A model generated the notes under the pieces. That model saw nothing but the letters and a program-made list of their open reading frames with translations. It had not been told where the DNA came from and did not search any database. A stretch of DNA of 64,000 nt, from assembly GCF_012911895.1 (NCBI RefSeq), contig NZ_JAAXCV010000028.1, positions 124,001-188,000 of the forward strand, written 5' to 3'. Below are positions 1 to 64,000 of this stretch, piece after piece (positions within the stretch are counted from its first letter, which is position 1; each line of letters begins with the position of its first letter). The position numbers and the translations under genes were made by a program. Source of the DNA: Bacillus sp. RO3. GTDB lineage: Bacteria; Bacillota; Bacilli; Bacillales; Bacillaceae_B.

Positions 1-1229
1 GCGAAGATCCTTCCTTCGCTCACTTGAAGTTGTGGAAAGTCCTCATAATGAAAGACATTCCCTTTCCAGGCGATATCACCAAGCAAACCGATCTTTTCAG
101 CATACTCATCAAGAAGGTGGTCATCCTTATCTGTCAGTTCATTGGCCAAATCCGCAAACGTCCGGTTACAGCTGACGGCAAGACTCGTTTTAATATTGAT
201 ATCTCCGTGGGCCTTCTCTGCACGATCTCCCCGAATATCTTCATCACACGCAAACAACCTGCTTTCATCGGCGATTCCCTCGTCCATGGCTGCAGCCGCA
301 ACAACAGTCTTAAAAACAGAGCCGGGGATTAACGCTTTAAGCATGTAATTCGTTGCCCCACCGCTAAACGGATCACTGCTTTTCATGACAGGCCGGGACA
401 CACTGGCGACAATTTCGCTTTTTTGAATATCAAGAAGCAGAAGCCCTCCTTTTTGGATGCTATACGTATTTGCAACTTCTTCCAAAGCCTGCTGCATCTT
501 CCCATCAATCGTCGTTTTCACATTGAGGGGATAAAAGGGATTGGCAGGGGCAAGGTATTTAACATCAACCCCGAATAAAGGGCCGCCCCTTGCATCCACA
601 TGATAAATCAGTTTCGCTTCCTCTTCTGCTACAAGCCATTCATCAAAGCTTTCTTGAAGGCCTGACACTCCAATTTTCTGATTAGCCCCCTTTACTTTAT
701 CGGGGTAACGCTCATGAAACACATCAGCATTTTCCCCGGTCACACCGATCAGCTGAGAAGCAGGGACTTCATTCCTTCTGAACTTTTTTGTGAGGGCAAA
801 CACCCCCTGTATTTCAAGGGCATTAATTTCGTTCATCTGGCTTTCTGTCAGCTGAAGGGGTTCCTTCCCACCGAATACGATGGGCCCTTTTGCGTGTTCA
901 AGCCTGGATTGAATGGTTCCGGTGGGCACTCCCATGATGCGGGCTACTTCATCTAGAGGCCAGTCCATTTTCTTCAGGAATGGGAACAGCACCAGCACAT
1001 TTTTCTCCTGGTATGTAAGAGCCTCCCCGTTTCGATCGAGGAATTCTCCGCGGCCTTCTTCGATTACCAATTGCTGGGTTCGTTGGGATACACTTTCCTC
1101 GAGGAGATTGATTTTATGTTTAGAATAGGATTCTGTTTGAAATAATTGCAATTGCATCAGCCTACCAGACAAGAGAAAAAAACATAGTAATAGGAAGATG
1201 CTGAGTAACCTGATTCGTTTTCTTTTCAT
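1..1229 (-). CDS. pbpI: Penicillin-binding protein 2-type transpeptidase (PbpI), 3' end outside window
   Basis: This frame is open from an ATG at 1229 to the window edge, giving about 409 N-terminal residues; the C-terminus with the KTG motif is missing. Residues about 6-24 form one hydrophobic membrane anchor. A PBP dimerisation region follows, including a GRGEFLDRNGE stretch near 59. The transpeptidase domain starts around 235 and carries the SxxK motif SVFK at 304-307 (Ser304 predicted nucleophile) and SCN at 353-355. GAGGTGAC lies just upstream of the ATG. Its position next to greA matches B. subtilis pbpI (yrrR), whose product is a peptidoglycan transpeptidase acting outside the membrane. 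The family is clear; the exact symbol rests on synteny. Confidence 0.88.
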   Translation of the reverse strand, partial: MKRKRIRLLSIFLLLCFFLLSGRLMQLQLFQTESYSKHKINLLEESVSQRTQQLVIEEGRGEFLDRNGEALTYQEKNVLVLFPFLKKMDWPLDEVARIMGVPTGTIQSRLEHAKGPIVFGGKEPLQLTESQMNEINALEIQGVFALTKKFRRNEVPASQLIGVTGENADVFHERYPDKVKGANQKIGVSGLQESFDEWLVAEEEAKLIYHVDARGGPLFGVDVKYLAPANPFYPLNVKTTIDGKMQQALEEVANTYSIQKGGLLLLDIQKSEIVASVSRPVMKSSDPFSGGATNYMLKALIPGSVFKTVVAAAAMDEGIADESRLFACDEDIRGDRAEKAHGDINIKTSLAVSCNRTFADLANELTDKDDHLLDEYAEKIGLLGDIAWKGNVFHYEDFPQLQVSEGRIF

Positions 1230-1287
1230 TTTGTCACCTCGTCCCCATTGTTGACGAGTTTTTAGGTAAATAACCTATTTTACCCCA

Positions 1288-1317
1288 TAAAAAAAGAGGC
1301 TCATCTATGAGCCCCTC
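1288..1317 (-). terminator. Intrinsic terminator after greA
   Basis: On the minus strand a GGGGCTCAT/ATGAGCCTC stem with a very short loop is followed by seven T residues. It sits 9 bases after the greA stop codon, between greA and pbpI. Confidence 0.9.
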
Positions 1318-1325
1318 CTGCAAAA

Positions 1326-1802
1326 TCAGCTTACTTCCACAATTTTCACATTCATTTCCCCGCCTGGAGTTTGAACGCTGACTTCTGCGCCTACTTTATG
1401 ACCAAGAAGGCTTTTCGCGATTGGTGAATCATTTGAAATCTTTCCTTCAAATGGATCAGCTTCTGCGCTTCCAACGATCGTGTACGTTTCCTTGTCCCCA
1501 TCCGGCAGTTCAACGAATGTCACTTTTTTACCTAATTGCACTGTATCTGAATTCATATCATCTTCTTGAATGATTTTCGCATTGCGAATCATGTTTTCCA
1601 AAGTGGAAATACGGCCTTCAACAAATGCTTGTTCATCTTTCGCTGCATCGTACTCTGAGTTCTCGGATAAATCCCCGAAGCTTCGAGCAATTTTAATACG
1701 CTCTACTACTTCTTTACGTTTAACCGTTTTCAAATTCTCCAGTTCTTTTTCTAATTTCTCTTTACCTTCTGCTGTCATAGGAAATACTTTTTCTGTACTC
1801 AT
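1326..1802 (-). CDS. greA: Transcription elongation factor GreA
   Basis: GreA enters the RNA polymerase secondary channel and stimulates cleavage of backtracked transcripts. The 158-residue product has the N-terminal antiparallel coiled coil (about 12-75, with the conserved [20 protein letters not shown] stretch and acidic tip) and the C-terminal FKBP-like domain ([25 protein letters not shown]). I place the start at the ATG at 1802, because AAAGGAG lies 11 bases upstream; the in-frame GTG at 1814 overlaps that Shine-Dalgarno sequence. It lies between udk and pbpI as in B. subtilis. Confidence 0.96.
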
Positions 1803-1828
1803 GACCCTCTTCACTCCTTTTTCTATCT

Positions 1829-1847
1829 AAGAGCTTCCCAAGCTCTT
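1829..1847 (-). promoter_or_regulatory. Tight hairpin in the greA leader
   Basis: A perfect 8-bp stem AAGAGCTT/AAGCTCTT with a 3-base loop ends about 12 bases before the greA Shine-Dalgarno sequence. There is no T-run after it, so it is not a standard terminator. A role in mRNA stability or translation control is inference only. Confidence 0.45.
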
Positions 1848-1870
1848 TATGTAACCATCTCGCTGGCTAT

Positions 1871-1925
1871 GTAAAGGTAGGGAATGGAAAGAGGACGATC
1901 CCTCTCTCCATTCCCTGTTTCTTTA
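1871..1925. other. Long inverted repeat between udk and greA
   Basis: GTAAAG-(gt)-AGGGAATGG and CCATTCCCT-(gtt)-CTTTAC flank an inner AGAGG/CCTCT stem, giving an extended hairpin of about 55 bases. It is 54 bases downstream of the udk stop on the minus strand. T-runs are poor on both sides, so it may be a weak or factor-dependent terminator or an mRNA-stabilising hairpin. Confidence 0.55.
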
Positions 1926-1978
1926 CAATGTGGGAAAATGTAAAATCTGTCCTATATGTCTTTATCTATGCTATCGTA

Positions 1979-2614
1979 TTACAAAAATGACTTTTGTTCA
2001 AGAATTGTTTGAATTTTTGTTACCATTAAGTCGATCGCCACATGGTTATGGCCTCCTTCAGGGATGATCACATCTGCATATCGCTTCGTCGGTTCGATGA
2101 ACTGATTATGCATAGGACGAACGACTGTAATGTATTGATCGATGACGGAATCAATGGAACGTCCCCGTTCTTTGATATCGCGCAGCATTCTTCTGATGAT
2201 CCGCAAATCAGCATCAGTATCCACATACAGCTTAATATCCATTAAGTTACGCAATCTTTCATCTTCTAATACTAAAATTCCTTCTAAAATGATGACATCT
2301 TTCGGTTCAACGAGAATGGTATCCTCGGAACGGGTGTGCATTTTGTAATCATATACCGGTTTATCCACGGGTTTATGATCTAAAAGTCCATGGAGATGTT
2401 GAATCAATAGATCATTATCAAAAGCTAACGGATGATCATAATTGGTTTTTAAGCGTTCCTCGAAAGGAAGATTCGATTGATCTTTATAATAATAGTCCTG
2501 CTGCAACATTAAAATCGAATGACCTTGAAATTGTTCATAAATGGCTTTGGTAACACTCGTTTTACCTGAGCCCGATCCTCCTGCTACACCAATCACAACG
2601 GGTTTATGCTTCAT
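1979..2614 (-). CDS. udk: Uridine kinase
   Basis: Udk phosphorylates uridine and cytidine to UMP and CMP with ATP or GTP in pyrimidine salvage. The 211-residue protein has the P-loop GGSGSGKTS at about 11-19, the QQDYYY substrate-binding segment near 38-43, and the family motifs [10 protein letters not shown] and [13 protein letters not shown]. Length fits the family. The Shine-Dalgarno AAAGGAGAA lies inside the 3' end of yrrO, and only 5 bases separate the two genes, so udk is probably cotranscribed with trmR-yrrN-yrrO. Confidence 0.97.
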
Positions 2615-2619
2615 AAATA

Positions 2620-3897
2620 TTAGATGTTCTCCTTTCGCATCATGTTATCAGGATATACTCGCTGATGAACCTTGAATTTCACGATTTGTAATGGGTGACG
2701 TGCAACATCAAGCTCATTTCCTTTTTCATCCCACATCTTTTCGACGATTTGAGTGAAGTTTGAGATTTCCGGTCCGAAAAACTCTACCTCCTGCCCTGTT
2801 TTAAAATGGTTTCTCTGCTGCAGGGTAACCATTTGCGTTTCTTCGTCGTAATCCAGGACAAGTCCGACAAATTCATAATTCGTATTTTTCTTATTATGAA
2901 CCCCGAACATTTGCTCTTTATAGCCGGGTACTCCTTCAAAGAATGCAGGAGCTGTATCGCGATTCGCACATTTGTCCAGTTCCGCCAGCCATTCAGGCTG
3001 AATCGTAAAGTGATCGGGATCTTTACAGTATTCGTCAATCACTTTCCTGTATACACTCACGACAGTGGCAACGTAGTGAATCGATTTCATCCGCCCCTCG
3101 ATTTTCAGGCTGTCGATGCCTAAATCGATCATTCTCGGGATGGATTCAACGAGCTTAAGGTCTTTTGGACTCATGGCAAACGGTGCATCTCCTTGGTCGT
3201 ATAGAGGGTTCTCATCCGTTCCGTCACCTTCATATAGATCATAATCCCAGCGGCATGATTGACAGCAGCCGCCACGATTTGAATCCCGGGCGGTCATATG
3301 GTTACTTAATGTACAGCGGCCGGAATAGGCGATACACATCGCCCCATGGATGAAGGTTTCAATTTCGATATCCACTTTTTCTTTCATTTCCCTGATCTCA
3401 TCTCCACTTGCTTCACGCGCCAATACCACACGATCGAGACCTTCTTCTTTCCAGAATTGGACTGCCCTCCAATTCGAGAGGGATTGCTGGGTACTTAAGT
3501 GCACCTCAACCTTTGGTGCTACTCTCCTGCAGGTCTCGATGATAAGTGGATCTGCTACGATGATCCCCGCTACACCTGCATCTTGAAGTCCTCGCAGGTA
3601 GTCTTCCAACCCATCCATATTTTCATTATGGGCATATATATTGGTTGTCACATATATTTTGGCTCCATACTTCCTGGCAAACTCCACCCCTTCTTTCATT
3701 TCCTCAAGGGTAAAATTGCCTGCATTGGATCTCAAGCCATATTCCTGTCCACCAATATAAACAGCATCTGCACCGTAATGTACTGCTATTTTCAATTTTT
3801 CCAGATTACCAGCAGGAGCCAGTAACTCGGGTTTCTTCACAATGACACGTTTTCCATCTACCATCTTGGATATGGGGGTTTTCGCAACCGTGGTCAT
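2620..3897 (-). CDS. yrrO: U32 family tRNA uridine-34 hydroxylation protein (YrrO/TrhP2 type)
   Basis: The 425-residue protein has the U32 signature, beginning [29 protein letters not shown] at about 22-50. It also has a Cys cluster (CIAYSGRC then GGCCQSC at about 188-217) of the type that binds an Fe-S cluster in this family. It was long annotated as a collagenase-like peptidase. In B. subtilis yrrN-yrrO are required for prephenate-dependent formation of 5-hydroxyuridine at the tRNA wobble base (established knowledge). GGAGG precedes the ATG. It follows yrrN by 36 bases and precedes udk. Function is assigned by family and synteny. Confidence 0.93.
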
Positions 3898-3933
3898 CGT
3901 AACTCCTCCGTTCTGATCAACATCATTTCGTTC

Positions 3934-4863
3934 TTAATACACCGTTTCTTTAAAGAAAAATCCTGTATCCAATGGGCGATTTTTGGGTTGCAAGCGTTTC
4001 GCTTCTTCTAATAGCCTGTCTTTTTCCTCTTCATATAGATCTTCGTCTTCTATACATAAGTCAATGGCCTTACGATAAAGCTTTGTCACTTCAAGCACAT
4101 ACTCTGATGACTTGAGGACCCCGTCGATCTTAAAAGAATCGACTCCCGCCTCAATCATCTCACCCAGTTCATCGACGATGCACATATCGTTCGGACTCAT
4201 AATATGAGTGCCGTTCTCATCTTCATAGATTGGATATTTGTTATGGCGTTCTTCATCATGAAGAAACATATTCCGCTGTTCTTTACGGTTTTCGATTTCC
4301 ATTGCCTTTCCTCTATACTCGAAGTAATGACCGAGTAATGAGCGCTTTGACTGGAACATACAGGTCATACCATGGACCTGCACCTCGATTTCAACCTCAG
4401 CATTGTCTTTCATCTCCACGATTGAATCCATGCTTAATTCCCGGGCAAGAACCGCGCGTTTTGCCCCTTTTCTTCCCCAGTAATTACATGTATACCAATT
4501 GGTGGCAGTCGTTTCAGTATTCCAGTGAAGCGGCATATCAGGAGCCACATCACGGGCAGCCATCAACACAGCAGGATCACCAAATACGATTGCATCCACC
4601 CCTGCATCTTTTAGAAATGCAATATAATCGTCAAGCTCAGAAACTTTATCATTATGAAAAAGAGCGTTCATGGCTACATACACTTTCTTACCGTGTCTGT
4701 GTGCCACCTGGACTGCTTCTTCGACATCTTTCCTGGAAAATTCCCCGGCAAGCCTTAAGCCATACCGCTGTTCCCCGATCATAAAGGCATCTGCCCCTGC
4801 AGCTGCCAGTGGTTCAATATCAGAAGCAGACAAAGGGGTTACGAGTAGTTCTGGTTTTTTCAT
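3934..4863 (-). CDS. yrrN: U32 family tRNA uridine-34 hydroxylation protein (YrrN/TrhP1 type)
   Basis: The 309-residue protein is a shorter paralogue of the downstream gene. It begins KKPELLVTPLSASDIEPLAAAGADAFMIG and retains the U32 barrel motifs (EVEIEVQVHGMTCMFQSKRSLL, DSFKIDGVLKSSEYV). It has fewer cysteines than YrrO. The pair acts in tRNA ho5U34 synthesis in B. subtilis. Its ATG overlaps the stop codon of trmR (ATGA), so the two are translationally coupled. The order methyltransferase-YrrN-YrrO matches the known operon. Confidence 0.92.
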   Translation of the reverse strand: MKKPELLVTPLSASDIEPLAAAGADAFMIGEQRYGLRLAGEFSRKDVEEAVQVAHRHGKKVYVAMNALFHNDKVSELDDYIAFLKDAGVDAIVFGDPAVLMAARDVAPDMPLHWNTETTATNWYTCNYWGRKGAKRAVLARELSMDSIVEMKDNAEVEIEVQVHGMTCMFQSKRSLLGHYFEYRGKAMEIENRKEQRNMFLHDEERHNKYPIYEDENGTHIMSPNDMCIVDELGEMIEAGVDSFKIDGVLKSSEYVLEVTKLYRKAIDLCIEDEDLYEEEKDRLLEEAKRLQPKNRPLDTGFFFKETVY

Positions 4864-5507
4864 GAGCGTTCACCTCTTTTTTTACTGATGGCAATACCGT
4901 CTCCTACTGGTAAAATGCTCGTATCAAAATGCTCATGGTTCATGAGCCATTCATTATAGTTCCTCAGCTTCTTGACCATGTTCCGGATCCTTTTCGGCTC
5001 TATCTCTTCTTTTGCCACAAGTCCCTTGAACAGGACATTGTCCGAATAAACGACACCTTCTTCAGACAGCATTCCGGAGTATAGTTCGAAGAATTTAAGG
5101 TATTGTCCCTTTGCCGCATCAATAAAGATGGCATCAAATGGACCATGCTTTGCCACTTCATCTCCAAGCTCCAGGGCATCACCGAATAGAGTGACGATTC
5201 GCTCACCCTCAACTGATCGAGAGAGGAAATCCCGGGCTGCTTCGAACCTTTCTTCGTCACGTTCCAGGGTGATAATCGTTGAGTGGGGAAGAGAATCTGC
5301 CATTCTCAGGGCGGAATAGCCAATTGCCGTTCCGATTTCAAGAACCCTCTTAGGCTGTTGAATCCTTAACATCCCCAGGAGAGCTTCAATCCCGACAAGT
5401 TCCATAATGGGAACATGATGGATTTCTGCATACCTCTCCATTTCAGCAAGCAAAGGGGGGCGTTCTTTCACGATTGATTCTATATAGTGAATTACTTGTT
5501 CGTCCAT
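4860..5507 (-). CDS. trmR: tRNA 5-hydroxyuridine methyltransferase TrmR (YrrM)
   Basis: This is an O-methyltransferase of the class I Rossmann fold, 215 residues. The SAM-binding segment is VLEIGTAIGYSALRMA at about 55-70; DAIFIDAAKGQYLKFFE carries the acidic and Lys residues typical of metal-dependent O-methyltransferases. In B. subtilis TrmR (YrrM) converts ho5U34 to mo5U34 in tRNA. Position directly before yrrN-yrrO, which make the substrate modification, supports the same role. GTGAGGC lies 8 bases before the ATG. Confidence 0.92.
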   Translation of the reverse strand: MDEQVIHYIESIVKERPPLLAEMERYAEIHHVPIMELVGIEALLGMLRIQQPKRVLEIGTAIGYSALRMADSLPHSTIITLERDEERFEAARDFLSRSVEGERIVTLFGDALELGDEVAKHGPFDAIFIDAAKGQYLKFFELYSGMLSEEGVVYSDNVLFKGLVAKEEIEPKRIRNMVKKLRNYNEWLMNHEHFDTSILPVGDGIAISKKRGERS

Positions 5508-5534
5508 ACATAAGCCTCACGATCATGATCATAA

Positions 5535-5564
5535 ATAATGGGGTAACGAATCTTTATCAGACAA
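5535..5564 (-). promoter_or_regulatory. Candidate sigma-A promoter for trmR-yrrN-yrrO-udk
   Basis: TTGTCT (5559-5564) and CATTAT (5535-5540) are separated by 18 bases on the minus strand, 28 bases before the trmR ATG. It follows the mltG hairpin, so it fits an operon start. Confidence 0.45.
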
Positions 5565-5664
5565 CATGAAAAGAAGAAAGCTACTATGAGCTTTCCACTT
5601 TCACACACATTTTCATAAAGATAACGCCCGAATATAAAAATAACTTGTACTATTTTACCACATA

Positions 5665-5698
5665 GAGAAGAGGAAAGCGAATATTTCTTTCCTCTTCC
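5665..5698 (-). terminator. Hairpin after mltG, probable weak terminator
   Basis: GAAGAGGAAAG and CTTTCCTCTTC form an 11-bp stem starting 8 bases after the mltG stop. The following sequence TCTATG is a poor T-run, so termination may be partial. Confidence 0.55.
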
Positions 5699-5705
5699 CA
5701 TCATA

Positions 5706-6836
5706 CTATTCTTCTTTGTTTGTGATATACTTCTCCTTTTTCTCATTATGCTCCTCTAAGGTTTCAGAATAATAAACGGAGCCATTGGCAGATGCAAGGA
5801 AGTAAAAATACGCTGTATCTTCTGGCTGCAATGCAGCTTCAATGGAAGAAACTCCTGCGTTTGCGATCGGACCCGGAGGCAGACCTTTCACTTTATAGGT
5901 GTTATAAGGAGAATCCACTTCAAGATCTTTATATAAGGTCCTGCTCTTATGCTCGCCTAATGCATAAAGGACCGTTGGATCCGTTTGAAGGGGCATACCT
6001 TCATCAAGACGATTATAGAAGACACTCGAGATTTTTCCTCTGTCCGCTTTTTCTGTTGCTTCTTCTTCTATGAGGGAAGAAAGGGTAAGAAGCTCATGGG
6101 CCGAAAACTCTTTATCTGCCATCGCTCCCTCATATTGAACGAGTACCTCGTTCGTTTGTGCGATCATCTTGGTTAGGATCGCTTCTAAAGATGGTTTCTT
6201 CTCATAGTAAGGGTACGTAGCAGGATATAGATATCCTTCTAACGGACGTTTAATTTCATCCTTTAAGATTTCATCAGTTATCAGTGCCGGATATTCCTGT
6301 TTTAATTGCTCGATCCATTTCTTATCTTCTAATTTTTTTTCGATTTCCTCTTTATTATACGGAGACTTATCAGCGATGATTGCTGCAATCTGATCTAATT
6401 GAAGTCCCTCGGGTATGGTAATCTTGAATTCTGCTTTTCTCATTACTTTTCCCGTTTTTAAGCTGTTCACAATTTCTTTCAGAGTCATAGAAGGTGTCAG
6501 GTCATAAGAGCCCGCCTGGAACCCTGATTCATTATTGAATTTCACATAGTATTTAAAGATGGTGGAATTCTTGACGATCCCTTCTTCCTCAAGAATGTCC
6601 CCAATGGAAGTCACCCCGGATCCGATAGGTATCTCTACGTTTACCGGGTTCGTATTATCGGGATCGACGGGCTTTAGTGCTGAATTCACATAAAGGTACC
6701 CTCCGATGGCCGTTCCCCCGATTATGATGACAAGGCAGAGAAGGACAAGACCGACTATTTTTCTGATGACCTTTGCCTCTTCTTGTCTCTCAAGCAGTTT
6801 CTTCATAAGCGTTTCTTTTATATTGTTTTTATCCAA
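5706..6836 (-). CDS. mltG: Endolytic murein transglycosylase MltG
   Basis: MltG (YceG family) cleaves nascent glycan strands at the membrane and helps set their length. The 376-residue protein has a short cytoplasmic N-terminus, one transmembrane helix at about 24-50, a LysM-like stretch (VEIPIGSGVTSIGDILEEEGIV), and the catalytic domain with SLIEEEA, where the central Glu matches the family's catalytic residue. YNRLDEGMPLQTDPTVLYALG follows. The start is a TTG at 6836, with AAGGGGG 10 bases upstream. An internal ATG lies 10 codons later but has no Shine-Dalgarno sequence of similar strength. Confidence 0.94.
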   Translation of the reverse strand: MDKNNIKETLMKKLLERQEEAKVIRKIVGLVLLCLVIIIGGTAIGGYLYVNSALKPVDPDNTNPVNVEIPIGSGVTSIGDILEEEGIVKNSTIFKYYVKFNNESGFQAGSYDLTPSMTLKEIVNSLKTGKVMRKAEFKITIPEGLQLDQIAAIIADKSPYNKEEIEKKLEDKKWIEQLKQEYPALITDEILKDEIKRPLEGYLYPATYPYYEKKPSLEAILTKMIAQTNEVLVQYEGAMADKEFSAHELLTLSSLIEEEATEKADRGKISSVFYNRLDEGMPLQTDPTVLYALGEHKSRTLYKDLEVDSPYNTYKVKGLPPGPIANAGVSSIEAALQPEDTAYFYFLASANGSVYYSETLEEHNEKKEKYITNKEE

Positions 6837-6905
6837 AGCTCTATTTCCCCCTTTCGAGCAAAAAAGCGGGTTATCCGTTGTGTATCATTCGACATCATCT
6901 CCACT

Positions 6906-6933
6906 ATTATACAATATTTTGCACAAAGTGAAA
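6906..6933 (-). promoter_or_regulatory. Candidate promoter for mltG
   Basis: An extended -10 TTGTATAAT (core 6906-6911) with a weak -35 TTTCAC (6928-6933) at 16 bases lies about 70 bases before the TTG start. It directly follows the terminator of the yrzB operon. Confidence 0.5.
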
Positions 6934-6982
6934 CAGGGACCTGCAAAAAGGTGAATTTTTTGTCCCTTTTTGTAGGTCCCTG
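6934..6982 (-). terminator. Terminator after the yrzL-ruvX-yrzB operon
   Basis: CAGGGACCTGCAAAAAGG and its near-exact inverted copy CCCTTTTTGTAGGTCCCTG form a long stem. The arms contain the A- and T-runs. It lies 26 bases after the yrzB stop. Confidence 0.75.
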
Positions 6983-7008
6983 TCTGATATAACCATATGA
7001 TTTACTGC

Positions 7009-7299
7009 TTATTCAGCATCTTCTTCTTCATCTAAGAATGTGTTTAACATTTCTTCGATCATGTCCCACTCTTCTTCTGTTTCAATCGGCTTTAATTCGC
7101 CTTCCTCCCCTTCATCACCCGGAAGGAACGCTGATGCATGGATTTCAATTTCTTCTTCGTCGTTTTCATCTGCTCCAAGCGGATAATATAGGACATAAGA
7201 TTTCCCGAATTTATCTGATTCAAACGTGAAAAGAACCTCGCATAATTGTTCATTTCCTTGTTCGTCAACTACTGTAATTTGTTTTTCTCCGTGTTCCAT
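7009..7299 (-). CDS. yrzB: DUF1292 family protein YrzB
   Basis: A 96-residue acidic protein of the DUF1292 family. It is recognised by [20 protein letters not shown], the [17 protein letters not shown] core and a Glu/Asp-rich tail. No biochemical function is established for the family. I choose the ATG at 7299 (MEHGEKQ), 7 bases after GAGGTG; another ATG two codons upstream is too close to it. It forms the conserved trio yrzL-ruvX-yrzB. Confidence 0.92.
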
Positions 7300-7313
7300 G
7301 AACATTCACCTCA

Positions 7314-7730
7314 TTATTTTTGACTGTCAAGATATCCTTGAAGGATCATCATTGCAGCCATTTTATCGATCACTTTCTTACGTTTCTTCCTGCTTACATC
7401 TGCTTCTAAGAGGACTCGCTCGGCTGCCATGGTACTCAGCCGCTCATCCCAATATTTAACGGGGAGGGACAATTCTTCATGAACCAACTCTCCGTAAGCT
7501 TTGGATGCTTCCCCACGGGGACCGATGGAATTATTCATGTTTTTAGGTAATCCCACTACTACGGTTTCCACCTGGTATTGTTCCGCCAATTCCTTTATTC
7601 GGTCGATACGGAACACACCCTGGCCTTCGTCGATCTTAATCGTTTCAATTCCCTGAGCGGTCCAGCCGAGCTCATCGCTGATCGCGACTCCCACTGTTTT
7701 AGAGCCTACATCTAAACCCATTACACGCAT
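7314..7730 (-). CDS. ruvX: Holliday junction resolvase-like nuclease RuvX (YqgF family)
   Basis: A 138-residue RNase H-fold protein. Its N-terminal [19 protein letters not shown] carries the first catalytic Asp. [20 protein letters not shown] and the [11 protein letters not shown] segment carry the later acidic residues. The family (YrrK in B. subtilis, YqgF in E. coli) is linked to 16S rRNA 5' processing and proposed junction resolution. GAGGG sits 7 bases before the ATG, immediately after yrzL. Confidence 0.95.
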
Positions 7731-7733
7731 GTA

Positions 7734-8000
7734 TTATCCCTCTTTATGCTGTTTCAAATACGATTTGACTAATTCTTCGATGATTTCATCACGTTCTAAA
7801 CGGCGGATGATATTTCTGGCATCTTGATGTCTTGGAATGTAAGCCGGATCTCCAGATAATAAGTATCCTACGATTTGATTGATCGGATTGTATCCTTTTT
7901 CCTGCAGAGCATCATGAACCTGTAAGAGCACTTCCTTCACGTCATGTTCGAACGGCTCCTCTGAAAAATCAAACCGCATCGTTTTGTCAAAAGAACTCAT
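7734..8000 (-). CDS. yrzL: IreB family regulatory phosphoprotein YrzL (DUF965)
   Basis: An 88-residue member of the IreB/DUF965 family ([54 protein letters not shown]). In Enterococcus, IreB is a substrate of the Ser/Thr kinase IreK and a negative regulator of cephalosporin resistance; the role in Bacillus is not settled. Start chosen at the ATG at 8000, because GAGAGGTG covers the GTG that would give a start three codons earlier. Confidence 0.93.
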
Positions 8001-8083
8001 TTTTAGCACCTCTCTTTAGGCTTGTCTTTTTGACAACCGAATTGTTAATCGTTACCTACATTGTACACCACTTTAACAAGGAG

Positions 8084-10717
8084 TTAAATGGATTTGACCC
8101 ATTCTTCTACAAATTGAAGGGCTTCTTCTACTTTTTCCGGATTTTTACCACCGGCCTGTGCCATATCCGGACGGCCACCGCCTCCACCACCACAGCGAGT
8201 AGCCACTTCTTTAACCAGTTTGCCGGCATGATAACCTTTTTCGACTAAGTCCTTTGTAACTCCTGCAATGATCGTCACTTTATCTTCTCCAGTTGTTGCC
8301 AATACAATCACACCTGAACCCAACTTCTGTTTAAGGTCGTCCATCATCGTCCGTAAACCATTGCTGTCTCCTGCAGCAACCTTCGCTGAAAGGACATTCA
8401 CTCCATCAATGACTTTGACTTGATCCGTTAAGCTACCTGCTTCTATGTTAGACAACTTTGCAGATAATGATTCATTTTCTCTCTGAAGCTCTTTCATTTC
8501 TCCCAATAAAGTGTCCACACGGTTGACGACTTCTTTAGGATTTGTTTTAAGTCTGCCTGCTATTTCCTTCAACTGAATAACCTGATCATTTAATACTTTA
8601 TAAGCGTTCTCTGCAGTAACAGCCTCAATCCTTCTCGTTCCCGCACCGATCCCACTTTCTGAAAGGATCTTAAATAATCCGATTTCAGACGTGTTCGACA
8701 CATGGCATCCTCCGCAAAGCTCCAAGCTATATTCCCCGATGGATACAACGCGGACCTCATCGCCGTATTTTTCACCGAATAATGCCATCGCTCCCATTGC
8801 CTTTGCTTCTGATAAGGATTTAATTGCCGTGTTTACAGCAATGGCCTTCCAGACTTTTTCATTGACGATCGTTTCGATGCTCTCGATCTCTTCCTGGGTA
8901 ACCGAACCGAAATGAGAGAAGTCGAAACGAAGACGATCAGGTTCAACCAGTGAACCTGCCTGGTTTACATGATCCCCAAGGACATCTTTCAATGCTTGAT
9001 GGAGAATGTGGGTAGCCGTATGATTCTTCTCCACTCTTGTTCTCGATTCACGGGATACCTTTGCCAAAACCTTGGCATGGAGCTCTAATGTACCTTCTTC
9101 AACGATGGCAGAATGAAGATTTTGTCCATTAGGGGCTTTCTTGACATTTGTTACGTAAACTTTCACACCATCGGCTTCAATGTATCCTTTATCGCCGATC
9201 TGACCGCCGCTTTCTGCATAGAAAGGTGTTTCATCGAGAATGAACTGACATTCCTGTCCTTTGTCCACTTTCGGCTGACGCTCATTGTCAACGATCAGCT
9301 CCACAAGGGTCGCACTCGTTTCTAACGTGTCATATCCCACAAAACGGCTCTCTGCCGTAATGTCACTCAGGATTCCTCCCTGCACCTGCATACTTCCCAC
9401 ATCCTGACGGGCCGATCTCGCTCTTTCTCGCTGTCCTTCCATCTCTCTTTCGAAACCTTCGTGATCTACCGTCAGTCCTTCTTCCTCAGCATATTCCTCT
9501 GTTAGTTCAAGAGGGAAACCGTACGTATCATATAGACGGAAGACATCTTCTCCGGGAATCACTGTATTTCCGGCAGATTTTTGTACCTTCATGATGGAAG
9601 CAAGAATAGCCAGACCTTCATTTAAGGTTTCATGGAAGCGATCTTCTTCATTTTTCACTACTTTTTGTATGAACTCTGCTTTTTGCTTCACTTCTGGATA
9701 GAAATCCACCATGATTTCAGATACTACTGGCACCAATTCATACATGAATGGACGATTGATTTCAATTTGCTTCGCGAATCGGACTGCACGGCGCAGAAGC
9801 CTTCTTAATACGTATCCGCGACCTTCATTAGAAGGAAGAGCCCCGTCACCGATTGCAAAGGAAACTGTACGGATATGATCAGCGATGACCTTGAACGCTA
9901 AGTCTGTTTCTTTGTCTTTTCCATAAGTCTTTCCTGAAATCTTTTCAGTGGCTGATATAATCGGGGTGAAAAGGTCCGTGTCAAAGTTCGTTGGTACTTC
10001 CTGAACCACACAAGCCATTCGTTCAAGCCCCATACCTGTATCAATGTTCTGCTTTGGAAGGGGAGTATAGGTTCCATCCGGATTGTGATTGAATTGTGAG
10101 AACACAAGATTCCAGACTTCCAGGTAACGGTCATTTTCCCCTCCCGGATATAATTCAGGATCTTCCGGATTGTCTCCGTACTCAGGTCCGCGATCATAGA
10201 AGATCTCTGTGTTCGGACCGCTTGGACCTTCCCCGATATCCCAGAAGTTCCCTTCGATACGGATAATACGTTCCGCTGGCAATCCTACTTTTTGGTTCCA
10301 AATATCAAATGCTTCATGATCCTCTGGATGGATGGTAACAGACAGCTTCTCTGGATCAAAGCCTATCCATTTTGAGTCGGTCAAGAATTCCCAAGCCCAT
10401 TCAATGGCTTCTACTTTAAAGTAATCACCGATGGAGAAGTTCCCCAGCATCTCGAAAAATGTGTGATGACGTGCAGTTTGCCCTACGTTTTCAATGTCAT
10501 TGGTACGGATCGACTTTTGAGCATTGACGATTCTTGGATTTTGAGGGATGACACGTCCATCGAAATACTTCTTAAGAGTTGCCACCCCACTGTTGATCCA
10601 TAAAAGGGATGGATCTTCATGAGGGACCAATGATGCACTTGGTTCCACACCGTGTCCTTTTTCCTGAAAGAAATCTAAAAATCTCTGGCGTATTTCTGCA
10701 CCTGTTAATTTGTTCAT
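8084..10717 (-). CDS. alaS: Alanine--tRNA ligase
   Basis: Charges tRNA-Ala. The 877-residue length is standard. The class II catalytic core covers about 1-240 ([51 protein letters not shown]), followed by the tRNA-recognition domain. The editing domain has the zinc-type motifs [12 protein letters not shown] and CGGCHVSNT, and the C-terminal DHHA1 domain ends [24 protein letters not shown] precedes the ATG. Expression is probably controlled by the alanine T-box upstream. Confidence 0.98.
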
Positions 10718-10756
10718 TTGAATCTTCCTCCTTTATATGTATGGTTAAAAATGAAT

Positions 10757-11060
10757 ACAAAAAAGCCCTCATCCCAAAAAACAGGGACGAGAGCTGATCT
10801 CGCGGTACCACCCTGGTTATGAATAAAGAAAAGATATGTGGAGCTTAAAGGCGTGACGTATACCCGTCGCCTTCTAACAAAGCCCTTCCACTTTTCTTCC
10901 ATTCATCCCTCGAAACACCTTAACGCGGCTAGACGGCAGGTTTTACCTGCACTCAGGATTAGCATTCGGTTATCCTTCATCTGAAATTCCTTACAGCCTG
11001 GGGAATCCCTCTCTGGAAGATGGACTATAACGTACTCGATCCTTCATAGCGTTGATTCTA
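10757..11060 (-). promoter_or_regulatory. T-box leader of alaS (alanine specifier)
   Basis: The antiterminator hallmark AGGGTGGTACCGCG lies on the minus strand at about 10800-10813. It is followed by a terminator, stem AGCTCTCGTCCC / GGGATGAGGGCT plus T6 (10757-10795). Upstream is the long stem I region. A GCT (Ala) codon at 10961-10963 in a GAAT-GCT-AAT context is the likely specifier. Uncharged tRNA-Ala would bind here and prevent termination before alaS. Confidence 0.94.
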
Positions 11061-11083
11061 TTCGTTTACTTGTTATAAGTTGG

Positions 11084-11112
11084 ATTATAGAAATATTCAA
11101 TGCATTTGTCAA
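11084..11112 (-). promoter_or_regulatory. Sigma-A promoter of alaS
   Basis: A perfect TTGACA (11107-11112) and TATAAT (11084-11089) with 17-base spacing on the minus strand, directly upstream of the T-box leader. Confidence 0.9.
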
Positions 11113-11123
11113 TGTCCATCTTA

Positions 11124-12209
11124 TTATTTCAGTTCATCCCCATCCATCGATTGGAGGAAATGAGTGTGTGCATGTAAAATGGCTACCTTCAAGACAGCGA
11201 GGAACGGGACTGCTATAATCATTCCGATTACACCTCCCACTTCACCGCCAACAATCAGGGCCCCCATAATGAATAGGGGATGCATGTGAAGGCTTTTCCC
11301 TACGATGAGGGGAGATAGAATATTCCCCTCTAAGAACTGCAGAACCACTACCATGATGACCACGTATATCATCATTTTGACGGAAATGGTACTGGCCACA
11401 ATCACTGCAGGGACTGCACCGATGATCGGTCCGAAATAAGGGATCACATTTGTCACGCCAATGATCAGCCCCAGAATCAGGGGGTACTTCATGCCCAAAA
11501 GCCATAATGTACCGGCAGAAAGCCCGCCTACGATCAAACAGACCAGAAGCTGCCCCCTTATATATCCTCCAAGGGATTCATCTACATCTCTTGCGAATGA
11601 GATCCCGCTCTGTCTCCATTTCTTCGGAGTGAGCCGCCACATAAACGCTTTCACTTTCGTAATATCCTTTAACAAATAAAAGGATACGAAAGGAATGATC
11701 GCTACAAGAAGGAGGCTATTCATAAACTTCATGACGGTAGCAATGACCATGGCCACGACTCCAGTCAACCATGCCTCCATTCTATTAATTCGTTCCTCGA
11801 GCTGGGACTGTATCCCGTCCGGCCAGGATGACGTCTCGCTCTGTATATACCGCAGCCACTTTTGATACTGATCCGTAAACATGGAGGCATTCTCCGATAA
11901 GTCCTTCAGCTGATGAATGATAATCGGTGTACCTTTATACACGGCAAACCCCAATCCACCAAAAAAAAGAATATAGATGAACATGATGGCAATCCCCCTA
12001 TGGATGCCCGCCTCATGAATCTTTTCCACAACGGGGTGAAGCAAGTATGCAATGAACCCGCCTATAAAGAAGGGAAGGAAAGAAAAGAATAAGACCTCCA
12101 ATACCGGGTGCCATACCGGCTTCAATAAGTAAAGTACATAAAGAAATAATGCAAGAACAAGGGCCATTGAAACCCGGTAAAGCCATTTGGCATAGGAGCT
12201 TTTCTCCAA
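11124..12209 (-). CDS. yrrI: AI-2E family transporter / PerM-like membrane protein (YrrI)
   Basis: A 361-residue integral membrane protein with about seven to eight hydrophobic segments. The C-terminal family signature is ISVKMMIYVVIMVVVLQFLEGNILSPLIVGKSLHMHPLFI; GLIIGVTNVIPYFGPIIGAVP lies upstream of it. The family includes E. coli TqsA and PerM, but substrates vary and none can be assigned here. The likely start is the TTG at 12209 (MEKSSYAKW), 8 bases after AGGAGG; the GTG three codons upstream overlaps the Shine-Dalgarno. It lies between yrzQ and alaS as in B. subtilis. Confidence 0.88.
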   Translation of the reverse strand: MEKSSYAKWLYRVSMALVLALFLYVLYLLKPVWHPVLEVLFFSFLPFFIGGFIAYLLHPVVEKIHEAGIHRGIAIMFIYILFFGGLGFAVYKGTPIIIHQLKDLSENASMFTDQYQKWLRYIQSETSSWPDGIQSQLEERINRMEAWLTGVVAMVIATVMKFMNSLLLVAIIPFVSFYLLKDITKVKAFMWRLTPKKWRQSGISFARDVDESLGGYIRGQLLVCLIVGGLSAGTLWLLGMKYPLILGLIIGVTNVIPYFGPIIGAVPAVIVASTISVKMMIYVVIMVVVLQFLEGNILSPLIVGKSLHMHPLFIMGALIVGGEVGGVIGMIIAVPFLAVLKVAILHAHTHFLQSMDGDELK

Positions 12210-12310
12210 AGTGAACACCTCCTGTCACCATTAGTGTTCGAAGATAGGAGGGACTTTTATGCATGGAGGGTAGAGAAAAGCTTCATCACAATAGGAAAAG
12301 GGAAAACACG

Positions 12311-12338
12311 AAAAAAGGCCGGTCCATTTGGTCCGGCC
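12311..12338 (-). terminator. Terminator after yrzQ
   Basis: GGCCGGACC and GGTCCGGCC form a 9-bp stem with a 4-base loop, followed by TTTTTT on the minus strand. It lies 12 bases after the yrzQ stop. Confidence 0.9.
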
Positions 12339-12349
12339 CTTTCAAGCTG

Positions 12350-12481
12350 TTAAAAAAGTTTCTTTACTTGTTTACGGATGCGTTTCATTTGTCTCTGATT
12401 CATCATATTGGATCTTTGAGAATAGATAGAAGCAGCGATTCCTGCCCCAAAACCAACGATGCTAGCAAATGTTTTGTTCAA
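12350..12481 (-). CDS. yrzQ: YrzQ family small protein (DUF3918)
   Basis: A 43-residue product, too short for routine ORF calls. It has a TTG start at 12481, with GAGGTG 6 bases upstream. The first half is a glycine/alanine-rich hydrophobic stretch (ASIVGFGAGIAASIYS). The second half is basic and Met/Arg-rich (RSNMMNQRQMKRIRKQVKKLF), which suggests a membrane-associated or nucleic-acid-contacting peptide. It resembles B. subtilis YrzQ in sequence and position. Function unknown. Confidence 0.8.
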   Translation of the reverse strand: MNKTFASIVGFGAGIAASIYSQRSNMMNQRQMKRIRKQVKKLF

Positions 12482-12496
12482 GAAAGACACCTCTTC

Positions 12497-12682
12497 CTAG
12501 CTTAATCGGCGTTCTTCCTCATCAAACAAGTCGTCTAAGGAGCTTAATGATCCATCCTCTTCCACTTGATGAGTATGAATGACCCCTTTTGACAAGGAAA
12601 GCTCTATATAGCAACCCCAACAATAATATTGGCTGATGCCGATCTTTCCAATATCTTTGCTCTGGCAATTTGGACACTTCAT
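12497..12682 (-). CDS. Small zinc-ribbon protein (YrzR-like)
   Basis: A 61-residue product with two CxxC pairs, CPNC at 3-6 and CWGC near 21-24, spaced as a zinc ribbon. An acidic tail (DDLFDEEERR) follows. GAGGTG lies 10 bases before the ATG. It precedes yrzQ by 15 bases and is probably cotranscribed with it. I cannot assign a function; such ribbons often mediate protein or nucleic-acid contacts. Confidence 0.82.
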   Translation of the reverse strand: MKCPNCQSKDIGKIGISQYYCWGCYIELSLSKGVIHTHQVEEDGSLSSLDDLFDEEERRLS

Positions 12683-12773
12683 CGGTAGGGTTCACCTCTG
12701 GTTACACCTGATATGGTGTTTATTCCCTACCATCATGGCCAATATGAACACATTTTATACTTGATAGATGAGG

Positions 12774-12817
12774 ATCCCGCACAAACGGTAAGAAACCGTT
12801 CTTATATAGTGTGGGAT
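12774..12817. other. Nested hairpin downstream of bioB
   Basis: ATCCCGCAC and GTGTGGGAT (with G-U pairs) enclose an inner hairpin AACGGT/ACCGTT. It is about 45 bases after the bioB stop and 90 bases upstream of the zinc-ribbon gene. There is no T-run, so it may be an mRNA 3'-end structure rather than a clear terminator. Confidence 0.5.
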
Positions 12818-12860
12818 ATTTTCCTGTTTTCATGATGAGTAACCTTTTCCAAAGTACCCA

Positions 12861-13865
12861 CTAATAACTTTGTGAAGGCACACTCTCTTCTTTAATAAAG
12901 TCAACTTCGAAGCCGAGGTCCTTGAGCATTTGGTGATCTCTAGTACCTTCCTGTCCAGCCGTGGTTAGATAATCACCTACAAAGATTGAGTTAGCCGGGT
13001 AGAGTCCGAGAGGCTGCAGGCTGCGAAGGTTCACTTCACGTCCACCTGAAATCCGGATTTCTTTCGTCGGATTGATGAAGCGCATCAGACAAAGGACTTT
13101 CAAGCAGTATCTTGGATCAAGTTCATTGGTGCCTTCAAGGGGAGTACCGTCTATCGCATGGAGAAAATTCACAGGAATCGAGTCAGCGTCCAACTCCTTT
13201 AAAGTCAGGGCCATATCGACGACATCCTGCAAGGTTTCCTTCATCCCGACAATGATACCCGAGCACGGGGATATGCCTTGTGCCTTCGCTTGCTCAACGG
13301 TGCTCACCCTGTCATCGTATGTATGGGAAGTGGTGATGTTTTCATGGTGATTCTTTGATGTATTGATATTATGGTTATATCGGTCCACTCCTGCTTCCTT
13401 CAGACGTTTTGCCTGATCACCCTTTAAGATGCCGAGACAAGCACATACCTTTAAGTGGTAACGCTGTTTGATTTCCCTTACAGCTGAAACCACATGATCA
13501 ATTTCCCGGTTACTCGGCCCTCTTCCGCTTGCCACAATGCAATAGGTCCCCACATTTAGTTGGTGAGCATTTTCTGCTCCCTTCAAAATCGTTTCTTTAT
13601 CCACCATTCGATATTTCTCGATCGGTGCGTTTGAAACGATGGATTGGGAGCAATATCCGCAGTTTTCAGGACATAAACCGGATTTCGTGTTGATGATCAT
13701 ATTTAATTTTACTTGATTTCCGAAATAGTGTTTTCTTATCAGGTAGGCACCGTGTAACAATTCTAAAAGTTCGTCGTCTGGACTTTGCAGGATTGAAAAT
13801 GCCTCTTCATCCGACAATTCTTTCCCTTCAATCACTGAAAGTGCAAGGTCTTTCCACGAATTCAT
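12861..13865 (-). CDS. bioB: Biotin synthase
   Basis: BioB is a radical-SAM enzyme that inserts sulfur into dethiobiotin. The 334-residue protein has the CPENCGYC radical-SAM cluster motif at about 64-71. The N-terminal part contains KSGLCPENCGYCSQS, and IRISGGREVNLRSLQ near the C-terminus carries the conserved Arg ligand region for the auxiliary 2Fe-2S cluster. It follows bioY by 29 bases, forming a two-gene unit behind a BirA operator. No other bio synthesis genes are present here. Confidence 0.97.
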   Translation of the reverse strand: MNSWKDLALSVIEGKELSDEEAFSILQSPDDELLELLHGAYLIRKHYFGNQVKLNMIINTKSGLCPENCGYCSQSIVSNAPIEKYRMVDKETILKGAENAHQLNVGTYCIVASGRGPSNREIDHVVSAVREIKQRYHLKVCACLGILKGDQAKRLKEAGVDRYNHNINTSKNHHENITTSHTYDDRVSTVEQAKAQGISPCSGIIVGMKETLQDVVDMALTLKELDADSIPVNFLHAIDGTPLEGTNELDPRYCLKVLCLMRFINPTKEIRISGGREVNLRSLQPLGLYPANSIFVGDYLTTAGQEGTRDHQMLKDLGFEVDFIKEESVPSQSY

Positions 13866-13894
13866 AAGATCTTCTCCCCTTTTTGGTGGTTTAA

Positions 13895-14491
13895 TTATGC
13901 GGCTCTTTTTATATTCTTAAAGGCACTTTTTGAAAGTACAGATTTCTCCAGACGATGAGCCATTAGTCCGGCACAAACGGCCAATAGGATATCTTTCGGC
14001 AATGGAACCACCATCCAGGACCAGGCAAGCTTATAAGAGAATCCTTCAGGGGCTGCAGCCCAAAGCTTGTATGCTGCATACATCCAGTTCGTACCTGCGA
14101 CATAATTGACAACCATTCCAACCAAGGCAGCCAGAATGTAGGTTTTGATGCCTTTATGCTTTTCAACAATCTTCCCGGTAATATAAGCTGTGAGAATAAA
14201 GGAGAGGATAAATCCGAATGTGGGGCTCACAATGGAAGATAATCCTGCCCCAAACCTTGCAAATACCGGTACACCCACCAACCCGACCAGGGCATACACC
14301 GTCATGGAAAGGGCTCCGATCCTGCTTCCTAAAAGAGCACCTGCCAATATGGCGAAGAAGGTCTGCAGGGTAATCGGTACGCCACCCACTACCATGAAAG
14401 GTACAAAAGTTGTAATATTTGCCCCGATTGCCATCAAGGCTACAAACATCCCTGCCAATGTAAGATCGATTGTTCTTAGTTTCTTGTTCAT
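13895..14491 (-). CDS. bioY: Biotin transporter BioY (ECF S-component)
   Basis: A 198-residue membrane protein with about six hydrophobic helices. BioY signatures are VVGGVPITLQTFFAILAGALLG at about 35-56 and GLVGVPVFARFGAGLSSIVSPTFGF. BioY binds biotin and works alone or with a shared ECF energising module. GGGGGAAG precedes the ATG. It is first in the bioY-bioB unit, directly downstream of the BirA-type operator, so uptake and the last biosynthetic step are co-regulated. Confidence 0.95.
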   Translation of the reverse strand: MNKKLRTIDLTLAGMFVALMAIGANITTFVPFMVVGGVPITLQTFFAILAGALLGSRIGALSMTVYALVGLVGVPVFARFGAGLSSIVSPTFGFILSFILTAYITGKIVEKHKGIKTYILAALVGMVVNYVAGTNWMYAAYKLWAAAPEGFSYKLAWSWMVVPLPKDILLAVCAGLMAHRLEKSVLSKSAFKNIKRAA

Positions 14492-14549
14492 CTGTCTTCC
14501 CCCATCTGTCTTTTTTTCTACAAGATAAGGATATCCCTTTCAATAAATA

Positions 14550-14582
14550 TATGTCAACTTAATTTTATAAACAGTTAACTAA
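14550..14582 (-). promoter_or_regulatory. BirA operator of bioY-bioB
   Basis: On the minus strand TTAGTTAAC and GTTGACATA are separated by 15 bases, matching the firmicute BirA box GTTAAC-N15-GTTAAC with one mismatch. The right half contains a TTGACA -35 hexamer, so bound BirA would block the promoter. BirA represses when biotin is sufficient. Confidence 0.85.
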
Positions 14583-14600
14583 AAGTGATCCTAACAAATA

Positions 14601-14656
14601 ATAAAAGGCCAGTGAATGAACAGCCCCAACTGGTAACATGTTCATTCACTGACCTT
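14601..14656 (-). terminator. Terminator after recD2
   Basis: AAGGTCAGTGAATGAAC pairs with GTTCATTCACTGGCCTT and is followed by TTATT on the minus strand. The stem begins at the recD2 stop codon. Confidence 0.8.
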
Positions 14657-17048
14657 AAATATTCATGAAATCATAGGGACTGATGCCTTCCATGCCGATC
14701 ATGGGATCTTCATTCAACAAGACTTCCTCAATGGGTGGACTTTCTTCTATTGAAGATTCCGTACTTCTACCTGTCCCGGATAGACTTCTCAATTTCTCCC
14801 TCAGTGTTGTTTTTCGAAGGAAATCATCTTCTCTTTCGACTCCAAGGGTAAATGCATCAAGCTCCCCGCAAAGAATGAGGAACTGCTTGCTTCTCGTAAT
14901 GGCAGTGTAGAGAAGATTTCTTCTCAGCATCCGATAATAACTCTTCACAACAGGTAAAATCACAATCGGAAATTCACTTCCCTGGGATTTATGGATCGAA
15001 CAGCAATATGCATGGGTAATCTGCATGAGATCCTGACGTGTGTACGTGACCTCATTCCCCTCATATGAAACAATGATCATATCCTGCTTCTCGGTATTTT
15101 CCTTTGCGTAGAAAATAGAAACGATCTCACCGATATCCCCATTGAAGACATTGTTTTCAGGCTGATTGACGAGCTGCAGCACCTTATCTCCAATCCGGTA
15201 TTTCACATCCCCAAAGGCAAGTTCCTTTCTGGTTCCGTCATTACTGTTAAAGATTTCCTGAAGAAGTTCATTCAATCGATCGATCCCTGCCGGACCTCGA
15301 TACATTGGAGCAAGAACTTGAATATCCTTTGGAGAGTACCCTTTTTTCTTGGCATTTTCCACCACTTTTTGTACGACCTCGGATATCTGGTTGGTTCTGC
15401 ACGGGAAGAAGGAGCGGTCCTTTTGTTGTTTGGTTAGATCGTGGGGAACCTGTCCTTTTTTCATATAATGCGCAAGTTCAATGATGGAAGAACCCTCTTC
15501 CTGGCGATAAATATCCGTCAGTCTCACGGTCGGCACTACCTCCGAATTCAAGAGGTCTTTCAGTACCTGCCCGGGCCCGACAGAGGGCAATTGGTCTTCA
15601 TCCCCGACAAAAATGACCTGGATATCTTCGGGTAATGCTTTCAACAGTTGATGGGCTAGCCATGTGTCCACCATGGACACTTCGTCCACAATCAGAAGCT
15701 TGCCATCAATGGCCCGTTCTTCATCATTCTGAAATCCTTCCTGACCGTTCCAGCCTAATAGACGGTGAATGGTCATGGCAGGGAGACCCGTTGATTCTGT
15801 CATCCGTTTTGCCGCCCGGCCGGTGGGAGCCGTCAATAAGACAGGGAATGGTTCATCTTTATAGTCCTTCGGATCGAGGGAACAGCCATGCAGATCAGCA
15901 AATAATTCCACGATCCCCTGAATGACAGTTGTTTTACCCGTACCAGGTCCTCCGGTTAAAAGGAGCATGGGGGACATGAGCGCCGTTTCAATCGCCTCTC
16001 TCTGGGAAGGTGCATATTGAACCCCCAACCGGTCCTCCAATGCTCCAAGGGACAGAAGAAATTCAGATTGCGGGAATTGTTCCTTATACTGGGTTTGGGA
16101 CAGGATTTTTTCAATACTGGTCACAATCCCTTTTTCGGAGAAGTATAGGGAGGGAACATACACTTTGGTGCCTTCTCCCATCACTTTCCCTTCTTCCTCT
16201 AGTGACAGTAATTGAGTGGAAATATCGGTGTAGTCGATTTTTTCCGGCTGGCTTTTTTCCAAAAGCTCCTTCACCGTTACAATCAGCTCTTCCGCTTCCA
16301 AATACACATGTCCCTGCTTGACACAGATTTGTTCAAGGGTATATAGGCATCCTGCTTTGATCCGGTCGGGATGGCTGCCGGTCAGCCCGATCTTAGAGCC
16401 TAATTCATCAGCCCGGGTAAAACCGATGCCCTCGATATCTTCCACCAATTTATAAGGATTATTTTGAATGATTTCAAGTGCCTGTTCTTTATAGGCCTGA
16501 TAAATCTTCATGGAAATTTGCGGTCCAAATCCCAAATCATTCAGTACGATCATGACCCTTTCCAAGCCTTGGTGCTCCGCTAACGTGTCATAAATACTTT
16601 TGGCCTTTTCCTTTGGAAGCTTAGGTATTTCATCTAAGAGGCCTGGATTTTCCAAAATCTTGGTGATGGCATTTTCCCCGATATGCTCCACGATCTTCTC
16701 AGCTGTTTTTTTCCCTATCCCTTTAAATAAATCACTTGATAGATAGTGCACGATACCTTGAGTGGATTGAGGAATTTCTTTCTTGAAATGCTTCGCATGA
16801 AACTGCATGCCGAACCTGGGATGTTCCTGGAAACGACCGTAAAACACATAGGTCTCATCTTCATGGATTTTAGGAAAATGTCCCGTTACGACCGCTTCCT
16901 TATCTTCATACGAATCATTCGTTTCGTCTACTCTGATCCGGACCACTGTATAAAGGTTTTCCTCATTATGAAAGATCGTGACAAGATGTCGGCCTTTTAT
17001 ATAGATTTCCTCATCACCAAACAGCTTTAAAGAGTCTTGCTGGCTCAA
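14655..17048 (-). CDS. recD2: ATP-dependent DNA helicase RecD2 (RecD-like, YrrC)
   Basis: A 797-residue SF1B 5'-3' helicase that acts without RecBC. The N-terminal extension has an OB-like region and helix-hairpin-helix segments (GIGKKTAEKIVEHIG, DIEGIGFTRADELG) up to about 340. Next come Walker A GGPGTGKTTV, DEVSMVD (Walker B), VFVGDEDQLPSVGPG (motif III), and the C-terminal HKSQGSEFPIVI and TAITRSKQ motifs. The start is a TTG at 17048, 9 bases after GGGGG. It follows the TPR gene by 17 bases. Confidence 0.95.
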   Translation of the reverse strand: MSQQDSLKLFGDEEIYIKGRHLVTIFHNEENLYTVVRIRVDETNDSYEDKEAVVTGHFPKIHEDETYVFYGRFQEHPRFGMQFHAKHFKKEIPQSTQGIVHYLSSDLFKGIGKKTAEKIVEHIGENAITKILENPGLLDEIPKLPKEKAKSIYDTLAEHQGLERVMIVLNDLGFGPQISMKIYQAYKEQALEIIQNNPYKLVEDIEGIGFTRADELGSKIGLTGSHPDRIKAGCLYTLEQICVKQGHVYLEAEELIVTVKELLEKSQPEKIDYTDISTQLLSLEEEGKVMGEGTKVYVPSLYFSEKGIVTSIEKILSQTQYKEQFPQSEFLLSLGALEDRLGVQYAPSQREAIETALMSPMLLLTGGPGTGKTTVIQGIVELFADLHGCSLDPKDYKDEPFPVLLTAPTGRAAKRMTESTGLPAMTIHRLLGWNGQEGFQNDEERAIDGKLLIVDEVSMVDTWLAHQLLKALPEDIQVIFVGDEDQLPSVGPGQVLKDLLNSEVVPTVRLTDIYRQEEGSSIIELAHYMKKGQVPHDLTKQQKDRSFFPCRTNQISEVVQKVVENAKKKGYSPKDIQVLAPMYRGPAGIDRLNELLQEIFNSNDGTRKELAFGDVKYRIGDKVLQLVNQPENNVFNGDIGEIVSIFYAKENTEKQDMIIVSYEGNEVTYTRQDLMQITHAYCCSIHKSQGSEFPIVILPVVKSYYRMLRRNLLYTAITRSKQFLILCGELDAFTLGVEREDDFLRKTTLREKLRSLSGTGRSTESSIEESPPIEEVLLNEDPMIGMEGISPYDFMNI

Positions 17049-17065
17049 ATCAGTGAACCCCCTGA

Positions 17066-17737
17066 CTATTCACTTTGTTCATTTTTAAGCTTTTCGATCA
17101 TCTTAATGCCATATCCGGCCAGCATATGATCAGGCTGAACCTCAATTGCTTTGTTGAAATACATCAATGCCGTATCTGCGTCATCCTTATGGCCGGCGTA
17201 AGCAACACCTAAATTGTAATAAGCATCTGCATGAGTCGGATCTTGTTCCACCACTTGGGATAACTGCCCAATCGCTTCTTCATAGGCTTCCACTTTCGCA
17301 AGACAAAGCCCTAACTGGAAGCGTGCTTCCACATCCTCTTCGTTCAGTTCGATACTTCGCTGCAGATATGGAAGCGCAAGTCTCGGCTGTTCTAATTGAA
17401 ACAGGCTGACTCCCAGCATGAAGTAAACGTCTGCGTTCTCCATTCCCCTGGAGACCGCCTTTTCAAATTGATCCTTTGCTTCATCGAAGTTATTTTCGTT
17501 AAAGTGTACGTTACCAAGGGAGTAGTATGCTGCAACTGCACCGTCATCAATCGATATGGCACGTTCAAAAAATTTCTTGGCCTTTTCGTTGTCTCCCACC
17601 GACATCAACACATTTCCGAAATTAATATAGCCTACGGGATCTTTTGGGTTTTCTTCAATGGCCTCTGTAAAAAGCTTTACAGCATCTTCTACTTTTCCTT
17701 CCTGCAGTAACTCAATTCCTTTAAGATTCTTATCCAA
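17066..17737 (-). CDS. yrrB: Tetratricopeptide repeat protein YrrB
   Basis: A 223-residue protein built of about six TPR units, each about 34 residues (for example DPVGYINFGNVLMSVGDNEKAKKFFERAI and ADVYFMLGVSLFQLEQPRLALPYLQRSI). No signal peptide or membrane segment is present. TPR folds mediate protein-protein contacts; the partner is unknown. I choose the TTG at 17737, 6 bases after GAGGTG; a GTG three codons earlier overlaps that site. It is conserved next to recD2 and mnmA in Bacillus. Confidence 0.9.
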   Translation of the reverse strand: MDKNLKGIELLQEGKVEDAVKLFTEAIEENPKDPVGYINFGNVLMSVGDNEKAKKFFERAISIDDGAVAAYYSLGNVHFNENNFDEAKDQFEKAVSRGMENADVYFMLGVSLFQLEQPRLALPYLQRSIELNEEDVEARFQLGLCLAKVEAYEEAIGQLSQVVEQDPTHADAYYNLGVAYAGHKDDADTALMYFNKAIEVQPDHMLAGYGIKMIEKLKNEQSE

Positions 17738-17846
17738 ATCAAACACCTCTGTATTGTCATTTTATGTATGTACGTCGAGTCATACCATTTCCACTTATCG
17801 TTATTAGTATAACACAAGGGGTTCCGAATATCGGTATCCCCCCATG

Positions 17847-17901
17847 AAGAAAAAGGACTGAGAGAAAAGAGGGGATCCTCTTCTTCTCAGTCCTTTTTCT
17901 T
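17847..17901 (-). terminator. Terminator after mnmA
   Basis: AAGAAAAAGGACTGAGA and TCTCAGTCCTTTTTCTT form a long stem enclosing a GAGGATCCCCTC inner helix. It lies 15 bases after the mnmA stop. Confidence 0.9.
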
Positions 17902-17915
17902 GATTATGATCAGGG

Positions 17916-19079
<1,164 letters not shown>

Positions 19080-20222
19080 TTAAGATGTTACACGCTTTAC
19101 AATTTTTGCGACTTCATTGGCAGTCCAGACAATCTCTTCCTTCGTATTGCCCTGACCGAAGCTGAAACGAATGGAGTTCCTTGTATTCTCGGACTGACTT
19201 CCGAACATCGCGACCAGTACATGTGATGGCTCTATAGATCCGGCTGTACAAGCAGATCCGCTTGATACAGCGATACCTGACATATCTAAATTCACCAGCA
19301 TGGACTCGACATCCGTGCCAGGAAAGCTTAAGTTTAGCACATGGGGCAATCCATACTCAAGAGATCCGTTCACGAGAAAATCAATGTCGGCTGCGGCCAA
19401 GGTTTCTTTAAACAAACCCTTGAAATCTGAGTACAGGGAATGTTTTTCATCCATTACATCTTGAGCAATTTCAACTGCCTTCGCCAGACCGACGATCCCG
19501 GGAACGTTTTCCGTACCGGCTCGGCGTTTTCTCTCCTGCTCTCCCCCATACAGGGCAGGTTGAAGATCCACGTGTTGGTGAGAGTAAAGAAAACCCATCC
19601 CTTTAGGACCATTGATTTTATGCCCGGACACTGAGAGCAAATCGATTCCAAGCTCTTTCACATTGATTTCAGTAAGCCCGAAAGCCTGTACAGCATCTGT
19701 ATGAAAATAAGCCTGATGATCTTTTAGGATCTGCCCTATCTCATGAATCGGCTGTATCGTCCCGACTTCATTATTTCCAAACATGATCGTTACAAGGATG
19801 GTCTCATCCCGAAGTTCATGTCGGAGGTCCTCCACAGAAATCCTCCCTGTATGATCCACTGGCAGATAGGTCACCTCAAATCCTTTGGACTCTAAAAATT
19901 GGCATGCATGCAATACAGCATGATGCTCTGTCTTGGTTGTGATGATGTGATTTCCTTTTCCTTTATTGGCCTCGGCTGTACCGATAATCGCTAAATTATC
20001 GGCTTCCGTTCCGCCACTGGTAAAAATGATTTCATTGTAATCTGCCTGAATGCTTTCAGCAATGATGGTACGTGCACGGTCGACAAGGTGACGGGATGCA
20101 CGGCCAAAAGAATGAATGCTTGATGGATTACCAAATGCCTCCCTCATCGCTGAAGTCATTTCATCTATTACTTCAGGATGCATGGGTGACGTTGCAGCAT
20201 GGTCCAGATACACTCTTTCCAT
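19080..20222 (-). CDS. yrvO: Cysteine desulfurase (YrvO type, for tRNA thiolation)
   Basis: A 380-residue PLP enzyme of aminotransferase class V that moves sulfur from cysteine to an active-site Cys. Visible motifs: YLDHAATSPMHPEV at the N-terminus, GTEADNLAI, HTDAVQAFG, the PLP lysine in SGHKINGPKG, and the catalytic Cys in SSGSACTAGS. In B. subtilis YrvO supplies MnmA, and the gene is here between cymR and mnmA with short gaps, so the same partner is inferred. A second paralogue in this window (60154) sits with NAD genes. Confidence 0.96.
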   Translation of the reverse strand: MERVYLDHAATSPMHPEVIDEMTSAMREAFGNPSSIHSFGRASRHLVDRARTIIAESIQADYNEIIFTSGGTEADNLAIIGTAEANKGKGNHIITTKTEHHAVLHACQFLESKGFEVTYLPVDHTGRISVEDLRHELRDETILVTIMFGNNEVGTIQPIHEIGQILKDHQAYFHTDAVQAFGLTEINVKELGIDLLSVSGHKINGPKGMGFLYSHQHVDLQPALYGGEQERKRRAGTENVPGIVGLAKAVEIAQDVMDEKHSLYSDFKGLFKETLAAADIDFLVNGSLEYGLPHVLNLSFPGTDVESMLVNLDMSGIAVSSGSACTAGSIEPSHVLVAMFGSQSENTRNSIRFSFGQGNTKEEIVWTANEVAKIVKRVTS

Positions 20223-20234
20223 TATAGTAACCTC

Positions 20235-20654
20235 CTAAATATAGAACATGTACGCATCTGATTCACCATCATCAGAATGACTTGCTAAATCTTCTATCGT
20301 CGTATTATCCAGAACTTCCTTTACAGCATCACGTATACGGATCCAAAGCTCGCGTTTTGCCGGTTCTTCATCCTCGATCCCCTCGACGGGACTGATGGGA
20401 CCTTCCAGGATCCGGATGATATCACCTGCTGTAATTTCAGATGGTTCATGGCCTAATACATAACCGCCGTATGCACCTCTTATACTTCTTACAAGACCGC
20501 CGTTTCGCAGGGGAGCGACCAGCTGTTCAAGATAATGTTCCGATAATTCATGCTGCTGTGCAATCGTTTTAAGTGAAGTCGGCCCTTCTCCGTGGCGTTT
20601 AGCCAATTCAATCATAATCGTTAAGCCGTAGCGGCCTTTAGTTGATATTTTCAT
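20235..20654 (-). CDS. cymR: Rrf2 family cysteine metabolism repressor CymR
   Basis: A 139-residue Rrf2 regulator: winged helix at about 1-65 (MKISTKGRYGLTIMIELA, LSEHYLEQLVAPLRNGGLVRSIRGAYGGY), then a dimerisation helix. CymR represses cysteine synthesis and uptake genes with CysK as partner in B. subtilis. It lacks the three-Cys Fe-S motif of IscR, as expected for CymR. Start ATG at 20654, 6 bases after GAGGTG. It heads the cymR-yrvO-mnmA unit, linking sulfur supply to tRNA thiolation. Confidence 0.95.
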   Translation of the reverse strand: MKISTKGRYGLTIMIELAKRHGEGPTSLKTIAQQHELSEHYLEQLVAPLRNGGLVRSIRGAYGGYVLGHEPSEITAGDIIRILEGPISPVEGIEDEEPAKRELWIRIRDAVKEVLDNTTIEDLASHSDDGESDAYMFYI

Positions 20655-20725
20655 GTCCAGCACCTCTACCTATATTTAATAGCGCCCTTCAATGGGACGT
20701 ATTTTTCTTTGTATTGACTTTTGTT

Positions 20726-20755
20726 ATTATAGCATATCCGAAGTTCCACTGTGAA
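20726..20755 (-). promoter_or_regulatory. Promoter of cymR-yrvO-mnmA
   Basis: TTCACA (20750-20755) and TATAAT (20726-20731) with 18-base spacing on the minus strand, about 70 bases before the cymR ATG. Confidence 0.65.
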
Positions 20756-20865
20756 AGGGACGCTTCATCCTCCATCCTCGCTGGCTGTCAGCCACAATAT
20801 TTCCTTAATATAATCTCCTATGATAAAGTGATTTTAATTAGAAAGACAGTCGGGAGAGATGTTTC

Positions 20866-22140
20866 ATGTCGATTAAACCACTTGCCTTCAAGATGAGACC
20901 ACGGACCATTGACGAAATCATCGGGCAGCAGCATTTAGTTGGAGAAGGAAAGATCATAGACCGGATGGTAAAAGCAAAACAGCTTTCTTCCATGATTCTA
21001 TACGGACCGCCGGGTATCGGGAAAACATCCATTGCAAGTGCCATTGCCGGAAGTACAAAATACCGGTTCAAAACCTTGAATGCCGTCACCAATAATAAGA
21101 AAGACATTCAAATCGTTGCAGAGGAAGCGAAGATGTCTGGTAAGGTGATCCTTTTACTGGATGAGGTGCATCGCCTGGATAAAGGGAAACAGGACTTTCT
21201 GCTCCCCTATTTAGAAAACGGGATGATTACCCTCATCGGGGCAACAACAAGCAATCCCTATCATGCCATCAATCCGGCCATCAGAAGCAGATGCCAAATT
21301 TTCGAACTTAAGCCCCTTGCCATCGATGAAATGAAAATCGCCCTGCAACGGGCCATTGAAGATAAGGAACGTGGATTAGGGGAGTATTCACTGGATGTGA
21401 CGGACGAAGCGATTGATCATTTTGCAAGCAGCAGCTTTGGGGATGTCAGAAGTTCGTTAAACGCATTGGAACTGGCTGTTCTGTCTACTTCACCCGGTGA
21501 GGATGGTGTCATCCGGATCGATGTCGGCATTGCAGAAGAATGCCTCCAAAAGAAAAGCTTTTCACACGATAAAGATGGAGATGCTCATTATGATGTCATA
21601 AGCGCCTTTCAAAAATCGATTCGCGGAAGTGACGTCAATGCCGCTCTTCACTATTTAGGAAGACTGATTGAGGCCGGGGATCTTCCGAGCATCTCACGCA
21701 GACTTTTGGTGATTGCCTATGAAGATATAGGCCTTGCCAATCCTCAAGCAGGACCACGGACATTGGCAGCTGTGGAGACAGCAGAGAAGATCGGATTCCC
21801 CGAAGCGAGAATCCCGTTGGCAAGCGCGATCATCGAGCTGTGCCTTTCGCCTAAGTCAAACTCTGCCATTACCGCCATTGATCTGGCACTCAGCGATATC
21901 CGTAAAGGTAAGAGCGGAGAGGTTCCGGACCACTTAAAAGATGCCCATTATCAAGGTGCCAAAGACCTTGGAAGAGGGATTGAATATAAATATCCCCACA
22001 GCTACGAGTCAGGCTGGGTCCCACAAACCTATCTGCCTGATAAACTTAAGAATGCCCATTACTATACACCTAAATCTACCGGGAAATTCGAACAGGCAAT
22101 TGCTCAAGTATATGAGAAGATCAACAAACAGATGAAATAA
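20866..22140 (+). CDS. rarA: Replication-associated recombination protein RarA (MgsA, AAA+ ATPase)
   Basis: A 424-residue clamp-loader-like AAA+ ATPase acting at stalled forks. The N-terminal RPRTIDEIIGQQHLVGEGK motif is followed by Walker A YGPPGIGKTS near 46-55, Walker B LLLDEVHRLDKGKQ, sensor-1 GATTSNP, arginine finger region NPAIRSRCQIF, and the C-terminal tetramerisation domain (YEDIGLANPQAGPRTLAAVE, HYQGAKDLGRGIEYKYPH). GGGAGAGATG precedes the ATG. It is divergent from cymR, as in B. subtilis (yrvN). Confidence 0.96.
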   Translation: MSIKPLAFKMRPRTIDEIIGQQHLVGEGKIIDRMVKAKQLSSMILYGPPGIGKTSIASAIAGSTKYRFKTLNAVTNNKKDIQIVAEEAKMSGKVILLLDEVHRLDKGKQDFLLPYLENGMITLIGATTSNPYHAINPAIRSRCQIFELKPLAIDEMKIALQRAIEDKERGLGEYSLDVTDEAIDHFASSSFGDVRSSLNALELAVLSTSPGEDGVIRIDVGIAEECLQKKSFSHDKDGDAHYDVISAFQKSIRGSDVNAALHYLGRLIEAGDLPSISRRLLVIAYEDIGLANPQAGPRTLAAVETAEKIGFPEARIPLASAIIELCLSPKSNSAITAIDLALSDIRKGKSGEVPDHLKDAHYQGAKDLGRGIEYKYPHSYESGWVPQTYLPDKLKNAHYYTPKSTGKFEQAIAQVYEKINKQMK

Positions 22141-22144
22141 CAGC

Positions 22145-22232
22145 AGCCGAGGCGGCTTATGGCGAACCTGCCGAATTGGTTCTCTTTACCTTTTTGGCAG
22201 GTTTGGAAATATAGGCTGAGGCGGCTCATTTC
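22145..22232. repeat. Composite palindromic element downstream of rarA
   Basis: AACCTGCC (22165-22172) and GGCAGGTT (22196-22203) form a stem. It is flanked by two imperfect direct copies of GCCGAGGCGGCT / GCTGAGGCGGCT, the first of which can fold itself (AGCCG/CGGCT). There is no clear T-run. It may act as a weak terminator between rarA and tgl, or be a REP-like remnant. Confidence 0.45.
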
Positions 22233-22326
22233 TGCAGAAAAAACGTATGACACATCAATAACCAGCAATATTCATTTACCTTTTCAAAAAAATCCCACTC
22301 TTCAGGCCCCTATCTCTCCAAGGCAT

Positions 22327-22335
22327 CATACATTA
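22327..22335 (+). promoter_or_regulatory. Candidate mother-cell -10 element for tgl
   Basis: CATACATTA fits both the sigma-K -10 consensus CATANNNTA and the sigma-E -10 CATACANT. It lies 26 bases before the tgl start. No convincing -35 is visible at the right spacing, so this is tentative. Mother-cell expression of B. subtilis tgl makes it plausible. Confidence 0.4.
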
Positions 22336-22360
22336 GTAAAAAGGCCTGGAGGTGTATGGA

Positions 22361-23080
22361 TTGATTATCATTGAAAATGGCTTGTCCCCTAAAGGGTTGA
22401 CAGATCTATCACCCGCTGGGGAAAGCATCGTAAAAGCGCTTGACAAGAGCCCTACGGAGTATCGCTATAGCAGCAAAGACGAGCTTCGATTTGAATTGAA
22501 GATGCGGGAACAATTCATGACTAATGCAAGGAGCATGGATGAAGGGGACGCCAAATTCGCCGCTTTCGAATACTCTTATTTCAACCCAGCTTTTTGGATG
22601 AAGACTCCATTTGGATACAGGCTTCGGGATACGAAGCTGCCATCTGAGGCCATAAATGATGTCTTCACGAACAGCTCCGCCTATAGCTTCGAATGTGTCA
22701 CCAGTATTGTCCTCATTTACTATAAATCGATCCTTGATACGATCAGGACTTCTTATTTCAACCAGCTGTTTTCCCCCCTTCTAGTGTGGGGGCATCATTA
22801 TGATGATGATATGATGATGGTCACGTATGAAGGGGTGGATTATATCCCTGGTGATGTATACTATTTTTCGAACCCCGACTACGACGACCCCATCTGGATG
22901 GGTGAAAACTCGGTGTTCCTCAGTGAGGATCAGTATTTTGGCCACGGCGTTGGAATCAAGACTCACGACGAAATGATTGAAGCTCTTAATACCCTCAGAA
23001 AAAAAGATGCGACCCGGTCGGCTTTTCTCCTCCAGCAAGTCACACGATTGAAATTCTCTGATTTGTACAGGTACGCATAA
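22361..23080 (+). CDS. tgl: Spore coat protein-glutamine gamma-glutamyltransferase (Tgl)
   Basis: Tgl cross-links spore coat proteins through gamma-glutamyl-lysine bonds. The 239-residue product matches the 245-residue B. subtilis enzyme in its signature FECVTSIVLIYYK, where Glu111-Cys112 correspond to the catalytic Glu115-Cys116. It also has GDVYYFSNPDYDD, MGENSVFLSEDQYFGHGVGI (second catalytic Glu in GEN) and the C-terminal LLQQVTRLKFSDLYR. Start: TTG at 22361, exactly 8 bases after GGAGG, giving MIIIENG, like MIIV in B. subtilis. The GTG three codons earlier overlaps the Shine-Dalgarno. Confidence 0.92.
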   Translation: MIIIENGLSPKGLTDLSPAGESIVKALDKSPTEYRYSSKDELRFELKMREQFMTNARSMDEGDAKFAAFEYSYFNPAFWMKTPFGYRLRDTKLPSEAINDVFTNSSAYSFECVTSIVLIYYKSILDTIRTSYFNQLFSPLLVWGHHYDDDMMMVTYEGVDYIPGDVYYFSNPDYDDPIWMGENSVFLSEDQYFGHGVGIKTHDEMIEALNTLRKKDATRSAFLLQQVTRLKFSDLYRYA

Positions 23081-23118
23081 AAAAGTGACGAACTCTGTTG
23101 AGTGCGCCACTTTTTTTC
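23080..23118. terminator. Bidirectional terminator between tgl and the ABC permease gene
   Basis: AAAAAAGTGACG and TGCGCCACTTTTTTT form an imperfect stem around a short inner CTC..GAG helix, with A- and T-runs on both sides. It serves tgl on the plus strand and possibly the convergent permease gene on the minus strand. Confidence 0.75.
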
Positions 23119-23152
23119 ACTTTATAGGTGAATGCAGTTCCTCTTCGCTTTT

Positions 23153-24103
23153 CTATGCCGCTACGTCCCTTTTATTAAAGACAAAGAAGGCAAGGAGTTG
23201 GAAGATGGTGAAATAGATGATGAGCATCGTTATGGAGAAGCCCATGGTCATCCCATCCACCAGGGGAGGAGTGAAGCCTGTGTATTGTGTCAGGTCTGTG
23301 TTTGCAAACAGACTGTATTTCGCCCAGTCGAATTTCAGGGCGAGGAGGCTCGTTGCATTTCCCCCTACGAACAGCAGGAACAGGGAAATCCCGATAGCCA
23401 GGGAGCTGCTTCTGAAAACGGTTGAGATCATGAAGGCCATCGTAGCCATCATCACGATATCGATGGTTTTCAATAAATAAGTTTTAACCAGGTATCCAAC
23501 AATATTCTGCTCTACGACTTCACCATCTACATATGCCAGATGGGTAGACTGATCTGTCCCTCCGAATAATAACAGTCCGAGGAGGAAAGACACGACGAAT
23601 AACACCATTAACATGCTCATCCCGTATAAGATGACTGTGAAGTATTTAGACAGGAGGATTTTGGTTCTTGAAATGGGGCGGATAAGCAACAGCTTAATCG
23701 TTCCCCAGCTGAATTCACTGGCTACTATGCCTGCAGCCACAATGATGGCAAATAAACCGACTACCAGCACGGAAAAGGCATTCGTTTCAACAAATGTCCA
23801 TACGGTCTTTTTGGGGTTTGGCTGAATATCATTTTCAATCCGGTATTCGTTAATGGCGATTCTTCTTTCTGCGTCTTTGGCGATAAACTTATTCAGGTTG
23901 GGATTTTCAGATAACATGTCCTTATCCGATTGCACTTCTACAGAAAGCATCTGTTTCCAGTTTTCAGACTCTTTCACTTTTCCGTCTTCATACTTCGTAA
24001 AAGCAGCCGTCACACCGATGATCAAGATGAGTAATCCAAGCATCACATAGGTTCCGACCCTCTTAAATATTTTAATCCATTCATTTCTGATGAGATTAAG
24101 CAT
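23153..24103 (-). CDS. ABC-2 type transporter permease subunit
   Basis: A 316-residue membrane protein. One N-terminal transmembrane helix (about 20-40) is followed by an extracytoplasmic loop of about 100 residues, then five more helices (for example TNAFSVLVVGLFAIIVAAGIVASEFSWGTIKLLL and FTVILYGMSMLMVLFVVSFLLGLLLFGG). This layout is typical of ABC-2 permeases. I choose the ATG at 24103 (MLNLIRNEW); the upstream in-frame ATG belongs to the Shine-Dalgarno AAGGAG. It overlaps the ATPase gene by 8 bases. Substrate unknown. Confidence 0.9.
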   Translation of the reverse strand: MLNLIRNEWIKIFKRVGTYVMLGLLILIIGVTAAFTKYEDGKVKESENWKQMLSVEVQSDKDMLSENPNLNKFIAKDAERRIAINEYRIENDIQPNPKKTVWTFVETNAFSVLVVGLFAIIVAAGIVASEFSWGTIKLLLIRPISRTKILLSKYFTVILYGMSMLMVLFVVSFLLGLLLFGGTDQSTHLAYVDGEVVEQNIVGYLVKTYLLKTIDIVMMATMAFMISTVFRSSSLAIGISLFLLFVGGNATSLLALKFDWAKYSLFANTDLTQYTGFTPPLVDGMTMGFSITMLIIYFTIFQLLAFFVFNKRDVAA

Positions 24104-25025
24104 GAACGATCTCTCCTTTTTCATTCGTCATTTCCAGGAATCGATCTTCCAAAGTTTTGGAAACCGGCATGACGCTGTATATCTCTACGTCAGCTTCAAC
24201 AAGGGCACGGATGACATTGGGTACTTGCTCCTTCGTTAAAGCGATTTGAATTTCAGACCCCTTCGTTTCAAACTTGATACCCGGATCAAGAACGTTCAGT
24301 ACAGGCCTTATCTTTCCGGCTTCATTGACCTCAAAATGATAAATCTGTTCAGACCCTTCTACAAAATCGCGTACTTGCTGCACATCAACAAGCTTTCCGG
24401 ATTGAATGATTCCGATTCGATCACACATCATTTCCATTTCCGATAATAAGTGACTAGAAACGATGACAGCCATACCCTCTTCCTGGGCAAGCTTTCTTAT
24501 ATACGCCCGGATTTCACGGATACCGGCAGGATCCAATCCATTTGTTGGTTCGTCGAGGATGAGTAGCTTCGGTTTGTGGAGCAGGCATTGAGCAAGGCCC
24601 AAACGCTGCCTCATCCCGAGGGAATAGGTTTTCACTTTATCATTGATGCGGCCTGTCAAACCAACGAGTTCGATGACTTCCTTCATTCTTTCTTCGGTGA
24701 CTCCTTTTTGCATTCGGGCAAAGTGCTTTAGATTCTGATACCCCGACATGAACTTATACAGTTCAGGATTTTCAACGATGGCTCCAACATCCTTAATGGC
24801 ACCCTCGAAGTTTTTTTTAATGCTTTTTCCGGAAATCAGAACATCTCCTTTTGAAATATTCATTAGTCCAACCATCATTCGGATTGTCGTTGTTTTACCA
24901 GCTCCATTGGGTCCAAGAAATCCAAATACCTCCCCTTCATAAACATCAAAGGATAAATTATCAATAATGGTCTTACCTTTAATGACTTTTGAGACATTCT
25001 GCAATTGCACTACCGTCTTCATCAT
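24096..25025 (-). CDS. ABC transporter ATP-binding protein (BcrA-type)
   Basis: A 309-residue ATPase with Walker A GPNGAGKTT near 40, Q-loop region IVENPELYKFMSG, signature SLGMRQRLGLA, Walker B LLILDEPTNGLDP and the switch His in VSSHLLSEME. The C-terminal 90 residues form the accessory domain seen in BcrA/ CcmA-like exporters. Start ATG at 25025, 7 bases after AGAAGGGA; a second ATG follows directly. It is translationally coupled to the permease. The pair is likely an exporter; bacitracin-type resistance is only one possibility. Confidence 0.92.
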   Translation of the reverse strand: MMKTVVQLQNVSKVIKGKTIIDNLSFDVYEGEVFGFLGPNGAGKTTTIRMMVGLMNISKGDVLISGKSIKKNFEGAIKDVGAIVENPELYKFMSGYQNLKHFARMQKGVTEERMKEVIELVGLTGRINDKVKTYSLGMRQRLGLAQCLLHKPKLLILDEPTNGLDPAGIREIRAYIRKLAQEEGMAVIVSSHLLSEMEMMCDRIGIIQSGKLVDVQQVRDFVEGSEQIYHFEVNEAGKIRPVLNVLDPGIKFETKGSEIQIALTKEQVPNVIRALVEADVEIYSVMPVSKTLEDRFLEMTNEKGEIVHA

Positions 25026-25384
25026 TTCAACTTCCCTTCTGAAATATGTAGTCTGTTTCAATCATGGCAGGACAGACAACTGACTCCCTTGACCCCTCCC
25101 GGCCTTCATTCTTCAACACGATTGTTTTACCTTGCCTTAAATGATGAAATCAGGACCTTTCAGGATCAGCATCTCTTAATACGGATGAAAGCAGGAAAAA
25201 GTTTCAAATCCTTCCTCATTTCTTATTGTTAGATCTTGTTCCACTTAACTGTCGTCTCAAAGCAAGAGAAACAGGATGGCTTGAGTACTGTAAAATGACG
25301 ATAGAAATCCCGGTTATTCACCAATTAATGGAATGATTTTTTTCAGGAGATGTGTAAAGCTAAAAGGAACAGGAGGATTCAACT
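25026..25384. other. Intergenic region without a supported gene
   Basis: These 359 bases separate two divergently oriented units. They should hold the promoters of the ABC pair (minus) and of the RsfA-like gene (plus), but I find no well-spaced -35/-10 pair for either. Short open frames here lack ribosome binding sites. No RNA motif or repeat is recognised. Confidence 0.6.
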
Positions 25385-25801
25385 ATGGATAAAAAACGTC
25401 TATGGACGACTGAAGAAGATGAACTGCTGGATAAGGTTGTTCAAGATTATGTAAAGAGAGGAAAATCTAAAAGAATGGGTTTTGAAGCGGTTGCCAGGAA
25501 AATCCACCGTTCCCCCGGTACTTGCTCTCACAGATATTATACAAGAATTCATCAACCATCGAATGAAATGACTATGGAATCTTGTATTGCTTTTTTGCAG
25601 AGAAGTTTCACAGGGGATGGTATCGCAGAGAAGCAACTGCTTATGAAAGAAAAAGCAGAGCTGCTTTTTAAACAAAATGAACTAAAGAAAAAATACGCGG
25701 CCTACACAGAGAAGCATGAAAAATTAAAAGCAATGCTCAATTTGTTAGAAAAAGCAGAAGAACTTGATAAAGGAGATTCCCTTCCACCTGTCATTCATTG
25801 A
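25385..25801 (+). CDS. RsfA family Myb-like DNA-binding regulator
   Basis: A 138-residue protein. Residues about 5-58 form a Myb/SANT-like domain with regularly spaced aromatic residues (LWTTEEDELL, FEAVARKIHRSPGTCSHRYYTRI). The C-terminal 60 residues are a Lys/Glu-rich coiled coil (QNELKKKYAAYTEKHEKLKAMLNLLEKAEEL). This architecture is that of the RsfA/YlbO family, whose B. subtilis member RsfA is a forespore regulator dependent on sigma-F. GGAGG lies 7 bases before the ATG. Targets cannot be inferred. Confidence 0.85.
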   Translation: MDKKRLWTTEEDELLDKVVQDYVKRGKSKRMGFEAVARKIHRSPGTCSHRYYTRIHQPSNEMTMESCIAFLQRSFTGDGIAEKQLLMKEKAELLFKQNELKKKYAAYTEKHEKLKAMLNLLEKAEELDKGDSLPPVIH

Positions 25802-25805
25802 CACC

Positions 25806-25850
25806 GATAAAAAAAGACTGAAATCCACCAACTGGATTCAGTCTTTTAGG
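25806..25850. terminator. Bidirectional terminator between rsfA-like gene and tcdA
   Basis: AAAAGACTGAA and TTCAGTCTTTT form the stem around CCACCAACTGG, with A7 on the left and TTTT on the right. It lies between two convergent stop codons. Confidence 0.9.
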
Positions 25851-25852
25851 CA

Positions 25853-26617
25853 TTATTTATCTTTGACTCTTTTGATTTCAATATGCTTTAACAGGTCATT
25901 CATCACATGACTGGCTGCGATCAGTCCAGCAACGGATGGAACAAAGGCATTTGAAGATGGGGGAAGCTGTGCTTTACGAATCTTGGCATCTTCTTTCCCG
26001 ACTTCTTTCCTGATATCGTCGCGGATGACGATTGGGCTTTCATCAGAGAAAACAACCGTGACACCCTTTTTTATGCCCTCTTTTTTCAGTCGGGTACGGA
26101 TCACCTTTGCGATTGGATCTGTATGAGTCTTACTGATATCCGCTATCTTGAAGCGTGTCGGATCGGTTTTATTCGCTGCACCCATGCTCGCAATTAATGG
26201 AATATCCCGTGTTAAACATTCTTTCATTAAGTGTATTTTATACGAAATCGTATCAGACGCATCAATGACATAATCTAGTCCATAATTGAAGAATTCTTCG
26301 TATGTTTCTTCGGTGTAGAACATTTTTAGGGCAATGACTTCACAGTCTGGATTAATATCCTTGATGCGGTCCCTCATCAGGTCCACTTTCGGCTGACCTA
26401 CTGTAGAAAGCAACGCATGAACCTGTCGATTAACATTTGTAATATCCACATCATCTTTATCCACTAACACTAGACGGCCTACACCTGATCGGGCTAATGC
26501 CTCAGCTGCAAAGGAGCCTACTCCCCCGATTCCAAGCACTGCCACCGTGCTGTCTTTAAGGGTTTGAAGTCCTTCCTTACCGATCGCTAGTTCATTCCGT
26601 GAAAACTGGTGTAGCAA
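25853..26617 (-). CDS. tcdA: tRNA threonylcarbamoyladenosine dehydratase TcdA
   Basis: TcdA is an E1-like ATP-dependent enzyme that cyclises t6A37 to ct6A in ANN-decoding tRNAs. The 254-residue product starts with the conserved LHQFSRNELAIGKEG, followed by the nucleotide motif VLGIGGVGSFAAEALARSGVGRLVLVDKDDVDITNVNRQ and DYVIDASDTISYKIHLMKECL. Start: TTG at 26617 (MLHQFSRN), 8 bases after GGAG; an upstream in-frame ATG overlaps that site. B. subtilis YrvM occupies the same position, next to 6S RNA and aspS. Confidence 0.95.
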   Translation of the reverse strand: MLHQFSRNELAIGKEGLQTLKDSTVAVLGIGGVGSFAAEALARSGVGRLVLVDKDDVDITNVNRQVHALLSTVGQPKVDLMRDRIKDINPDCEVIALKMFYTEETYEEFFNYGLDYVIDASDTISYKIHLMKECLTRDIPLIASMGAANKTDPTRFKIADISKTHTDPIAKVIRTRLKKEGIKKGVTVVFSDESPIVIRDDIRKEVGKEDAKIRKAQLPPSSNAFVPSVAGLIAASHVMNDLLKHIEIKRVKDK

Positions 26618-26663
26618 AATAATCAACTCCATTATAAGTATTCAACTTGGTTTATACTGAATT

Positions 26664-26692
26664 AGAATAAAGGATACAGAAGCGAAAATCAA
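26664..26692 (-). promoter_or_regulatory. Candidate promoter for tcdA
   Basis: TTGATT (26687-26692) and TATTCT (26664-26669) with exact 17-base spacing on the minus strand, about 45 bases before the tcdA start. From here to the 6S terminator (26693-26837) I see no other feature. Confidence 0.6.
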
Positions 26693-26837
26693 TATGAAAT
26701 GTTGTCCTTCTCATTTGTTTACCCTATTTCAGAGAGGTTTAGTCTTATATCCTTCCATAGGATGGATAGCTCCATGCGTCCGCTCACCGGGAAATAGCGA
26801 AAGAGATTCACCGTCTATCCGTTTTCTGGATACGCAC

Positions 26838-26866
26838 AAAAGAGCCAGGCATTCAGCCTGACTCAT
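26838..26866 (-). terminator. Terminator downstream of 6S RNA
   Basis: GAGTCAGGCTGAATGCCTGGCTC forms a hairpin (GAGTCAGGC/GCCTGGCTC with mismatch), followed by TTTTGTG on the minus strand. It lies about 35 bases beyond the closing stem of 6S RNA. Confidence 0.8.
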
Positions 26867-26899
26867 CATCATCTATATTGGTTCGAACCATTTCATGTG

Positions 26900-27097
26900 T
26901 TGACGAGTCCCAATCGTGCCGTCGCCATCATTTCCTTCGTTTTGAACCCGCTCTCGGCAGGTGGGTGCTTTATTCCACTATTTGTTAGTCCCCGGCACGG
27001 GGCATGAACGCCTAGCGGAAATGTCAAGCTCCCAAAGTTTGAAGTGTTCGGTCAAAACTGTTAGGTAAAAACGTCGCACACATCAGGACTCGTTTGT
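26900..27097 (-). ncRNA. ssrS: 6S RNA (SsrS, B. subtilis 6S-1/BsrA type)
   Basis: 6S RNA mimics an open promoter and sequesters sigma-A RNA polymerase. The minus-strand sequence contains segments familiar from B. subtilis 6S-1: GTTTTGACCGAACACTT, TTTGGGAGCTTG, TTCCGCTAGGCGTTCATGC, GGGGACTAACAAAT, GTGGAATAAAGCACCCAC and GAGAGCGGGTTCAAA. Its ends pair as CGAGTCC (27086-27092 region) with GGGACTCG (26903-26911), closing a rod-like molecule of about 195 bases. The locus between tcdA (yrvM) and aspS is the B. subtilis bsrA locus. Exact ends are estimated. Confidence 0.93.
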
Positions 27098-27107
27098 GAT
27101 TGTTTAA

Positions 27108-27136
27108 ATAATACCATATCTCCCTGGGGATTTCAA
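27108..27136 (-). promoter_or_regulatory. Promoter of 6S RNA
   Basis: TTGAAA (27131-27136) and TATTAT (27108-27113) with 17-base spacing on the minus strand, just upstream of the 6S 5' end and inside the short gap to the aspS stop. Confidence 0.82.
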
Positions 27137-27162
27137 TGAATGCCCCCCGGAATTTATTTACA

Positions 27163-28932
27163 TCATTCTACATCCAGCGACAAAGACAACTCTTTTAATT
27201 GGTCTTCGCTTACTCCGCCAGGAGCATCCGTTAATACGCAGCTTGCACTTGCCGTTTTCGGGAAGGCAATTGTATCACGAAGATTCGTGCGGCCTGCAAG
27301 GAGCATGACTAAACGGTCAAGCCCAAGCGCGATCCCACCATGTGGAGGCGTTCCGTATTCAAAGGCTTCCAGTAAGAAACCGAATTGCTCTTCTGCCTCT
27401 TCTTTTGAGAATCCTAGTACATGGAACATTTTTTCCTGGATATCACGCTCGTAGATACGAAGTGAACCTCCCCCAAGCTCATATCCGTTTAACACAAGGT
27501 CATACGCTTCTGCACGGACCGAAGCAGGATCTGATTCGAAAAGGTGCAGGTCTTCCCTGACCGGCATGGTGAATGGATGGTGGGCAGCATAATATCGGTT
27601 CTCCCCTTCATCAAACTCAAGCAACGGCCAGTCTGTCACCCATAAGAAGTTGAATTTCGTTTCATCGATCAATTTCAAGTCTTTCCCTAATTTCAAACGG
27701 AGGGCACCAAGAGCATCAGCGACAACAGATTTTTTATCAGCGACAAACAGTAATAAATCCCCTGCTTCAGCACCCGCCGTCGTTGAAATTTGTGAAGCAT
27801 CGTCTTCCGTCACAAATTTAGAGATCGGTCCTTTTAATCCTTCTTCCTCAACCTTTAACCAGGCAAGGCCTTTAGCGCCGTAGCGGGAAACAAATTCAGT
27901 CAGTCCATCGATGTCCTTGCGGGAATACTCGGAAGCTCCGCCTTTTACATTGATCAGTTTCACTTGACCGCCATTTGCAACTGCGCCTTGGAATACTTTA
28001 AACCCTGAGTCTTTTACGACTTCGGATACGTCGATCAGTTCCATTCCGAAGCGTGTGTCCGGTTTGTCTGAACCATAGCGACTCATGGCATCGTCATACG
28101 TCATACGTGGAATCGGCAATGAAACGTTCACTTCTTTCACATCGTTCATGAGCTTCTTCATCATCTCTTCTACAAGGGAGATAATTTGCTCTTTATCCAT
28201 AAAGCTCATTTCCATATCGACCTGTGTGAATTCTGGTTGACGGTCTGCACGAAGGTCTTCATCACGGAAACAGCGAGCAATTTGATAGTAACGGTCAAAG
28301 CCTGACACCATCAATAATTGCTTAAAGATCTGTGGTGATTGAGGCAGGGCATAGAATTCCCCTTTATGAACGCGACTTGGAACCAGATAGTCTCTTGCCC
28401 CTTCAGGCGTGCTTTTCGTCAAGATAGGTGTTTCAACATCCAGGAACCCGTTCTCGTTTAAGAAATTGCGAAAGGAAGTCGTTACATTATGACGCATCTT
28501 GAACGTCTCGATCATCGCAGGACGACGAAGGTCTACATAACGATATTTCAAGCGTACATCTTCAGACACTTCCATCTGATCATCTATCATGAATGGAGGT
28601 GTTTTTGCTTCATTGATTATTTGAACTTCATCTGCCTGAATTTCCACCTTGCCGGTTTTCAGGTTCGGATTGACCGTTCCTTCGCCTCTTGCAACAACTG
28701 TACCTGTCACGCTCAACACATATTCATTACGAATTTTTTCAGCAAGGGCAAGTGCGTCTTCAGATAGATCCGGATTGAAGACGACCTGTACGATCCCCTC
28801 TCTGTCACGAAGGTCGATGAAGATCAAACCGCCTAAGTCCCTTCTCTTTTGAACCCAGCCTTTGATTGTTATTTTCTCACCGATGTATGTTTCTGTTATG
28901 TCTCCACAATATGCCGTTCTCTTTGTCATCAT
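27163..28932 (-). CDS. aspS: Aspartate--tRNA ligase
   Basis: A 589-residue class IIb synthetase of bacterial AspRS type. The OB-fold anticodon domain is at about 5-105 ([23 protein letters not shown]). Next come motif 1 [18 protein letters not shown], motif 2 ([29 protein letters not shown]), the bacterial GAD insertion, and motif 3 ([27 protein letters not shown]). Start: ATG-ATG at 28932/28929, with AAGGAGGAG just upstream; the second ATG has the more usual spacing. It follows hisS by 28 bases and is probably cotranscribed from the T-box leader. Confidence 0.97.
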
Positions 28933-28960
28933 GTTCTCCTCCTTATTCAATCAACGTGTT

Positions 28961-30235
28961 CTATTTACCTAGCTTACTTTTCATCGTTTCGACAAAGTGA
29001 TCAAGACTTACTTCTTCTTGCTCACCTGTAGTCATATCTTTTAGATTGATTTTATTTTCCTGTAATTCGGTGTCGCCGATGACGGCTACATACTTCGCCT
29101 CATAACGGTCAGCTGCTTTAAACTGCCCTTTCACCTTGCGATCGAGATAATCCTTCTCTGAAGAAATGCCGGCTGCTCTCAGGTTATGAAGAAGTTTGAC
29201 TGCATAATCCTTTGCTTCATCCCCTAACGAAACGACAAAGCATTCGACTCCCTGTTCGATAGGGAGTTCCACTTTTTCTGCTTCCAATGCTGACAGAAGT
29301 CGTTCGATACTGAAGGCAAAGCCGATACCGGGAGTTTCAGGTCCTCCGATCATTTCCACCAAACCATTGTATCGCCCTCCTCCACAGAGGGTAGTGATGG
29401 CCCCAAAACCTTCTGCATCACTCATGATTTCAAATGCCGAGTGATTATAATAATCAAGACCGCGGACAAGAGTTGGATCAACAACGAATTCAACATCCAT
29501 AGCCGTTAAGTGTGATTGCACTTTTTCGAAATAGCTCCTCGATTCATCATTTAAGTAATCCAGGATCGATGGTGCAGCAGCCATTAGTTCATGGTCACGA
29601 TCTTTCTTACAATCAAGGATACGGAGTGGATTCTTTTCAAGGCGATTTTGACAGTCCCCGCAGAATTCATTAATCCTCGGCTTAAAGTGATGGATGAGTG
29701 CTTCTCTGTGGGCATTTCTGCTGCCTGCATCTCCAAGACTATTAATGACGAGCTTTAATTGAGTAAGTCCTAATTTCTTATAAATTCCCATGGCGAGTGA
29801 GATTACTTCTGCATCGATTGCTGGATCTTCACTCCCAAGAGCCTCGACTCCGAACTGAACGAATTGACGATAACGTCCAGCCTGCGGTCTCTCATAACGG
29901 AACATCGGGCCCGAGTAGAAGAGCTTGACGGGCTGATTTGGTTGACCGAACATTTTATTTCCCACAAATGACCGAACAACCGATGCGGTCCCTTCAGGGC
30001 GCAGGGCCAGGCTTCTTCCCCCACGATCTTCGAACATATACATTTCCTTTTGGACGATATCCGTCGTATCGCCAACTCCACGTGTAAATAATTCGCTTGC
30101 CTCGAAGATAGGAGTGCGGATTTCTTTATACTGATAGGCGTGACAAAGATTCTTAGCCACTTCCTCTACAAACTGCCACTTTTCTACTTCACCAGGTAGA
30201 ATATCCTGTGTACCTCTTGGAATCTGAATGGACAA
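28961..30235 (-). CDS. hisS: Histidine--tRNA ligase
   Basis: A 424-residue class IIa synthetase. Motifs: [11 protein letters not shown] at the N-terminus, motif 2 [24 protein letters not shown], the His-binding signatures [15 protein letters not shown] and [14 protein letters not shown], motif 3 [12 protein letters not shown], then the HGTP anticodon domain from about 325. The start is TTG at 30235, 7 bases after AGGAGGA. First gene of a hisS-aspS operon behind a T-box. Confidence 0.97.
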
Positions 30236-30274
30236 GTTGATTTCCTCCTTTTATAAGCACATGATTTATGTAAA

Positions 30275-30545
30275 CAAAAAAAGCCCTCAGTCCCTTGTAT
30301 ACGATACAAGGGACGAGAGCTGTTATTCCCGTGGTGCCACCCTAATTGAAGTCTAGTCAGACTTCCACTTAACCAGTTAACGCCTGGTACGTCCATCTCC
30401 TACTAAAGAAACTCTTTCAGAGCGGAACCTCCCGAGTGTTCATTCACTAAGTCACATTGTAGAAACGCTCTCAGCCAAGGCATTTCCTCTCTTTACACGT
30501 GGGGTTTAGCTACTATGCTCGATCAACGGTATAATTAAATGTTAT
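30275..30545 (-). promoter_or_regulatory. T-box leader of hisS-aspS
   Basis: The antiterminator element AGGGTGGCACCACGG is on the minus strand at 30328-30343. It is followed by the terminator stem AGCTCTCGTCCCTTGTATC / GATACAAGGGACTGAGGGCT plus T7 (30275-30321). The upstream part has the stem I region with a GAGAGC distal-loop motif. A CAC (His) codon at 30436-30438 in GAACACTC is the best specifier candidate. A GAC (Asp) also occurs upstream, in TGTGACTTAG, so specificity is not certain. Confidence 0.92.
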
Positions 30546-30557
30546 TTTATTTCTATA

Positions 30558-30586
30558 ATGATACGGATGCCATTCGTCCATGTCAA
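30558..30586 (-). promoter_or_regulatory. Sigma-A promoter of hisS-aspS
   Basis: TTGACA (30581-30586) and TATCAT (30558-30563), 17-base spacing on the minus strand, immediately upstream of the T-box leader and 20 bases after the small upstream gene. Confidence 0.82.
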
Positions 30587-30605
30587 GAGGAGAAAGAAAA
30601 TTTCG

Positions 30606-30758
30606 TTATGATCTTTCCATTTTCTTTTTCAGCAGCCTGACTTCTTTCAGTGATAATCCAAATTCAGAAGCAAGCTCCACATTCAAAGCATTTTTCTCCC
30701 GTTCCAGAAACTGGTGAAAATCCACACCGAACAGTTGATTATCACCATTTGCGTTCAT
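30606..30758 (-). CDS. Small conserved protein with sigma-factor-like helix (YrzK-like)
   Basis: A 50-residue product from an ATG at 30758, preceded by AAAAAGGG at rather short spacing. The second half (LNVELASEFGLSLKEVRLLKKKMERS) reads like a short helix-turn-helix, and such proteins are often labelled RNA polymerase sigma-70-like. It is composed like a real gene and sits where B. subtilis has a small yrz gene between hisS and yrvJ. The hisS promoter starts just downstream. Function unknown. Confidence 0.62.
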   Translation of the reverse strand: MNANGDNQLFGVDFHQFLEREKNALNVELASEFGLSLKEVRLLKKKMERS

Positions 30759-31006
30759 AAACCCTTTTTCACTTGACCTCAAACTTCATCATCCTTTCAG
30801 AACATTCCTTAACTCTATCTTTTCCAATTCCCTGTTTTTTTTTCGTTTTGGAGGAATTTTATTTTTTTTATCGTATTAAAAACGTAAGGATGTTTGCAGG
30901 AGTTTGTATGACATTGTGTTTCAATCCGAAGAAAATTACATAATGGTTGAATATCCCGAAGGAATCATCCGATATAAACAGGGGTGTTTGTATTTCCAAG
31001 CAGGAG

Positions 31007-32755
31007 GTGAAGGAAATCAAGAAAATAATCGCAACGATACTGATTGTGCTCATGATATTCCCAATGGTGACCCATGAAGCTGATGATGTCTATGCAGAAT
31101 CAGGGAAGGTTACGATCAGTGCTTCGACTCTGAATGTGCGTACAGGCCCTGGACTCAGTTATCCCGTATTGAAGAAGGTACACAAAGGGGAAGAGTATCG
31201 TATCGTGGACACACAAAAGGATTGGTATAAAGTCGATACCGGCAGTGGAGAAGGCTGGGTTGCTGAATGGCTCGTTTCAGTAGAATCTTCTTCTGGGGAA
31301 GCTTCCCGCATGAGTGAAGGACAGGTAAACACTGATGGCCTTCGTGTCAGAACAGGTCCCGATACCTCTGAAGAAATCGTGACGGTTTTAAACAGTGGTG
31401 ATCATGTAACCGTCAGGGAAGCAGAGGGAGACTGGCTCTTCGTCAAATGGGACAATGGCAGCGGCTGGGTTCACAGACAATACGTCACAGAGGGTAGTTC
31501 CGGTTCTTCACCTACGAAAAAGAGGAAGAATGAACAAGGGATCATCACCGACAATTCCCTTAATGTCCGCACGTCCCCTTCCCTTCACAGTCAGGTGCTC
31601 GGAGTATTGAATAAAGGGGATCAGGTAGAAGTAACAGGAAGTGTCAGCGGCTGGTATGAGATTACATTCGGCAGTGACAAAGCCTGGGTGAGCGAAAAAT
31701 ACGTTGAGTTCTCCCCAAGCTCTACAGAAGAGCCGGCATGGCCTTCATCCTCAGACCTTATAGGAATCATAACAGTACATTCCTTGAATGTAAGGGATCA
31801 AACCTCCTTGAACGGGCGTGTGGTGGGCAAAGTATCCAAGGGGGAGAAATATCCCATCTTACAAGAGGAAAACAATTGGTATCAAATAAAGTTATCAAAT
31901 GGAAAAAAAGGCTGGGTAGCCGGTTGGTATGTACAAAAAACCGTTACGGCTTCCGCACATGAAGGGGAAACTTCATCCCAAAAAGAAAAGGTTACGATTC
32001 TCTATAACGGCACCAACATCAGAAGTGAAGCAAATACCCAGGCTCGTGTGATTGGTCGAGGCTCCAGCGGGGATGTCTTCCAGGTCATAAGCAAAGACGG
32101 AGATTGGTACGAAATCAAATTGGCTGATGGGACAAGAGGCTTCGTTGCCGGATGGGTCGTATCCATACGATCCAGTTCTGGTGAGAATACCACTCTTTCA
32201 CGTACCAAAAAAGGTGGATTACAAGATAAAGTGGTGGTCATCGATCCGGGGCATGGAGGCCGGGATAGTGGCACAACCGGAGCAAGCGGGACGTTGGAAA
32301 AGCTCCTTACCATGAGGACCGGGGAACTCCTCGCAGAAAAGCTGAAAAGCGCAGGTGCTGAAGTGGTCCTGACAAGGAAAAACGACGAATACTTATCATT
32401 GCCGTCAAGGGTATCATTATCCCATTATTATCAGGCAGATGCGTTTATCAGTATTCATTTTGACAGCATTATGGATTCGTCCATCGTCGGGCATACCACC
32501 TTCTACTATCAGAGTCATCAGAAAGAACTGGCAGAAAATATCCATGGAAGCCTGGCGGATCGATTGCCGACCAGAGACCGGGGTGTACGGACTGGGGATT
32601 ATCACGTGATTCGTGAAAACAACCAGCCTGCCGTCCTTTTGGAACTGGGATTCTTAAGTAACCCGGCTGAAGAAGCAAATGTGAATACACAGTATTTTCA
32701 AGAACTGGCAGCAACAGCGATCTATCATGGTTTAGGAGACTATTTTTCTGACTGA
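31007..32755 (+). CDS. yrvJ: N-acetylmuramoyl-L-alanine amidase with five SH3b domains (YrvJ)
   Basis: A secreted cell-wall amidase of about 580 residues. A signal peptide (KKIIATILIVLMIFPMVTHEADDVYA) is followed by five SH3b wall-binding repeats, each with an LNVRTGPG-type core and a GWV end motif, at about 30-90, 105-160, 180-240, 255-315 and 340-400. Amidase_3 domain: VVVIDPGHGGRDSG (zinc His), FISIHFDS (second His) and LLELGFLSN with the catalytic Glu. The GTG at 31007 overlaps AGGAGG, while an ATC at 31016 lies exactly 8 bases after it and begins the signal peptide directly; the true start may be that ATC. Confidence 0.93.
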   Translation: MKEIKKIIATILIVLMIFPMVTHEADDVYAESGKVTISASTLNVRTGPGLSYPVLKKVHKGEEYRIVDTQKDWYKVDTGSGEGWVAEWLVSVESSSGEASRMSEGQVNTDGLRVRTGPDTSEEIVTVLNSGDHVTVREAEGDWLFVKWDNGSGWVHRQYVTEGSSGSSPTKKRKNEQGIITDNSLNVRTSPSLHSQVLGVLNKGDQVEVTGSVSGWYEITFGSDKAWVSEKYVEFSPSSTEEPAWPSSSDLIGIITVHSLNVRDQTSLNGRVVGKVSKGEKYPILQEENNWYQIKLSNGKKGWVAGWYVQKTVTASAHEGETSSQKEKVTILYNGTNIRSEANTQARVIGRGSSGDVFQVISKDGDWYEIKLADGTRGFVAGWVVSIRSSSGENTTLSRTKKGGLQDKVVVIDPGHGGRDSGTTGASGTLEKLLTMRTGELLAEKLKSAGAEVVLTRKNDEYLSLPSRVSLSHYYQADAFISIHFDSIMDSSIVGHTTFYYQSHQKELAENIHGSLADRLPTRDRGVRTGDYHVIRENNQPAVLLELGFLSNPAEEANVNTQYFQELAATAIYHGLGDYFSD

Positions 32756-32756
32756 A

Positions 32757-32791
32757 CGAAAGAGCCGATCCATCTGGGATCGGCTCTTTTT
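32757..32791. terminator. Bidirectional terminator between yrvJ and dtd
   Basis: AAAGAGCCGATCC and GGGATCGGCTCTTTTT form a strong stem with a 4-base loop, T-rich on the plus strand and A-rich on the left. The genes on either side converge here. Confidence 0.93.
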
Positions 32792-33230
32792 ATTTACTCT
32801 CTATTATTAACGTAACGGGACCATCATTTGTTAAGCTCACGTCCATCATGGCACCGAATACGCCGGTTTCCACCTTGATACCTTTTTCCCTCAAGACCTT
32901 ATTAAAGTATTCATAAAGAGAATGCGCCTGATCGGGCTTTGCAGCATTCATGAAGTTCGGTCTTCTCCCCTTACGGCAGTCACCATACAGGGTGAATTGA
33001 GAGACGGAGAGAATGTCCCCACCTACATCAAGAAGGGAATGATTCATCTTTCCCTCTTCATCTTCAAAGATACGGAGGTTACCTACCTTATCCGCAACAT
33101 ATCGGGCGTCTTCCTCTGTATCTTCGTGGGTGATGCCCACGAGCACCACAGCACCAGACCTGATGGCACCTTTTACTTCTCCATCAACAGTGACAGAGGC
33201 TTCTTTACTTCTTTGCAGTACAACTTTCAT
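32790..33230 (-). CDS. dtd: D-aminoacyl-tRNA deacylase
   Basis: Dtd removes D-amino acids (and glycine from tRNA-Ala) from mischarged tRNA. The 146-residue protein has both family motifs: [19 protein letters not shown] near 78-96 and the Gly-cisPro motif in [11 protein letters not shown] at the C-terminus. AAAGGAGA precedes the ATG. It follows rel by 13 bases, as in B. subtilis. Confidence 0.97.
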
Positions 33231-33243
33231 AAAGAAATCTCCT

Positions 33244-35433
33244 TTAGTTCATTATCCTTCTTACAGCATAAATATCTGATATTTGCTTAATCCGCTCCAC
33301 GACTTTATGCAAGTGGGAAATATTATGAATCGAAATCGACATATTAATGGTGGCCACTTTATTTCGATCTGATTTTCCGCTTACAGCAGATATATTTGTC
33401 TTCGTTTCGTTTACCGCCTGAAGAACCTCATTTAACAGTCCTCTGCGATCGTAACCGGAGATTTCGATATCCACATTATATTCTTTTCGGTCATTTCGAT
33501 CACTTTCCCAAGAAACCGGAATGAGACGCTGTTCTACTCCATCTGCCATAACGTTTGTGCAGTCAGCTCGATGCACTGAAACACCACGGCCTTTTGTAAT
33601 GAACCCTACGATTTCATCTCCTGGAACAGGGCTGCAGCAACGGGATAAACGGATCAACAGATTGTCAATGCCCTCGACCTGGACCCCCGCATCTTTCTTG
33701 CGTTTGACTGGTTGAGCATTTAATTCCTTCATCGTTTCTTCAAGGCTGTCTTCCTGTTCACGTTTCTTTCTGTCTTTCTCTGTCAGGCGATTGGCTATTT
33801 GAGCCGCAGTGATCCCGTTGTAACCAACGGCCGCATACATGTCTTCTTCATTTGAGAAATTAAACTTCTCAAATACACGTTTAATGTTTTCAAGAGTAAG
33901 GATTTCTTTCACATCGAAATCTTGATTCTTGATTTCTTTCTCTACTAAATCCCGGCCTTTTTCGATGTTTTCTTCTCTTCTCTGCTTTTTGAAGAATTGT
34001 TTGATCTTATTCTTCGCCTGGGATGTCTGGGCAAGCTTCAGCCAATCCTGACTTGGACCGTAAGAATGCTTGGACGTGAGGATTTCAACAATATCCCCTG
34101 TTTTCAATTTATAATCAAGAGTGACCATTTTTCCATTGACCTTGGCACCGATCGTCTTATTTCCGATTTCCGAGTGAATTCGATAAGAGAAGTCAATCGG
34201 CACGGAACCTGAAGGAAGCTCAAGGACATCTCCTTTAGGTGTAAATACAAAGACCATATCGGAAAAGAGATCAATTTTCAGGGACTCCATGAACTCTTCC
34301 GCATTGGCAGATTCATTCTGGAACTCCAATATCTCCCTGAACCAGGAAAGCTTTTTCTCGAAAGAAACGGGCTCGTTGGCTTCTTTTCCTTCCTTATATG
34401 CCCAGTGGGCCGCAACCCCATACTCGGCAATTTGATGCATTTCAAGCGTCCTGATCTGCACTTCAAGAGGATCCCCTTTTGGGCCGATGACAGTTGTATG
34501 AAGAGACTGATACATATTCGGCTTCGGCATGGCGATATAATCCTTGAACCGGCCAGGCATTGGCTTCCAGCAGGTATGAACGATTCCTAAAACGGCATAG
34601 CAGTCCTTGATGCTATCGACCACTACACGAACTGCCAACAGATCATATATCTCATTGAACTGCTTGTTTTGAAGAGCCATTTTGCGATAAATGCTATAAA
34701 TGTGTTTAGGACGACCGGAAATTTCCGCTGTGATTTTCACATCGCCTAATTTATCCTTCACCTCATTCACAACATCTTCCAAATACTCTTCGCGCTCTGC
34801 ACGCTTCTTCTTCATCAGGTTAACGATCCGGTAATATTGCTGAGGGTTTAAATACCTCAATGAAGTATCTTCAAGTTCCCACTTGATCTTAGATATCCCT
34901 AATCGATGTGCCAACGGAGCGAAAATTTCCAGTGTTTCATTGGCAATTCTCCGCTGTTTTTCCTGGGGCAGATGTTTCAACGTTCTCATATTATGCAGAC
35001 GGTCTGCCAACTTAATGAGGATGACACGGATGTCCTGAGCCATGGCTACAAACATTTTCCTGTGATTTTCAGCCTGCTGCTCTTCCTGAGATTTGTATTT
35101 AATCTTTCCGAGTTTCGTGACTCCATCTACGAGCATAGCCACTTCTGCATTGAAAGCTTCTTCGATTTCCCCAAGAGATGTGCCGGTATCTTCCACGACG
35201 TCATGAAGAAAACCGGCAGCTACTGTTGCCGGGTCCATTTCCAGATCAGCCAAAATCCCTGCTACCTGAATGGGATGGATGATATAGGGTTCCCCCGATT
35301 TCCGGTACTGTTCACTATGGGCATCCCTTGCATACTCATAGGCTTTCTGGACCATGCCTACATGCTCATCGTTTAAATATTCTCTTGTTTTATCTATAAC
35401 CTGTTCAGGGGTTAGTACTTGATCTTTAGACAT
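33244..35433 (-). CDS. relA: Bifunctional (p)ppGpp synthetase/hydrolase Rel
   Basis: A 729-residue long RSH enzyme. The HD hydrolase domain is intact (FLHDVVEDT near 76-84, RLHNMRTL), so it should both make and degrade (p)ppGpp. The synthetase domain has [22 protein letters not shown] and [24 protein letters not shown] ([25 protein letters not shown]), zinc-finger ([18 protein letters not shown]) and C-terminal ACT domains follow. Start ATG at 35433, 9 bases after AAAGGTG; an in-frame GTG four codons earlier is inside that site. Confidence 0.97.
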
Positions 35434-35558
35434 GATCAGAATCACCTTTGTATTTTAATATATTTCAATCGTCTCCGATTTTAATGATTGTTACTATTAT
35501 CAAAAAAAAACAGGGTTATGTAAAGGGGTTAGAGTAAAATTCTCAGAAATCATCTATT

Positions 35559-35578
35559 TTTGTCGATATTTGTCGATA
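35559..35578 (+). promoter_or_regulatory. Tandem TTTGTCGATA pair (possible Spo0A-type boxes)
   Basis: TTTGTCGATA occurs twice head to tail with a 10-base period, about 125 bases upstream of the rel start. TGTCGA is the core of the Spo0A box (TGTCGAA), and 10-base tandem spacing is known at Spo0A sites. The last base differs from consensus, so this is speculative. Confidence 0.3.
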
Positions 35579-35615
35579 CTGGAAGTGACTTCAACACCCC
35601 TCCTCTAAAATAAAA

Positions 35616-35655
35616 ATAAGGGCTGACATTCAAAACCAGATGTCAGTCCCTTACG
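35616..35655 (-). terminator. Terminator after apt
   Basis: AAGGGACTGACAT and ATGTCAGCCCTT pair around TGGTTTTGA, followed by ATTTTTATTTT on the minus strand, about 50 bases after the apt stop. Confidence 0.88.
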
Positions 35656-35704
35656 TTAAAGTATATCAGATAGTATTTACGTATAGTAGAATCAATAAAC
35701 CAAA

Positions 35705-36217
35705 TTAGTATTGCATTAATGTAAGAATATCATAGTTGTCCAGCTTGTCGCGTCCATCCAGGTAGGTCAGTTCGATTAAGAATGCCGTACCCGCTACGAT
35801 TCCACCCAGTTCTTCCACAAGCTTGATCGTTGCTTCGATCGTACCGCCTGTTGCCAGTAAGTCATCGGTAATCAGGACTCGTTGGCCTGGCTTGATGGCA
35901 TCTTTATGGATCGTCAGAGCATCTTTACCATATTCTAAACCGTATTCTTTCTGAATCGTTTCACGAGGTAACTTACCAGGTTTACGAACAGGAGCAAATC
36001 CTACTCCAAGTGCATAAGCCACCGGGCAGCCAATGATGAAACCTCTCGCCTCTGGTCCTACTACAAGGTCGATTTGTTTTTCTTTTGCATATTCGACAAT
36101 TTGATCCGTAGCGTATCTATAAGCCTCACCATTATCCATCAATGTCGTGATGTCTTTAAACTTAATTCCTTCTTTCGGCCAATCCTCAACGATTGTAACA
36201 TACTGTTTTAAGTCCAT
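35705..36217 (-). CDS. apt: Adenine phosphoribosyltransferase
   Basis: Converts adenine and PRPP to AMP in purine salvage. The 170-residue length is standard. The PRPP-binding motif [16 protein letters not shown] is at about 119-134; [18 protein letters not shown] and [20 protein letters not shown] are family segments. Its start lies inside the 3' end of recJ (10-base overlap), with GAGGAGG 10 bases upstream, so translation is coupled to recJ. Confidence 0.97.
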
Positions 36218-38571
36218 GCTTTTGCTTCCTCCTCAATTGTAACAGACTCTTTTATCCTTTCATTAAACCAAGTCTTCAACTCTTGATAGGAAGAATATAA
36301 CAATTCGTTTTCAAGCTCGTATTGTTGTTGCTTCTTCTGGTATGTTAAAGATTCAGAAAGATCTTTCTTGGTTTTCTCAGGATTAAGAGAAATAAATCCA
36401 TTCACTATTGTAACAAATCTCAAATCAAAAAACACCTGCGACATGAAATCGATTGTTTCTTTTGACCATCCTTTGTATTTTGCCAGGTCGTCACCGTGTT
36501 TATTTAAATCGAACGACCCGCGCTTCGTTAAAAATCCATAATACCACTTAAAATGATCCCGTGTTGGCATTGTACTGAAGAAATGATCCTCTTCCTGATA
36601 GAAATGGGCATAAATCCGATGCGGTCTCCCTTTCTTCAGCAGCTCTTCAAGAAGCGGTTTGGAAGTAGGCAGATCCAAAAGCACTAGACTAGCCTTTTCC
36701 GTTGTCACACCTTCAAGGGAAGATACATCCTCAAGGTGTATCACATCTTCACTTTCTAGGTTCAACTTCTTTACAGTGGTTGATTGGAAACAGATGATTT
36801 TTTTGTTCTGTTCGGGAATAAGCTCATTCCATTTATGAACTTGTTTAATCCCCCTGACATCAAATAATTGCCAATGATCAATCTTCACATCATTCAAGAA
36901 AATCTGAGGCTTCTTTCGGTTGTTCCATTCATTAATGGATAGCTCACCAATCACAGAGGCAGTGGAAAAAGGAGTCATGTGATCAGCAAGTTCACCTAAT
37001 CCGAAACCGACACCGTCCACTTGAACACCATTGTCTTCCAAGACGAGCTTCAAATGATTCTGTGCAGATCCAATTTTCTTATAGTGTCCAATGCTCACAT
37101 CATCGATCATCCACTTCGGTTTTGGATTATGCATGCCGAAAGGAGCCAGAAGCTGAAGCTTTTCAATGGATTCTACTGAAATTTCGTCTACCGTAACGGA
37201 AGCATCAAGCTTGGTGACCGGTATAAAATCTTCATCCGTCAGTTCAGTGGAGGCAAGGTCATTCAACCGATTTCTTAACTGGTCTACATCGTTTAACTGT
37301 AAAGTCATTCCTGCTGCCATGGGGTGTCCCCCGAAATGAGGCAGAATATCCCGGCAGGTGGATAAGTTCTTGAACAAATCGAAGCCTGCAATACTTCTCG
37401 CCGACCCTTTGGCCGTCCCTTTCTCCGAATCAAAGCTGAGGACGATGGTCGGCCTGTAGAATCGGTCCACCAAACGTGAAGCGACGATCCCAACCACTCC
37501 CGGGTTCCATCCTTCTTTTCCAATGACGAGGACCCGGTTATCGTGAAGAGGATACTCATTTTCCACCATCTCAACCGCTTCTTCTGTCATTTGCGATACG
37601 ATCGCCTGTCTTTCTTTATTGATGTTGTCAATTTCTTCAGCAAGGGCCTTCGCTTCCTCTTGATCTTCTGTGAGCATGAGGTCGACAGCAGGGTCTGCAT
37701 CCCCAAGGCGCCCAACGGCATTAATGCGGGGAGCGATCATGAACCCGATCGATTCCTCCGTCATTTCTTGCTGCTGGACATTGGCAATTTTACACAATGC
37801 TTTTATCCCGAGGCGGTTTGAAACCTTAAGTTGGGATATCCCACGCTTTGCCAGCAGACGATTTTCCCCTCGGAGTGGAACCAGATCGGCAATCGTCCCG
37901 ATGGCAGCCAGGTCAAGAAGGTGGACAGGTAGTTCACCATAAAGGGCGTGTGCCAATTTAAACGCAACCCCCACACCTGCCAGCTCTCCAAATGGATACG
38001 TGGTCCCTTCGACCTTGGGATGGAGCAGAGCTAAAGCCGGAGGCAATTCCGGACCAGGTTCATGGTGATCTGTAATGATCAAATCCATTTCCAATTCCTC
38101 AGCCAACTTTGCCTCATTCACCGCTGATATTCCAGTATCCACTGTAATGATAAGCGTAAACCCTTCATCCTTTGCCCAGCGGAAGGCTCCTTCATTCGGA
38201 CCGTATCCTTCGCTGAAGCGGTTTGGTATATAGAACTCCACATCTGCCCCCAGGTCCCTTAACACTGTCATCAAAACAGACGTACTGCTGACGCCATCAG
38301 CATCATAGTCCCCGTAAACGAGAATCCTTTCTCCTCGTTCAATGGCTGTATGGATTCTTTCTGTTGCTTTCTTCATATCCTCAAATAAGAAAGGATCGTG
38401 AAATGTTTCACCTGTATCAAATAAAAAATTCCGGGCTTCTTCTACATCATCCAAGTCCCGGTTGATCAATAATTTCGCCACTAGTGCAGGTACTTTAAGT
38501 TCATTTGCCAATTGTGCTATTTTTTGCTGGTCTGATTCTGTCATCATCCAACGTGTTTTTGAGTTTAACAT
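36208..38571 (-). CDS. recJ: Single-stranded-DNA-specific exonuclease RecJ
   Basis: A 787-residue 5'-3' exonuclease used in recombination and mismatch repair. DHH-family motifs: [15 protein letters not shown] near 86, DTG in [15 protein letters not shown] (motif III DHH), and HPK. The DHHA1 region has [14 protein letters not shown], and an OB-fold follows. The last 220 residues match the extended Bacillus C-terminal domain (family YrvE). GAGGGGTG precedes the ATG. Confidence 0.95.
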
Positions 38572-38629
38572 ACGTTCACCCCTCAGCCTTACTCATTATA
38601 CAAAAAGCAAGGGGTGGTTTCAATCTTAT

Positions 38630-38706
38630 TAGAAAGCTCTTTCTGTAATGCCTGCCGGGATGCTCACCGCCAGCCCCGCAGAAAGCGGGCATCCTGCAGC
38701 GTAAAT
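38630..38706. repeat. Candidate Bacillus REP-like palindromic element
   Basis: The region contains the palindrome GCCCCGC AGAAAGC GGGC and flanking GGGATGCTCACCGCC / GGGCATCCTGCAGCG. It resembles GC-rich intergenic repeats common in Bacillus genomes (…CGCTTTCCGCGGG…TGAGC…). It lies between recJ and lapA and encodes nothing recognisable. Only one copy is in this window, so its repeat nature needs a genome search. Confidence 0.45.
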
Positions 38707-38756
38707 CAACTTCTACTTCCTTCTTTAGATTAGCAACAATGTATACGAAAAGATCC

Positions 38757-38796
38757 AATAAAAAAAGCTTGGTGGTCAATCCACCAAGCTTTTTAC
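38757..38796 (-). terminator. Terminator after lapA
   Basis: AAAAAGCTTGGTGG and CCACCAAGCTTTTTTT form a perfect stem with a short loop on the minus strand. The 5' arm overlaps the lapA stop codon. Confidence 0.93.
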
Positions 38797-39128
38797 TCGC
38801 CTGTTTCCCCTACTGAACCCGGAGCACTCTTTTTCAAAGGAACTTTTTCTACTCTATCTTTATGCATGGTTTCAGCCTGTTCCTTTAACAGTAAGTTTTC
38901 TTTCTCCAAAGCCTTCACCTTTCGCTGAACGACATATAATCGAAACAGTCCAACTGAGCCGACTATGATCCCTCCCATTAAGACAGACCCCAATATCACC
39001 AATATAAGGGGCCAGTCTGCTTCCCCGAATACATAATTGACGGTGACAGGATCTACATTGATGACAGCGAATATAGAAACAACCAAGGCAAAGAAAATAC
39101 CTAATAATAAAGTCCATTGAAATTTCAT
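38793..39128 (-). CDS. lapA: LapA family membrane protein (YrvD, DUF1049)
   Basis: A 111-residue protein with two transmembrane helices (about 5-25 and 40-63) and a cytoplasmic coiled-coil tail (VVQRKVKALEKENLLLKEQAETMHKD). The NVDPVTVNYVFGEADWPL segment between the helices is the family signature. E. coli LapA/LapB helps control lipopolysaccharide assembly, but this Gram-positive relative has no known role. GAGGAGGGG precedes the ATG. Confidence 0.88.
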   Translation of the reverse strand: MKFQWTLLLGIFFALVVSIFAVINVDPVTVNYVFGEADWPLILVILGSVLMGGIIVGSVGLFRLYVVQRKVKALEKENLLLKEQAETMHKDRVEKVPLKKSAPGSVGETGE

Positions 39129-39141
39129 TGCATTCCCCTCC

Positions 39142-40068
39142 TCAAGATAAGTTTATTTGGTCATCCGCATCTTCAGAATCGGGATTGAAGGGATTAATGT
39201 GAATAAATACATCATTCACATTGGATTCTTCCAGAAGCTTCTTTTTCACCTGTTTACCGACACGGTGACCATCTTCTACGGTCATAAACGGATCCACACT
39301 GATCTTCAGATCAATGATCACATAGTGCCCATGTTCCCTGGCATGCAGTTCATTGATTTCTTTCACTTCAGGTACAGATGCAACGATTTCACGAAAGGGC
39401 ACAATATCTTCCTCATGCATGACATGGTCCAATGTATTATGTATGGATTCTGCTCCCAGATGCCAAGCCATCCTTAAGACAAGCAGGGAAACAAATATTC
39501 CGGCTACCGGATCGGCATAGACAAGCCAGCCTACATCGAATTTTCCCCCGAGGATCGAGGCGGAAATCCCCACTAGTGCCGCAATGGAAGAAAACACATC
39601 TGAACGGTGCTCATAGGCATTCACAATCAAGGCATCACTCTTAATTCTTTTACCCAATCGATATTTATATTGAAACATAGCTTCTTTCACTATGATAGAA
39701 AAAATGACGGCATAGATCGCAATGGCCGTTGGCGGTGTCAACGGATGGAAAAAGGACTCGATGGATGATTTACCGATTTCGATCCCCACCAAAAACAATA
39801 AGACAGCCACGATGATCGCTGCAATTGATTCAGCCTTTCCATGTCCATAGGGATGATCCTTATCGGGAGGCTGCTTGGCGGCACGTAACCCGATAAATAC
39901 AGCGAGTGATCCAGCAACATCCGAGGCGGAATGGACGGCGTCGGCAATCAGTGCCCTACTATTTCCTAGGATGCCGGCACTCCACTTAATTACGGCCAAT
40001 ATAATATTTCCAATGATACCGACCATTGCAGCCAATTCAGCTTTTCTAAAACGCTCTTCATGATTCAA
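39142..40068 (-). CDS. Cation diffusion facilitator family transporter
   Basis: A 308-residue CDF protein with six predicted helices. Metal-site motifs: ADAVHSASDVAGS in helix 2 and YEHRSDVFSS in helix 5; DKDHPYGHGKAES between helices 2 and 3. The cytoplasmic domain follows from about 210. The DxxxD-type metal site is common in Mn/Fe-transporting CDFs (B. subtilis MneP/MneS), so divalent metal efflux, perhaps manganese, is inferred. It lies between secDF and lapA, 13 bases before lapA. Confidence 0.9.
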   Translation of the reverse strand: MNHEERFRKAELAAMVGIIGNIILAVIKWSAGILGNSRALIADAVHSASDVAGSLAVFIGLRAAKQPPDKDHPYGHGKAESIAAIIVAVLLFLVGIEIGKSSIESFFHPLTPPTAIAIYAVIFSIIVKEAMFQYKYRLGKRIKSDALIVNAYEHRSDVFSSIAALVGISASILGGKFDVGWLVYADPVAGIFVSLLVLRMAWHLGAESIHNTLDHVMHEEDIVPFREIVASVPEVKEINELHAREHGHYVIIDLKISVDPFMTVEDGHRVGKQVKKKLLEESNVNDVFIHINPFNPDSEDADDQINLS

Positions 40069-40120
40069 TCGTGTCGCCCCCTTAAACTCTTATTATTGTA
40101 ACCCCAATCTGGTGAAAAAA

Positions 40121-40164
40121 CAAAAAAGACAAGGTCCGGGAGACACTTTCCCCGGACCTTCTGT
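40121..40164 (-). terminator. Terminator after secDF
   Basis: AAGGTCCGGG and CCCGGACCTT form a 10-bp stem, followed by GTCTTTTTTG on the minus strand, just after the secDF stop. Confidence 0.9.
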
Positions 40165-40168
40165 TTTC

Positions 40169-42433
40169 TTATACTTGTGGTTCATCCGACCACGTTTTCT
40201 TTTCTTTTACGGTTTTGATCGTTCCATTTTTCTTCAGCTCTTTCTTCTTCAGTACAAGCCATACTTGAGAGGCAATGAATACTGAGGAATAAGTACCTGA
40301 TATCAATCCGACCAATAAGGCGATGGAGAAGTTACGGATCGACTCACTGCCAAAGATCATCAGTGCCAGTACCGTGAACACTACTGTCAGGACGGTATTC
40401 ACCGAACGGCCCATCGTTTGTCTGATACTTTGGTTCACCACATCTTCTATGTCTTTATCCGTTTTCAAACGGCGCTTCTTATGAAGATTCTCGCGAAGCC
40501 TGTCAAAGGTAACGATTGTATCATTGATGGAATAACCGACGATCGTTAAGACGGCTGCGATAAATGTCAGGTCAACCTCTAGTCTTGTTAAACTGAAGAA
40601 AGCAATGATGAAGAAGGCGTCGTGCAAGAGAGCAAAAATCGCTCCGGCTGCCATTCTCCATTCAAAACGGAAGGTCACATAAATGACGATCCCAATCGAA
40701 GCAATCGCAACAGCAATCATGGCATTTTTCGCAAGCTCTTTACCGATGACTGGCGAGACCGTACTTATGCTTGGCTCCGCTCCATACAACTCGTCAAAGC
40801 GATCCTTTAATGCAGCGATCTCGTCTTTGTTAAGATCTTCCGTATAGCGGACGACGGCGATGTTTCCATCATCACCTGAGATCACGATATCATCAGACGG
40901 AAGCTCTAATGTTTCCAACTCTATTTGAATCTCTTCTGTTTTCAAGCTCTTGTCAGCAAGGATTTCCATTCGTGATCCACTCACGAAATCAATTCCTAGG
41001 TTCAATTTAAAGATGGCAAGGATGATGATTCCTGCCGTAATCAAAATCGCCGATAATCCGAAGAATCTTTTACGTTGTGCAGCAAAGTCAAAGCGGTCGA
41101 ATCGTGTAGGCAGATCAAGTGTATCGTAATTTTCCGCCAGGTCTTTGATTTCGTTTTTGTTCACGCCGAACCAGCCTGGCTTTTTGTTAAAGAACCTGCT
41201 GTTTACCCACAGCCCCAACAATAGACGTGAACCCCATACAGCTGTGATGAAACTTGTCAGGATGCTGACAATCAACATCGTGGCAAATCCCTTTACTGAA
41301 CTTGTTCCATAGATGAATAGAACCGTCGCTGCAAGGATCGTTGTGACGTTGGCATCCAATATCGTTAAGAAGGAAGACTTATTCCCGGCCTGGAAGGCTG
41401 AACGCATCGGCTTTCCTACCCGCATCTCTTCTTTTATACGTTCGTACGTAATGATGTTGGCATCGACGGCCATTCCGACCCCAAGGATCAAAGCAGCGAT
41501 ACCAGGAAGAGTCAAGACTCCGTTCATTAAGTCAAATACCAATAGAATCAAATAGATATAAACCGAAAGGGTGATGGTTGCAATCACTCCAGGGAAACGG
41601 TAATAGGCAATCATGAACAAGAAGATGATGACAATCCCGATGATTCCGGCTTTGACGGTTTTATCAAGTGCCTGCTGACCGAATTTCGCCCCTACTGAAG
41701 TGGAATACTTTTCATCGAGCTTTACAGGCAGAGCCCCTGCATTTAAGAGCGATGCAAGATTTTGGGCCCGCTCTACCGTGAAGTTCCCTTCAATGATGAC
41801 TTCATCCGAGTTGATCGGATTCCTTACAGCAGGATCAGAAAGGAATTTCGGATCTCCTTTCCCCATTTCAGCCTGGTAGGAATCTTTCCCTTCCTCGAAA
41901 TCAAGCCAGATGACAAGCTGATTCTCAGGAGCCATTGCAGAAATTTCTTTCGTCAATTCATAAAACTTTTGGCGATCTTTCAATTTCAAGGAAACGATTG
42001 GATTATTCTTATCATCGAATGTCTGCTTCGCAGAACCAGAAGCAAGATCCGATCCATCCAACCGCACTTTATCATTTACATCCCGAAACGTCAGGTTAGC
42101 TTGAGTGGACAAAATTTCCCTTGCCTCATTTTGATCTTCCACCCCTGCCAGCTGAACACGAATCCGGTTGCCATCTTCAATCTGGATATTGGGCTCACTG
42201 ACACCCAACACGTTGATACGCTTATCCAGTGCATCCGCGGTGTTGGCAACCGTTTCTTTCGTTATTTCCTGCCCTTTCTTAATAGGCTGGACTTCATAAA
42301 GTACCTCGAACCCACCTTGCAGGTCCAATCCCAGTTTAATGTTATCAACAATATTCTTTGTCGTTCCTCCCATAGTACCTGCAAGTAATACCACAAGTAT
42401 AAAGAAGGCAATGATTCTGCCACGCTTTACCAT
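40169..42433 (-). CDS. secDF: Fused protein translocase subunit SecDF
   Basis: A 754-residue RND-type membrane protein combining SecD (about 1-425) and SecF (about 450-750), as is normal in Bacilli. Twelve transmembrane helices are expected. The SecD half has LGLDLQGGFEVLYEV, the P1 periplasmic domain and GVGMAVDANIITYERIKEE. The SecF half has LGIDFVSGSRMEI and GYSINDTIVTFDRLRENL. It uses proton motive force to complete protein export. AAGGAGGA precedes the ATG. Confidence 0.97.
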   Translation of the reverse strand: MVKRGRIIAFFILVVLLAGTMGGTTKNIVDNIKLGLDLQGGFEVLYEVQPIKKGQEITKETVANTADALDKRINVLGVSEPNIQIEDGNRIRVQLAGVEDQNEAREILSTQANLTFRDVNDKVRLDGSDLASGSAKQTFDDKNNPIVSLKLKDRQKFYELTKEISAMAPENQLVIWLDFEEGKDSYQAEMGKGDPKFLSDPAVRNPINSDEVIIEGNFTVERAQNLASLLNAGALPVKLDEKYSTSVGAKFGQQALDKTVKAGIIGIVIIFLFMIAYYRFPGVIATITLSVYIYLILLVFDLMNGVLTLPGIAALILGVGMAVDANIITYERIKEEMRVGKPMRSAFQAGNKSSFLTILDANVTTILAATVLFIYGTSSVKGFATMLIVSILTSFITAVWGSRLLLGLWVNSRFFNKKPGWFGVNKNEIKDLAENYDTLDLPTRFDRFDFAAQRKRFFGLSAILITAGIIILAIFKLNLGIDFVSGSRMEILADKSLKTEEIQIELETLELPSDDIVISGDDGNIAVVRYTEDLNKDEIAALKDRFDELYGAEPSISTVSPVIGKELAKNAMIAVAIASIGIVIYVTFRFEWRMAAGAIFALLHDAFFIIAFFSLTRLEVDLTFIAAVLTIVGYSINDTIVTFDRLRENLHKKRRLKTDKDIEDVVNQSIRQTMGRSVNTVLTVVFTVLALMIFGSESIRNFSIALLVGLISGTYSSVFIASQVWLVLKKKELKKNGTIKTVKEKKTWSDEPQV

Positions 42434-42522
42434 TATGTATAGATCCTCCTTGCCGTTTTAAAAGCCATACGAACTATGTGCTTAAAAAAGTAATATAATT
42501 CCTTAAATCTCCGGGCATTCTC

Positions 42523-42551
42523 ATTATCTATGAGAAAGAAAAGGGTGTCAA
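42523..42551 (-). promoter_or_regulatory. Sigma-A promoter of secDF
   Basis: TTGACA (42546-42551) and GATAAT (42523-42528) with 17-base spacing on the minus strand, about 90 bases upstream of the secDF ATG and just after the comN stop. Confidence 0.85.
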
Positions 42552-42563
42552 TTTCTTTTCAGA

Positions 42564-42884
42564 CTATTTTCCGTGCTTATTAGGACGAAGAAGTTCGTTC
42601 AACTCATTTTCATTTACATCCGCGAACCAATTGGGCGATCTATATGCCTCGACCGTTTCGAAACTCATATACTCCCCCGGCTTGACCGTTAACACATCAC
42701 TCACTAATTGAAAGAATTTCACATCTGTTTCTGGTTTCTTCCATTTTTTCTTTATTAAATAGGCCCAAAGTCGGTCGACATCTGCTTTCCCATAGCCAAG
42801 TATGTCGAATTCTTCTACCTTGCTCATAAGTGCAGGTCTTAACGAATCATAAAAACGTTCATAAGGATGCTGATTATTCTTCAT
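42564..42884 (-). CDS. comN: Post-transcriptional regulator ComN (YrzD)
   Basis: A 106-residue helical protein (PYERFYDSLRPALMSKVEEFDILGYGKADVDRLWAYLIKKKWKK, TDVKFFQLVSDVLTVKPGEYMSFETVEAYR) matching the ComN family. In B. subtilis ComN promotes accumulation of comE mRNA and localises to division sites. The position between secDF and the divergent spoVB matches B. subtilis yrzD. GGTGGGGTG precedes the ATG. Confidence 0.88.
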   Translation of the reverse strand: MKNNQHPYERFYDSLRPALMSKVEEFDILGYGKADVDRLWAYLIKKKWKKPETDVKFFQLVSDVLTVKPGEYMSFETVEAYRSPNWFADVNENELNELLRPNKHGK

Positions 42885-42933
42885 TCCCGTTCACCCCACC
42901 TGGCCTAAATTCAGCCGGAATTGTTCACTACTT

Positions 42934-42965
42934 GTCATGCTTTGTCCACCCCTGTGCATATACAT
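42934..42965 (+). promoter_or_regulatory. Candidate sigma-E promoter of spoVB
   Basis: GTCATGCTT and CATATACAT are spaced 14 bases apart, 44 bases before the spoVB start. They roughly fit the sigma-E -35 and -10 (CATACANT) at the right spacing, with a two-base deviation in the -10. B. subtilis spoVB is sigma-E dependent, hence the suggestion. Confidence 0.35.
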
Positions 42966-43008
42966 CATTGTATACGATTATACCAATTTTGAGAAGGCAG
43001 GGAATTTT

Positions 43009-44556
43009 ATGTCAAAGTTTCTTAAGGGTACCATGATCTTAATGATGGCTGCCTTTATTACAAGGATATTAGGGTTTGTAAACCGGATCGTCGTCGCAAG
43101 ATTCATCGGAGAAGAAGGCGTCGGTTTATTTATGATGGCTTTCCCGACCCTCATACTCGTCATCACCATGACCCAACTGGGCCTTCCTGTAGCCATCTCA
43201 AAAAATGTGGCGGAAGCTGAATCCAAGGGAGACATCCGGAAGGTTAAAAAGATATTGGTGGTTTCGTTATCGATTACACTCGGACTTTCCATCATCTTCA
43301 CCCCCGCTCTCATTCTCCTCGCCCCGTACTTGACAGACACATTGTTTACGGATGACAGGATCTATTATCCCCTGGTTGCCATCGCCCCCATCATTCCCAT
43401 TGTAGCCATTTCGTCTGTCATCAGAGGCTATTTCCAGGGAAGGCAGAATATGAAACCATCTGCCTATTCCCAAGTCATCGAGCAGTTGGTCCGCATCACA
43501 CTGATCGCCTTATTGACCAAAACCTTCCTTCCATATGGGATTGAATACGCAGCTGCTGCTGCTATGGTGGCATCAGTATTAGGTGAACTCGCTTCTCTTC
43601 TTTACCTGTTCACAAGCTTCAAAATCAAGAAAAAATTCAAGATCAGACGCCATTTCTTCCAATCGATCCGAAATGGCCGAGAGACATTCAATGAATTGAT
43701 GAGTGTTGCACTGCCTACTACAGGCAGCAGAATGATTGGATCGATTGCCTGGTTTTTCGAGCCGATTGTCGTCGTCAACAGCTTGGCCATCGCCGGAGTT
43801 GCTGCAGGAATGGCAACGAAGCAGTATGGATCCCTTACCGGATATGCCCTGCCCCTCCTGTTCCTTCCGTCATTCATTACACTGTCATTATCTCAATCAC
43901 TTGTGCCCGCCATAAGTGAAGCCAACTCTCAAAAGAACTTTACTTTAATCGAGCACAGGCTTCAACAGGCTCTCAGATTCTGCTTGATCACAGGCGGCAT
44001 TTCTGTGGTCATCCTTTACATCTATGCCAAGCCTCTCATGCAGGTGATGTACGGAAGCGAAAGTGGAGCAGGTTTCTTGATGATCATGGCTCCCTTCTTT
44101 CTATTCTATTATTATCAGGGGCCGCTGCAGGCTGTGCTGCAGGCGCTGAACCTTGCAAGGGCCGCCATGATCAATAGCTTGATCGGTGCAGTCGTGAAGA
44201 CAGCGGTGATCTTTATTCTTGCTTCTCAACCTGCTTTTGGAATAAATGGAGCAGCCCTTGGGATTGTCACGGGCTTTATGCTCGTCACCATGCTTCATTT
44301 CCTGACGATTCTAAAATACATCCCAATGACGATTTACTTGCGTGATTACTTGAAGATTGCCTTCGTGCTCCTCGCCACAGGTGCCTGGGGACATTATTCT
44401 TATTTGCACTTATTTAACGAAGAAGGGCTCATCCTGCGCTTACTCTTTGGAGTGATGACCTCCACGATGCTGTATGTTCTTCTTTCCATCGGTTTTAAGC
44501 TCATCGTAAAAGAAGACCTGGCACGCATACCTTTTATCCGACGATTTATAGTTTAA
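43009..44556 (+). CDS. spoVB: Stage V sporulation protein B (MOP superfamily flippase)
   Basis: A 515-residue polytopic membrane protein with about 14 helices, length as in B. subtilis SpoVB (518). Family segments: FLKGTMILMMAAFITRILGFVNRIVVARFIGEEGVGLFMMAFP at the N-terminus, RGYFQGRQNMKPSAYSQVIEQLVRI, and a charged C-terminal tail. SpoVB is needed for spore cortex synthesis and is thought to flip lipid-linked precursors. Start ATG at 43009 (MSKFLKG), with GCAGGGA upstream; the frame extends further upstream but that part does not read as protein. Confidence 0.95.
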   Translation: MSKFLKGTMILMMAAFITRILGFVNRIVVARFIGEEGVGLFMMAFPTLILVITMTQLGLPVAISKNVAEAESKGDIRKVKKILVVSLSITLGLSIIFTPALILLAPYLTDTLFTDDRIYYPLVAIAPIIPIVAISSVIRGYFQGRQNMKPSAYSQVIEQLVRITLIALLTKTFLPYGIEYAAAAAMVASVLGELASLLYLFTSFKIKKKFKIRRHFFQSIRNGRETFNELMSVALPTTGSRMIGSIAWFFEPIVVVNSLAIAGVAAGMATKQYGSLTGYALPLLFLPSFITLSLSQSLVPAISEANSQKNFTLIEHRLQQALRFCLITGGISVVILYIYAKPLMQVMYGSESGAGFLMIMAPFFLFYYYQGPLQAVLQALNLARAAMINSLIGAVVKTAVIFILASQPAFGINGAALGIVTGFMLVTMLHFLTILKYIPMTIYLRDYLKIAFVLLATGAWGHYSYLHLFNEEGLILRLLFGVMTSTMLYVLLSIGFKLIVKEDLARIPFIRRFIV

Positions 44557-44569
44557 GCTCCACATAAGC

Positions 44570-44606
44570 GTGAAAACTCCTCAGCATGTTGCTGAGGAGT
44601 TTTCAC
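44570..44606. terminator. Bidirectional terminator between spoVB and yrbG
   Basis: GTGAAAACTCCTCAGCA and TGCTGAGGAGTTTTCAC form a perfect 17-bp stem with a 3-base loop between convergent genes. Confidence 0.93.
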
Positions 44607-44611
44607 ATGAT

Positions 44612-45259
44612 TTATTGATCCTTTTCGTCTATATAGAATTGCCCGTTTTGAAAGCTGCAGAAACCAATCTCTTTTATATTATGGAAGCCCCGCTCCCTTA
44701 ACTCCTTCCTGAGCCAGAAAGCCGTTTTGCCGATCATGTCGAGATGAGTGGTCTGTACCTGCCCGTCAAGAATTAACGGCAATGTCAATGACTGAGAAAT
44801 CTCCTCTTTATTTTTCTCCAACACAGACAGTTTTCCTGATGGCTCCAAGATGGCGAATTCCACATCCGCTACATTGAAAATATCTTTTTCTCGCAGCTGC
44901 AGGAGTAGGTCATCATAGTTATACCGCTGTTTTTTCATCGCCTTATCGTCGATTTTCCCGTTGTGGATGATCACAGATGGTTTACCGTCCAACAGTTCCC
45001 TGAATGATTTGGAGCGGAGGGAAAACCAGGCAAAGATGATTTGGATGACCACAATAACTCCCATGGGAAGGATCGTATGAATGATGGGGTCTTCCGGTTG
45101 TTCAATGGCGAGGACCGCCATTTCCGCGATCATGATGAACACCACTAAATCAAGAATGCTTAGTTCCCCGATCTCCCTTTTTCCCATGATTCTAAAAATG
45201 AAAATGATTAAAAAATATAGAAAAAGAGTGCGTATGATAATGATTAAAGATTCCTCCAC
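44612..45259 (-). CDS. yrbG: DUF421 family membrane protein YrbG
   Basis: A 215-residue protein with three N-terminal helices (about 1-85) followed by a cytoplasmic domain. The DUF421 signatures are FRIMGKREIGELSILDLVVFIMIAEMAVLAIE, DGKPSVIIHNGKID and YNYDDLLLQLREKDIFNVADVEFAILE. Relatives such as B. subtilis YetF and YdfS are membrane proteins of uncertain function. Start GTG at 45259, 8 bases after GAGGGGG. Position beside spoVB matches B. subtilis yrbG. Confidence 0.88.
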   Translation of the reverse strand: MEESLIIIIRTLFLYFLIIFIFRIMGKREIGELSILDLVVFIMIAEMAVLAIEQPEDPIIHTILPMGVIVVIQIIFAWFSLRSKSFRELLDGKPSVIIHNGKIDDKAMKKQRYNYDDLLLQLREKDIFNVADVEFAILEPSGKLSVLEKNKEEISQSLTLPLILDGQVQTTHLDMIGKTAFWLRKELRERGFHNIKEIGFCSFQNGQFYIDEKDQ

Positions 45260-45327
45260 CGCTTTTCCCCCTCATACATTCGTCATATGTAGTATCGGCA
45301 TATAGAGAAAATTAATCGGAGGAATAT

Positions 45328-46623
45328 TTAACCACCTAAAAATGGCTGAATATATTTGACATACACATACACCGTTGAAATCGCAAGGGATATGAGCGTC
45401 ACGGGAACACCAATAAGTAAATATTGATAAAATTTGATATGTACATCTTCCTTCGATGCCAGTCCTGCGATCACAAGATTGGAAGAAGAACCAAGCAATG
45501 TACCATTCCCGCCTAAACAAGCCCCAAGAGCCAATGACCACCATAGTGGATCCATATTGACCATCCCAAATTCACCAAATTCCTGGATGACAGGAATCAT
45601 GGCAGCAACAAATGGAATATTATCAACAATGGCAGACAATAGACCGGTTCCCCATAAGATGACGAATGCCGTTCTTTTCATATCGCCGTCAGTCATTCTA
45701 AGAATTTCACGGGCTATTTCGTCAATAAAACCTGCTTCCTCAATCCCCCCTACAAGAAGGAACAAGCCCATAAAGAAGAACAGCGTCCCCCACTCCACTT
45801 CCTTCAGTATCGTTTCAGGGGGATAAACCCTTTCAAGGAGAAGCATTAGAAGGACCGCCCCTGCCAGTGAAACGGTTGTCACATCGAGATGAAACATCGG
45901 ATATAAAGAAAAACCGACCAATACTAATCCAAGCACAAAGAGGGATTGAACCAGTCCCCTGTTTTTCTTTAGATAATCCTTTGGATCGATTCCTTTCAAT
46001 AGTAATTTCCTGTCTTCTTTCACATGCAGGACGTCCCGGTACAGGGCACTCATGATCAACAGCGTGACGACATACACAAGGGCTGCAACTGGTAAGAGAT
46101 TCTCTATGAAGGCATTGAAGGTAAAGTGTTTGACTGCCTGACCGATCATCATATTGGGTGGGTCGCCAATTAACGTCGCCGTCCCTCCTATATTACATGA
46201 GAGGATCGTCATGATCAGGAAGGGGATGGGAGGAAGCTCCAGAAGCCTCGTTAGTTTAAAGAGGATGGGGACCAGCAGCATGGCAATCGTCACATTAGCC
46301 AAAAAGGCAGAGCCTAATGCAGCTAACAATGAAAAGAGAACAAGAAGTGCCAGTCCGTTACCATTCACCCATTGAGCAAACCTGATGGCGATATACTCAA
46401 AGAAACCCGTTTTACTCGTCAACGACACGATCAGCATCATGGAAAACAGCAGAGTGATCGTTTTCCAATCAATATATGTAAACAACGCCTTTTCAATTGG
46501 AAAAGCCCCAATCAACAGCATTGCCACACCTCCGGCCATGGCAGCCAATACACGATTCCACTTCTCAGTCATCAGCAGGATGTATACAGAAACGAACACG
46601 ATTAATACAGTCATAGGAGACAT
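45328..46623 (-). CDS. ArsB/NhaD family ion permease
   Basis: A 431-residue membrane protein with about eleven helices. IT-superfamily signatures occur twice: FLANVTIAMLLVPI with NIGGTATLIGDPPNMMIG, and SAIVDNIPFVAAMIPVI with GGNGTLLGSSSNLVIAG. The family contains ArsB arsenite pumps, NhaD antiporters and P-protein-like carriers; the ion is not predictable. No arsenic genes are adjacent. Start ATG at 46623, 8 bases after AGGAG. It lies between yrbG and yrzE, a place where B. subtilis has no such gene as far as I recall. Confidence 0.88.
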   Translation of the reverse strand: MSPMTVLIVFVSVYILLMTEKWNRVLAAMAGGVAMLLIGAFPIEKALFTYIDWKTITLLFSMMLIVSLTSKTGFFEYIAIRFAQWVNGNGLALLVLFSLLAALGSAFLANVTIAMLLVPILFKLTRLLELPPIPFLIMTILSCNIGGTATLIGDPPNMMIGQAVKHFTFNAFIENLLPVAALVYVVTLLIMSALYRDVLHVKEDRKLLLKGIDPKDYLKKNRGLVQSLFVLGLVLVGFSLYPMFHLDVTTVSLAGAVLLMLLLERVYPPETILKEVEWGTLFFFMGLFLLVGGIEEAGFIDEIAREILRMTDGDMKRTAFVILWGTGLLSAIVDNIPFVAAMIPVIQEFGEFGMVNMDPLWWSLALGACLGGNGTLLGSSSNLVIAGLASKEDVHIKFYQYLLIGVPVTLISLAISTVYVYVKYIQPFLGG

Positions 46624-46783
46624 GGTCACAGCTCCTCCTTCTCAAGGAAGTTTCATACTAGTCTATGAGGCTTGACCACAGAAAATTTCTAGTCTTTTTT
46701 AAGAATCGACTGAATATGCTTGTACTAATACGGAATAAATTCATTGGGATAGAAGGGAGAGGACCAACATCGAAGCGAAAAAA

Positions 46784-47155
46784 ATGGGAGGTGCCGTACT
46801 ATACGGGACAACCACCATATTTGTCATAGCGATTGTGGCAAGTTTATTATTCTCTTTACTGCTGAGGTTTACTAATCTGACTGAAACCTCCATCACATTA
46901 TTTGTCACGATCATATCATTTCTTTCATTATTCATTGGCGGTTTTATGTCTGGTGGAAAAGGAAAGACGAAGGGTTGGATGCTCGGGGGTTCGACCGGCC
47001 TCATATACACCCTGGTCATTTTCTTATTTCAATACCTCGGGTACGATAGCCTGTTTTCAATGGAACAGCTCATCTATCACAGCTGCTACATCCTTACAGC
47101 CATGATGGGTGGAATCCTCGGTGTGAACATGAGTGGCGGAAACAGGGAAAATTAA
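46784..47155 (+). CDS. yrzE: TIGR04086 family membrane protein (YrzE)
   Basis: A small membrane protein of 123 residues (128 if initiated at an upstream ATC) with four hydrophobic helices. The family pattern is LLLRFTNLTETSITLF, GGFMSGGKGKTKGWMLGGSTGLIY and a Gly-rich C-terminus (MMGGILGVNMSGG). Function unknown. The ATG at 46784 has no Shine-Dalgarno within reach; GGGAGAGG at 46755-46762 is 21 bases away, but ATC at 46769 lies 6-9 bases from it in the same frame (EAKKMGGAVLYG). The gene is next to yajC as in B. subtilis. Confidence 0.82.
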   Translation: MGGAVLYGTTTIFVIAIVASLLFSLLLRFTNLTETSITLFVTIISFLSLFIGGFMSGGKGKTKGWMLGGSTGLIYTLVIFLFQYLGYDSLFSMEQLIYHSCYILTAMMGGILGVNMSGGNREN

Positions 47156-47163
47156 CCCGCAAC

Positions 47164-47217
47164 AAAAAAGGGTCCCTCCCAACGTGCCTTTGCACATGGA
47201 CGAGGAACCCTTTTTAT
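47164..47217. terminator. Bidirectional terminator between yrzE and yajC
   Basis: AAAAAAGGGT-CCCTC and GAGGA-ACCCTTTTT pair around an inner GTGC..GCAC hairpin. It separates convergent stop codons, with T-runs in both directions. Confidence 0.85.
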
Positions 47218-47222
47218 TACAC

Positions 47223-47486
47223 TTAGTCAGATGTAACGACTTCTCTGATCGCATTACGATCATATGTAAGACGGCTGCCGTCACCACACAGGATGACTAC
47301 TTTTCCTTCTTCAATCGCATCGATCGATCCGTGTAATCCACCGATCGTGATGATTCTGTCTCCCTTCGAAAGCTCATTTTGCATCTTAGAGATTGCTTTC
47401 TGACGCTTTTGCTGAGGACGGATCAGTAAAAAATAAAACAGGACGAACATTAACAATAACGGTAAAATCGTTCCTAAACCTTCCAT
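47223..47486 (-). CDS. yajC: Preprotein translocase subunit YajC (YrbF)
   Basis: An 87-residue protein with one N-terminal transmembrane helix (ILPLLLMFVLFYFLLIRPQQKR) and a cytoplasmic domain with the family motif LSKGDRIITIGGLHGSI. YajC associates with SecDF in the Sec complex. It directly follows tgt, the conserved bacterial arrangement queA-tgt-yajC. Shine-Dalgarno GGAGGGGA precedes the ATG. Confidence 0.96.
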   Translation of the reverse strand: MEGLGTILPLLLMFVLFYFLLIRPQQKRQKAISKMQNELSKGDRIITIGGLHGSIDAIEEGKVVILCGDGSRLTYDRNAIREVVTSD

Positions 47487-47526
47487 TCATTTCCCCTCCC
47501 TTCCATTATCTATTTATAGCAGGGCT

Positions 47527-48696
<1,170 letters not shown>

Positions 48697-48764
48697 TTAA
48701 CATGGTGTGTTCCTAAAAGCGTGTAGTGGTTGAACGTTAAATCCCTATCAATATCATTGAAAGG

Positions 48765-49790
48765 TTACTTAATAAACATAGCATCCCCAAAGCTGAAGAA
48801 GCGGTATTGTTCTTTGACAGCCGTTTCGTAAGCATGCATGACATGATCCTGTCCTGCAAATGCACTGACCAACATGATCAGGGTCGACTTTGGAAGATGG
48901 AAGTTCGTGATCAATCCATCGATTCCTTTAAAATCATATCCAGGATAGATGAATATATTGGTCCACCCATTTTCTTCAATGAATGTTCCGTGCTTACTGG
49001 CAATCGTTTCAAGAGTCCTGGTGGATGTGGTCCCTACCGTTATAATACGTCCTCCCTTTGCTTTCACATCGTTCAGAAGACGGGCCGTCCCCTCAGATAC
49101 CTGATAGAACTCAGCATGCATATCATGTTCCTCGATGGTATCGACAGAAACCGGTCTGAATGTACCAAGTCCCACATGCAGGGTAATAAACGCAATATGT
49201 ACACCTTTCGCTTTCAGTTCTTCCAACAGTTCTTCCGTAAAGTGAAGTCCTGCAGTCGGAGCTGCGGCTGATCCTCTTTCCTTTGCAAAAACAGTCTGGT
49301 AACGGTCCTGTTCTTCCAATCGCTCCCTGATGTATGGAGGCAGGGGCATTTCACCCAATTCATCAAGAACCTCATAAAAGATCCCTTCATATTGGAATTC
49401 AAGTATTCTCCCACCATGTTCTTTCAAGCCAACACAGGTTGCTTTTAACTTTCCGTCCCCAAAGATGATCTCTGTGCCGACGCGAATCCGTTTGGCGGGC
49501 TTCACGAGAGTTTCCCACTGATCACCCTCTTCTTGTTTCAAAAGGAGCACTTCTATATTGGCACCCGTATCTTCTTTTTGTCCAAAAAGGCGTGCGGGTA
49601 ATACTCTTGTATCGTTTAAAACGAGGCAATCCCCTTCGTTCAGTAAATCGATGATATTCTTAAATTGCAGATGCTCAATGGATCCATCCTTCTTATCTAA
49701 TGCCATCAATCTGCTCTCCGAACGATTCTCTAATGGCGTCTGCGCAATGAGTTCTTCAGGTAAATGAAAATCAAAATCTTCTACTTTCAC
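48765..49790 (-). CDS. queA: S-adenosylmethionine:tRNA ribosyltransferase-isomerase QueA
   Basis: QueA adds the cyclopentene ring to preQ1-modified tRNA using the ribosyl part of SAM, the step after Tgt. The 341-residue length is standard. Motifs: [18 protein letters not shown] at the N-terminus, [33 protein letters not shown], and [20 protein letters not shown] near the C-terminus. Start is GTG at 49790 with GGGTGA upstream. Lies upstream of tgt and yajC. Confidence 0.97.
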
Positions 49791-49829
49791 AATTTGTCAC
49801 CCAGCTTACATAAATCTCACCCATGAATC

Positions 49830-50030
49830 CTATTTGAATCGTCCAATGATATAAAAGACAACGGAAAGTATAACACTTAACAGAATAGAAGTCATAAGTG
49901 GAAAATAAAATGTTGTATTTTCTTTTTTAATGATAATGTCTCCAGGAAGCTTACCAATTTTGATGAACTGCATGAGGAATCCGATCATAAGAATGATTCC
50001 ACCTATAATCATGAGTAATTTTCCCGTCAA
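49830..50030 (-). CDS. DUF2905 family small membrane protein
   Basis: A 66-residue protein with two hydrophobic helices ([39 protein letters not shown]) joined by a [19 protein letters not shown] loop, the DUF2905 signature. Start TTG at 50030 overlaps the ruvB stop (TTGA), with GGAGG 10 bases upstream. Conserved between ruvB and queA in Bacilli; function unknown. Confidence 0.88.
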
Positions 50031-51028
50031 TTGTCCGGCACCTCCAATTGGAAATGGTCATATACAAGATGTGTCACAACCCTTCCCCTTGGCGTTCGTT
50101 GGATAAATCCGATCTGCAGAAGGTAAGGCTCGTAGACATCTTCAATCGTGTGTGACTCTTCGCCTATACTTGCAGCGATCGTATCAAGCCCTACCGGTCC
50201 CCCCCTGAAGCGTTCAATGATTCCTTTAAGGAGCTTATGATCGATATGATCCAGGCCAAGCTTGTCCACTTGAAGGAGTTCAAGGGCTTCCCCGGAGAGG
50301 GTGGTGGTAATATCCCCATTGCTCTTCACCTGAGCAAAATCCCTCACCCTCCGCAATAATCGATTGGCAATCCGGGGGGTTCCCCTCGATCTCCGGGCCA
50401 ATTCTTCAGAGGCAGCAGATTCGATTCTGGTATTTAGAATCGCCGCTGTCCGTTGAACAATTTCATTCAGCTGCTCTTCATTATAATATTCCAATCGGCA
50501 TAAAACTCCAAATCGATCACGCAGCGGGGCTGATAAAGCACCGGCGCGTGTCGTTGCTCCCACCAATGTGAATGGGGGAAGATCTAAACGGACAGACCGC
50601 GCACTTGGACCGTTCCCGATCACAATATCCAAACAAAAGTCCTCCATCGCCGGATATAGAACTTCTTCAATGGCCCTCGGCAAGCGATGAATTTCATCGA
50701 TAAACAACACATCCCCGGGTTCGAGTGCCGTCAGAACGGCAGCTAAATCCCCAGGTCTCTCGATGGCAGGCCCCGATGTAGTGCGGAGGTTCACACCCAT
50801 CTCATTTGCGATGACTGCGGCAAGGGTCGTTTTACCCAATCCGGGTGGACCGTATAGGAGTACATGATCCAGGGTTTCCTGACGCATTTTTGCCGCTTCA
50901 ATGAAAACCTCAAGATTATGCTTTACTTTATCTTGCCCAATATATTGTTTTATTGTCTGGGGACGCAGGGAATATTCAAAAGAATCTTCATTTAACTCCG
51001 ATTCCCCCGATACGATTCTATCTTCCAT
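50027..51028 (-). CDS. ruvB: Holliday junction branch migration helicase RuvB
   Basis: A 333-residue AAA+ motor. Walker [14 protein letters not shown] near 59-71, Walker [13 protein letters not shown], sensor-1 [20 protein letters not shown] (with arginine finger), and the winged-helix C-terminus [42 protein letters not shown] are all intact. It follows ruvA by 15 bases and should share its SOS-type control. Confidence 0.98.
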
Positions 51029-51043
51029 TTAGACTTCCTCCTT

Positions 51044-51655
51044 TTATTTCAATAGGAGCTGAAGAGCTTTTCTGATGATTTCGTCTGATGTATGCCCTTC
51101 CCCTTTTAACTTTGGAGTGATCTTCTTGATTTCCCGTTCAGAGTAGCCCAGTGCCTTAAGAGCAAGAATCGCTTCGTCAAAGGCCTCGTCCTTACCAGTG
51201 GACACTCCGGCTTCCTCGGGATCCGAGAATAAGCTTGGAAAATAATCAGGCACAACATCCTGAAGCTTCCCTTTCAAGTCAAGGATCATTTGACGTGCTG
51301 TCTTCTTCCCTACACCGGGAAACTTTGTCAGAAAGCTCTCATTCTCTTCTTCAATGGCCGTGATCACCTGTTGAGGGGCTCCTGAGGCTAAAATCGCCAA
51401 TGCCCCCTTCGGACCGATTCCTGAAACATTTAATAGTTTCATAAACAGCAATTTCTCTTCAATCGCCAAAAAACCGTAAAGGGCAATAAGATCTTCACGA
51501 ACATGCTGATATGTAAAAATCTGAATCTCTTGATTTTGATATTTCGAATAAACAAACGGATTTGCCGTATACAGCTGGTACCCGATGCCATTATTCTCCA
51601 CTACCACATACTCAGGACCAACCTGACTGACCGTCCCTTTTATATATTCATACAT
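51044..51655 (-). CDS. ruvA: Holliday junction branch migration protein RuvA
   Basis: RuvA binds the four-way junction and loads RuvB. The 203-residue protein has an OB-fold N-terminal domain ([25 protein letters not shown]), tandem helix-hairpin-helix motifs ([37 protein letters not shown]) and the C-terminal domain III ([20 protein letters not shown]). GGGAGAG precedes the ATG. The 125-bp repeats start only about 15 bases upstream of the start codon. Confidence 0.98.
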
Positions 51656-51675
51656 ACTTTTCTCTCCCTATAAAA

Positions 51676-52062
51676 AATGCGCAGGCGGCTTGTTTAGCCC
51701 CGACAAGCATAAGATGAATGGACCAGGAAGGCGGTTTTTTGCCTTCATGGACTATTTAGCTTATGACCTCGAGGGGCTAGCCGCCGGAGCTGGACTATAA
51801 AATGCGCAGGCGGCTTGTTCAGCCACGACAAGCATAAGATGAATGGACCAGGAAGGCGGTTTTTTGCCTTCATGGACCATTTAGCTTATGACCTCGAGGG
51901 GCTAGCCGCCGGAGCTGGACTATAAAATGCGCAGGCGGCTTGTTTAGCCCCGACAAGCATAAGATGAATGGACCAGGAAGGCGGTTTTTTGCCTTCATGG
52001 ACTATTTAGCTTATGACCTCGAGGGGCTAGCCGCCGGAGGTGAATGATCAAAATGCGCAGGC
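51676..52062. repeat. Tandem array of three 125-bp structured units upstream of ruvA
   Basis: Units start at 51676, 51801 and 51926, each with AATGCGCAGGCGGCTTG; a fourth start, AAATGCGCAGGC, is truncated at about 52062. Units 1 and 3 are identical over the structured core; unit 2 differs at three bases in that core. Each folds as a long hairpin: GGCGGCT with AGCCGCC, AGCCCC with GGGGCT, CATAAG with CTTATG, and an inner GAAGGC/GCCTTC hairpin. A competing local stem GCTTGT/ACAAGC is possible. The array fills most of the 584-base gap between bofC and ruvA and holds no credible ORF. Confidence 0.95.
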
Positions 52063-52110
52063 AACTGATCCCCACGCATAAAAAGTCATATAAAACCTAT
52101 TGTATCATAC

Positions 52111-52137
52111 CACTCTTTCCTGTGGTCGGAAAGAGTG
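52111..52137. other. Perfect hairpin between the LexA-like box and the repeat array
   Basis: CACTCTTTCC and GGAAAGAGTG form a 10-bp stem with a 7-base loop. On the minus strand it is followed by GTATGATACAAT, which contains possible -10 hexamers (TATGAT, TACAAT) for ruvAB. It could be a regulatory hairpin or an operator. Confidence 0.5.
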
Positions 52138-52146
52138 ACCTATAGA

Positions 52147-52160
52147 GAAACACCTGTTCT
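52147..52160 (-). promoter_or_regulatory. LexA (DinR)-type SOS box upstream of ruvAB
   Basis: The minus strand reads AGAACAGGTGTTTC, matching the B. subtilis SOS box CGAACRNRYGTTYC at all but the first base. It directly follows a TAAAAT -10-like hexamer (52162-52167), a usual place for repressor binding. B. subtilis ruvAB belongs to the LexA regulon. Confidence 0.75.
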
Positions 52161-52204
52161 TATTTTAACAGATTAAACCTGAATTGGGCAGAGAAAAATC
52201 CAAT

Positions 52205-52234
52205 TTAAAAACCAGTGGCGATCGCACTGGTTTG
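52205..52234 (-). terminator. Terminator after bofC
   Basis: AAACCAGTG and CACTGGTTTTT pair around CGATCGC on the minus strand, 6 bases after the bofC stop. It isolates bofC from ruvA. Confidence 0.9.
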
Positions 52235-52239
52235 TACTG

Positions 52240-52788
52240 TTATTTAGGAACCGAGTATGGTTTAAACTGTTCAAGGACCTCTTCATATTCCTGCTTTGAC
52301 TTTATAGGGATGCCATTGACTAAGTCATCATGGCGCTTGCTTTCAAGCTTCTCTATATCAATCTGAAAGAAAGACTGAATGATCTCTGCCTGCCCCGGTT
52401 TTCCATTAAAAATAGAAAGAACACCATTGTCAGAGATGCCGAAATATCCATTTGATTTTAATAACGGGGAAATGTCATCCATCCGTTTTTGAAAGACGAT
52501 TTCGTCATCTGTCATATCCATGAGCTGCCAGTCTTCATATGAAGCCCAGAAATCTTCCATGCTCCAAATCGTTTCCTGTACGATTTCCTCACTCACTTCA
52601 CCATCAAGATATACTCTCTCAAGTATTACTGTGACCGTGTGGGCAGATGTTACCTCTGCAGGCGTTCCGTTCAACTCCTCAAGAGATCCCCCATCAGCAG
52701 CCTGCTTTTCTTCTGAATAAAAGAATGTGAAGTAAAAAGCACCTATTAACAACATCACCATAAACACGATTCGAACCTTAATCGTCAT
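52240..52788 (-). CDS. bofC: Forespore signalling protein BofC
   Basis: A 182-residue protein. An N-terminal hydrophobic segment (about 5-24, signal or anchor) precedes the BofC domain: HTVTVILERVYLDGEVSEEIVQETIWSMEDFWASYEDWQL and a C-terminal domain with NGYFGISDNGVLSIFNGKP. In B. subtilis BofC lies in the intermembrane space and modulates SpoIVB signalling to pro-sigma-K processing. Start ATG at 52788, 6 bases after GAGGTG. It is beside ruvA as in B. subtilis. Confidence 0.92.
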   Translation of the reverse strand: MTIKVRIVFMVMLLIGAFYFTFFYSEEKQAADGGSLEELNGTPAEVTSAHTVTVILERVYLDGEVSEEIVQETIWSMEDFWASYEDWQLMDMTDDEIVFQKRMDDISPLLKSNGYFGISDNGVLSIFNGKPGQAEIIQSFFQIDIEKLESKRHDDLVNGIPIKSKQEYEEVLEQFKPYSVPK

Positions 52789-52914
52789 CGTGATCACCTC
52801 GAACTTTTTTATGTAACAATCTATTCAATAGTCTTGCCAAACCCTGTTAAGAATATCCAATCCTTGAATAATTTTTTGAGGTATATTTCTTTAAGAAGTC
52901 AAATTCCCCTAGTA

Positions 52915-52958
52915 CAAAAAAGAAGACTACCAAAGAGATTGTACTCTTTAAGTAGTCT
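52915..52958 (-). terminator. Terminator after the coxA-like gene
   Basis: AGACTAC-AAAGAG and CTCTTT-GTAGTCT pair around TACAAT, followed by TCTTTTTTG on the minus strand, just after the lipoprotein stop codon. Confidence 0.88.
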
Positions 52959-52966
52959 ACCCTTCA

Positions 52967-53701
52967 TTACTCTTTCATTCGGTTCTTTACTGACTTGAAC
53001 ATATCGTGCATATCAAAGTTGATTCCTTCTCTTGGTCCGCCGTCACGCAAATCGTTGTCAATGTTTCTGACCCGGCTGAACGTCCCTTCATCGGTCACAA
53101 CCGAAACCGTTCTTCCATGAAGATAAGGCTGTACGGCTTTTTTCACCCGTGCTTTCGTTTCCTCAACTTTGCTGTGGTCATCGAGTTCTACAGCGATGAG
53201 GACGTCGGAACCGTATGCAACAGCACGAACGTCGCTGACATTTCTCACTTTACCGGTAACATCACCGATTTTCTCGGCTAAGTCCCCTTCGTATGCTGTA
53301 TAATAGGATCTCTTCGCATTTCGTGTATTATCGTCAAGATGTCCATGGTAGTTCGCATCACCGTGGCTCGCTCGACCGTCTTGTGCCAAGAAATTCTCAT
53401 CATATTTTGCAAGTGGACTTGAAGGGTTTTTAGGATTTCCATTCTCATCTCTTACTTGAAGGAATTCCCGCTTCTTTTGACGGATATCCTGTCCCTCTCT
53501 CCCCACAGAGTGGTCGTACATCTCTGTCAGGGGTCCGTCCCTCTGGTCTTCCTTATCCCCGCCGTGGCCTTCGTTTGAATAGAAGCCGAGGGGTTCGTAA
53601 GAGTCTGTGTAGCGATCCTGGGCTTCTTCTTCACCATTACAAGCTGCAAGGCCCAGCGTCATGACGGCTGTCAATGGTACCATGAATAATCGTTTATTCA
53701 A
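52967..53701 (-). CDS. YhcN/YlaJ family sporulation lipoprotein (CoxA-like)
   Basis: A 244-residue lipoprotein. The signal peptide ends in the lipobox LAAC at about 16-19. A charged, Asp/Glu/His-rich region follows, then the YhcN/YlaJ domain at about 125-215 (KIGDVTGKVRNVSDVRAVAYGSDVLIAVELDD, FSRVRNIDNDLRDG). In B. subtilis the cortex protein CoxA is encoded next to safA, so a spore role is inferred. Start TTG at 53701, after GAAGGAGG; the longer frame upstream lacks a signal peptide at its start. Confidence 0.85.
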   Translation of the reverse strand: MNKRLFMVPLTAVMTLGLAACNGEEEAQDRYTDSYEPLGFYSNEGHGGDKEDQRDGPLTEMYDHSVGREGQDIRQKKREFLQVRDENGNPKNPSSPLAKYDENFLAQDGRASHGDANYHGHLDDNTRNAKRSYYTAYEGDLAEKIGDVTGKVRNVSDVRAVAYGSDVLIAVELDDHSKVEETKARVKKAVQPYLHGRTVSVVTDEGTFSRVRNIDNDLRDGGPREGINFDMHDMFKSVKNRMKE

Positions 53702-53804
53702 TGGTGATTCCTCCTTCAACCCAATACTCGAGCATATTATGTGCTCACCATTAGGTTGTGAAAGGGGCTCACCTTTCATTCGGGTCAATGATTGGAGACA
53801 TCTC

Positions 53805-54779
53805 CTACAATTGGGTATTGATCCTTTTCACTTCACCATGCAGCTCTTGATTGAATTGCATCCTTCTGGGAAATTGGTCAAGGGTCAAATGGGTTAAGTA
53901 ATTCCACACACGTTGTTTATAGTATTGATCCTCACGTATGAAACGATTCCATTCACGAAACACATCCGAAGGGTACATGAGACCAAGATAGAAGACCAGC
54001 TCATTCTCATATGCCTGGAACGGTGCCATTCGCTTCAGGTCACCCAAAGACCAATTTAAATACGGTAAAATACGGTTGCAAAACTGCAGGTCGTCTGTCA
54101 TTTCTGTGGAATGTGACATTAAATCAAAGTCGATCATATACACGATTCCGTCTTGACCTCTTAAGAAATTATGATGGGCTACATCTCCGTGGGTGATGCA
54201 TTTTCCATTCACCCCGAGTTCGATTGTTTTCAATTCCTTCAGCGCCCATTTCCCCCATTCCAAATACGTATAAAGATAATAAGGTTGAATGAACGCTTGC
54301 AAATAGGGGAGATTATATTGAAACTGGGCCATTCGTTTTTTCCATTTTTTCAGCCATCTATATCTGGGAATCTCCATTGTCCATGTGGCGTTGATCCGCT
54401 TCGTTACCGCATGGAATTTTTTCAGGACCATCCATGCATCTCTCCGGTCATTTGGATGATCATAGCTAATGGAACGGGAAGTTTCCAACCAGGCTGTTAT
54501 TCCGATTGCAGATCCTTCAAACAGAAGTATCTCCCGTGAATGAATGGGATGAAAGGGCAGGACATGATAAAACTTCTCTTTTAACAAGGCTGAAGTCAGC
54601 CGTTCCTGTTGCAGGAATCTCAGTTGATTAGGAAACCGTTTCACAAACCATTTTCTTCCATGACTCTTCAGCTTCCATTTTCCTTCTTTTAGCATTTTCA
54701 GGGATGCTCCGGGATCGTTTAACTTATATTGTAAAAAAGAAAGGAGACGATGTGAATAATCGTCCCCCCGTACATGCAT
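53805..54779 (-). CDS. CotS/aminoglycoside-phosphotransferase-fold protein
   Basis: A 324-residue protein with a kinase-like fold. THGDVAHHNFLRG carries the catalytic HGD..N pattern, and YMIDFD the metal-binding Asp of the APH superfamily; a Lys in WFVKRFPNQ may bind ATP. Spore proteins CotS, CotI and YutH share this fold, and the gene lies between safA and the coxA-like gene, so a spore coat role is likely. Start ATG at 54779, directly after the safA stop, with GAAGG 5 bases upstream. Substrate unknown. Confidence 0.8.
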   Translation of the reverse strand: MHVRGDDYSHRLLSFLQYKLNDPGASLKMLKEGKWKLKSHGRKWFVKRFPNQLRFLQQERLTSALLKEKFYHVLPFHPIHSREILLFEGSAIGITAWLETSRSISYDHPNDRRDAWMVLKKFHAVTKRINATWTMEIPRYRWLKKWKKRMAQFQYNLPYLQAFIQPYYLYTYLEWGKWALKELKTIELGVNGKCITHGDVAHHNFLRGQDGIVYMIDFDLMSHSTEMTDDLQFCNRILPYLNWSLGDLKRMAPFQAYENELVFYLGLMYPSDVFREWNRFIREDQYYKQRVWNYLTHLTLDQFPRRMQFNQELHGEVKRINTQL

Positions 54780-54780
54780 G

Positions 54781-56358
54781 TTAGCCTTCAAAGTCATCGT
54801 CATTTAAGTTAGGCATGGAAAAGGCTCTCGCCCCATACATTCCCTGCGGCATGCCCATTCCCTGACCTTGAGGCCCCATCGGCATTCCTTGACCAGGCAT
54901 TCCCTGCCCCATCATTCCCGGTCCATATCCGTATGGTTGTTGCTGCATTCCTTGAGGCATTTGTTGTGGCATCTGCTGGTGCATCATGGGATGATGCATC
55001 ATTGGTCCATACTGGGGTGCACCACATCCGCAATCACTTTGATCGCTTGCTCCCATTACTCCACTCGGCTGACCCATCGGCATCTGGCCTCCCATTTGGG
55101 CTCCCATCACGCCACTTGGTTGACCCATTGGCATCTGGCCTCCCATCTGGGCTCCCATTACTCCACTCGGCTGACCCATTGGCATTTGATATCCATTCAT
55201 CATTGGTGAAGACGGTGACTCTTCAGCCATTGCACCCTGTACTTGACCTCCCGGCCCCATCGGATACCCACCCGGCATTCCTCCTTGGAACCCAGGTCCA
55301 GGCATGACAGGGGAGACAGGATAACAATTTTGAGGATACATCATAGCCGGCGATGCCTGTTGTGGCATCTGAACGGATGGATAATCTTTCTCATCAGACA
55401 CACCCATTACACCGTTTGGCTGACCCATTGGCTGCTGCATTGGTTGCTGCATCGGCTGCTGCATCGGCTGCTGCATTGGCATTTGCATCGGCATTTGACC
55501 GTGCGGCATATATGGCATGACAGAGGATGATTCTTCATCATATCCCATTTGTGGCATCATGGGCATCTGCTGCATTCCGGGCATCGTAGAAGCCCCCTGT
55601 ACCGCGCTTCCAGGTCCCATTGGCATTCCTTGACCCATCGGCATTCCGTATCCTCCCGGTTGCATTCCTCCCCCATACGGAGCTCCGTAGCCGGGGCCCG
55701 GCATGACAGGTGATACAGGTACGCAGTTATTCGGATTATAATACATAGGCTGTGTGTTCCCTCCTTGTGGTTGTGTTGGCATTTGTAAACTTTCTTCTTT
55801 CTGAACACCTTGAACGGCTTCTTGTTTTGGTTTTGGTTTTGGTTTTGGTTTTGGCTGTTCTTTCGCTTTTGGAAGTACATTGGTAGGTTTAGGCGGCGTT
55901 TGAGGTTTTGGTTTTGGCTTCGCTTGTTGCATCGGTTGCTGCATCGGTTTCTGCATCGGCTGCTGCATTTGCATATTCGCCATATTCATCATGTAGTAAT
56001 TGTTTATATCGATTTCAGGCACTACTGGTTGAGGCATTTTAGGTGCAAATGGCTTTTGTGCTTCTTTCGGTTTTTCTTTCTTTGGCTCTTCGACTGGCAT
56101 GGCCATAGGCTTCTGCTCCTTGAACGGATGTTCGGCTTTAGGCATCTCCTTCTTAGGCATTTCCTTGGAACCGTATTTGATTTGTGTCTCTTTCTTTACG
56201 GATCCGCCTGTAGTAGGCACTTTAATTTTCATGCCAGGCATGATCATATCAGGGTTCGATAGCTGGGCATTCATCTGTTTCAACTCTTCGAAATTCACGC
56301 CGTATTTCTTGGCGATTTTCCAAAGAGTATCCCCTTTTTGAACAATATGGATTTTCAC
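54781..56358 (-). CDS. safA: Spore morphogenetic protein SafA (LysM domain)
   Basis: A 525-residue protein. Residues 1-50 form a LysM domain (MKIHIVQKGDTLWKIAKKYG) that targets peptidoglycan/cortex. A Lys/Pro/Glu-rich linker with KPKPKPKPK follows, then a Met/Gln/Pro/Gly-rich low-complexity region with QQPMQQPM and GQPSGVMGAQMG repeats and two NNC/QNC-xPVSPVMPGPG motifs. SafA scaffolds the inner spore coat in B. subtilis. Start GTG at 56358, 8 bases after GGAGG. The C-terminal part is poorly conserved in sequence but similar in composition. Confidence 0.92.
   Translation of the reverse strand: MKIHIVQKGDTLWKIAKKYGVNFEELKQMNAQLSNPDMIMPGMKIKVPTTGGSVKKETQIKYGSKEMPKKEMPKAEHPFKEQKPMAMPVEEPKKEKPKEAQKPFAPKMPQPVVPEIDINNYYMMNMANMQMQQPMQKPMQQPMQQAKPKPKPQTPPKPTNVLPKAKEQPKPKPKPKPKQEAVQGVQKEESLQMPTQPQGGNTQPMYYNPNNCVPVSPVMPGPGYGAPYGGGMQPGGYGMPMGQGMPMGPGSAVQGASTMPGMQQMPMMPQMGYDEESSSVMPYMPHGQMPMQMPMQQPMQQPMQQPMQQPMGQPNGVMGVSDEKDYPSVQMPQQASPAMMYPQNCYPVSPVMPGPGFQGGMPGGYPMGPGGQVQGAMAEESPSSPMMNGYQMPMGQPSGVMGAQMGGQMPMGQPSGVMGAQMGGQMPMGQPSGVMGASDQSDCGCGAPQYGPMMHHPMMHQQMPQQMPQGMQQQPYGYGPGMMGQGMPGQGMPMGPQGQGMGMPQGMYGARAFSMPNLNDDDFEG
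55049..55192 (-). repeat. 51-bp in-frame tandem repeats in safA
   Basis: Starts at 55049, 55100 and 55151 give an exact 51-base period, encoding three copies of a 17-residue unit (GQMPMGQPSGVMGAxxx). Further CAGCAGCCGATGCAG-type short repeats lie at about 55430-55500. Such repeats expand or contract by slippage. Confidence 0.85.
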
Positions 56359-56452
56359 TCTTTTTCCCTCCTCAGGCATAAGTCTATATATCCTATGACA
56401 ACATAGGCAAATTGCTAATCATCTACATAAAAACTTATGAGGCACCAGAAAA

Positions 56453-56487
56453 AAATATACCGTCTCAGGAATTGAGACGGTATATTT
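56453..56487 (-). terminator. Terminator after nadA
   Basis: AAATATACCGTCTCA and TGAGACGGTATATTT form a perfect 15-bp stem with a 5-base loop; the minus strand continues with TTTTC. It lies 30 bases after the nadA stop. Confidence 0.9.
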
Positions 56488-56516
56488 CAGCTTGTATCTT
56501 TTGTTGCTTCTTTGCA

Positions 56517-57623
56517 CTAGGCACGGGTCAACATGCGTTCCAATGCAAGAATCGCATGTTTGGAAACATCACCATCCACTTTGATGATATTTTGAGGAAT
56601 TCCCTCGATAATTTTTTCCAATGACCATAGAAGATGAGGTAAATCGATTCGATTCATCGTCAAGCATGGGCACATGTACGGATTCAGCGAAACAATCTTC
56701 TTATCCCGATGTTGGTTCATGAGACGCTTTACAAGATTCATTTCAGTGCCGATTGCCCAGGACGATCCCGGAGGAGCATCCCTGACCGTTTCGATGATAT
56801 ATTTCGTGCTTCCATTAAAATCCGATTTCTCCACCACTTCACGACGGCATTCAGGATGAACGATAATTTTCATGTCAGGATGATTCTTTCTGACATCCTC
56901 TATATTTTTCTCTGTGAAATTTTCGTGTACGGAACAGTGCCCCTTCCAAAGGATCACTTTCACTTTATCAGTGTCCCCATCATGGATCAGCTCATTCTGA
57001 ATAGGATCCCATACTGCCATTTCATTTAAGGAAACGCCAAGATCTGCCGCTGTGTTTCGCCCTAAATGCTGGTCGGGCAGGAAAAGGATCCGCTCCTTCT
57101 CACCTAATGCCCATTCCACCATTTTATGGGCATTCGATGACGTAACCGTCGCCCCCCCGTTCTTTCCGACAAAGCTCTTGATGGCTGCGGTTGAATTGAC
57201 ATACGTAAGGGGGATAATCGTGTCACCGAATTGCTCCATCAGTTTAGTCCATGCCTTTTCTGTTTGATAAATATCCGCCATATCCGCCATGGAACAACCC
57301 GCCCTCATGTCTGGCAGAATAACGTCCTGATGATCGTCTGTCAGGATATCCGCCGTTTCCGCCATAAAATGAACACCGCAGAAAACAATGTACTCAGCCT
57401 CTTTATTCCTGGCGGATATTTGAGCGAGTTGAAGCGAATCGCCAACGGCATCGGCAAATTGGATCACTTCGTCTTTTTGATAATGATGCCCAGGAATAAA
57501 AAGCTTATTTCCTAACCGGCGCTTAATTTCCCTCACTCTGTTTTCCATCTCTTCTATTGATAACGTTGTAATCGATTCAGGCAGTACCCCCGAATCTTTT
57601 GTTAATTCATCCAGTAACCCCAT
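56517..57623 (-). CDS. nadA: Quinolinate synthase NadA
   Basis: NadA condenses iminoaspartate with DHAP to quinolinate and needs a 4Fe-4S cluster. The 368-residue product is the long Bacillus form. Motifs: [41 protein letters not shown] (first Cys ligand), [11 protein letters not shown] (second), and [13 protein letters not shown] (third). Start ATG at 57623, 7 bases after AAAGGGG; an ATG two codons upstream is closer than usual. It is the last gene of nadB-nadC-nadA. Confidence 0.97.
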
Positions 57624-57643
57624 GTTCATACCCCTTTCCCTAT

Positions 57644-58471
57644 TCAGACTCTCGCGCTGATGTCAAGTGATTTCACGGAATGTGTCAAGTACCCGAGGGA
57701 GATGTAGTGAACTCCTGTATCCGCATAAGAACCAAGACTCTCCCTCGTGATTCCTCCAGACGCTTCTGTCACGATATGAGAAGGTACAAGCTTCATCCAT
57801 TCCCTAATTGTTTCGGGGGCACAGTTATCGAACATGATGACATCTGCGCCGCTTGCGATCGCTTCCATTAACTGTTCTTTCGTTTCGATTTCCACTTCCA
57901 CTTTCACCATATGACCGATTTGACTTTTTACTGCTTTGACAGCATTCGTTATCGATCCTGCGAATGAAATGTGATTATCTTTCAGCATAACGGCATCATA
58001 AAGACCATTTCTGTGATTGAATCCCCCACCTGTCCTGACAGCATATTTCTCCAGCATCCTTAGTCCCGGCGTGGTTTTCCGGGTATCACATAACCTCACT
58101 CCGGTGCCCTTCACCTGCTCTACAGCCCTGTAAGTTTCCGTAGCAATGCCGCTCATGCGCTGGATCAGATTAAGTACGACCCGCTCAGCCTGGAGAAGTT
58201 CCCCCATCGGTCCGCTGATCTCAGCAATCCGTTGTCCCGATTCCACTTCTTCCCCATCTTCAGTAAACACTTCCACTTGAATAGAAGGATTGATCAGGCG
58301 AAATCCTTGTTCAATCACATCCCTTCCACAAAACACACCGCTCTCTTTCATTTGAAAGGTAAAGCATCCTTCATCGCCTTTTCTGAATAACAACCCTGAA
58401 GATAGATCTCCGTCACCGAGATCCTCCTTGTAAAATTCTTCAAGCATAGATTTTAGTTTCATTTTGTTCAT
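57644..58471 (-). CDS. nadC: Nicotinate-nucleotide pyrophosphorylase (carboxylating) NadC
   Basis: NadC converts quinolinate and PRPP to NaMN. The 275-residue protein has the N-terminal [11 protein letters not shown], the substrate loop [40 protein letters not shown] at about 138-178, and [18 protein letters not shown] with ASGGI near the end. The start overlaps the 3' end of nadB by 32 bases, giving coupled translation. Confidence 0.97.
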
Positions 58472-60032
58472 GAAATTCCACCTTCAATCGCCCGTCTTGG
58501 TTTAGTAAAATCACGTTTCTTTTAAGCCAATCATCCTCTTCCAGAGGATAATCCGATCGAATATGCCCTCCCCTGCTCTCCGTCCGCAATAAGGCGGACT
58601 GAGTGACAAGCAGGCTGACGATCCACATGAAATACAAGTGGATCTCGTCACGGGAATTGAACTCAATATGTTCATGAAAGGTGAGGGGTTGTGCTCTTAA
58701 CCAATTCAACTGGGCAGTGAGCCCTTTTTCCCCCCGGATGATCCCTACATGGTTCATCATCTTTCCTTTTATTTCAGATGACTGAAAAGAAATAACCGCA
58801 GCCTTCCCGACATCTTTAACCGATTCAGTACAGGGGTGGAAAAAGGAGGATGCATGGGTAACACCTTTTTGAATCAAGTAGTTACCCAGACGCTCTCCGA
58901 ACACCAATCCTTCAAGCAATGAATTACTGGCAAGTCGATTCGCCCCGTGAATCCCGGTACAGGCAACTTCTCCAATTGCATACAGCCCGGGGATATTGGT
59001 TCTGCCCACATGATCGGTCACCACCCCGCCCATGATGAAATGACATCCCGGCGATACAGGGATCAGCCCTTCTTCCATTGAGATGCCATGTTTTCTGCAT
59101 AGGGAGGAAATGGAGGGGAACTTTTGTTGAAAGTCTCTTATTCTACGAATGTCTAAAAACACGTCTCTTCCCATTTGACGTTCTTTAAAGATGCTTTCAG
59201 CCACAATGTGACGGGATGCAAGTTCAAGGAGAGGATCCACACCATCCATGATCCGCTCACCGCGTTCATTAACAAGGAGTGCACCTTCCCCCCTTACTGC
59301 CTCTGATATGAGACCGCATGTTTTCCCGTCCTTCCAAAGCAGGGTGGGATGAAATTGAATGAATTCCATATCCGCTAGCTTAGCCCCGGCAAGAAATGCA
59401 AGAGCCATACCATCCCCTGTAACGGCAGGATGATTGGACGTGGCGGAATACAATCCGCCCACCCCTCCTGTAGCAAGCACAACATGGGGAGCATAATAAG
59501 ACCGGACGGCATTGGTCTTATCCTTTGTTTTCACACCACAACAGTGACCCTTCTCATCTTTGACAAGTTCCCACACCATTTCCCCTTCCATAAACTGGAC
59601 TTTATCTTTAGAAAGGGTGCTGACCAAATGGTTGACCAGAAACTTACCGGTCTGGTCTCCCCCGCTGTGCAGGATCCGATTTTGACTGTGTGCCCCCTCT
59701 ATCCCAAGGGAAAGGCTCCCATCGGCTTCTCGATCAAAAGGTGCCCCTTCCTGGACTAGGGACTCGACGATTCTTCTTCCATCCACTATCAGTCTGGTTA
59801 CACTTTCCTCATCCTGATGGTAGCGGCCGGCTTCCAATGTATCTGTATAATGAGCAAGAACTGAATCCTTTATCCCTAAAGGAGCAGCAATCCCACCTTG
59901 AGCAAGAAAAGAATTTCCACTTATGATTTTATCCTTTGTGATAATCATCACATAAAAATGATCTTGAAGTTGGCGTGCCAGTTGTAAAGCGGCAACGCCA
60001 CTTCCGACAATCAAAATATCGGTTTTTTCCAT
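58440..60032 (-). CDS. nadB: L-aspartate oxidase NadB
   Basis: A 530-residue flavoprotein producing iminoaspartate for NadA. The FAD site ILIVGSGVAALQLARQL is at the N-terminus. SFLAQGGIAAP, EGAHSQNRILHSGGDQTG, the active-site Arg region FIQFHPTLLW / EAVRGEGALLVN, and GLYAIGEVACTGIHGANRLASNSLLEGLVFG follow. ATG at 60032, 7 bases after AGGAGG. First gene of the nadBCA operon, divergent from nifS. Confidence 0.97.
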   Translation of the reverse strand: MEKTDILIVGSGVAALQLARQLQDHFYVMIITKDKIISGNSFLAQGGIAAPLGIKDSVLAHYTDTLEAGRYHQDEESVTRLIVDGRRIVESLVQEGAPFDREADGSLSLGIEGAHSQNRILHSGGDQTGKFLVNHLVSTLSKDKVQFMEGEMVWELVKDEKGHCCGVKTKDKTNAVRSYYAPHVVLATGGVGGLYSATSNHPAVTGDGMALAFLAGAKLADMEFIQFHPTLLWKDGKTCGLISEAVRGEGALLVNERGERIMDGVDPLLELASRHIVAESIFKERQMGRDVFLDIRRIRDFQQKFPSISSLCRKHGISMEEGLIPVSPGCHFIMGGVVTDHVGRTNIPGLYAIGEVACTGIHGANRLASNSLLEGLVFGERLGNYLIQKGVTHASSFFHPCTESVKDVGKAAVISFQSSEIKGKMMNHVGIIRGEKGLTAQLNWLRAQPLTFHEHIEFNSRDEIHLYFMWIVSLLVTQSALLRTESRGGHIRSDYPLEEDDWLKRNVILLNQDGRLKVEFHEQNETKIYA

Positions 60033-60057
60033 CAAAAACCCTCCTGATCATTTACAG

Positions 60058-60069
60058 GTGTCTTGACAC
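60058..60069. promoter_or_regulatory. Candidate NiaR operator in the nadB/nifS divergon
   Basis: GTGTCTTGACAC is an imperfect palindrome matching the TGTCTTGACA core known for NiaR (YrxA) sites. Its TTGACA can also act as the -35 of the plus-strand nifS promoter. A partial second site AATGACAAG follows at about 60093-60101. The 121-base gap must hold both divergent promoters. Confidence 0.72.
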
Positions 60070-60153
60070 ATATATTTACACATATTTAAACTAATGACAA
60101 GAGTTTTTTACGAGACTCCTATATTCAGACTATTATAAAAAAAGGCAGGTTAC

Positions 60154-61293
60154 ATGATGTACTATTTTGATTACGCCGCTACGACTCCTGTAGGTGCAGA
60201 AAGTTTACAGGTGTTTCAAACAGTCAGTGAGGAATTCTGGGGTAATCCGAGCAGTCTCCATGATACTGGTGGGAAAGCACAACATTTACTGACCACATGC
60301 AGAGAGAAGTTGGCAGGAATGCTCAAGGTACCCTCCAAGGGAATCCATTTCACCTCCGGGGGGACGGAAGGCAATCATCTGGCCCTCTCCACACTGGCAC
60401 TAAGTACTGAAGGGAAAGGGAAACATGTCATCATAGGAGGGGCAGAACATTCCTCTCTTCATTCCTCAGCCTCTTTCCTTGAGCAATTGGGCTTTACCGT
60501 TTCAAAAATCCCATTCACTCCTCAGGGGTTCATTGATCTGGTTAAACTGGAAGAATCCATATCAGATGAAACGACTGTTGTGAGCATCGGACTTGTCAAT
60601 GGAGAAATTGGAACGATCCAGCCCATCCGTGAAGTAAGTAATCTATTGAGGAACCGTGATATTTTGCTTCACAGTGACATGGTTCAAGCATTCGGAAAAA
60701 TAGATATGACTGAATTCACTTCCATCGTAGACAGCTTCACCCTTTCATCTCATAAAATTTACGGACCAAAAGGAGTAGGCGCCCTATACATTAATCCAGA
60801 CCTTGATATCCGACCTATGATCCCGGGACAGACACACGAGGACGGTTTCAGGGGAGGCACGGTGAATCTGCCGGGAATAGCAGGATTCATAACCGCAGCA
60901 AGCCTGTGTTATGATTCACTTTCAACTCCTCATTATCATCGGGTCAGACACCATTTCATATCCAGATTGGAGGAACTTCTCCCTGGCTCCTACACTCTGT
61001 ATGGGGGAGACTCTGAAGAACAGCTTCCACACGTAATCGGACTGGGTATCCACGGGGTCGAGGGACAGTGGCTCATGCTTGAATGCAATCGCAGGGGGAT
61101 GTGCATTTCCACCGGCAGTGCGTGCGGGTCAGGGGCAGAGTCTAAAACCCTTGTCAGCATGGGTGTTGATCAGAGAGCCGGAAAAGAATTCATCCGGATT
61201 TCATTCGGAAAGGATACAGAAGAAGAACAGGTGGAGAAGCTCGTACACACGATATATGATATCCATACAGCCCATGTATCTTCCTTAACTTGA
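60154..61293 (+). CDS. nifS: Cysteine desulfurase NifS (NAD synthesis locus)
   Basis: A 379-residue class V PLP enzyme. YFDYAATTPVGAES at the N-terminus, GGTEGNHLAL, HSDMVQAFG, the PLP Lys in SSHKIYGPKG and the catalytic Cys in STGSACGSG are visible. In B. subtilis the NifS beside nadBCA is required to build the NadA Fe-S cluster, and the same divergent layout appears here. It differs clearly from the desulfurase at 19080. ATG at 60154 or 60157 after AGGCAGG. Confidence 0.95.
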   Translation: MMYYFDYAATTPVGAESLQVFQTVSEEFWGNPSSLHDTGGKAQHLLTTCREKLAGMLKVPSKGIHFTSGGTEGNHLALSTLALSTEGKGKHVIIGGAEHSSLHSSASFLEQLGFTVSKIPFTPQGFIDLVKLEESISDETTVVSIGLVNGEIGTIQPIREVSNLLRNRDILLHSDMVQAFGKIDMTEFTSIVDSFTLSSHKIYGPKGVGALYINPDLDIRPMIPGQTHEDGFRGGTVNLPGIAGFITAASLCYDSLSTPHYHRVRHHFISRLEELLPGSYTLYGGDSEEQLPHVIGLGIHGVEGQWLMLECNRRGMCISTGSACGSGAESKTLVSMGVDQRAGKEFIRISFGKDTEEEQVEKLVHTIYDIHTAHVSSLT

Positions 61294-61313
61294 AGAACGA
61301 GTTGTGGTATGAT
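61285..61313 (+). promoter_or_regulatory. Possible separate promoter of niaR
   Basis: An extended -10 TGGTATGAT (TATGAT at 61308-61313) has a weak -35 TTAACT (61285-61290) at 17 bases, overlapping the nifS stop. niaR starts 34 bases later. It may supplement readthrough from nifS. Confidence 0.4.
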
Positions 61314-61346
61314 TTCCTATATCAACCGGGGACGGAGGAGATACAT

Positions 61347-61886
61347 TTGACAGGAAAAAAAATCCTTGGGGATGAGAGAAGACAATGGATCCTTGATAAA
61401 TTAATGACCAATCAGGCGCCCATAACAGGAGGGGACCTCGCTAAACAGACGAATGTCAGCCGTCAAGTCATCGTGAGTGACATTACACTGCTGAAAGCGA
61501 AAGGTGAACCCATCATTGCAACGAGCCAGGGCTATTTATATATGCCCATTTCCAATCAGGACACCATGATTGAACGCACTGTTGCCTGTCAGCATCGGCC
61601 TGAACGGTCGGAAGAAGAGCTTTTTTTACTTGTGGACCATGGTGTGACCGTTAAAGATGTAAAAATCGAACACGGGGTATACGGAGATTTGACAGCTTCC
61701 ATTATGGTCTCAAACCGTAAAGAGGTAGAACAATTCATGAAGAAGATCGAAGACACAGGAGCTTCCTTCCTATCAGAGTTGACCGATGGTGTCCATTTAC
61801 ATACTATAATGGCCCCGACGGAAGAAACATTGGAGAAAGCAGAACGTGCCCTTCAGGAAGCAGGCTTCCTGATTCAATCACAATAG
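61347..61886 (+). CDS. niaR: Niacin-responsive transcriptional repressor NiaR (YrxA)
   Basis: A 179-residue repressor. The N-terminal winged helix (LDKLMTNQAPITGGDLAKQTNVSRQVIVSDITLLKAKGEPIIAT) is followed by the 3H domain, whose conserved His residues are seen in VKDVKIEHGVYGDL and DGVHLHTIMAP. With nicotinic acid bound it represses nad genes. Start TTG at 61347 (MTGKKILG), exactly 8 bases after GGAGG; the open frame upstream does not fit the family. It lies behind nifS, so it probably controls its own operon and nadBCA. Confidence 0.93.
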   Translation: MTGKKILGDERRQWILDKLMTNQAPITGGDLAKQTNVSRQVIVSDITLLKAKGEPIIATSQGYLYMPISNQDTMIERTVACQHRPERSEEELFLLVDHGVTVKDVKIEHGVYGDLTASIMVSNRKEVEQFMKKIEDTGASFLSELTDGVHLHTIMAPTEETLEKAERALQEAGFLIQSQ

Positions 61887-61922
61887 AAAAAAAGGCAGAT
61901 TTCCTTGAAATCTGCCTTTTTT
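61886..61922. terminator. Bidirectional terminator between niaR and pheA
   Basis: AAAAGGCAGATTTC and GAAATCTGCCTTTTTT form a perfect stem with a 3-base loop between convergent genes. Confidence 0.93.
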
Positions 61923-61926
61923 ATCA

Positions 61927-62775
61927 TTAATCCAATAAATAAGAAGAATACGTGCCAATCATTTTCACTGCACACCCAAGGGCTTCCATTTCGCTGATTG
62001 CTCCAGGCAGAAGGACATCATCCAATCCATGAGCCACATCAATCAGGAAGAAATAGTCCCCTAAACCTGTTTTCAGCGGTCTGGATTCAATTTTACTTAA
62101 GTTCAATTGCCTCCAGGCAAAAGTCGATAATACCTGATGAAGCGCCCCTGAACGATCCTTCGGAAGAGTCACCATCAAGGTCGTCTTCTCCATGCTCTTT
62201 TCCTGTGAGAGCGACAAAGGATGTGCCTTTTTATGCAAAACGATAAACCTTGTATGGTTATAGGCAAAGTCATGAATATTTTCATGAAGGATCGTTAAAC
62301 CGTATTTTTCGGCTGCCAGTTCGTTTCCGATTGCCCCAAGAAACGACCCGGGATTCTCACTTATGAATTTAGCAGCAGCTGCCGTACTCGTCGTCTGCTC
62401 GAGAGGCACCCCACGGAATTGCTTATGTAGAAATTTATGACACTGTGCCAATGCGTGGGAATGAGAAAGGACTTTCTCGACGGTTTTCTCACTGTCATCC
62501 CACTTCGGGTGAATCATCAAATGCTGTTGAATCGCCGACGTCAGTTCGGCGACGATGGCTAAATCCGCCTCATGGAACAGATAATCGACTGTAATATGTA
62601 CCGAGCCTTCCAGGGCATTTTCCAGTGGGACAACGGCATAATCCACTTCATTCTCTATCACTGCTTCAATGCAATCGGGAATGGTGACGTACGACACGGT
62701 ATCCTGGTCTTTGAATGCCTTCTTGACTGCCAGGTCTGTAAAGGAAGCCTCGGGTCCTAAATACGCAATTTTCAC
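61927..62775 (-). CDS. pheA: Prephenate dehydratase PheA
   Basis: Converts prephenate to phenylpyruvate for phenylalanine synthesis. The 282-residue monofunctional form has the catalytic domain (IAYLGPEASFTDLAV, DYAVVPLENALEGSV, and the Thr-Arg-Phe catalytic motif in YNHTRFIVL at about 175) and a C-terminal ACT domain with KIESRPLKTGLGDYFFLIDV for feedback by Phe. GTG start at 62775 with GAGAGGA upstream. It follows pheB. Confidence 0.97.
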   Translation of the reverse strand: MKIAYLGPEASFTDLAVKKAFKDQDTVSYVTIPDCIEAVIENEVDYAVVPLENALEGSVHITVDYLFHEADLAIVAELTSAIQQHLMIHPKWDDSEKTVEKVLSHSHALAQCHKFLHKQFRGVPLEQTTSTAAAAKFISENPGSFLGAIGNELAAEKYGLTILHENIHDFAYNHTRFIVLHKKAHPLSLSQEKSMEKTTLMVTLPKDRSGALHQVLSTFAWRQLNLSKIESRPLKTGLGDYFFLIDVAHGLDDVLLPGAISEMEALGCAVKMIGTYSSYLLD

Positions 62776-62884
62776 TCTGATCTTCCTCTCACTCTCACCA
62801 AAATATTATTTGAACATTCTAACATGTATAAGGTCAAAGCGGAAGAGTTTATTTTTGAAAGCAGAAAATCTAAAAAAAGAAGCA

Positions 62885-63340
62885 TCAGGCTCCTGAACCC
62901 AATACTTCTACTTTTTCTACAAATTCCAATCGTCTCAGCTTGGAAAGCAGATCTTCTAATCCGATGGTCAAGTCTGTCACATTCAGTGATAATGTGACAT
63001 TCGCTCTTCCCTGCAAGGGGATCGTCTGATGGATCGTTAAAATATTGCATCCATGCTTGGCCGTTTCCCCAAGTAAATGTGACAGTGTTCCAGAACGGTC
63101 TTCCAGATGAAAGAACAGTGTGATGATTCTTTCCTTCACCACCGTATGAAAAGGAAACACGGTATCACGATATTTATAAAAGGCACTCCGGCTTAAATCA
63201 ACCCGATGAACGGCTTCCCATACGGAATCCGCCTTGCCCCTTTCAATCAATTCTTTCGCATCCAGGGTTTTCTTCATTGCTTCGGGCAGCACGTCTTCAC
63301 GGACTAAATAAAACTTGCCCTCTTGAAATTTTTTCCCCAA
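62885..63340 (-). CDS. pheB: ACT domain-containing protein PheB
   Basis: A 151-residue protein. The N-terminal half has helix-rich [41 protein letters not shown]. The C-terminal half is an ACT domain ([51 protein letters not shown]). PheB is conserved between obg and pheA in Bacillus; it was once proposed as chorismate mutase, without firm proof. TTG start at 63340, 8 bases after GGAGG. Confidence 0.93.
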
Positions 63341-63421
63341 TGACTATTCCTCCAATTTTCTGGCTGCAGAGGTCATGGGCAAAGACTATGCCTCTGTGAA
63401 AACCTCTTCGCTTTCTATTGT

Positions 63422-63457
63422 AGAGCGATGCCGGCACATATAGGCCGGCATCGCTCT
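63422..63457. terminator. Strong hairpin between obg and pheB
   Basis: AGAGCGATGCCGGC and GCCGGCATCGCTCT form a perfect 14-bp stem with an 8-base loop, 28 bases after the obg stop. The T-run (TTTTGTTT) is on the plus strand side, so as an obg terminator on the minus strand it is atypical. Confidence 0.65.
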
Positions 63458-63485
63458 TTTGTTTGAAATAGGTGAAGGACGAAAC

Positions 63486-64000
63486 TCAATCGACAAATTC
63501 GAATTCATATTTCAACAAGCGGATCGTGTCGCCGTTTTCGGCACCACGCTCACGAAGGGCTTCATCCACACCGTAAGAACGGAGCTGCCTTGCGAAACGT
63601 CTCGTCGAATCTTCACGTGAGAAATCCGTCATCTTGAATAATCTCTCAATTTTTGCACCGCTGACAACGAATGTGCCATCAGGATCACGTGTGATTTCGA
63701 ATTCTCTTTCTTCCTCTTCGTGTTTGTAAACAACACGGTGAATTCCAGTTTCCTCTTCTTCATGGATAGGGAATTCTTCTGTCGTTTCCACCTTATCCGC
63801 AACGGCATATAGAAGCTCACTCAGCCCGTGGCGCGTAACAGCGGAAATCGGGTATACAGGGTAATCTTCCTCCAGTTTTTCTTTGAAGACCTTAAGGTTT
63901 TCCTCAGAATCAGGCATGTCCATCTTATTGGCAACAATGATTTGTGGGCGCTCCGTTAAACGGAGATTGTACTGCTTTAACTCCTCATTGATGGTCAGAT
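63486..64000 (-). CDS. obg: GTPase Obg, C-terminal part (5' end outside window)
   Basis: The visible 171 codons begin inside the G domain: [33 protein letters not shown] contains the G4 motif NKMD, and [19 protein letters not shown] the G5 region. The C-terminal OCT domain follows ([76 protein letters not shown]). Obg is an essential ribosome-associated GTPase. In B. subtilis it is encoded next to pheB, as here. The N-terminal OBG domain lies beyond the window. Confidence 0.96.

Follow-up and report, generated by a model that had tools for sequence, protein, structure and literature searches.

A tandem array of a 125-bp hairpin unit upstream of ruvA in Bacillus sp. RO3 and its order-wide, probably mobile family

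Judged by description, the bcr1-bcr3 repeats of the Bacillus cereus group are nearest in kind to the repeat analysed here. They are described as MITE-like, interspersed, intergenic and foldable elements present in tens of copies, for which a mode resembling site-specific recombination has been proposed (PMC6542083, PMC3446304); bcr1 is reported to be restricted to the B. cereus group, and TTTAT motifs are given for bcr elements (PMC6542083). The 125-bp unit shares with them, as described, an interspersed and intergenic position, foldability, tens of copies and features of a mobile element, but it occurs order-wide, forms polar tandem arrays and has locus-typical linkers, differences drawn from descriptions and not from consensus sequences. 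REPs are given as 20-40 bp (PMC3733652). REP/REPIN elements with their RAYT enzymes, as described, resemble the unit in being palindromic, extragenic, of high copy number and arrayed, but the unit measures 125 nt and the PF01797 (RAYT) genes here lie beside other palindromes. Folding and clustering have yielded families of bacterial stem-loop sequences, some of them from Bacillus (e.g., Bhal-1, 74 bp), and the Bacillus families reported there are of sizes other than the unit, 72-76 and 167 bp (PMC2267715). Pneumococcal BOX and RUP are small interspersed repeats of a Gram-positive bacterium (PMC3049150). The unit is likewise a small interspersed repeat in a Gram-positive bacterium but belongs to another genus, the comparison being by description only. 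Integron attC/VCR sites are imperfect palindromes of about 120-130 bp that are folded on one strand and stand in arrays. The likeness to the unit lies in size, one-strand folding and arrays, but no gene cassettes lie between the units here, and no attC core motifs were seen by eye.

The array between a LexA-like box and ruvA

The window analysed is a stretch of 64,000 nucleotides from the Bacillus sp. RO3 genome. An earlier note had described a 125-base triplicate with a truncated fourth unit, and Tandem Repeats Finder run on the window agreed, reporting 51674-52062 with a period of 125, 3.1 copies and 95% matches. The array and its surroundings comprise the following features:

50027..51028, minus strand: ruvB, 333 aa
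51044..51655, minus strand: ruvA, 203 aa, with matches in 31 of the 31 genomes of the genus sample
51662..51668, minus strand: GGGAGAG, likely ruvA ribosome-binding site between the array and the ATG, read by eye
51674..51797, plus strand (the unit's + orientation, antisense to ruvA): repeat unit 1, from repeat finder, HMM and fold
51799..51922, plus strand: repeat unit 2, with three substitutions relative to the core common to units 1 and 3
51924..52046, plus strand: repeat unit 3, its final bases being GGAGGTGAATG instead of the usual GGAGCTGGAC
52050..52062, plus strand: 3' tail, a clear 5' fragment of unit 4 (13 nt)
52097..52109, minus strand: TATGATACAATAG, possible -10 region of a second promoter upstream of the array, read by eye and kept in many relatives
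52147..52159, minus strand: LexA-like box, from conservation, place and a loose pattern
52162..52167, minus strand: TAAAAT, possible -10 of an SOS promoter beside the LexA-like box, read by eye
52240..52797, minus strand: upstream gene, bofC-like, with a match upstream of ruvA in all 30 loci examined

We take the 203-aa and 333-aa genes to be ruvA and ruvB from their proteins; the upstream gene is called bofC-like by its position, and the LexA box consensus is likewise our assumption. By eye, a degraded remnant of unit 4 perhaps extends to about 52087. The identical core of units 1 and 3, the three differences in unit 2 and the location between the LexA-like box and ruvA were all as the note had read them; the array lies 18 nt from the ruvA ATG at 51655. 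The LexA-like core GAACARRYGTTT was seen by eye in the ruvA intergenic region of this genome and of 29 relatives. With the loose LexA pattern the window had 7 hits where 4.1 were expected, so that the box is supported by its conservation and position and not by the number of pattern matches. The sole zero-mismatch match to a loose LexA-type pattern in the window lies at 56122-56133 (+). A consensus promoter scan reported neither of the two -10 regions read by eye and yielded within the array only two weak promoter-like matches, against an expectation of 0.9; the scan for intrinsic terminators had no match in the array. Conservation suggests a transcription start upstream of the array, in which case the leader of ruvAB would measure about 440-500 nt. 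Elsewhere in the window, Rfam matches above the gathering score mark a T-box leader (30306-30535, minus strand) and 6S RNA (26903-27092, minus strand), and short tandem repeats with periods of 6, 12, 24 and 51 cluster at 55049-55968, perhaps in a gene for a repetitive protein.

The array site was compared in 29 relatives. Units lie upstream of ruvA in six of them (G041, G046, G001, G020, G043 and G044, near-complete in the last), a fragment only in G004, and no unit match was found upstream of ruvA in the other 22. G041, which belongs to the same species, has two units at this site against the three here; the unit of G046 lies inside a copy of a second repeat, R2; and those of G001, G020, G043 and G044 stand at almost the same place as the array. 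Several relatives carry R2 or a third repeat, starting near AGCTCTGTCACGAAAA, at the ruvA site instead. Units are thus not conserved at ruvA among the relatives.

Fold and covariation of the unit

In + orientation the unit starts with GAAAAGCGG, continues with outer, middle and inner stems and ends with GGAGCTGGA(C/T); next comes a linker, a few bases long, which tends to be characteristic of each locus. The hairpin claimed for each unit proved far more stable than shuffled sequences: unit 1 gave z -5.9 on the + strand, and units 1-3 gave z -6.2, -6.0 and -5.3 on the ruvA-sense strand. Of the two strands, the + strand, opposite to the ruvA mRNA, preserves pairing better, and it was the more stable one in 60 of the 60 own-genome copies.

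Covariation was assessed in an own-genome alignment of the 60 full-length copies among 98 nhmmer matches. We found that 23 of 36 consensus pairs were changed on both sides, with 95.8% of cells pairing; 0 of 500 shuffles reached the observed values, and pairing fell to 38-48% when the partner was slid by one column. Across genera, 32 of the 36 pairs were changed on both sides in an alignment made by fitting to the model, which includes some partial matches on the reverse strand. In a re-count from which rows of fewer than 100 letters had been removed, 97 copies paired at 95.3%, with G-U in 250 cells and A-C in 15; setting aside eight loci from Rossellomorea or unassigned Bacillus left 67 copies, which paired at 94.0% (G-U 150, A-C 11). 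The same bias appeared in the own genome, with 185 G-U against 15 A-C cells, or 45 against 14 without the three columns in which G-U is the rule. The asymmetric internal loops (CGACAAG versus GACCTCGAG) stayed conserved and unpaired. Compensatory changes exceeding both the shuffle and the slide controls, as looked for in a structured RNA or a folded single-stranded DNA, are thus present.

Dispersal, polarity and change of the units

BLAST gave 67 matches to the unit in about 40 intergenic arrays of the own genome (G000), a lower bound in a 4.22-Mb draft of 34 contigs in which unit numbers may be collapsed. All 67 lay within arrays, in an incomplete list for which 40 of 54 candidates were scored and to which at least one further copy belongs. 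An HMM applied to the fetched own loci gave 98 matches, some of them weak; removal of the weakest left 41 clusters, among which at least C15:136417 is spurious, and a later model search added a copy at C20:239473, making the earlier counts lower bounds. Two of 40 own clusters lie inside an open reading frame of at least 90 aa, and the unit is 125 nt long. Many dispersed copies without coding capacity, as looked for in a MITE-like element, are thus present.

A search of the genome and its relatives with a covariance model, which the earlier note had proposed, extended the family beyond the some 40 own sites. The model R1 matched 183 of 249 order genomes, own genome included, in 78 of 105 genera, at most 14 candidates being scored per genome and filters being stricter on large samples. 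In a phylum sample it matched 3 of 249 genomes, namely the own genome, another from its order and a third from its class, and gave no match in a further same-order genome; outside the order, about 1 of some 246 sampled phylum genomes matched, an estimate in which the 226 non-matching genomes are counted without listed kinship. Named carriers include Rossellomorea, Cytobacillus, Metabacillus, Peribacillus, Siminovitchia, Neobacillus and Jeotgalibacillus, among the 80 stretches listed of at least 116; going by these names, the window probably comes from Rossellomorea. From these named loci, the counts of orientation, neighbour genes and polarity used at most the first 80 stretches, and one analysis used 43. 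G256, a single-contig genome of the same genus, gave no R1 match in an otherwise unit-rich genus; it may be a unit-free strain or a different lineage. A record labelled Pseudomonas sp. ISL-84 (L220) contains the unit twice, which suggests a mislabelled genome of this order. Against Rfam 15 the array had no gathering-score match, and at E up to 5 the one 10-bit match lay outside the array; no description of the 125-bp unit was found among the papers listed in searches of the open-licence PMC literature. Among mobile-DNA records, plasmids gave one record with the unit, viral contigs one stretch with the exact core pattern and phage records none, so that spread by phages or plasmids finds little support.

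The arrays show polarity. In 83 of 139 of them the last full unit is succeeded by a 5' fragment, comprising 28 of 34 in the own genome, 24 of 27 in G041 and 31 of 78 in the named set, in which the polarity is much weaker than in the two same-species genomes; the opposite truncation was seen in 0, 0 and 3 arrays, respectively. Arrays no more than 150 nt from a locus edge or without a full unit were left out of this count, and 18 of the 83 tails were assigned by a short sequence pattern alone. Tail ends placed by the HMM fell at model positions 38-51 in 11 of 23 own, 10 of 22 G041 and 4 of 20 named cases.

Orientation was examined against neighbour genes, taken as open reading frames of at least 90 aa without annotation; four overlapping own loci were dropped from the orientation and polarity counts. 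The + strand was antisense to both co-directional neighbours in 55 of 73 cases. Negative GC skew of this strand was found in 33 of 40 clusters of the own genome, in 61 of 87 from the named loci and in 27 of 35 cases with convergent or divergent neighbours. The P values for these counts are optimistic, because one genus contributes several of the named loci and some of the sites are orthologous. Along G041, among the matches listed (23 stretches), 5 of 5 stretches were + at 0.47-0.99 Mb, 11 of 11 were - at 1.18-2.63 Mb and 5 of 7 were + at 3.44-4.0 Mb; in G017, also among the matches listed, strands look more mixed. Unit orientation seems to follow replication direction, with which gene direction is confounded.

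Comparison of the own genome with G041, listed at 10% contamination, showed that unit number differed at 20 of 29 sequence-compared loci (16 of 24 paired by flanks and 4 of 5 more), L015, L020, L027 and L037 being kept outside this comparison for contig ends or ambiguous pairing; of six further loci compared by spacing alone, one differed. The clean case is L013, where a unit at C17:31182 of the own genome is missing from G041, in which GGGACAGG directly joins TGAGAC. The difference is 125 nt, there is no target duplication, and the G041 site is free of unit fragments. An insertion polymorphism between close relatives, as looked for in MITE-like elements, thus exists at L013. Other loci have duplication-like junctions of varying length, and at five loci one genome holds only a fragment (about 31 to 113 nt) and the other full units; at L010, where G041 retains only a fragment, recombination seems to have removed units. 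Sister units within arrays are often 97-100% identical and stand in orders such as ABAB or ABCABC, and copy changes inside arrays are mostly local. Other unit types match units elsewhere at about 86-98%, and foreign-type unit bodies occur between locus-typical junctions (e.g., L130 in G041). Such foreign bodies with local junctions fit either target duplication on insertion or gene conversion. Only at some loci does the left flank look like the linker.

The L013 insertion lies inside a copy of R2, an abundant palindromic repeat of about 175 nt by eye (GTTGATTGGAGCGGAAGGTGCTCG...) that frequently harbours the 125-nt unit at a constant position. R2 was seen at L050, L053, L054, L056 and L065 (upstream of ruvA), at L310-L323, L326 and L329, and at L013 and L042 of the own genome; units within R2 are also found at L013, L042 and in G046. 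Among 20 stretches from G021 and G017, 13 had one unit within R2 flanks, 3 were empty and 4 had no motif, with all nine stretches picked for a nearby unit being positive against 4 of the 11 others. Given the shared junctions, many R2-nested units are probably copies of a few composite elements and not separate insertions.

We searched for an enzyme that might move the unit. PF01797 had matches in all 25 genus genomes searched. The three own PF01797 genes (L135, L136 and L137, on C25, C16 and C4) each have their own short palindromes on both sides, e.g. TTTACCTGTTAAAA or GAGGGACGGACCT, unrelated to the unit, and the gene on C25 has an internal stop. Eight scanned stretches of 3-4 kb around such genes in G000, G003, G012 and G017 yielded no unit, and three genomes without a PF01797 match, G030, G036 and G037, nevertheless carry 1, 4 and 9 units. 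In these stretches the repeat thus does not flank the RAYT gene, and it also occurs in genomes without a RAYT match. PF00078 (reverse transcriptase) had one match in the own genome and none in 23 of 41 genomes, including the unit-rich G014, G015 and G019-G024. There was no clear recurrent neighbour gene: the largest cluster (30 loci) was, by its look, a translation of the unit itself, the next two clusters held 4 loci each, and 3-locus clusters resembled the same site in related genomes. Among the PF01797, PF00078 and neighbour-gene candidates, no mobilising enzyme was identified.

A probable mobile hairpin and the competing explanations

The unit is dispersed, its hairpin is conserved and covaries, it is polymorphic for insertion within the species, its arrays expand and contract, and their anatomy is polar. 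We regard it as highly probable that these order-wide structured, interspersed repeats have spread as a mobile element. The best explanation of the locus, which we hold to be probable, is that the 125-bp unit is a mobile hairpin element of the non-autonomous kind and that recombination subsequently alters its arrays. The unit would have reached the ruvA leader by insertion. Its folded + strand, as single-stranded DNA, might be recognised in trans by a host or helper enzyme; this single-strand, trans-acting part we consider somewhat less likely than not. Insertion may prefer sites of the kind in which a few bases come after GGA(C/T), as read from few loci, and the unit's own end, AGCTGGAC, would offer the same target, so that new units would join old ones head to tail; homologous recombination between units would then add or remove units. 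The array would merely lengthen the 5' leader of ruvA by about 390 nt, any effect on ruvAB being a side effect. A more far-reaching proposal, to our minds speculative and somewhat unlikely, is an order-wide class of mobile hairpins that move as a strand-specific folded single strand by shared machinery, target their own end and write polar, locus-tagged arrays, the enzyme being neither a RAYT nor a reverse transcriptase.

Of the readings offered by the earlier note, a mobile REP/MITE-like unit is supported by the some 40 intergenic sites, and a leader or repair device specific to ruvA is not supported by the comparison with relatives. The note had also held that many unrelated sites without compensatory changes would point to a selfish repeat only; the many sites are there, but compensatory changes are abundant. 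On the leader reading, ruvA-sense hairpins would control transcription, stability or translation of ruvAB, perhaps under DNA damage. The array indeed lies between the LexA-like box and the nearby ruvA start, the ruvA-sense RNA folds well too, and four relatives hold units at almost the same place. That most of the 29 relatives lack a unit there (one of the six carriers having it within R2), that the same species has two units for three, that the unit recurs throughout the own genome, that pairing is better kept on the opposite strand and that the scan gave no intrinsic terminator make this highly improbable; a ruvA-specific role is not supported by six carriers, 22 relatives without a match and some 40 other own sites. 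The + strand might instead be a functional structured RNA of the host, such as a small, antisense or protein-binding RNA, retained because of its role, its multiplication being secondary. In its favour are the very strong covariation around unpaired parts that stay conserved, the large excess of G-U over A-C on the + strand and a distribution over most of the genera sampled in the order, but units are mostly antisense to their neighbours, so that read-through yields mostly the other strand, copies come and go within the species, and folded single-stranded DNA, in which G-T also pairs, predicts the same covariation; we consider it distinctly unlikely. Template-switch correction of imperfect palindromes can make compensatory changes, and the hairpin symmetry could be its by-product without selection. 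The asymmetric loops nevertheless stay conserved and unpaired, and G-U is favoured on one strand, leaving this account extremely improbable and already disfavoured.

How the copies spread has been weighed in the same way. Gene conversion could account for the foreign unit bodies and even for the L013 polymorphism, and units might have spread without any transposition: arrays would exchange them by homologous recombination and gene conversion, and looped-out units would re-enter where fragments had been left. Whole-unit copy changes, the ABAB and ABCABC orders and the recombinant-looking L010 fragment of G041 agree with this, leftover fragments being possible landing sites; yet the L013 site in G041 has no unit fragment (R2-R2 recombination being possible there), and arrays at many unrelated sites need another process for their founding insertions, so we think recombination alone unlikely. 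A hairpin, preference for one strand and head-to-tail arrays are REP-like traits, and PF01797 in every genus genome searched would agree with a REP/REPIN moved by a RAYT (Y1 tyrosine) transposase. Such a mover is very unlikely, given the other palindromes beside the own PF01797 genes, the eight stretches around such genes without a unit and the three unit-bearing genomes that lack a PF01797 match. Copying of RNA by target-primed reverse transcription would give one-sided truncation, as in the 5'-anchored, 3'-truncated tails that far outnumber the opposite type in all three sets. Leftover founder copies explain these tails too, and more than half of the genomes, several of them unit-rich, have no PF00078 match; we give a retroelement hardly any credence.

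Present in three quarters of the genera sampled in a large bacterial order and missing from Rfam 15, the strongly covarying hairpin would be a widespread, unexplained component of these genomes. Unit number changing within a species at most of the compared loci would make it a source of variation in promoters and leaders, here that of ruvAB, and a marker for typing. The mover, once found, would show either a new host-encoded route of single-strand transposition or a selfish use of recombination.
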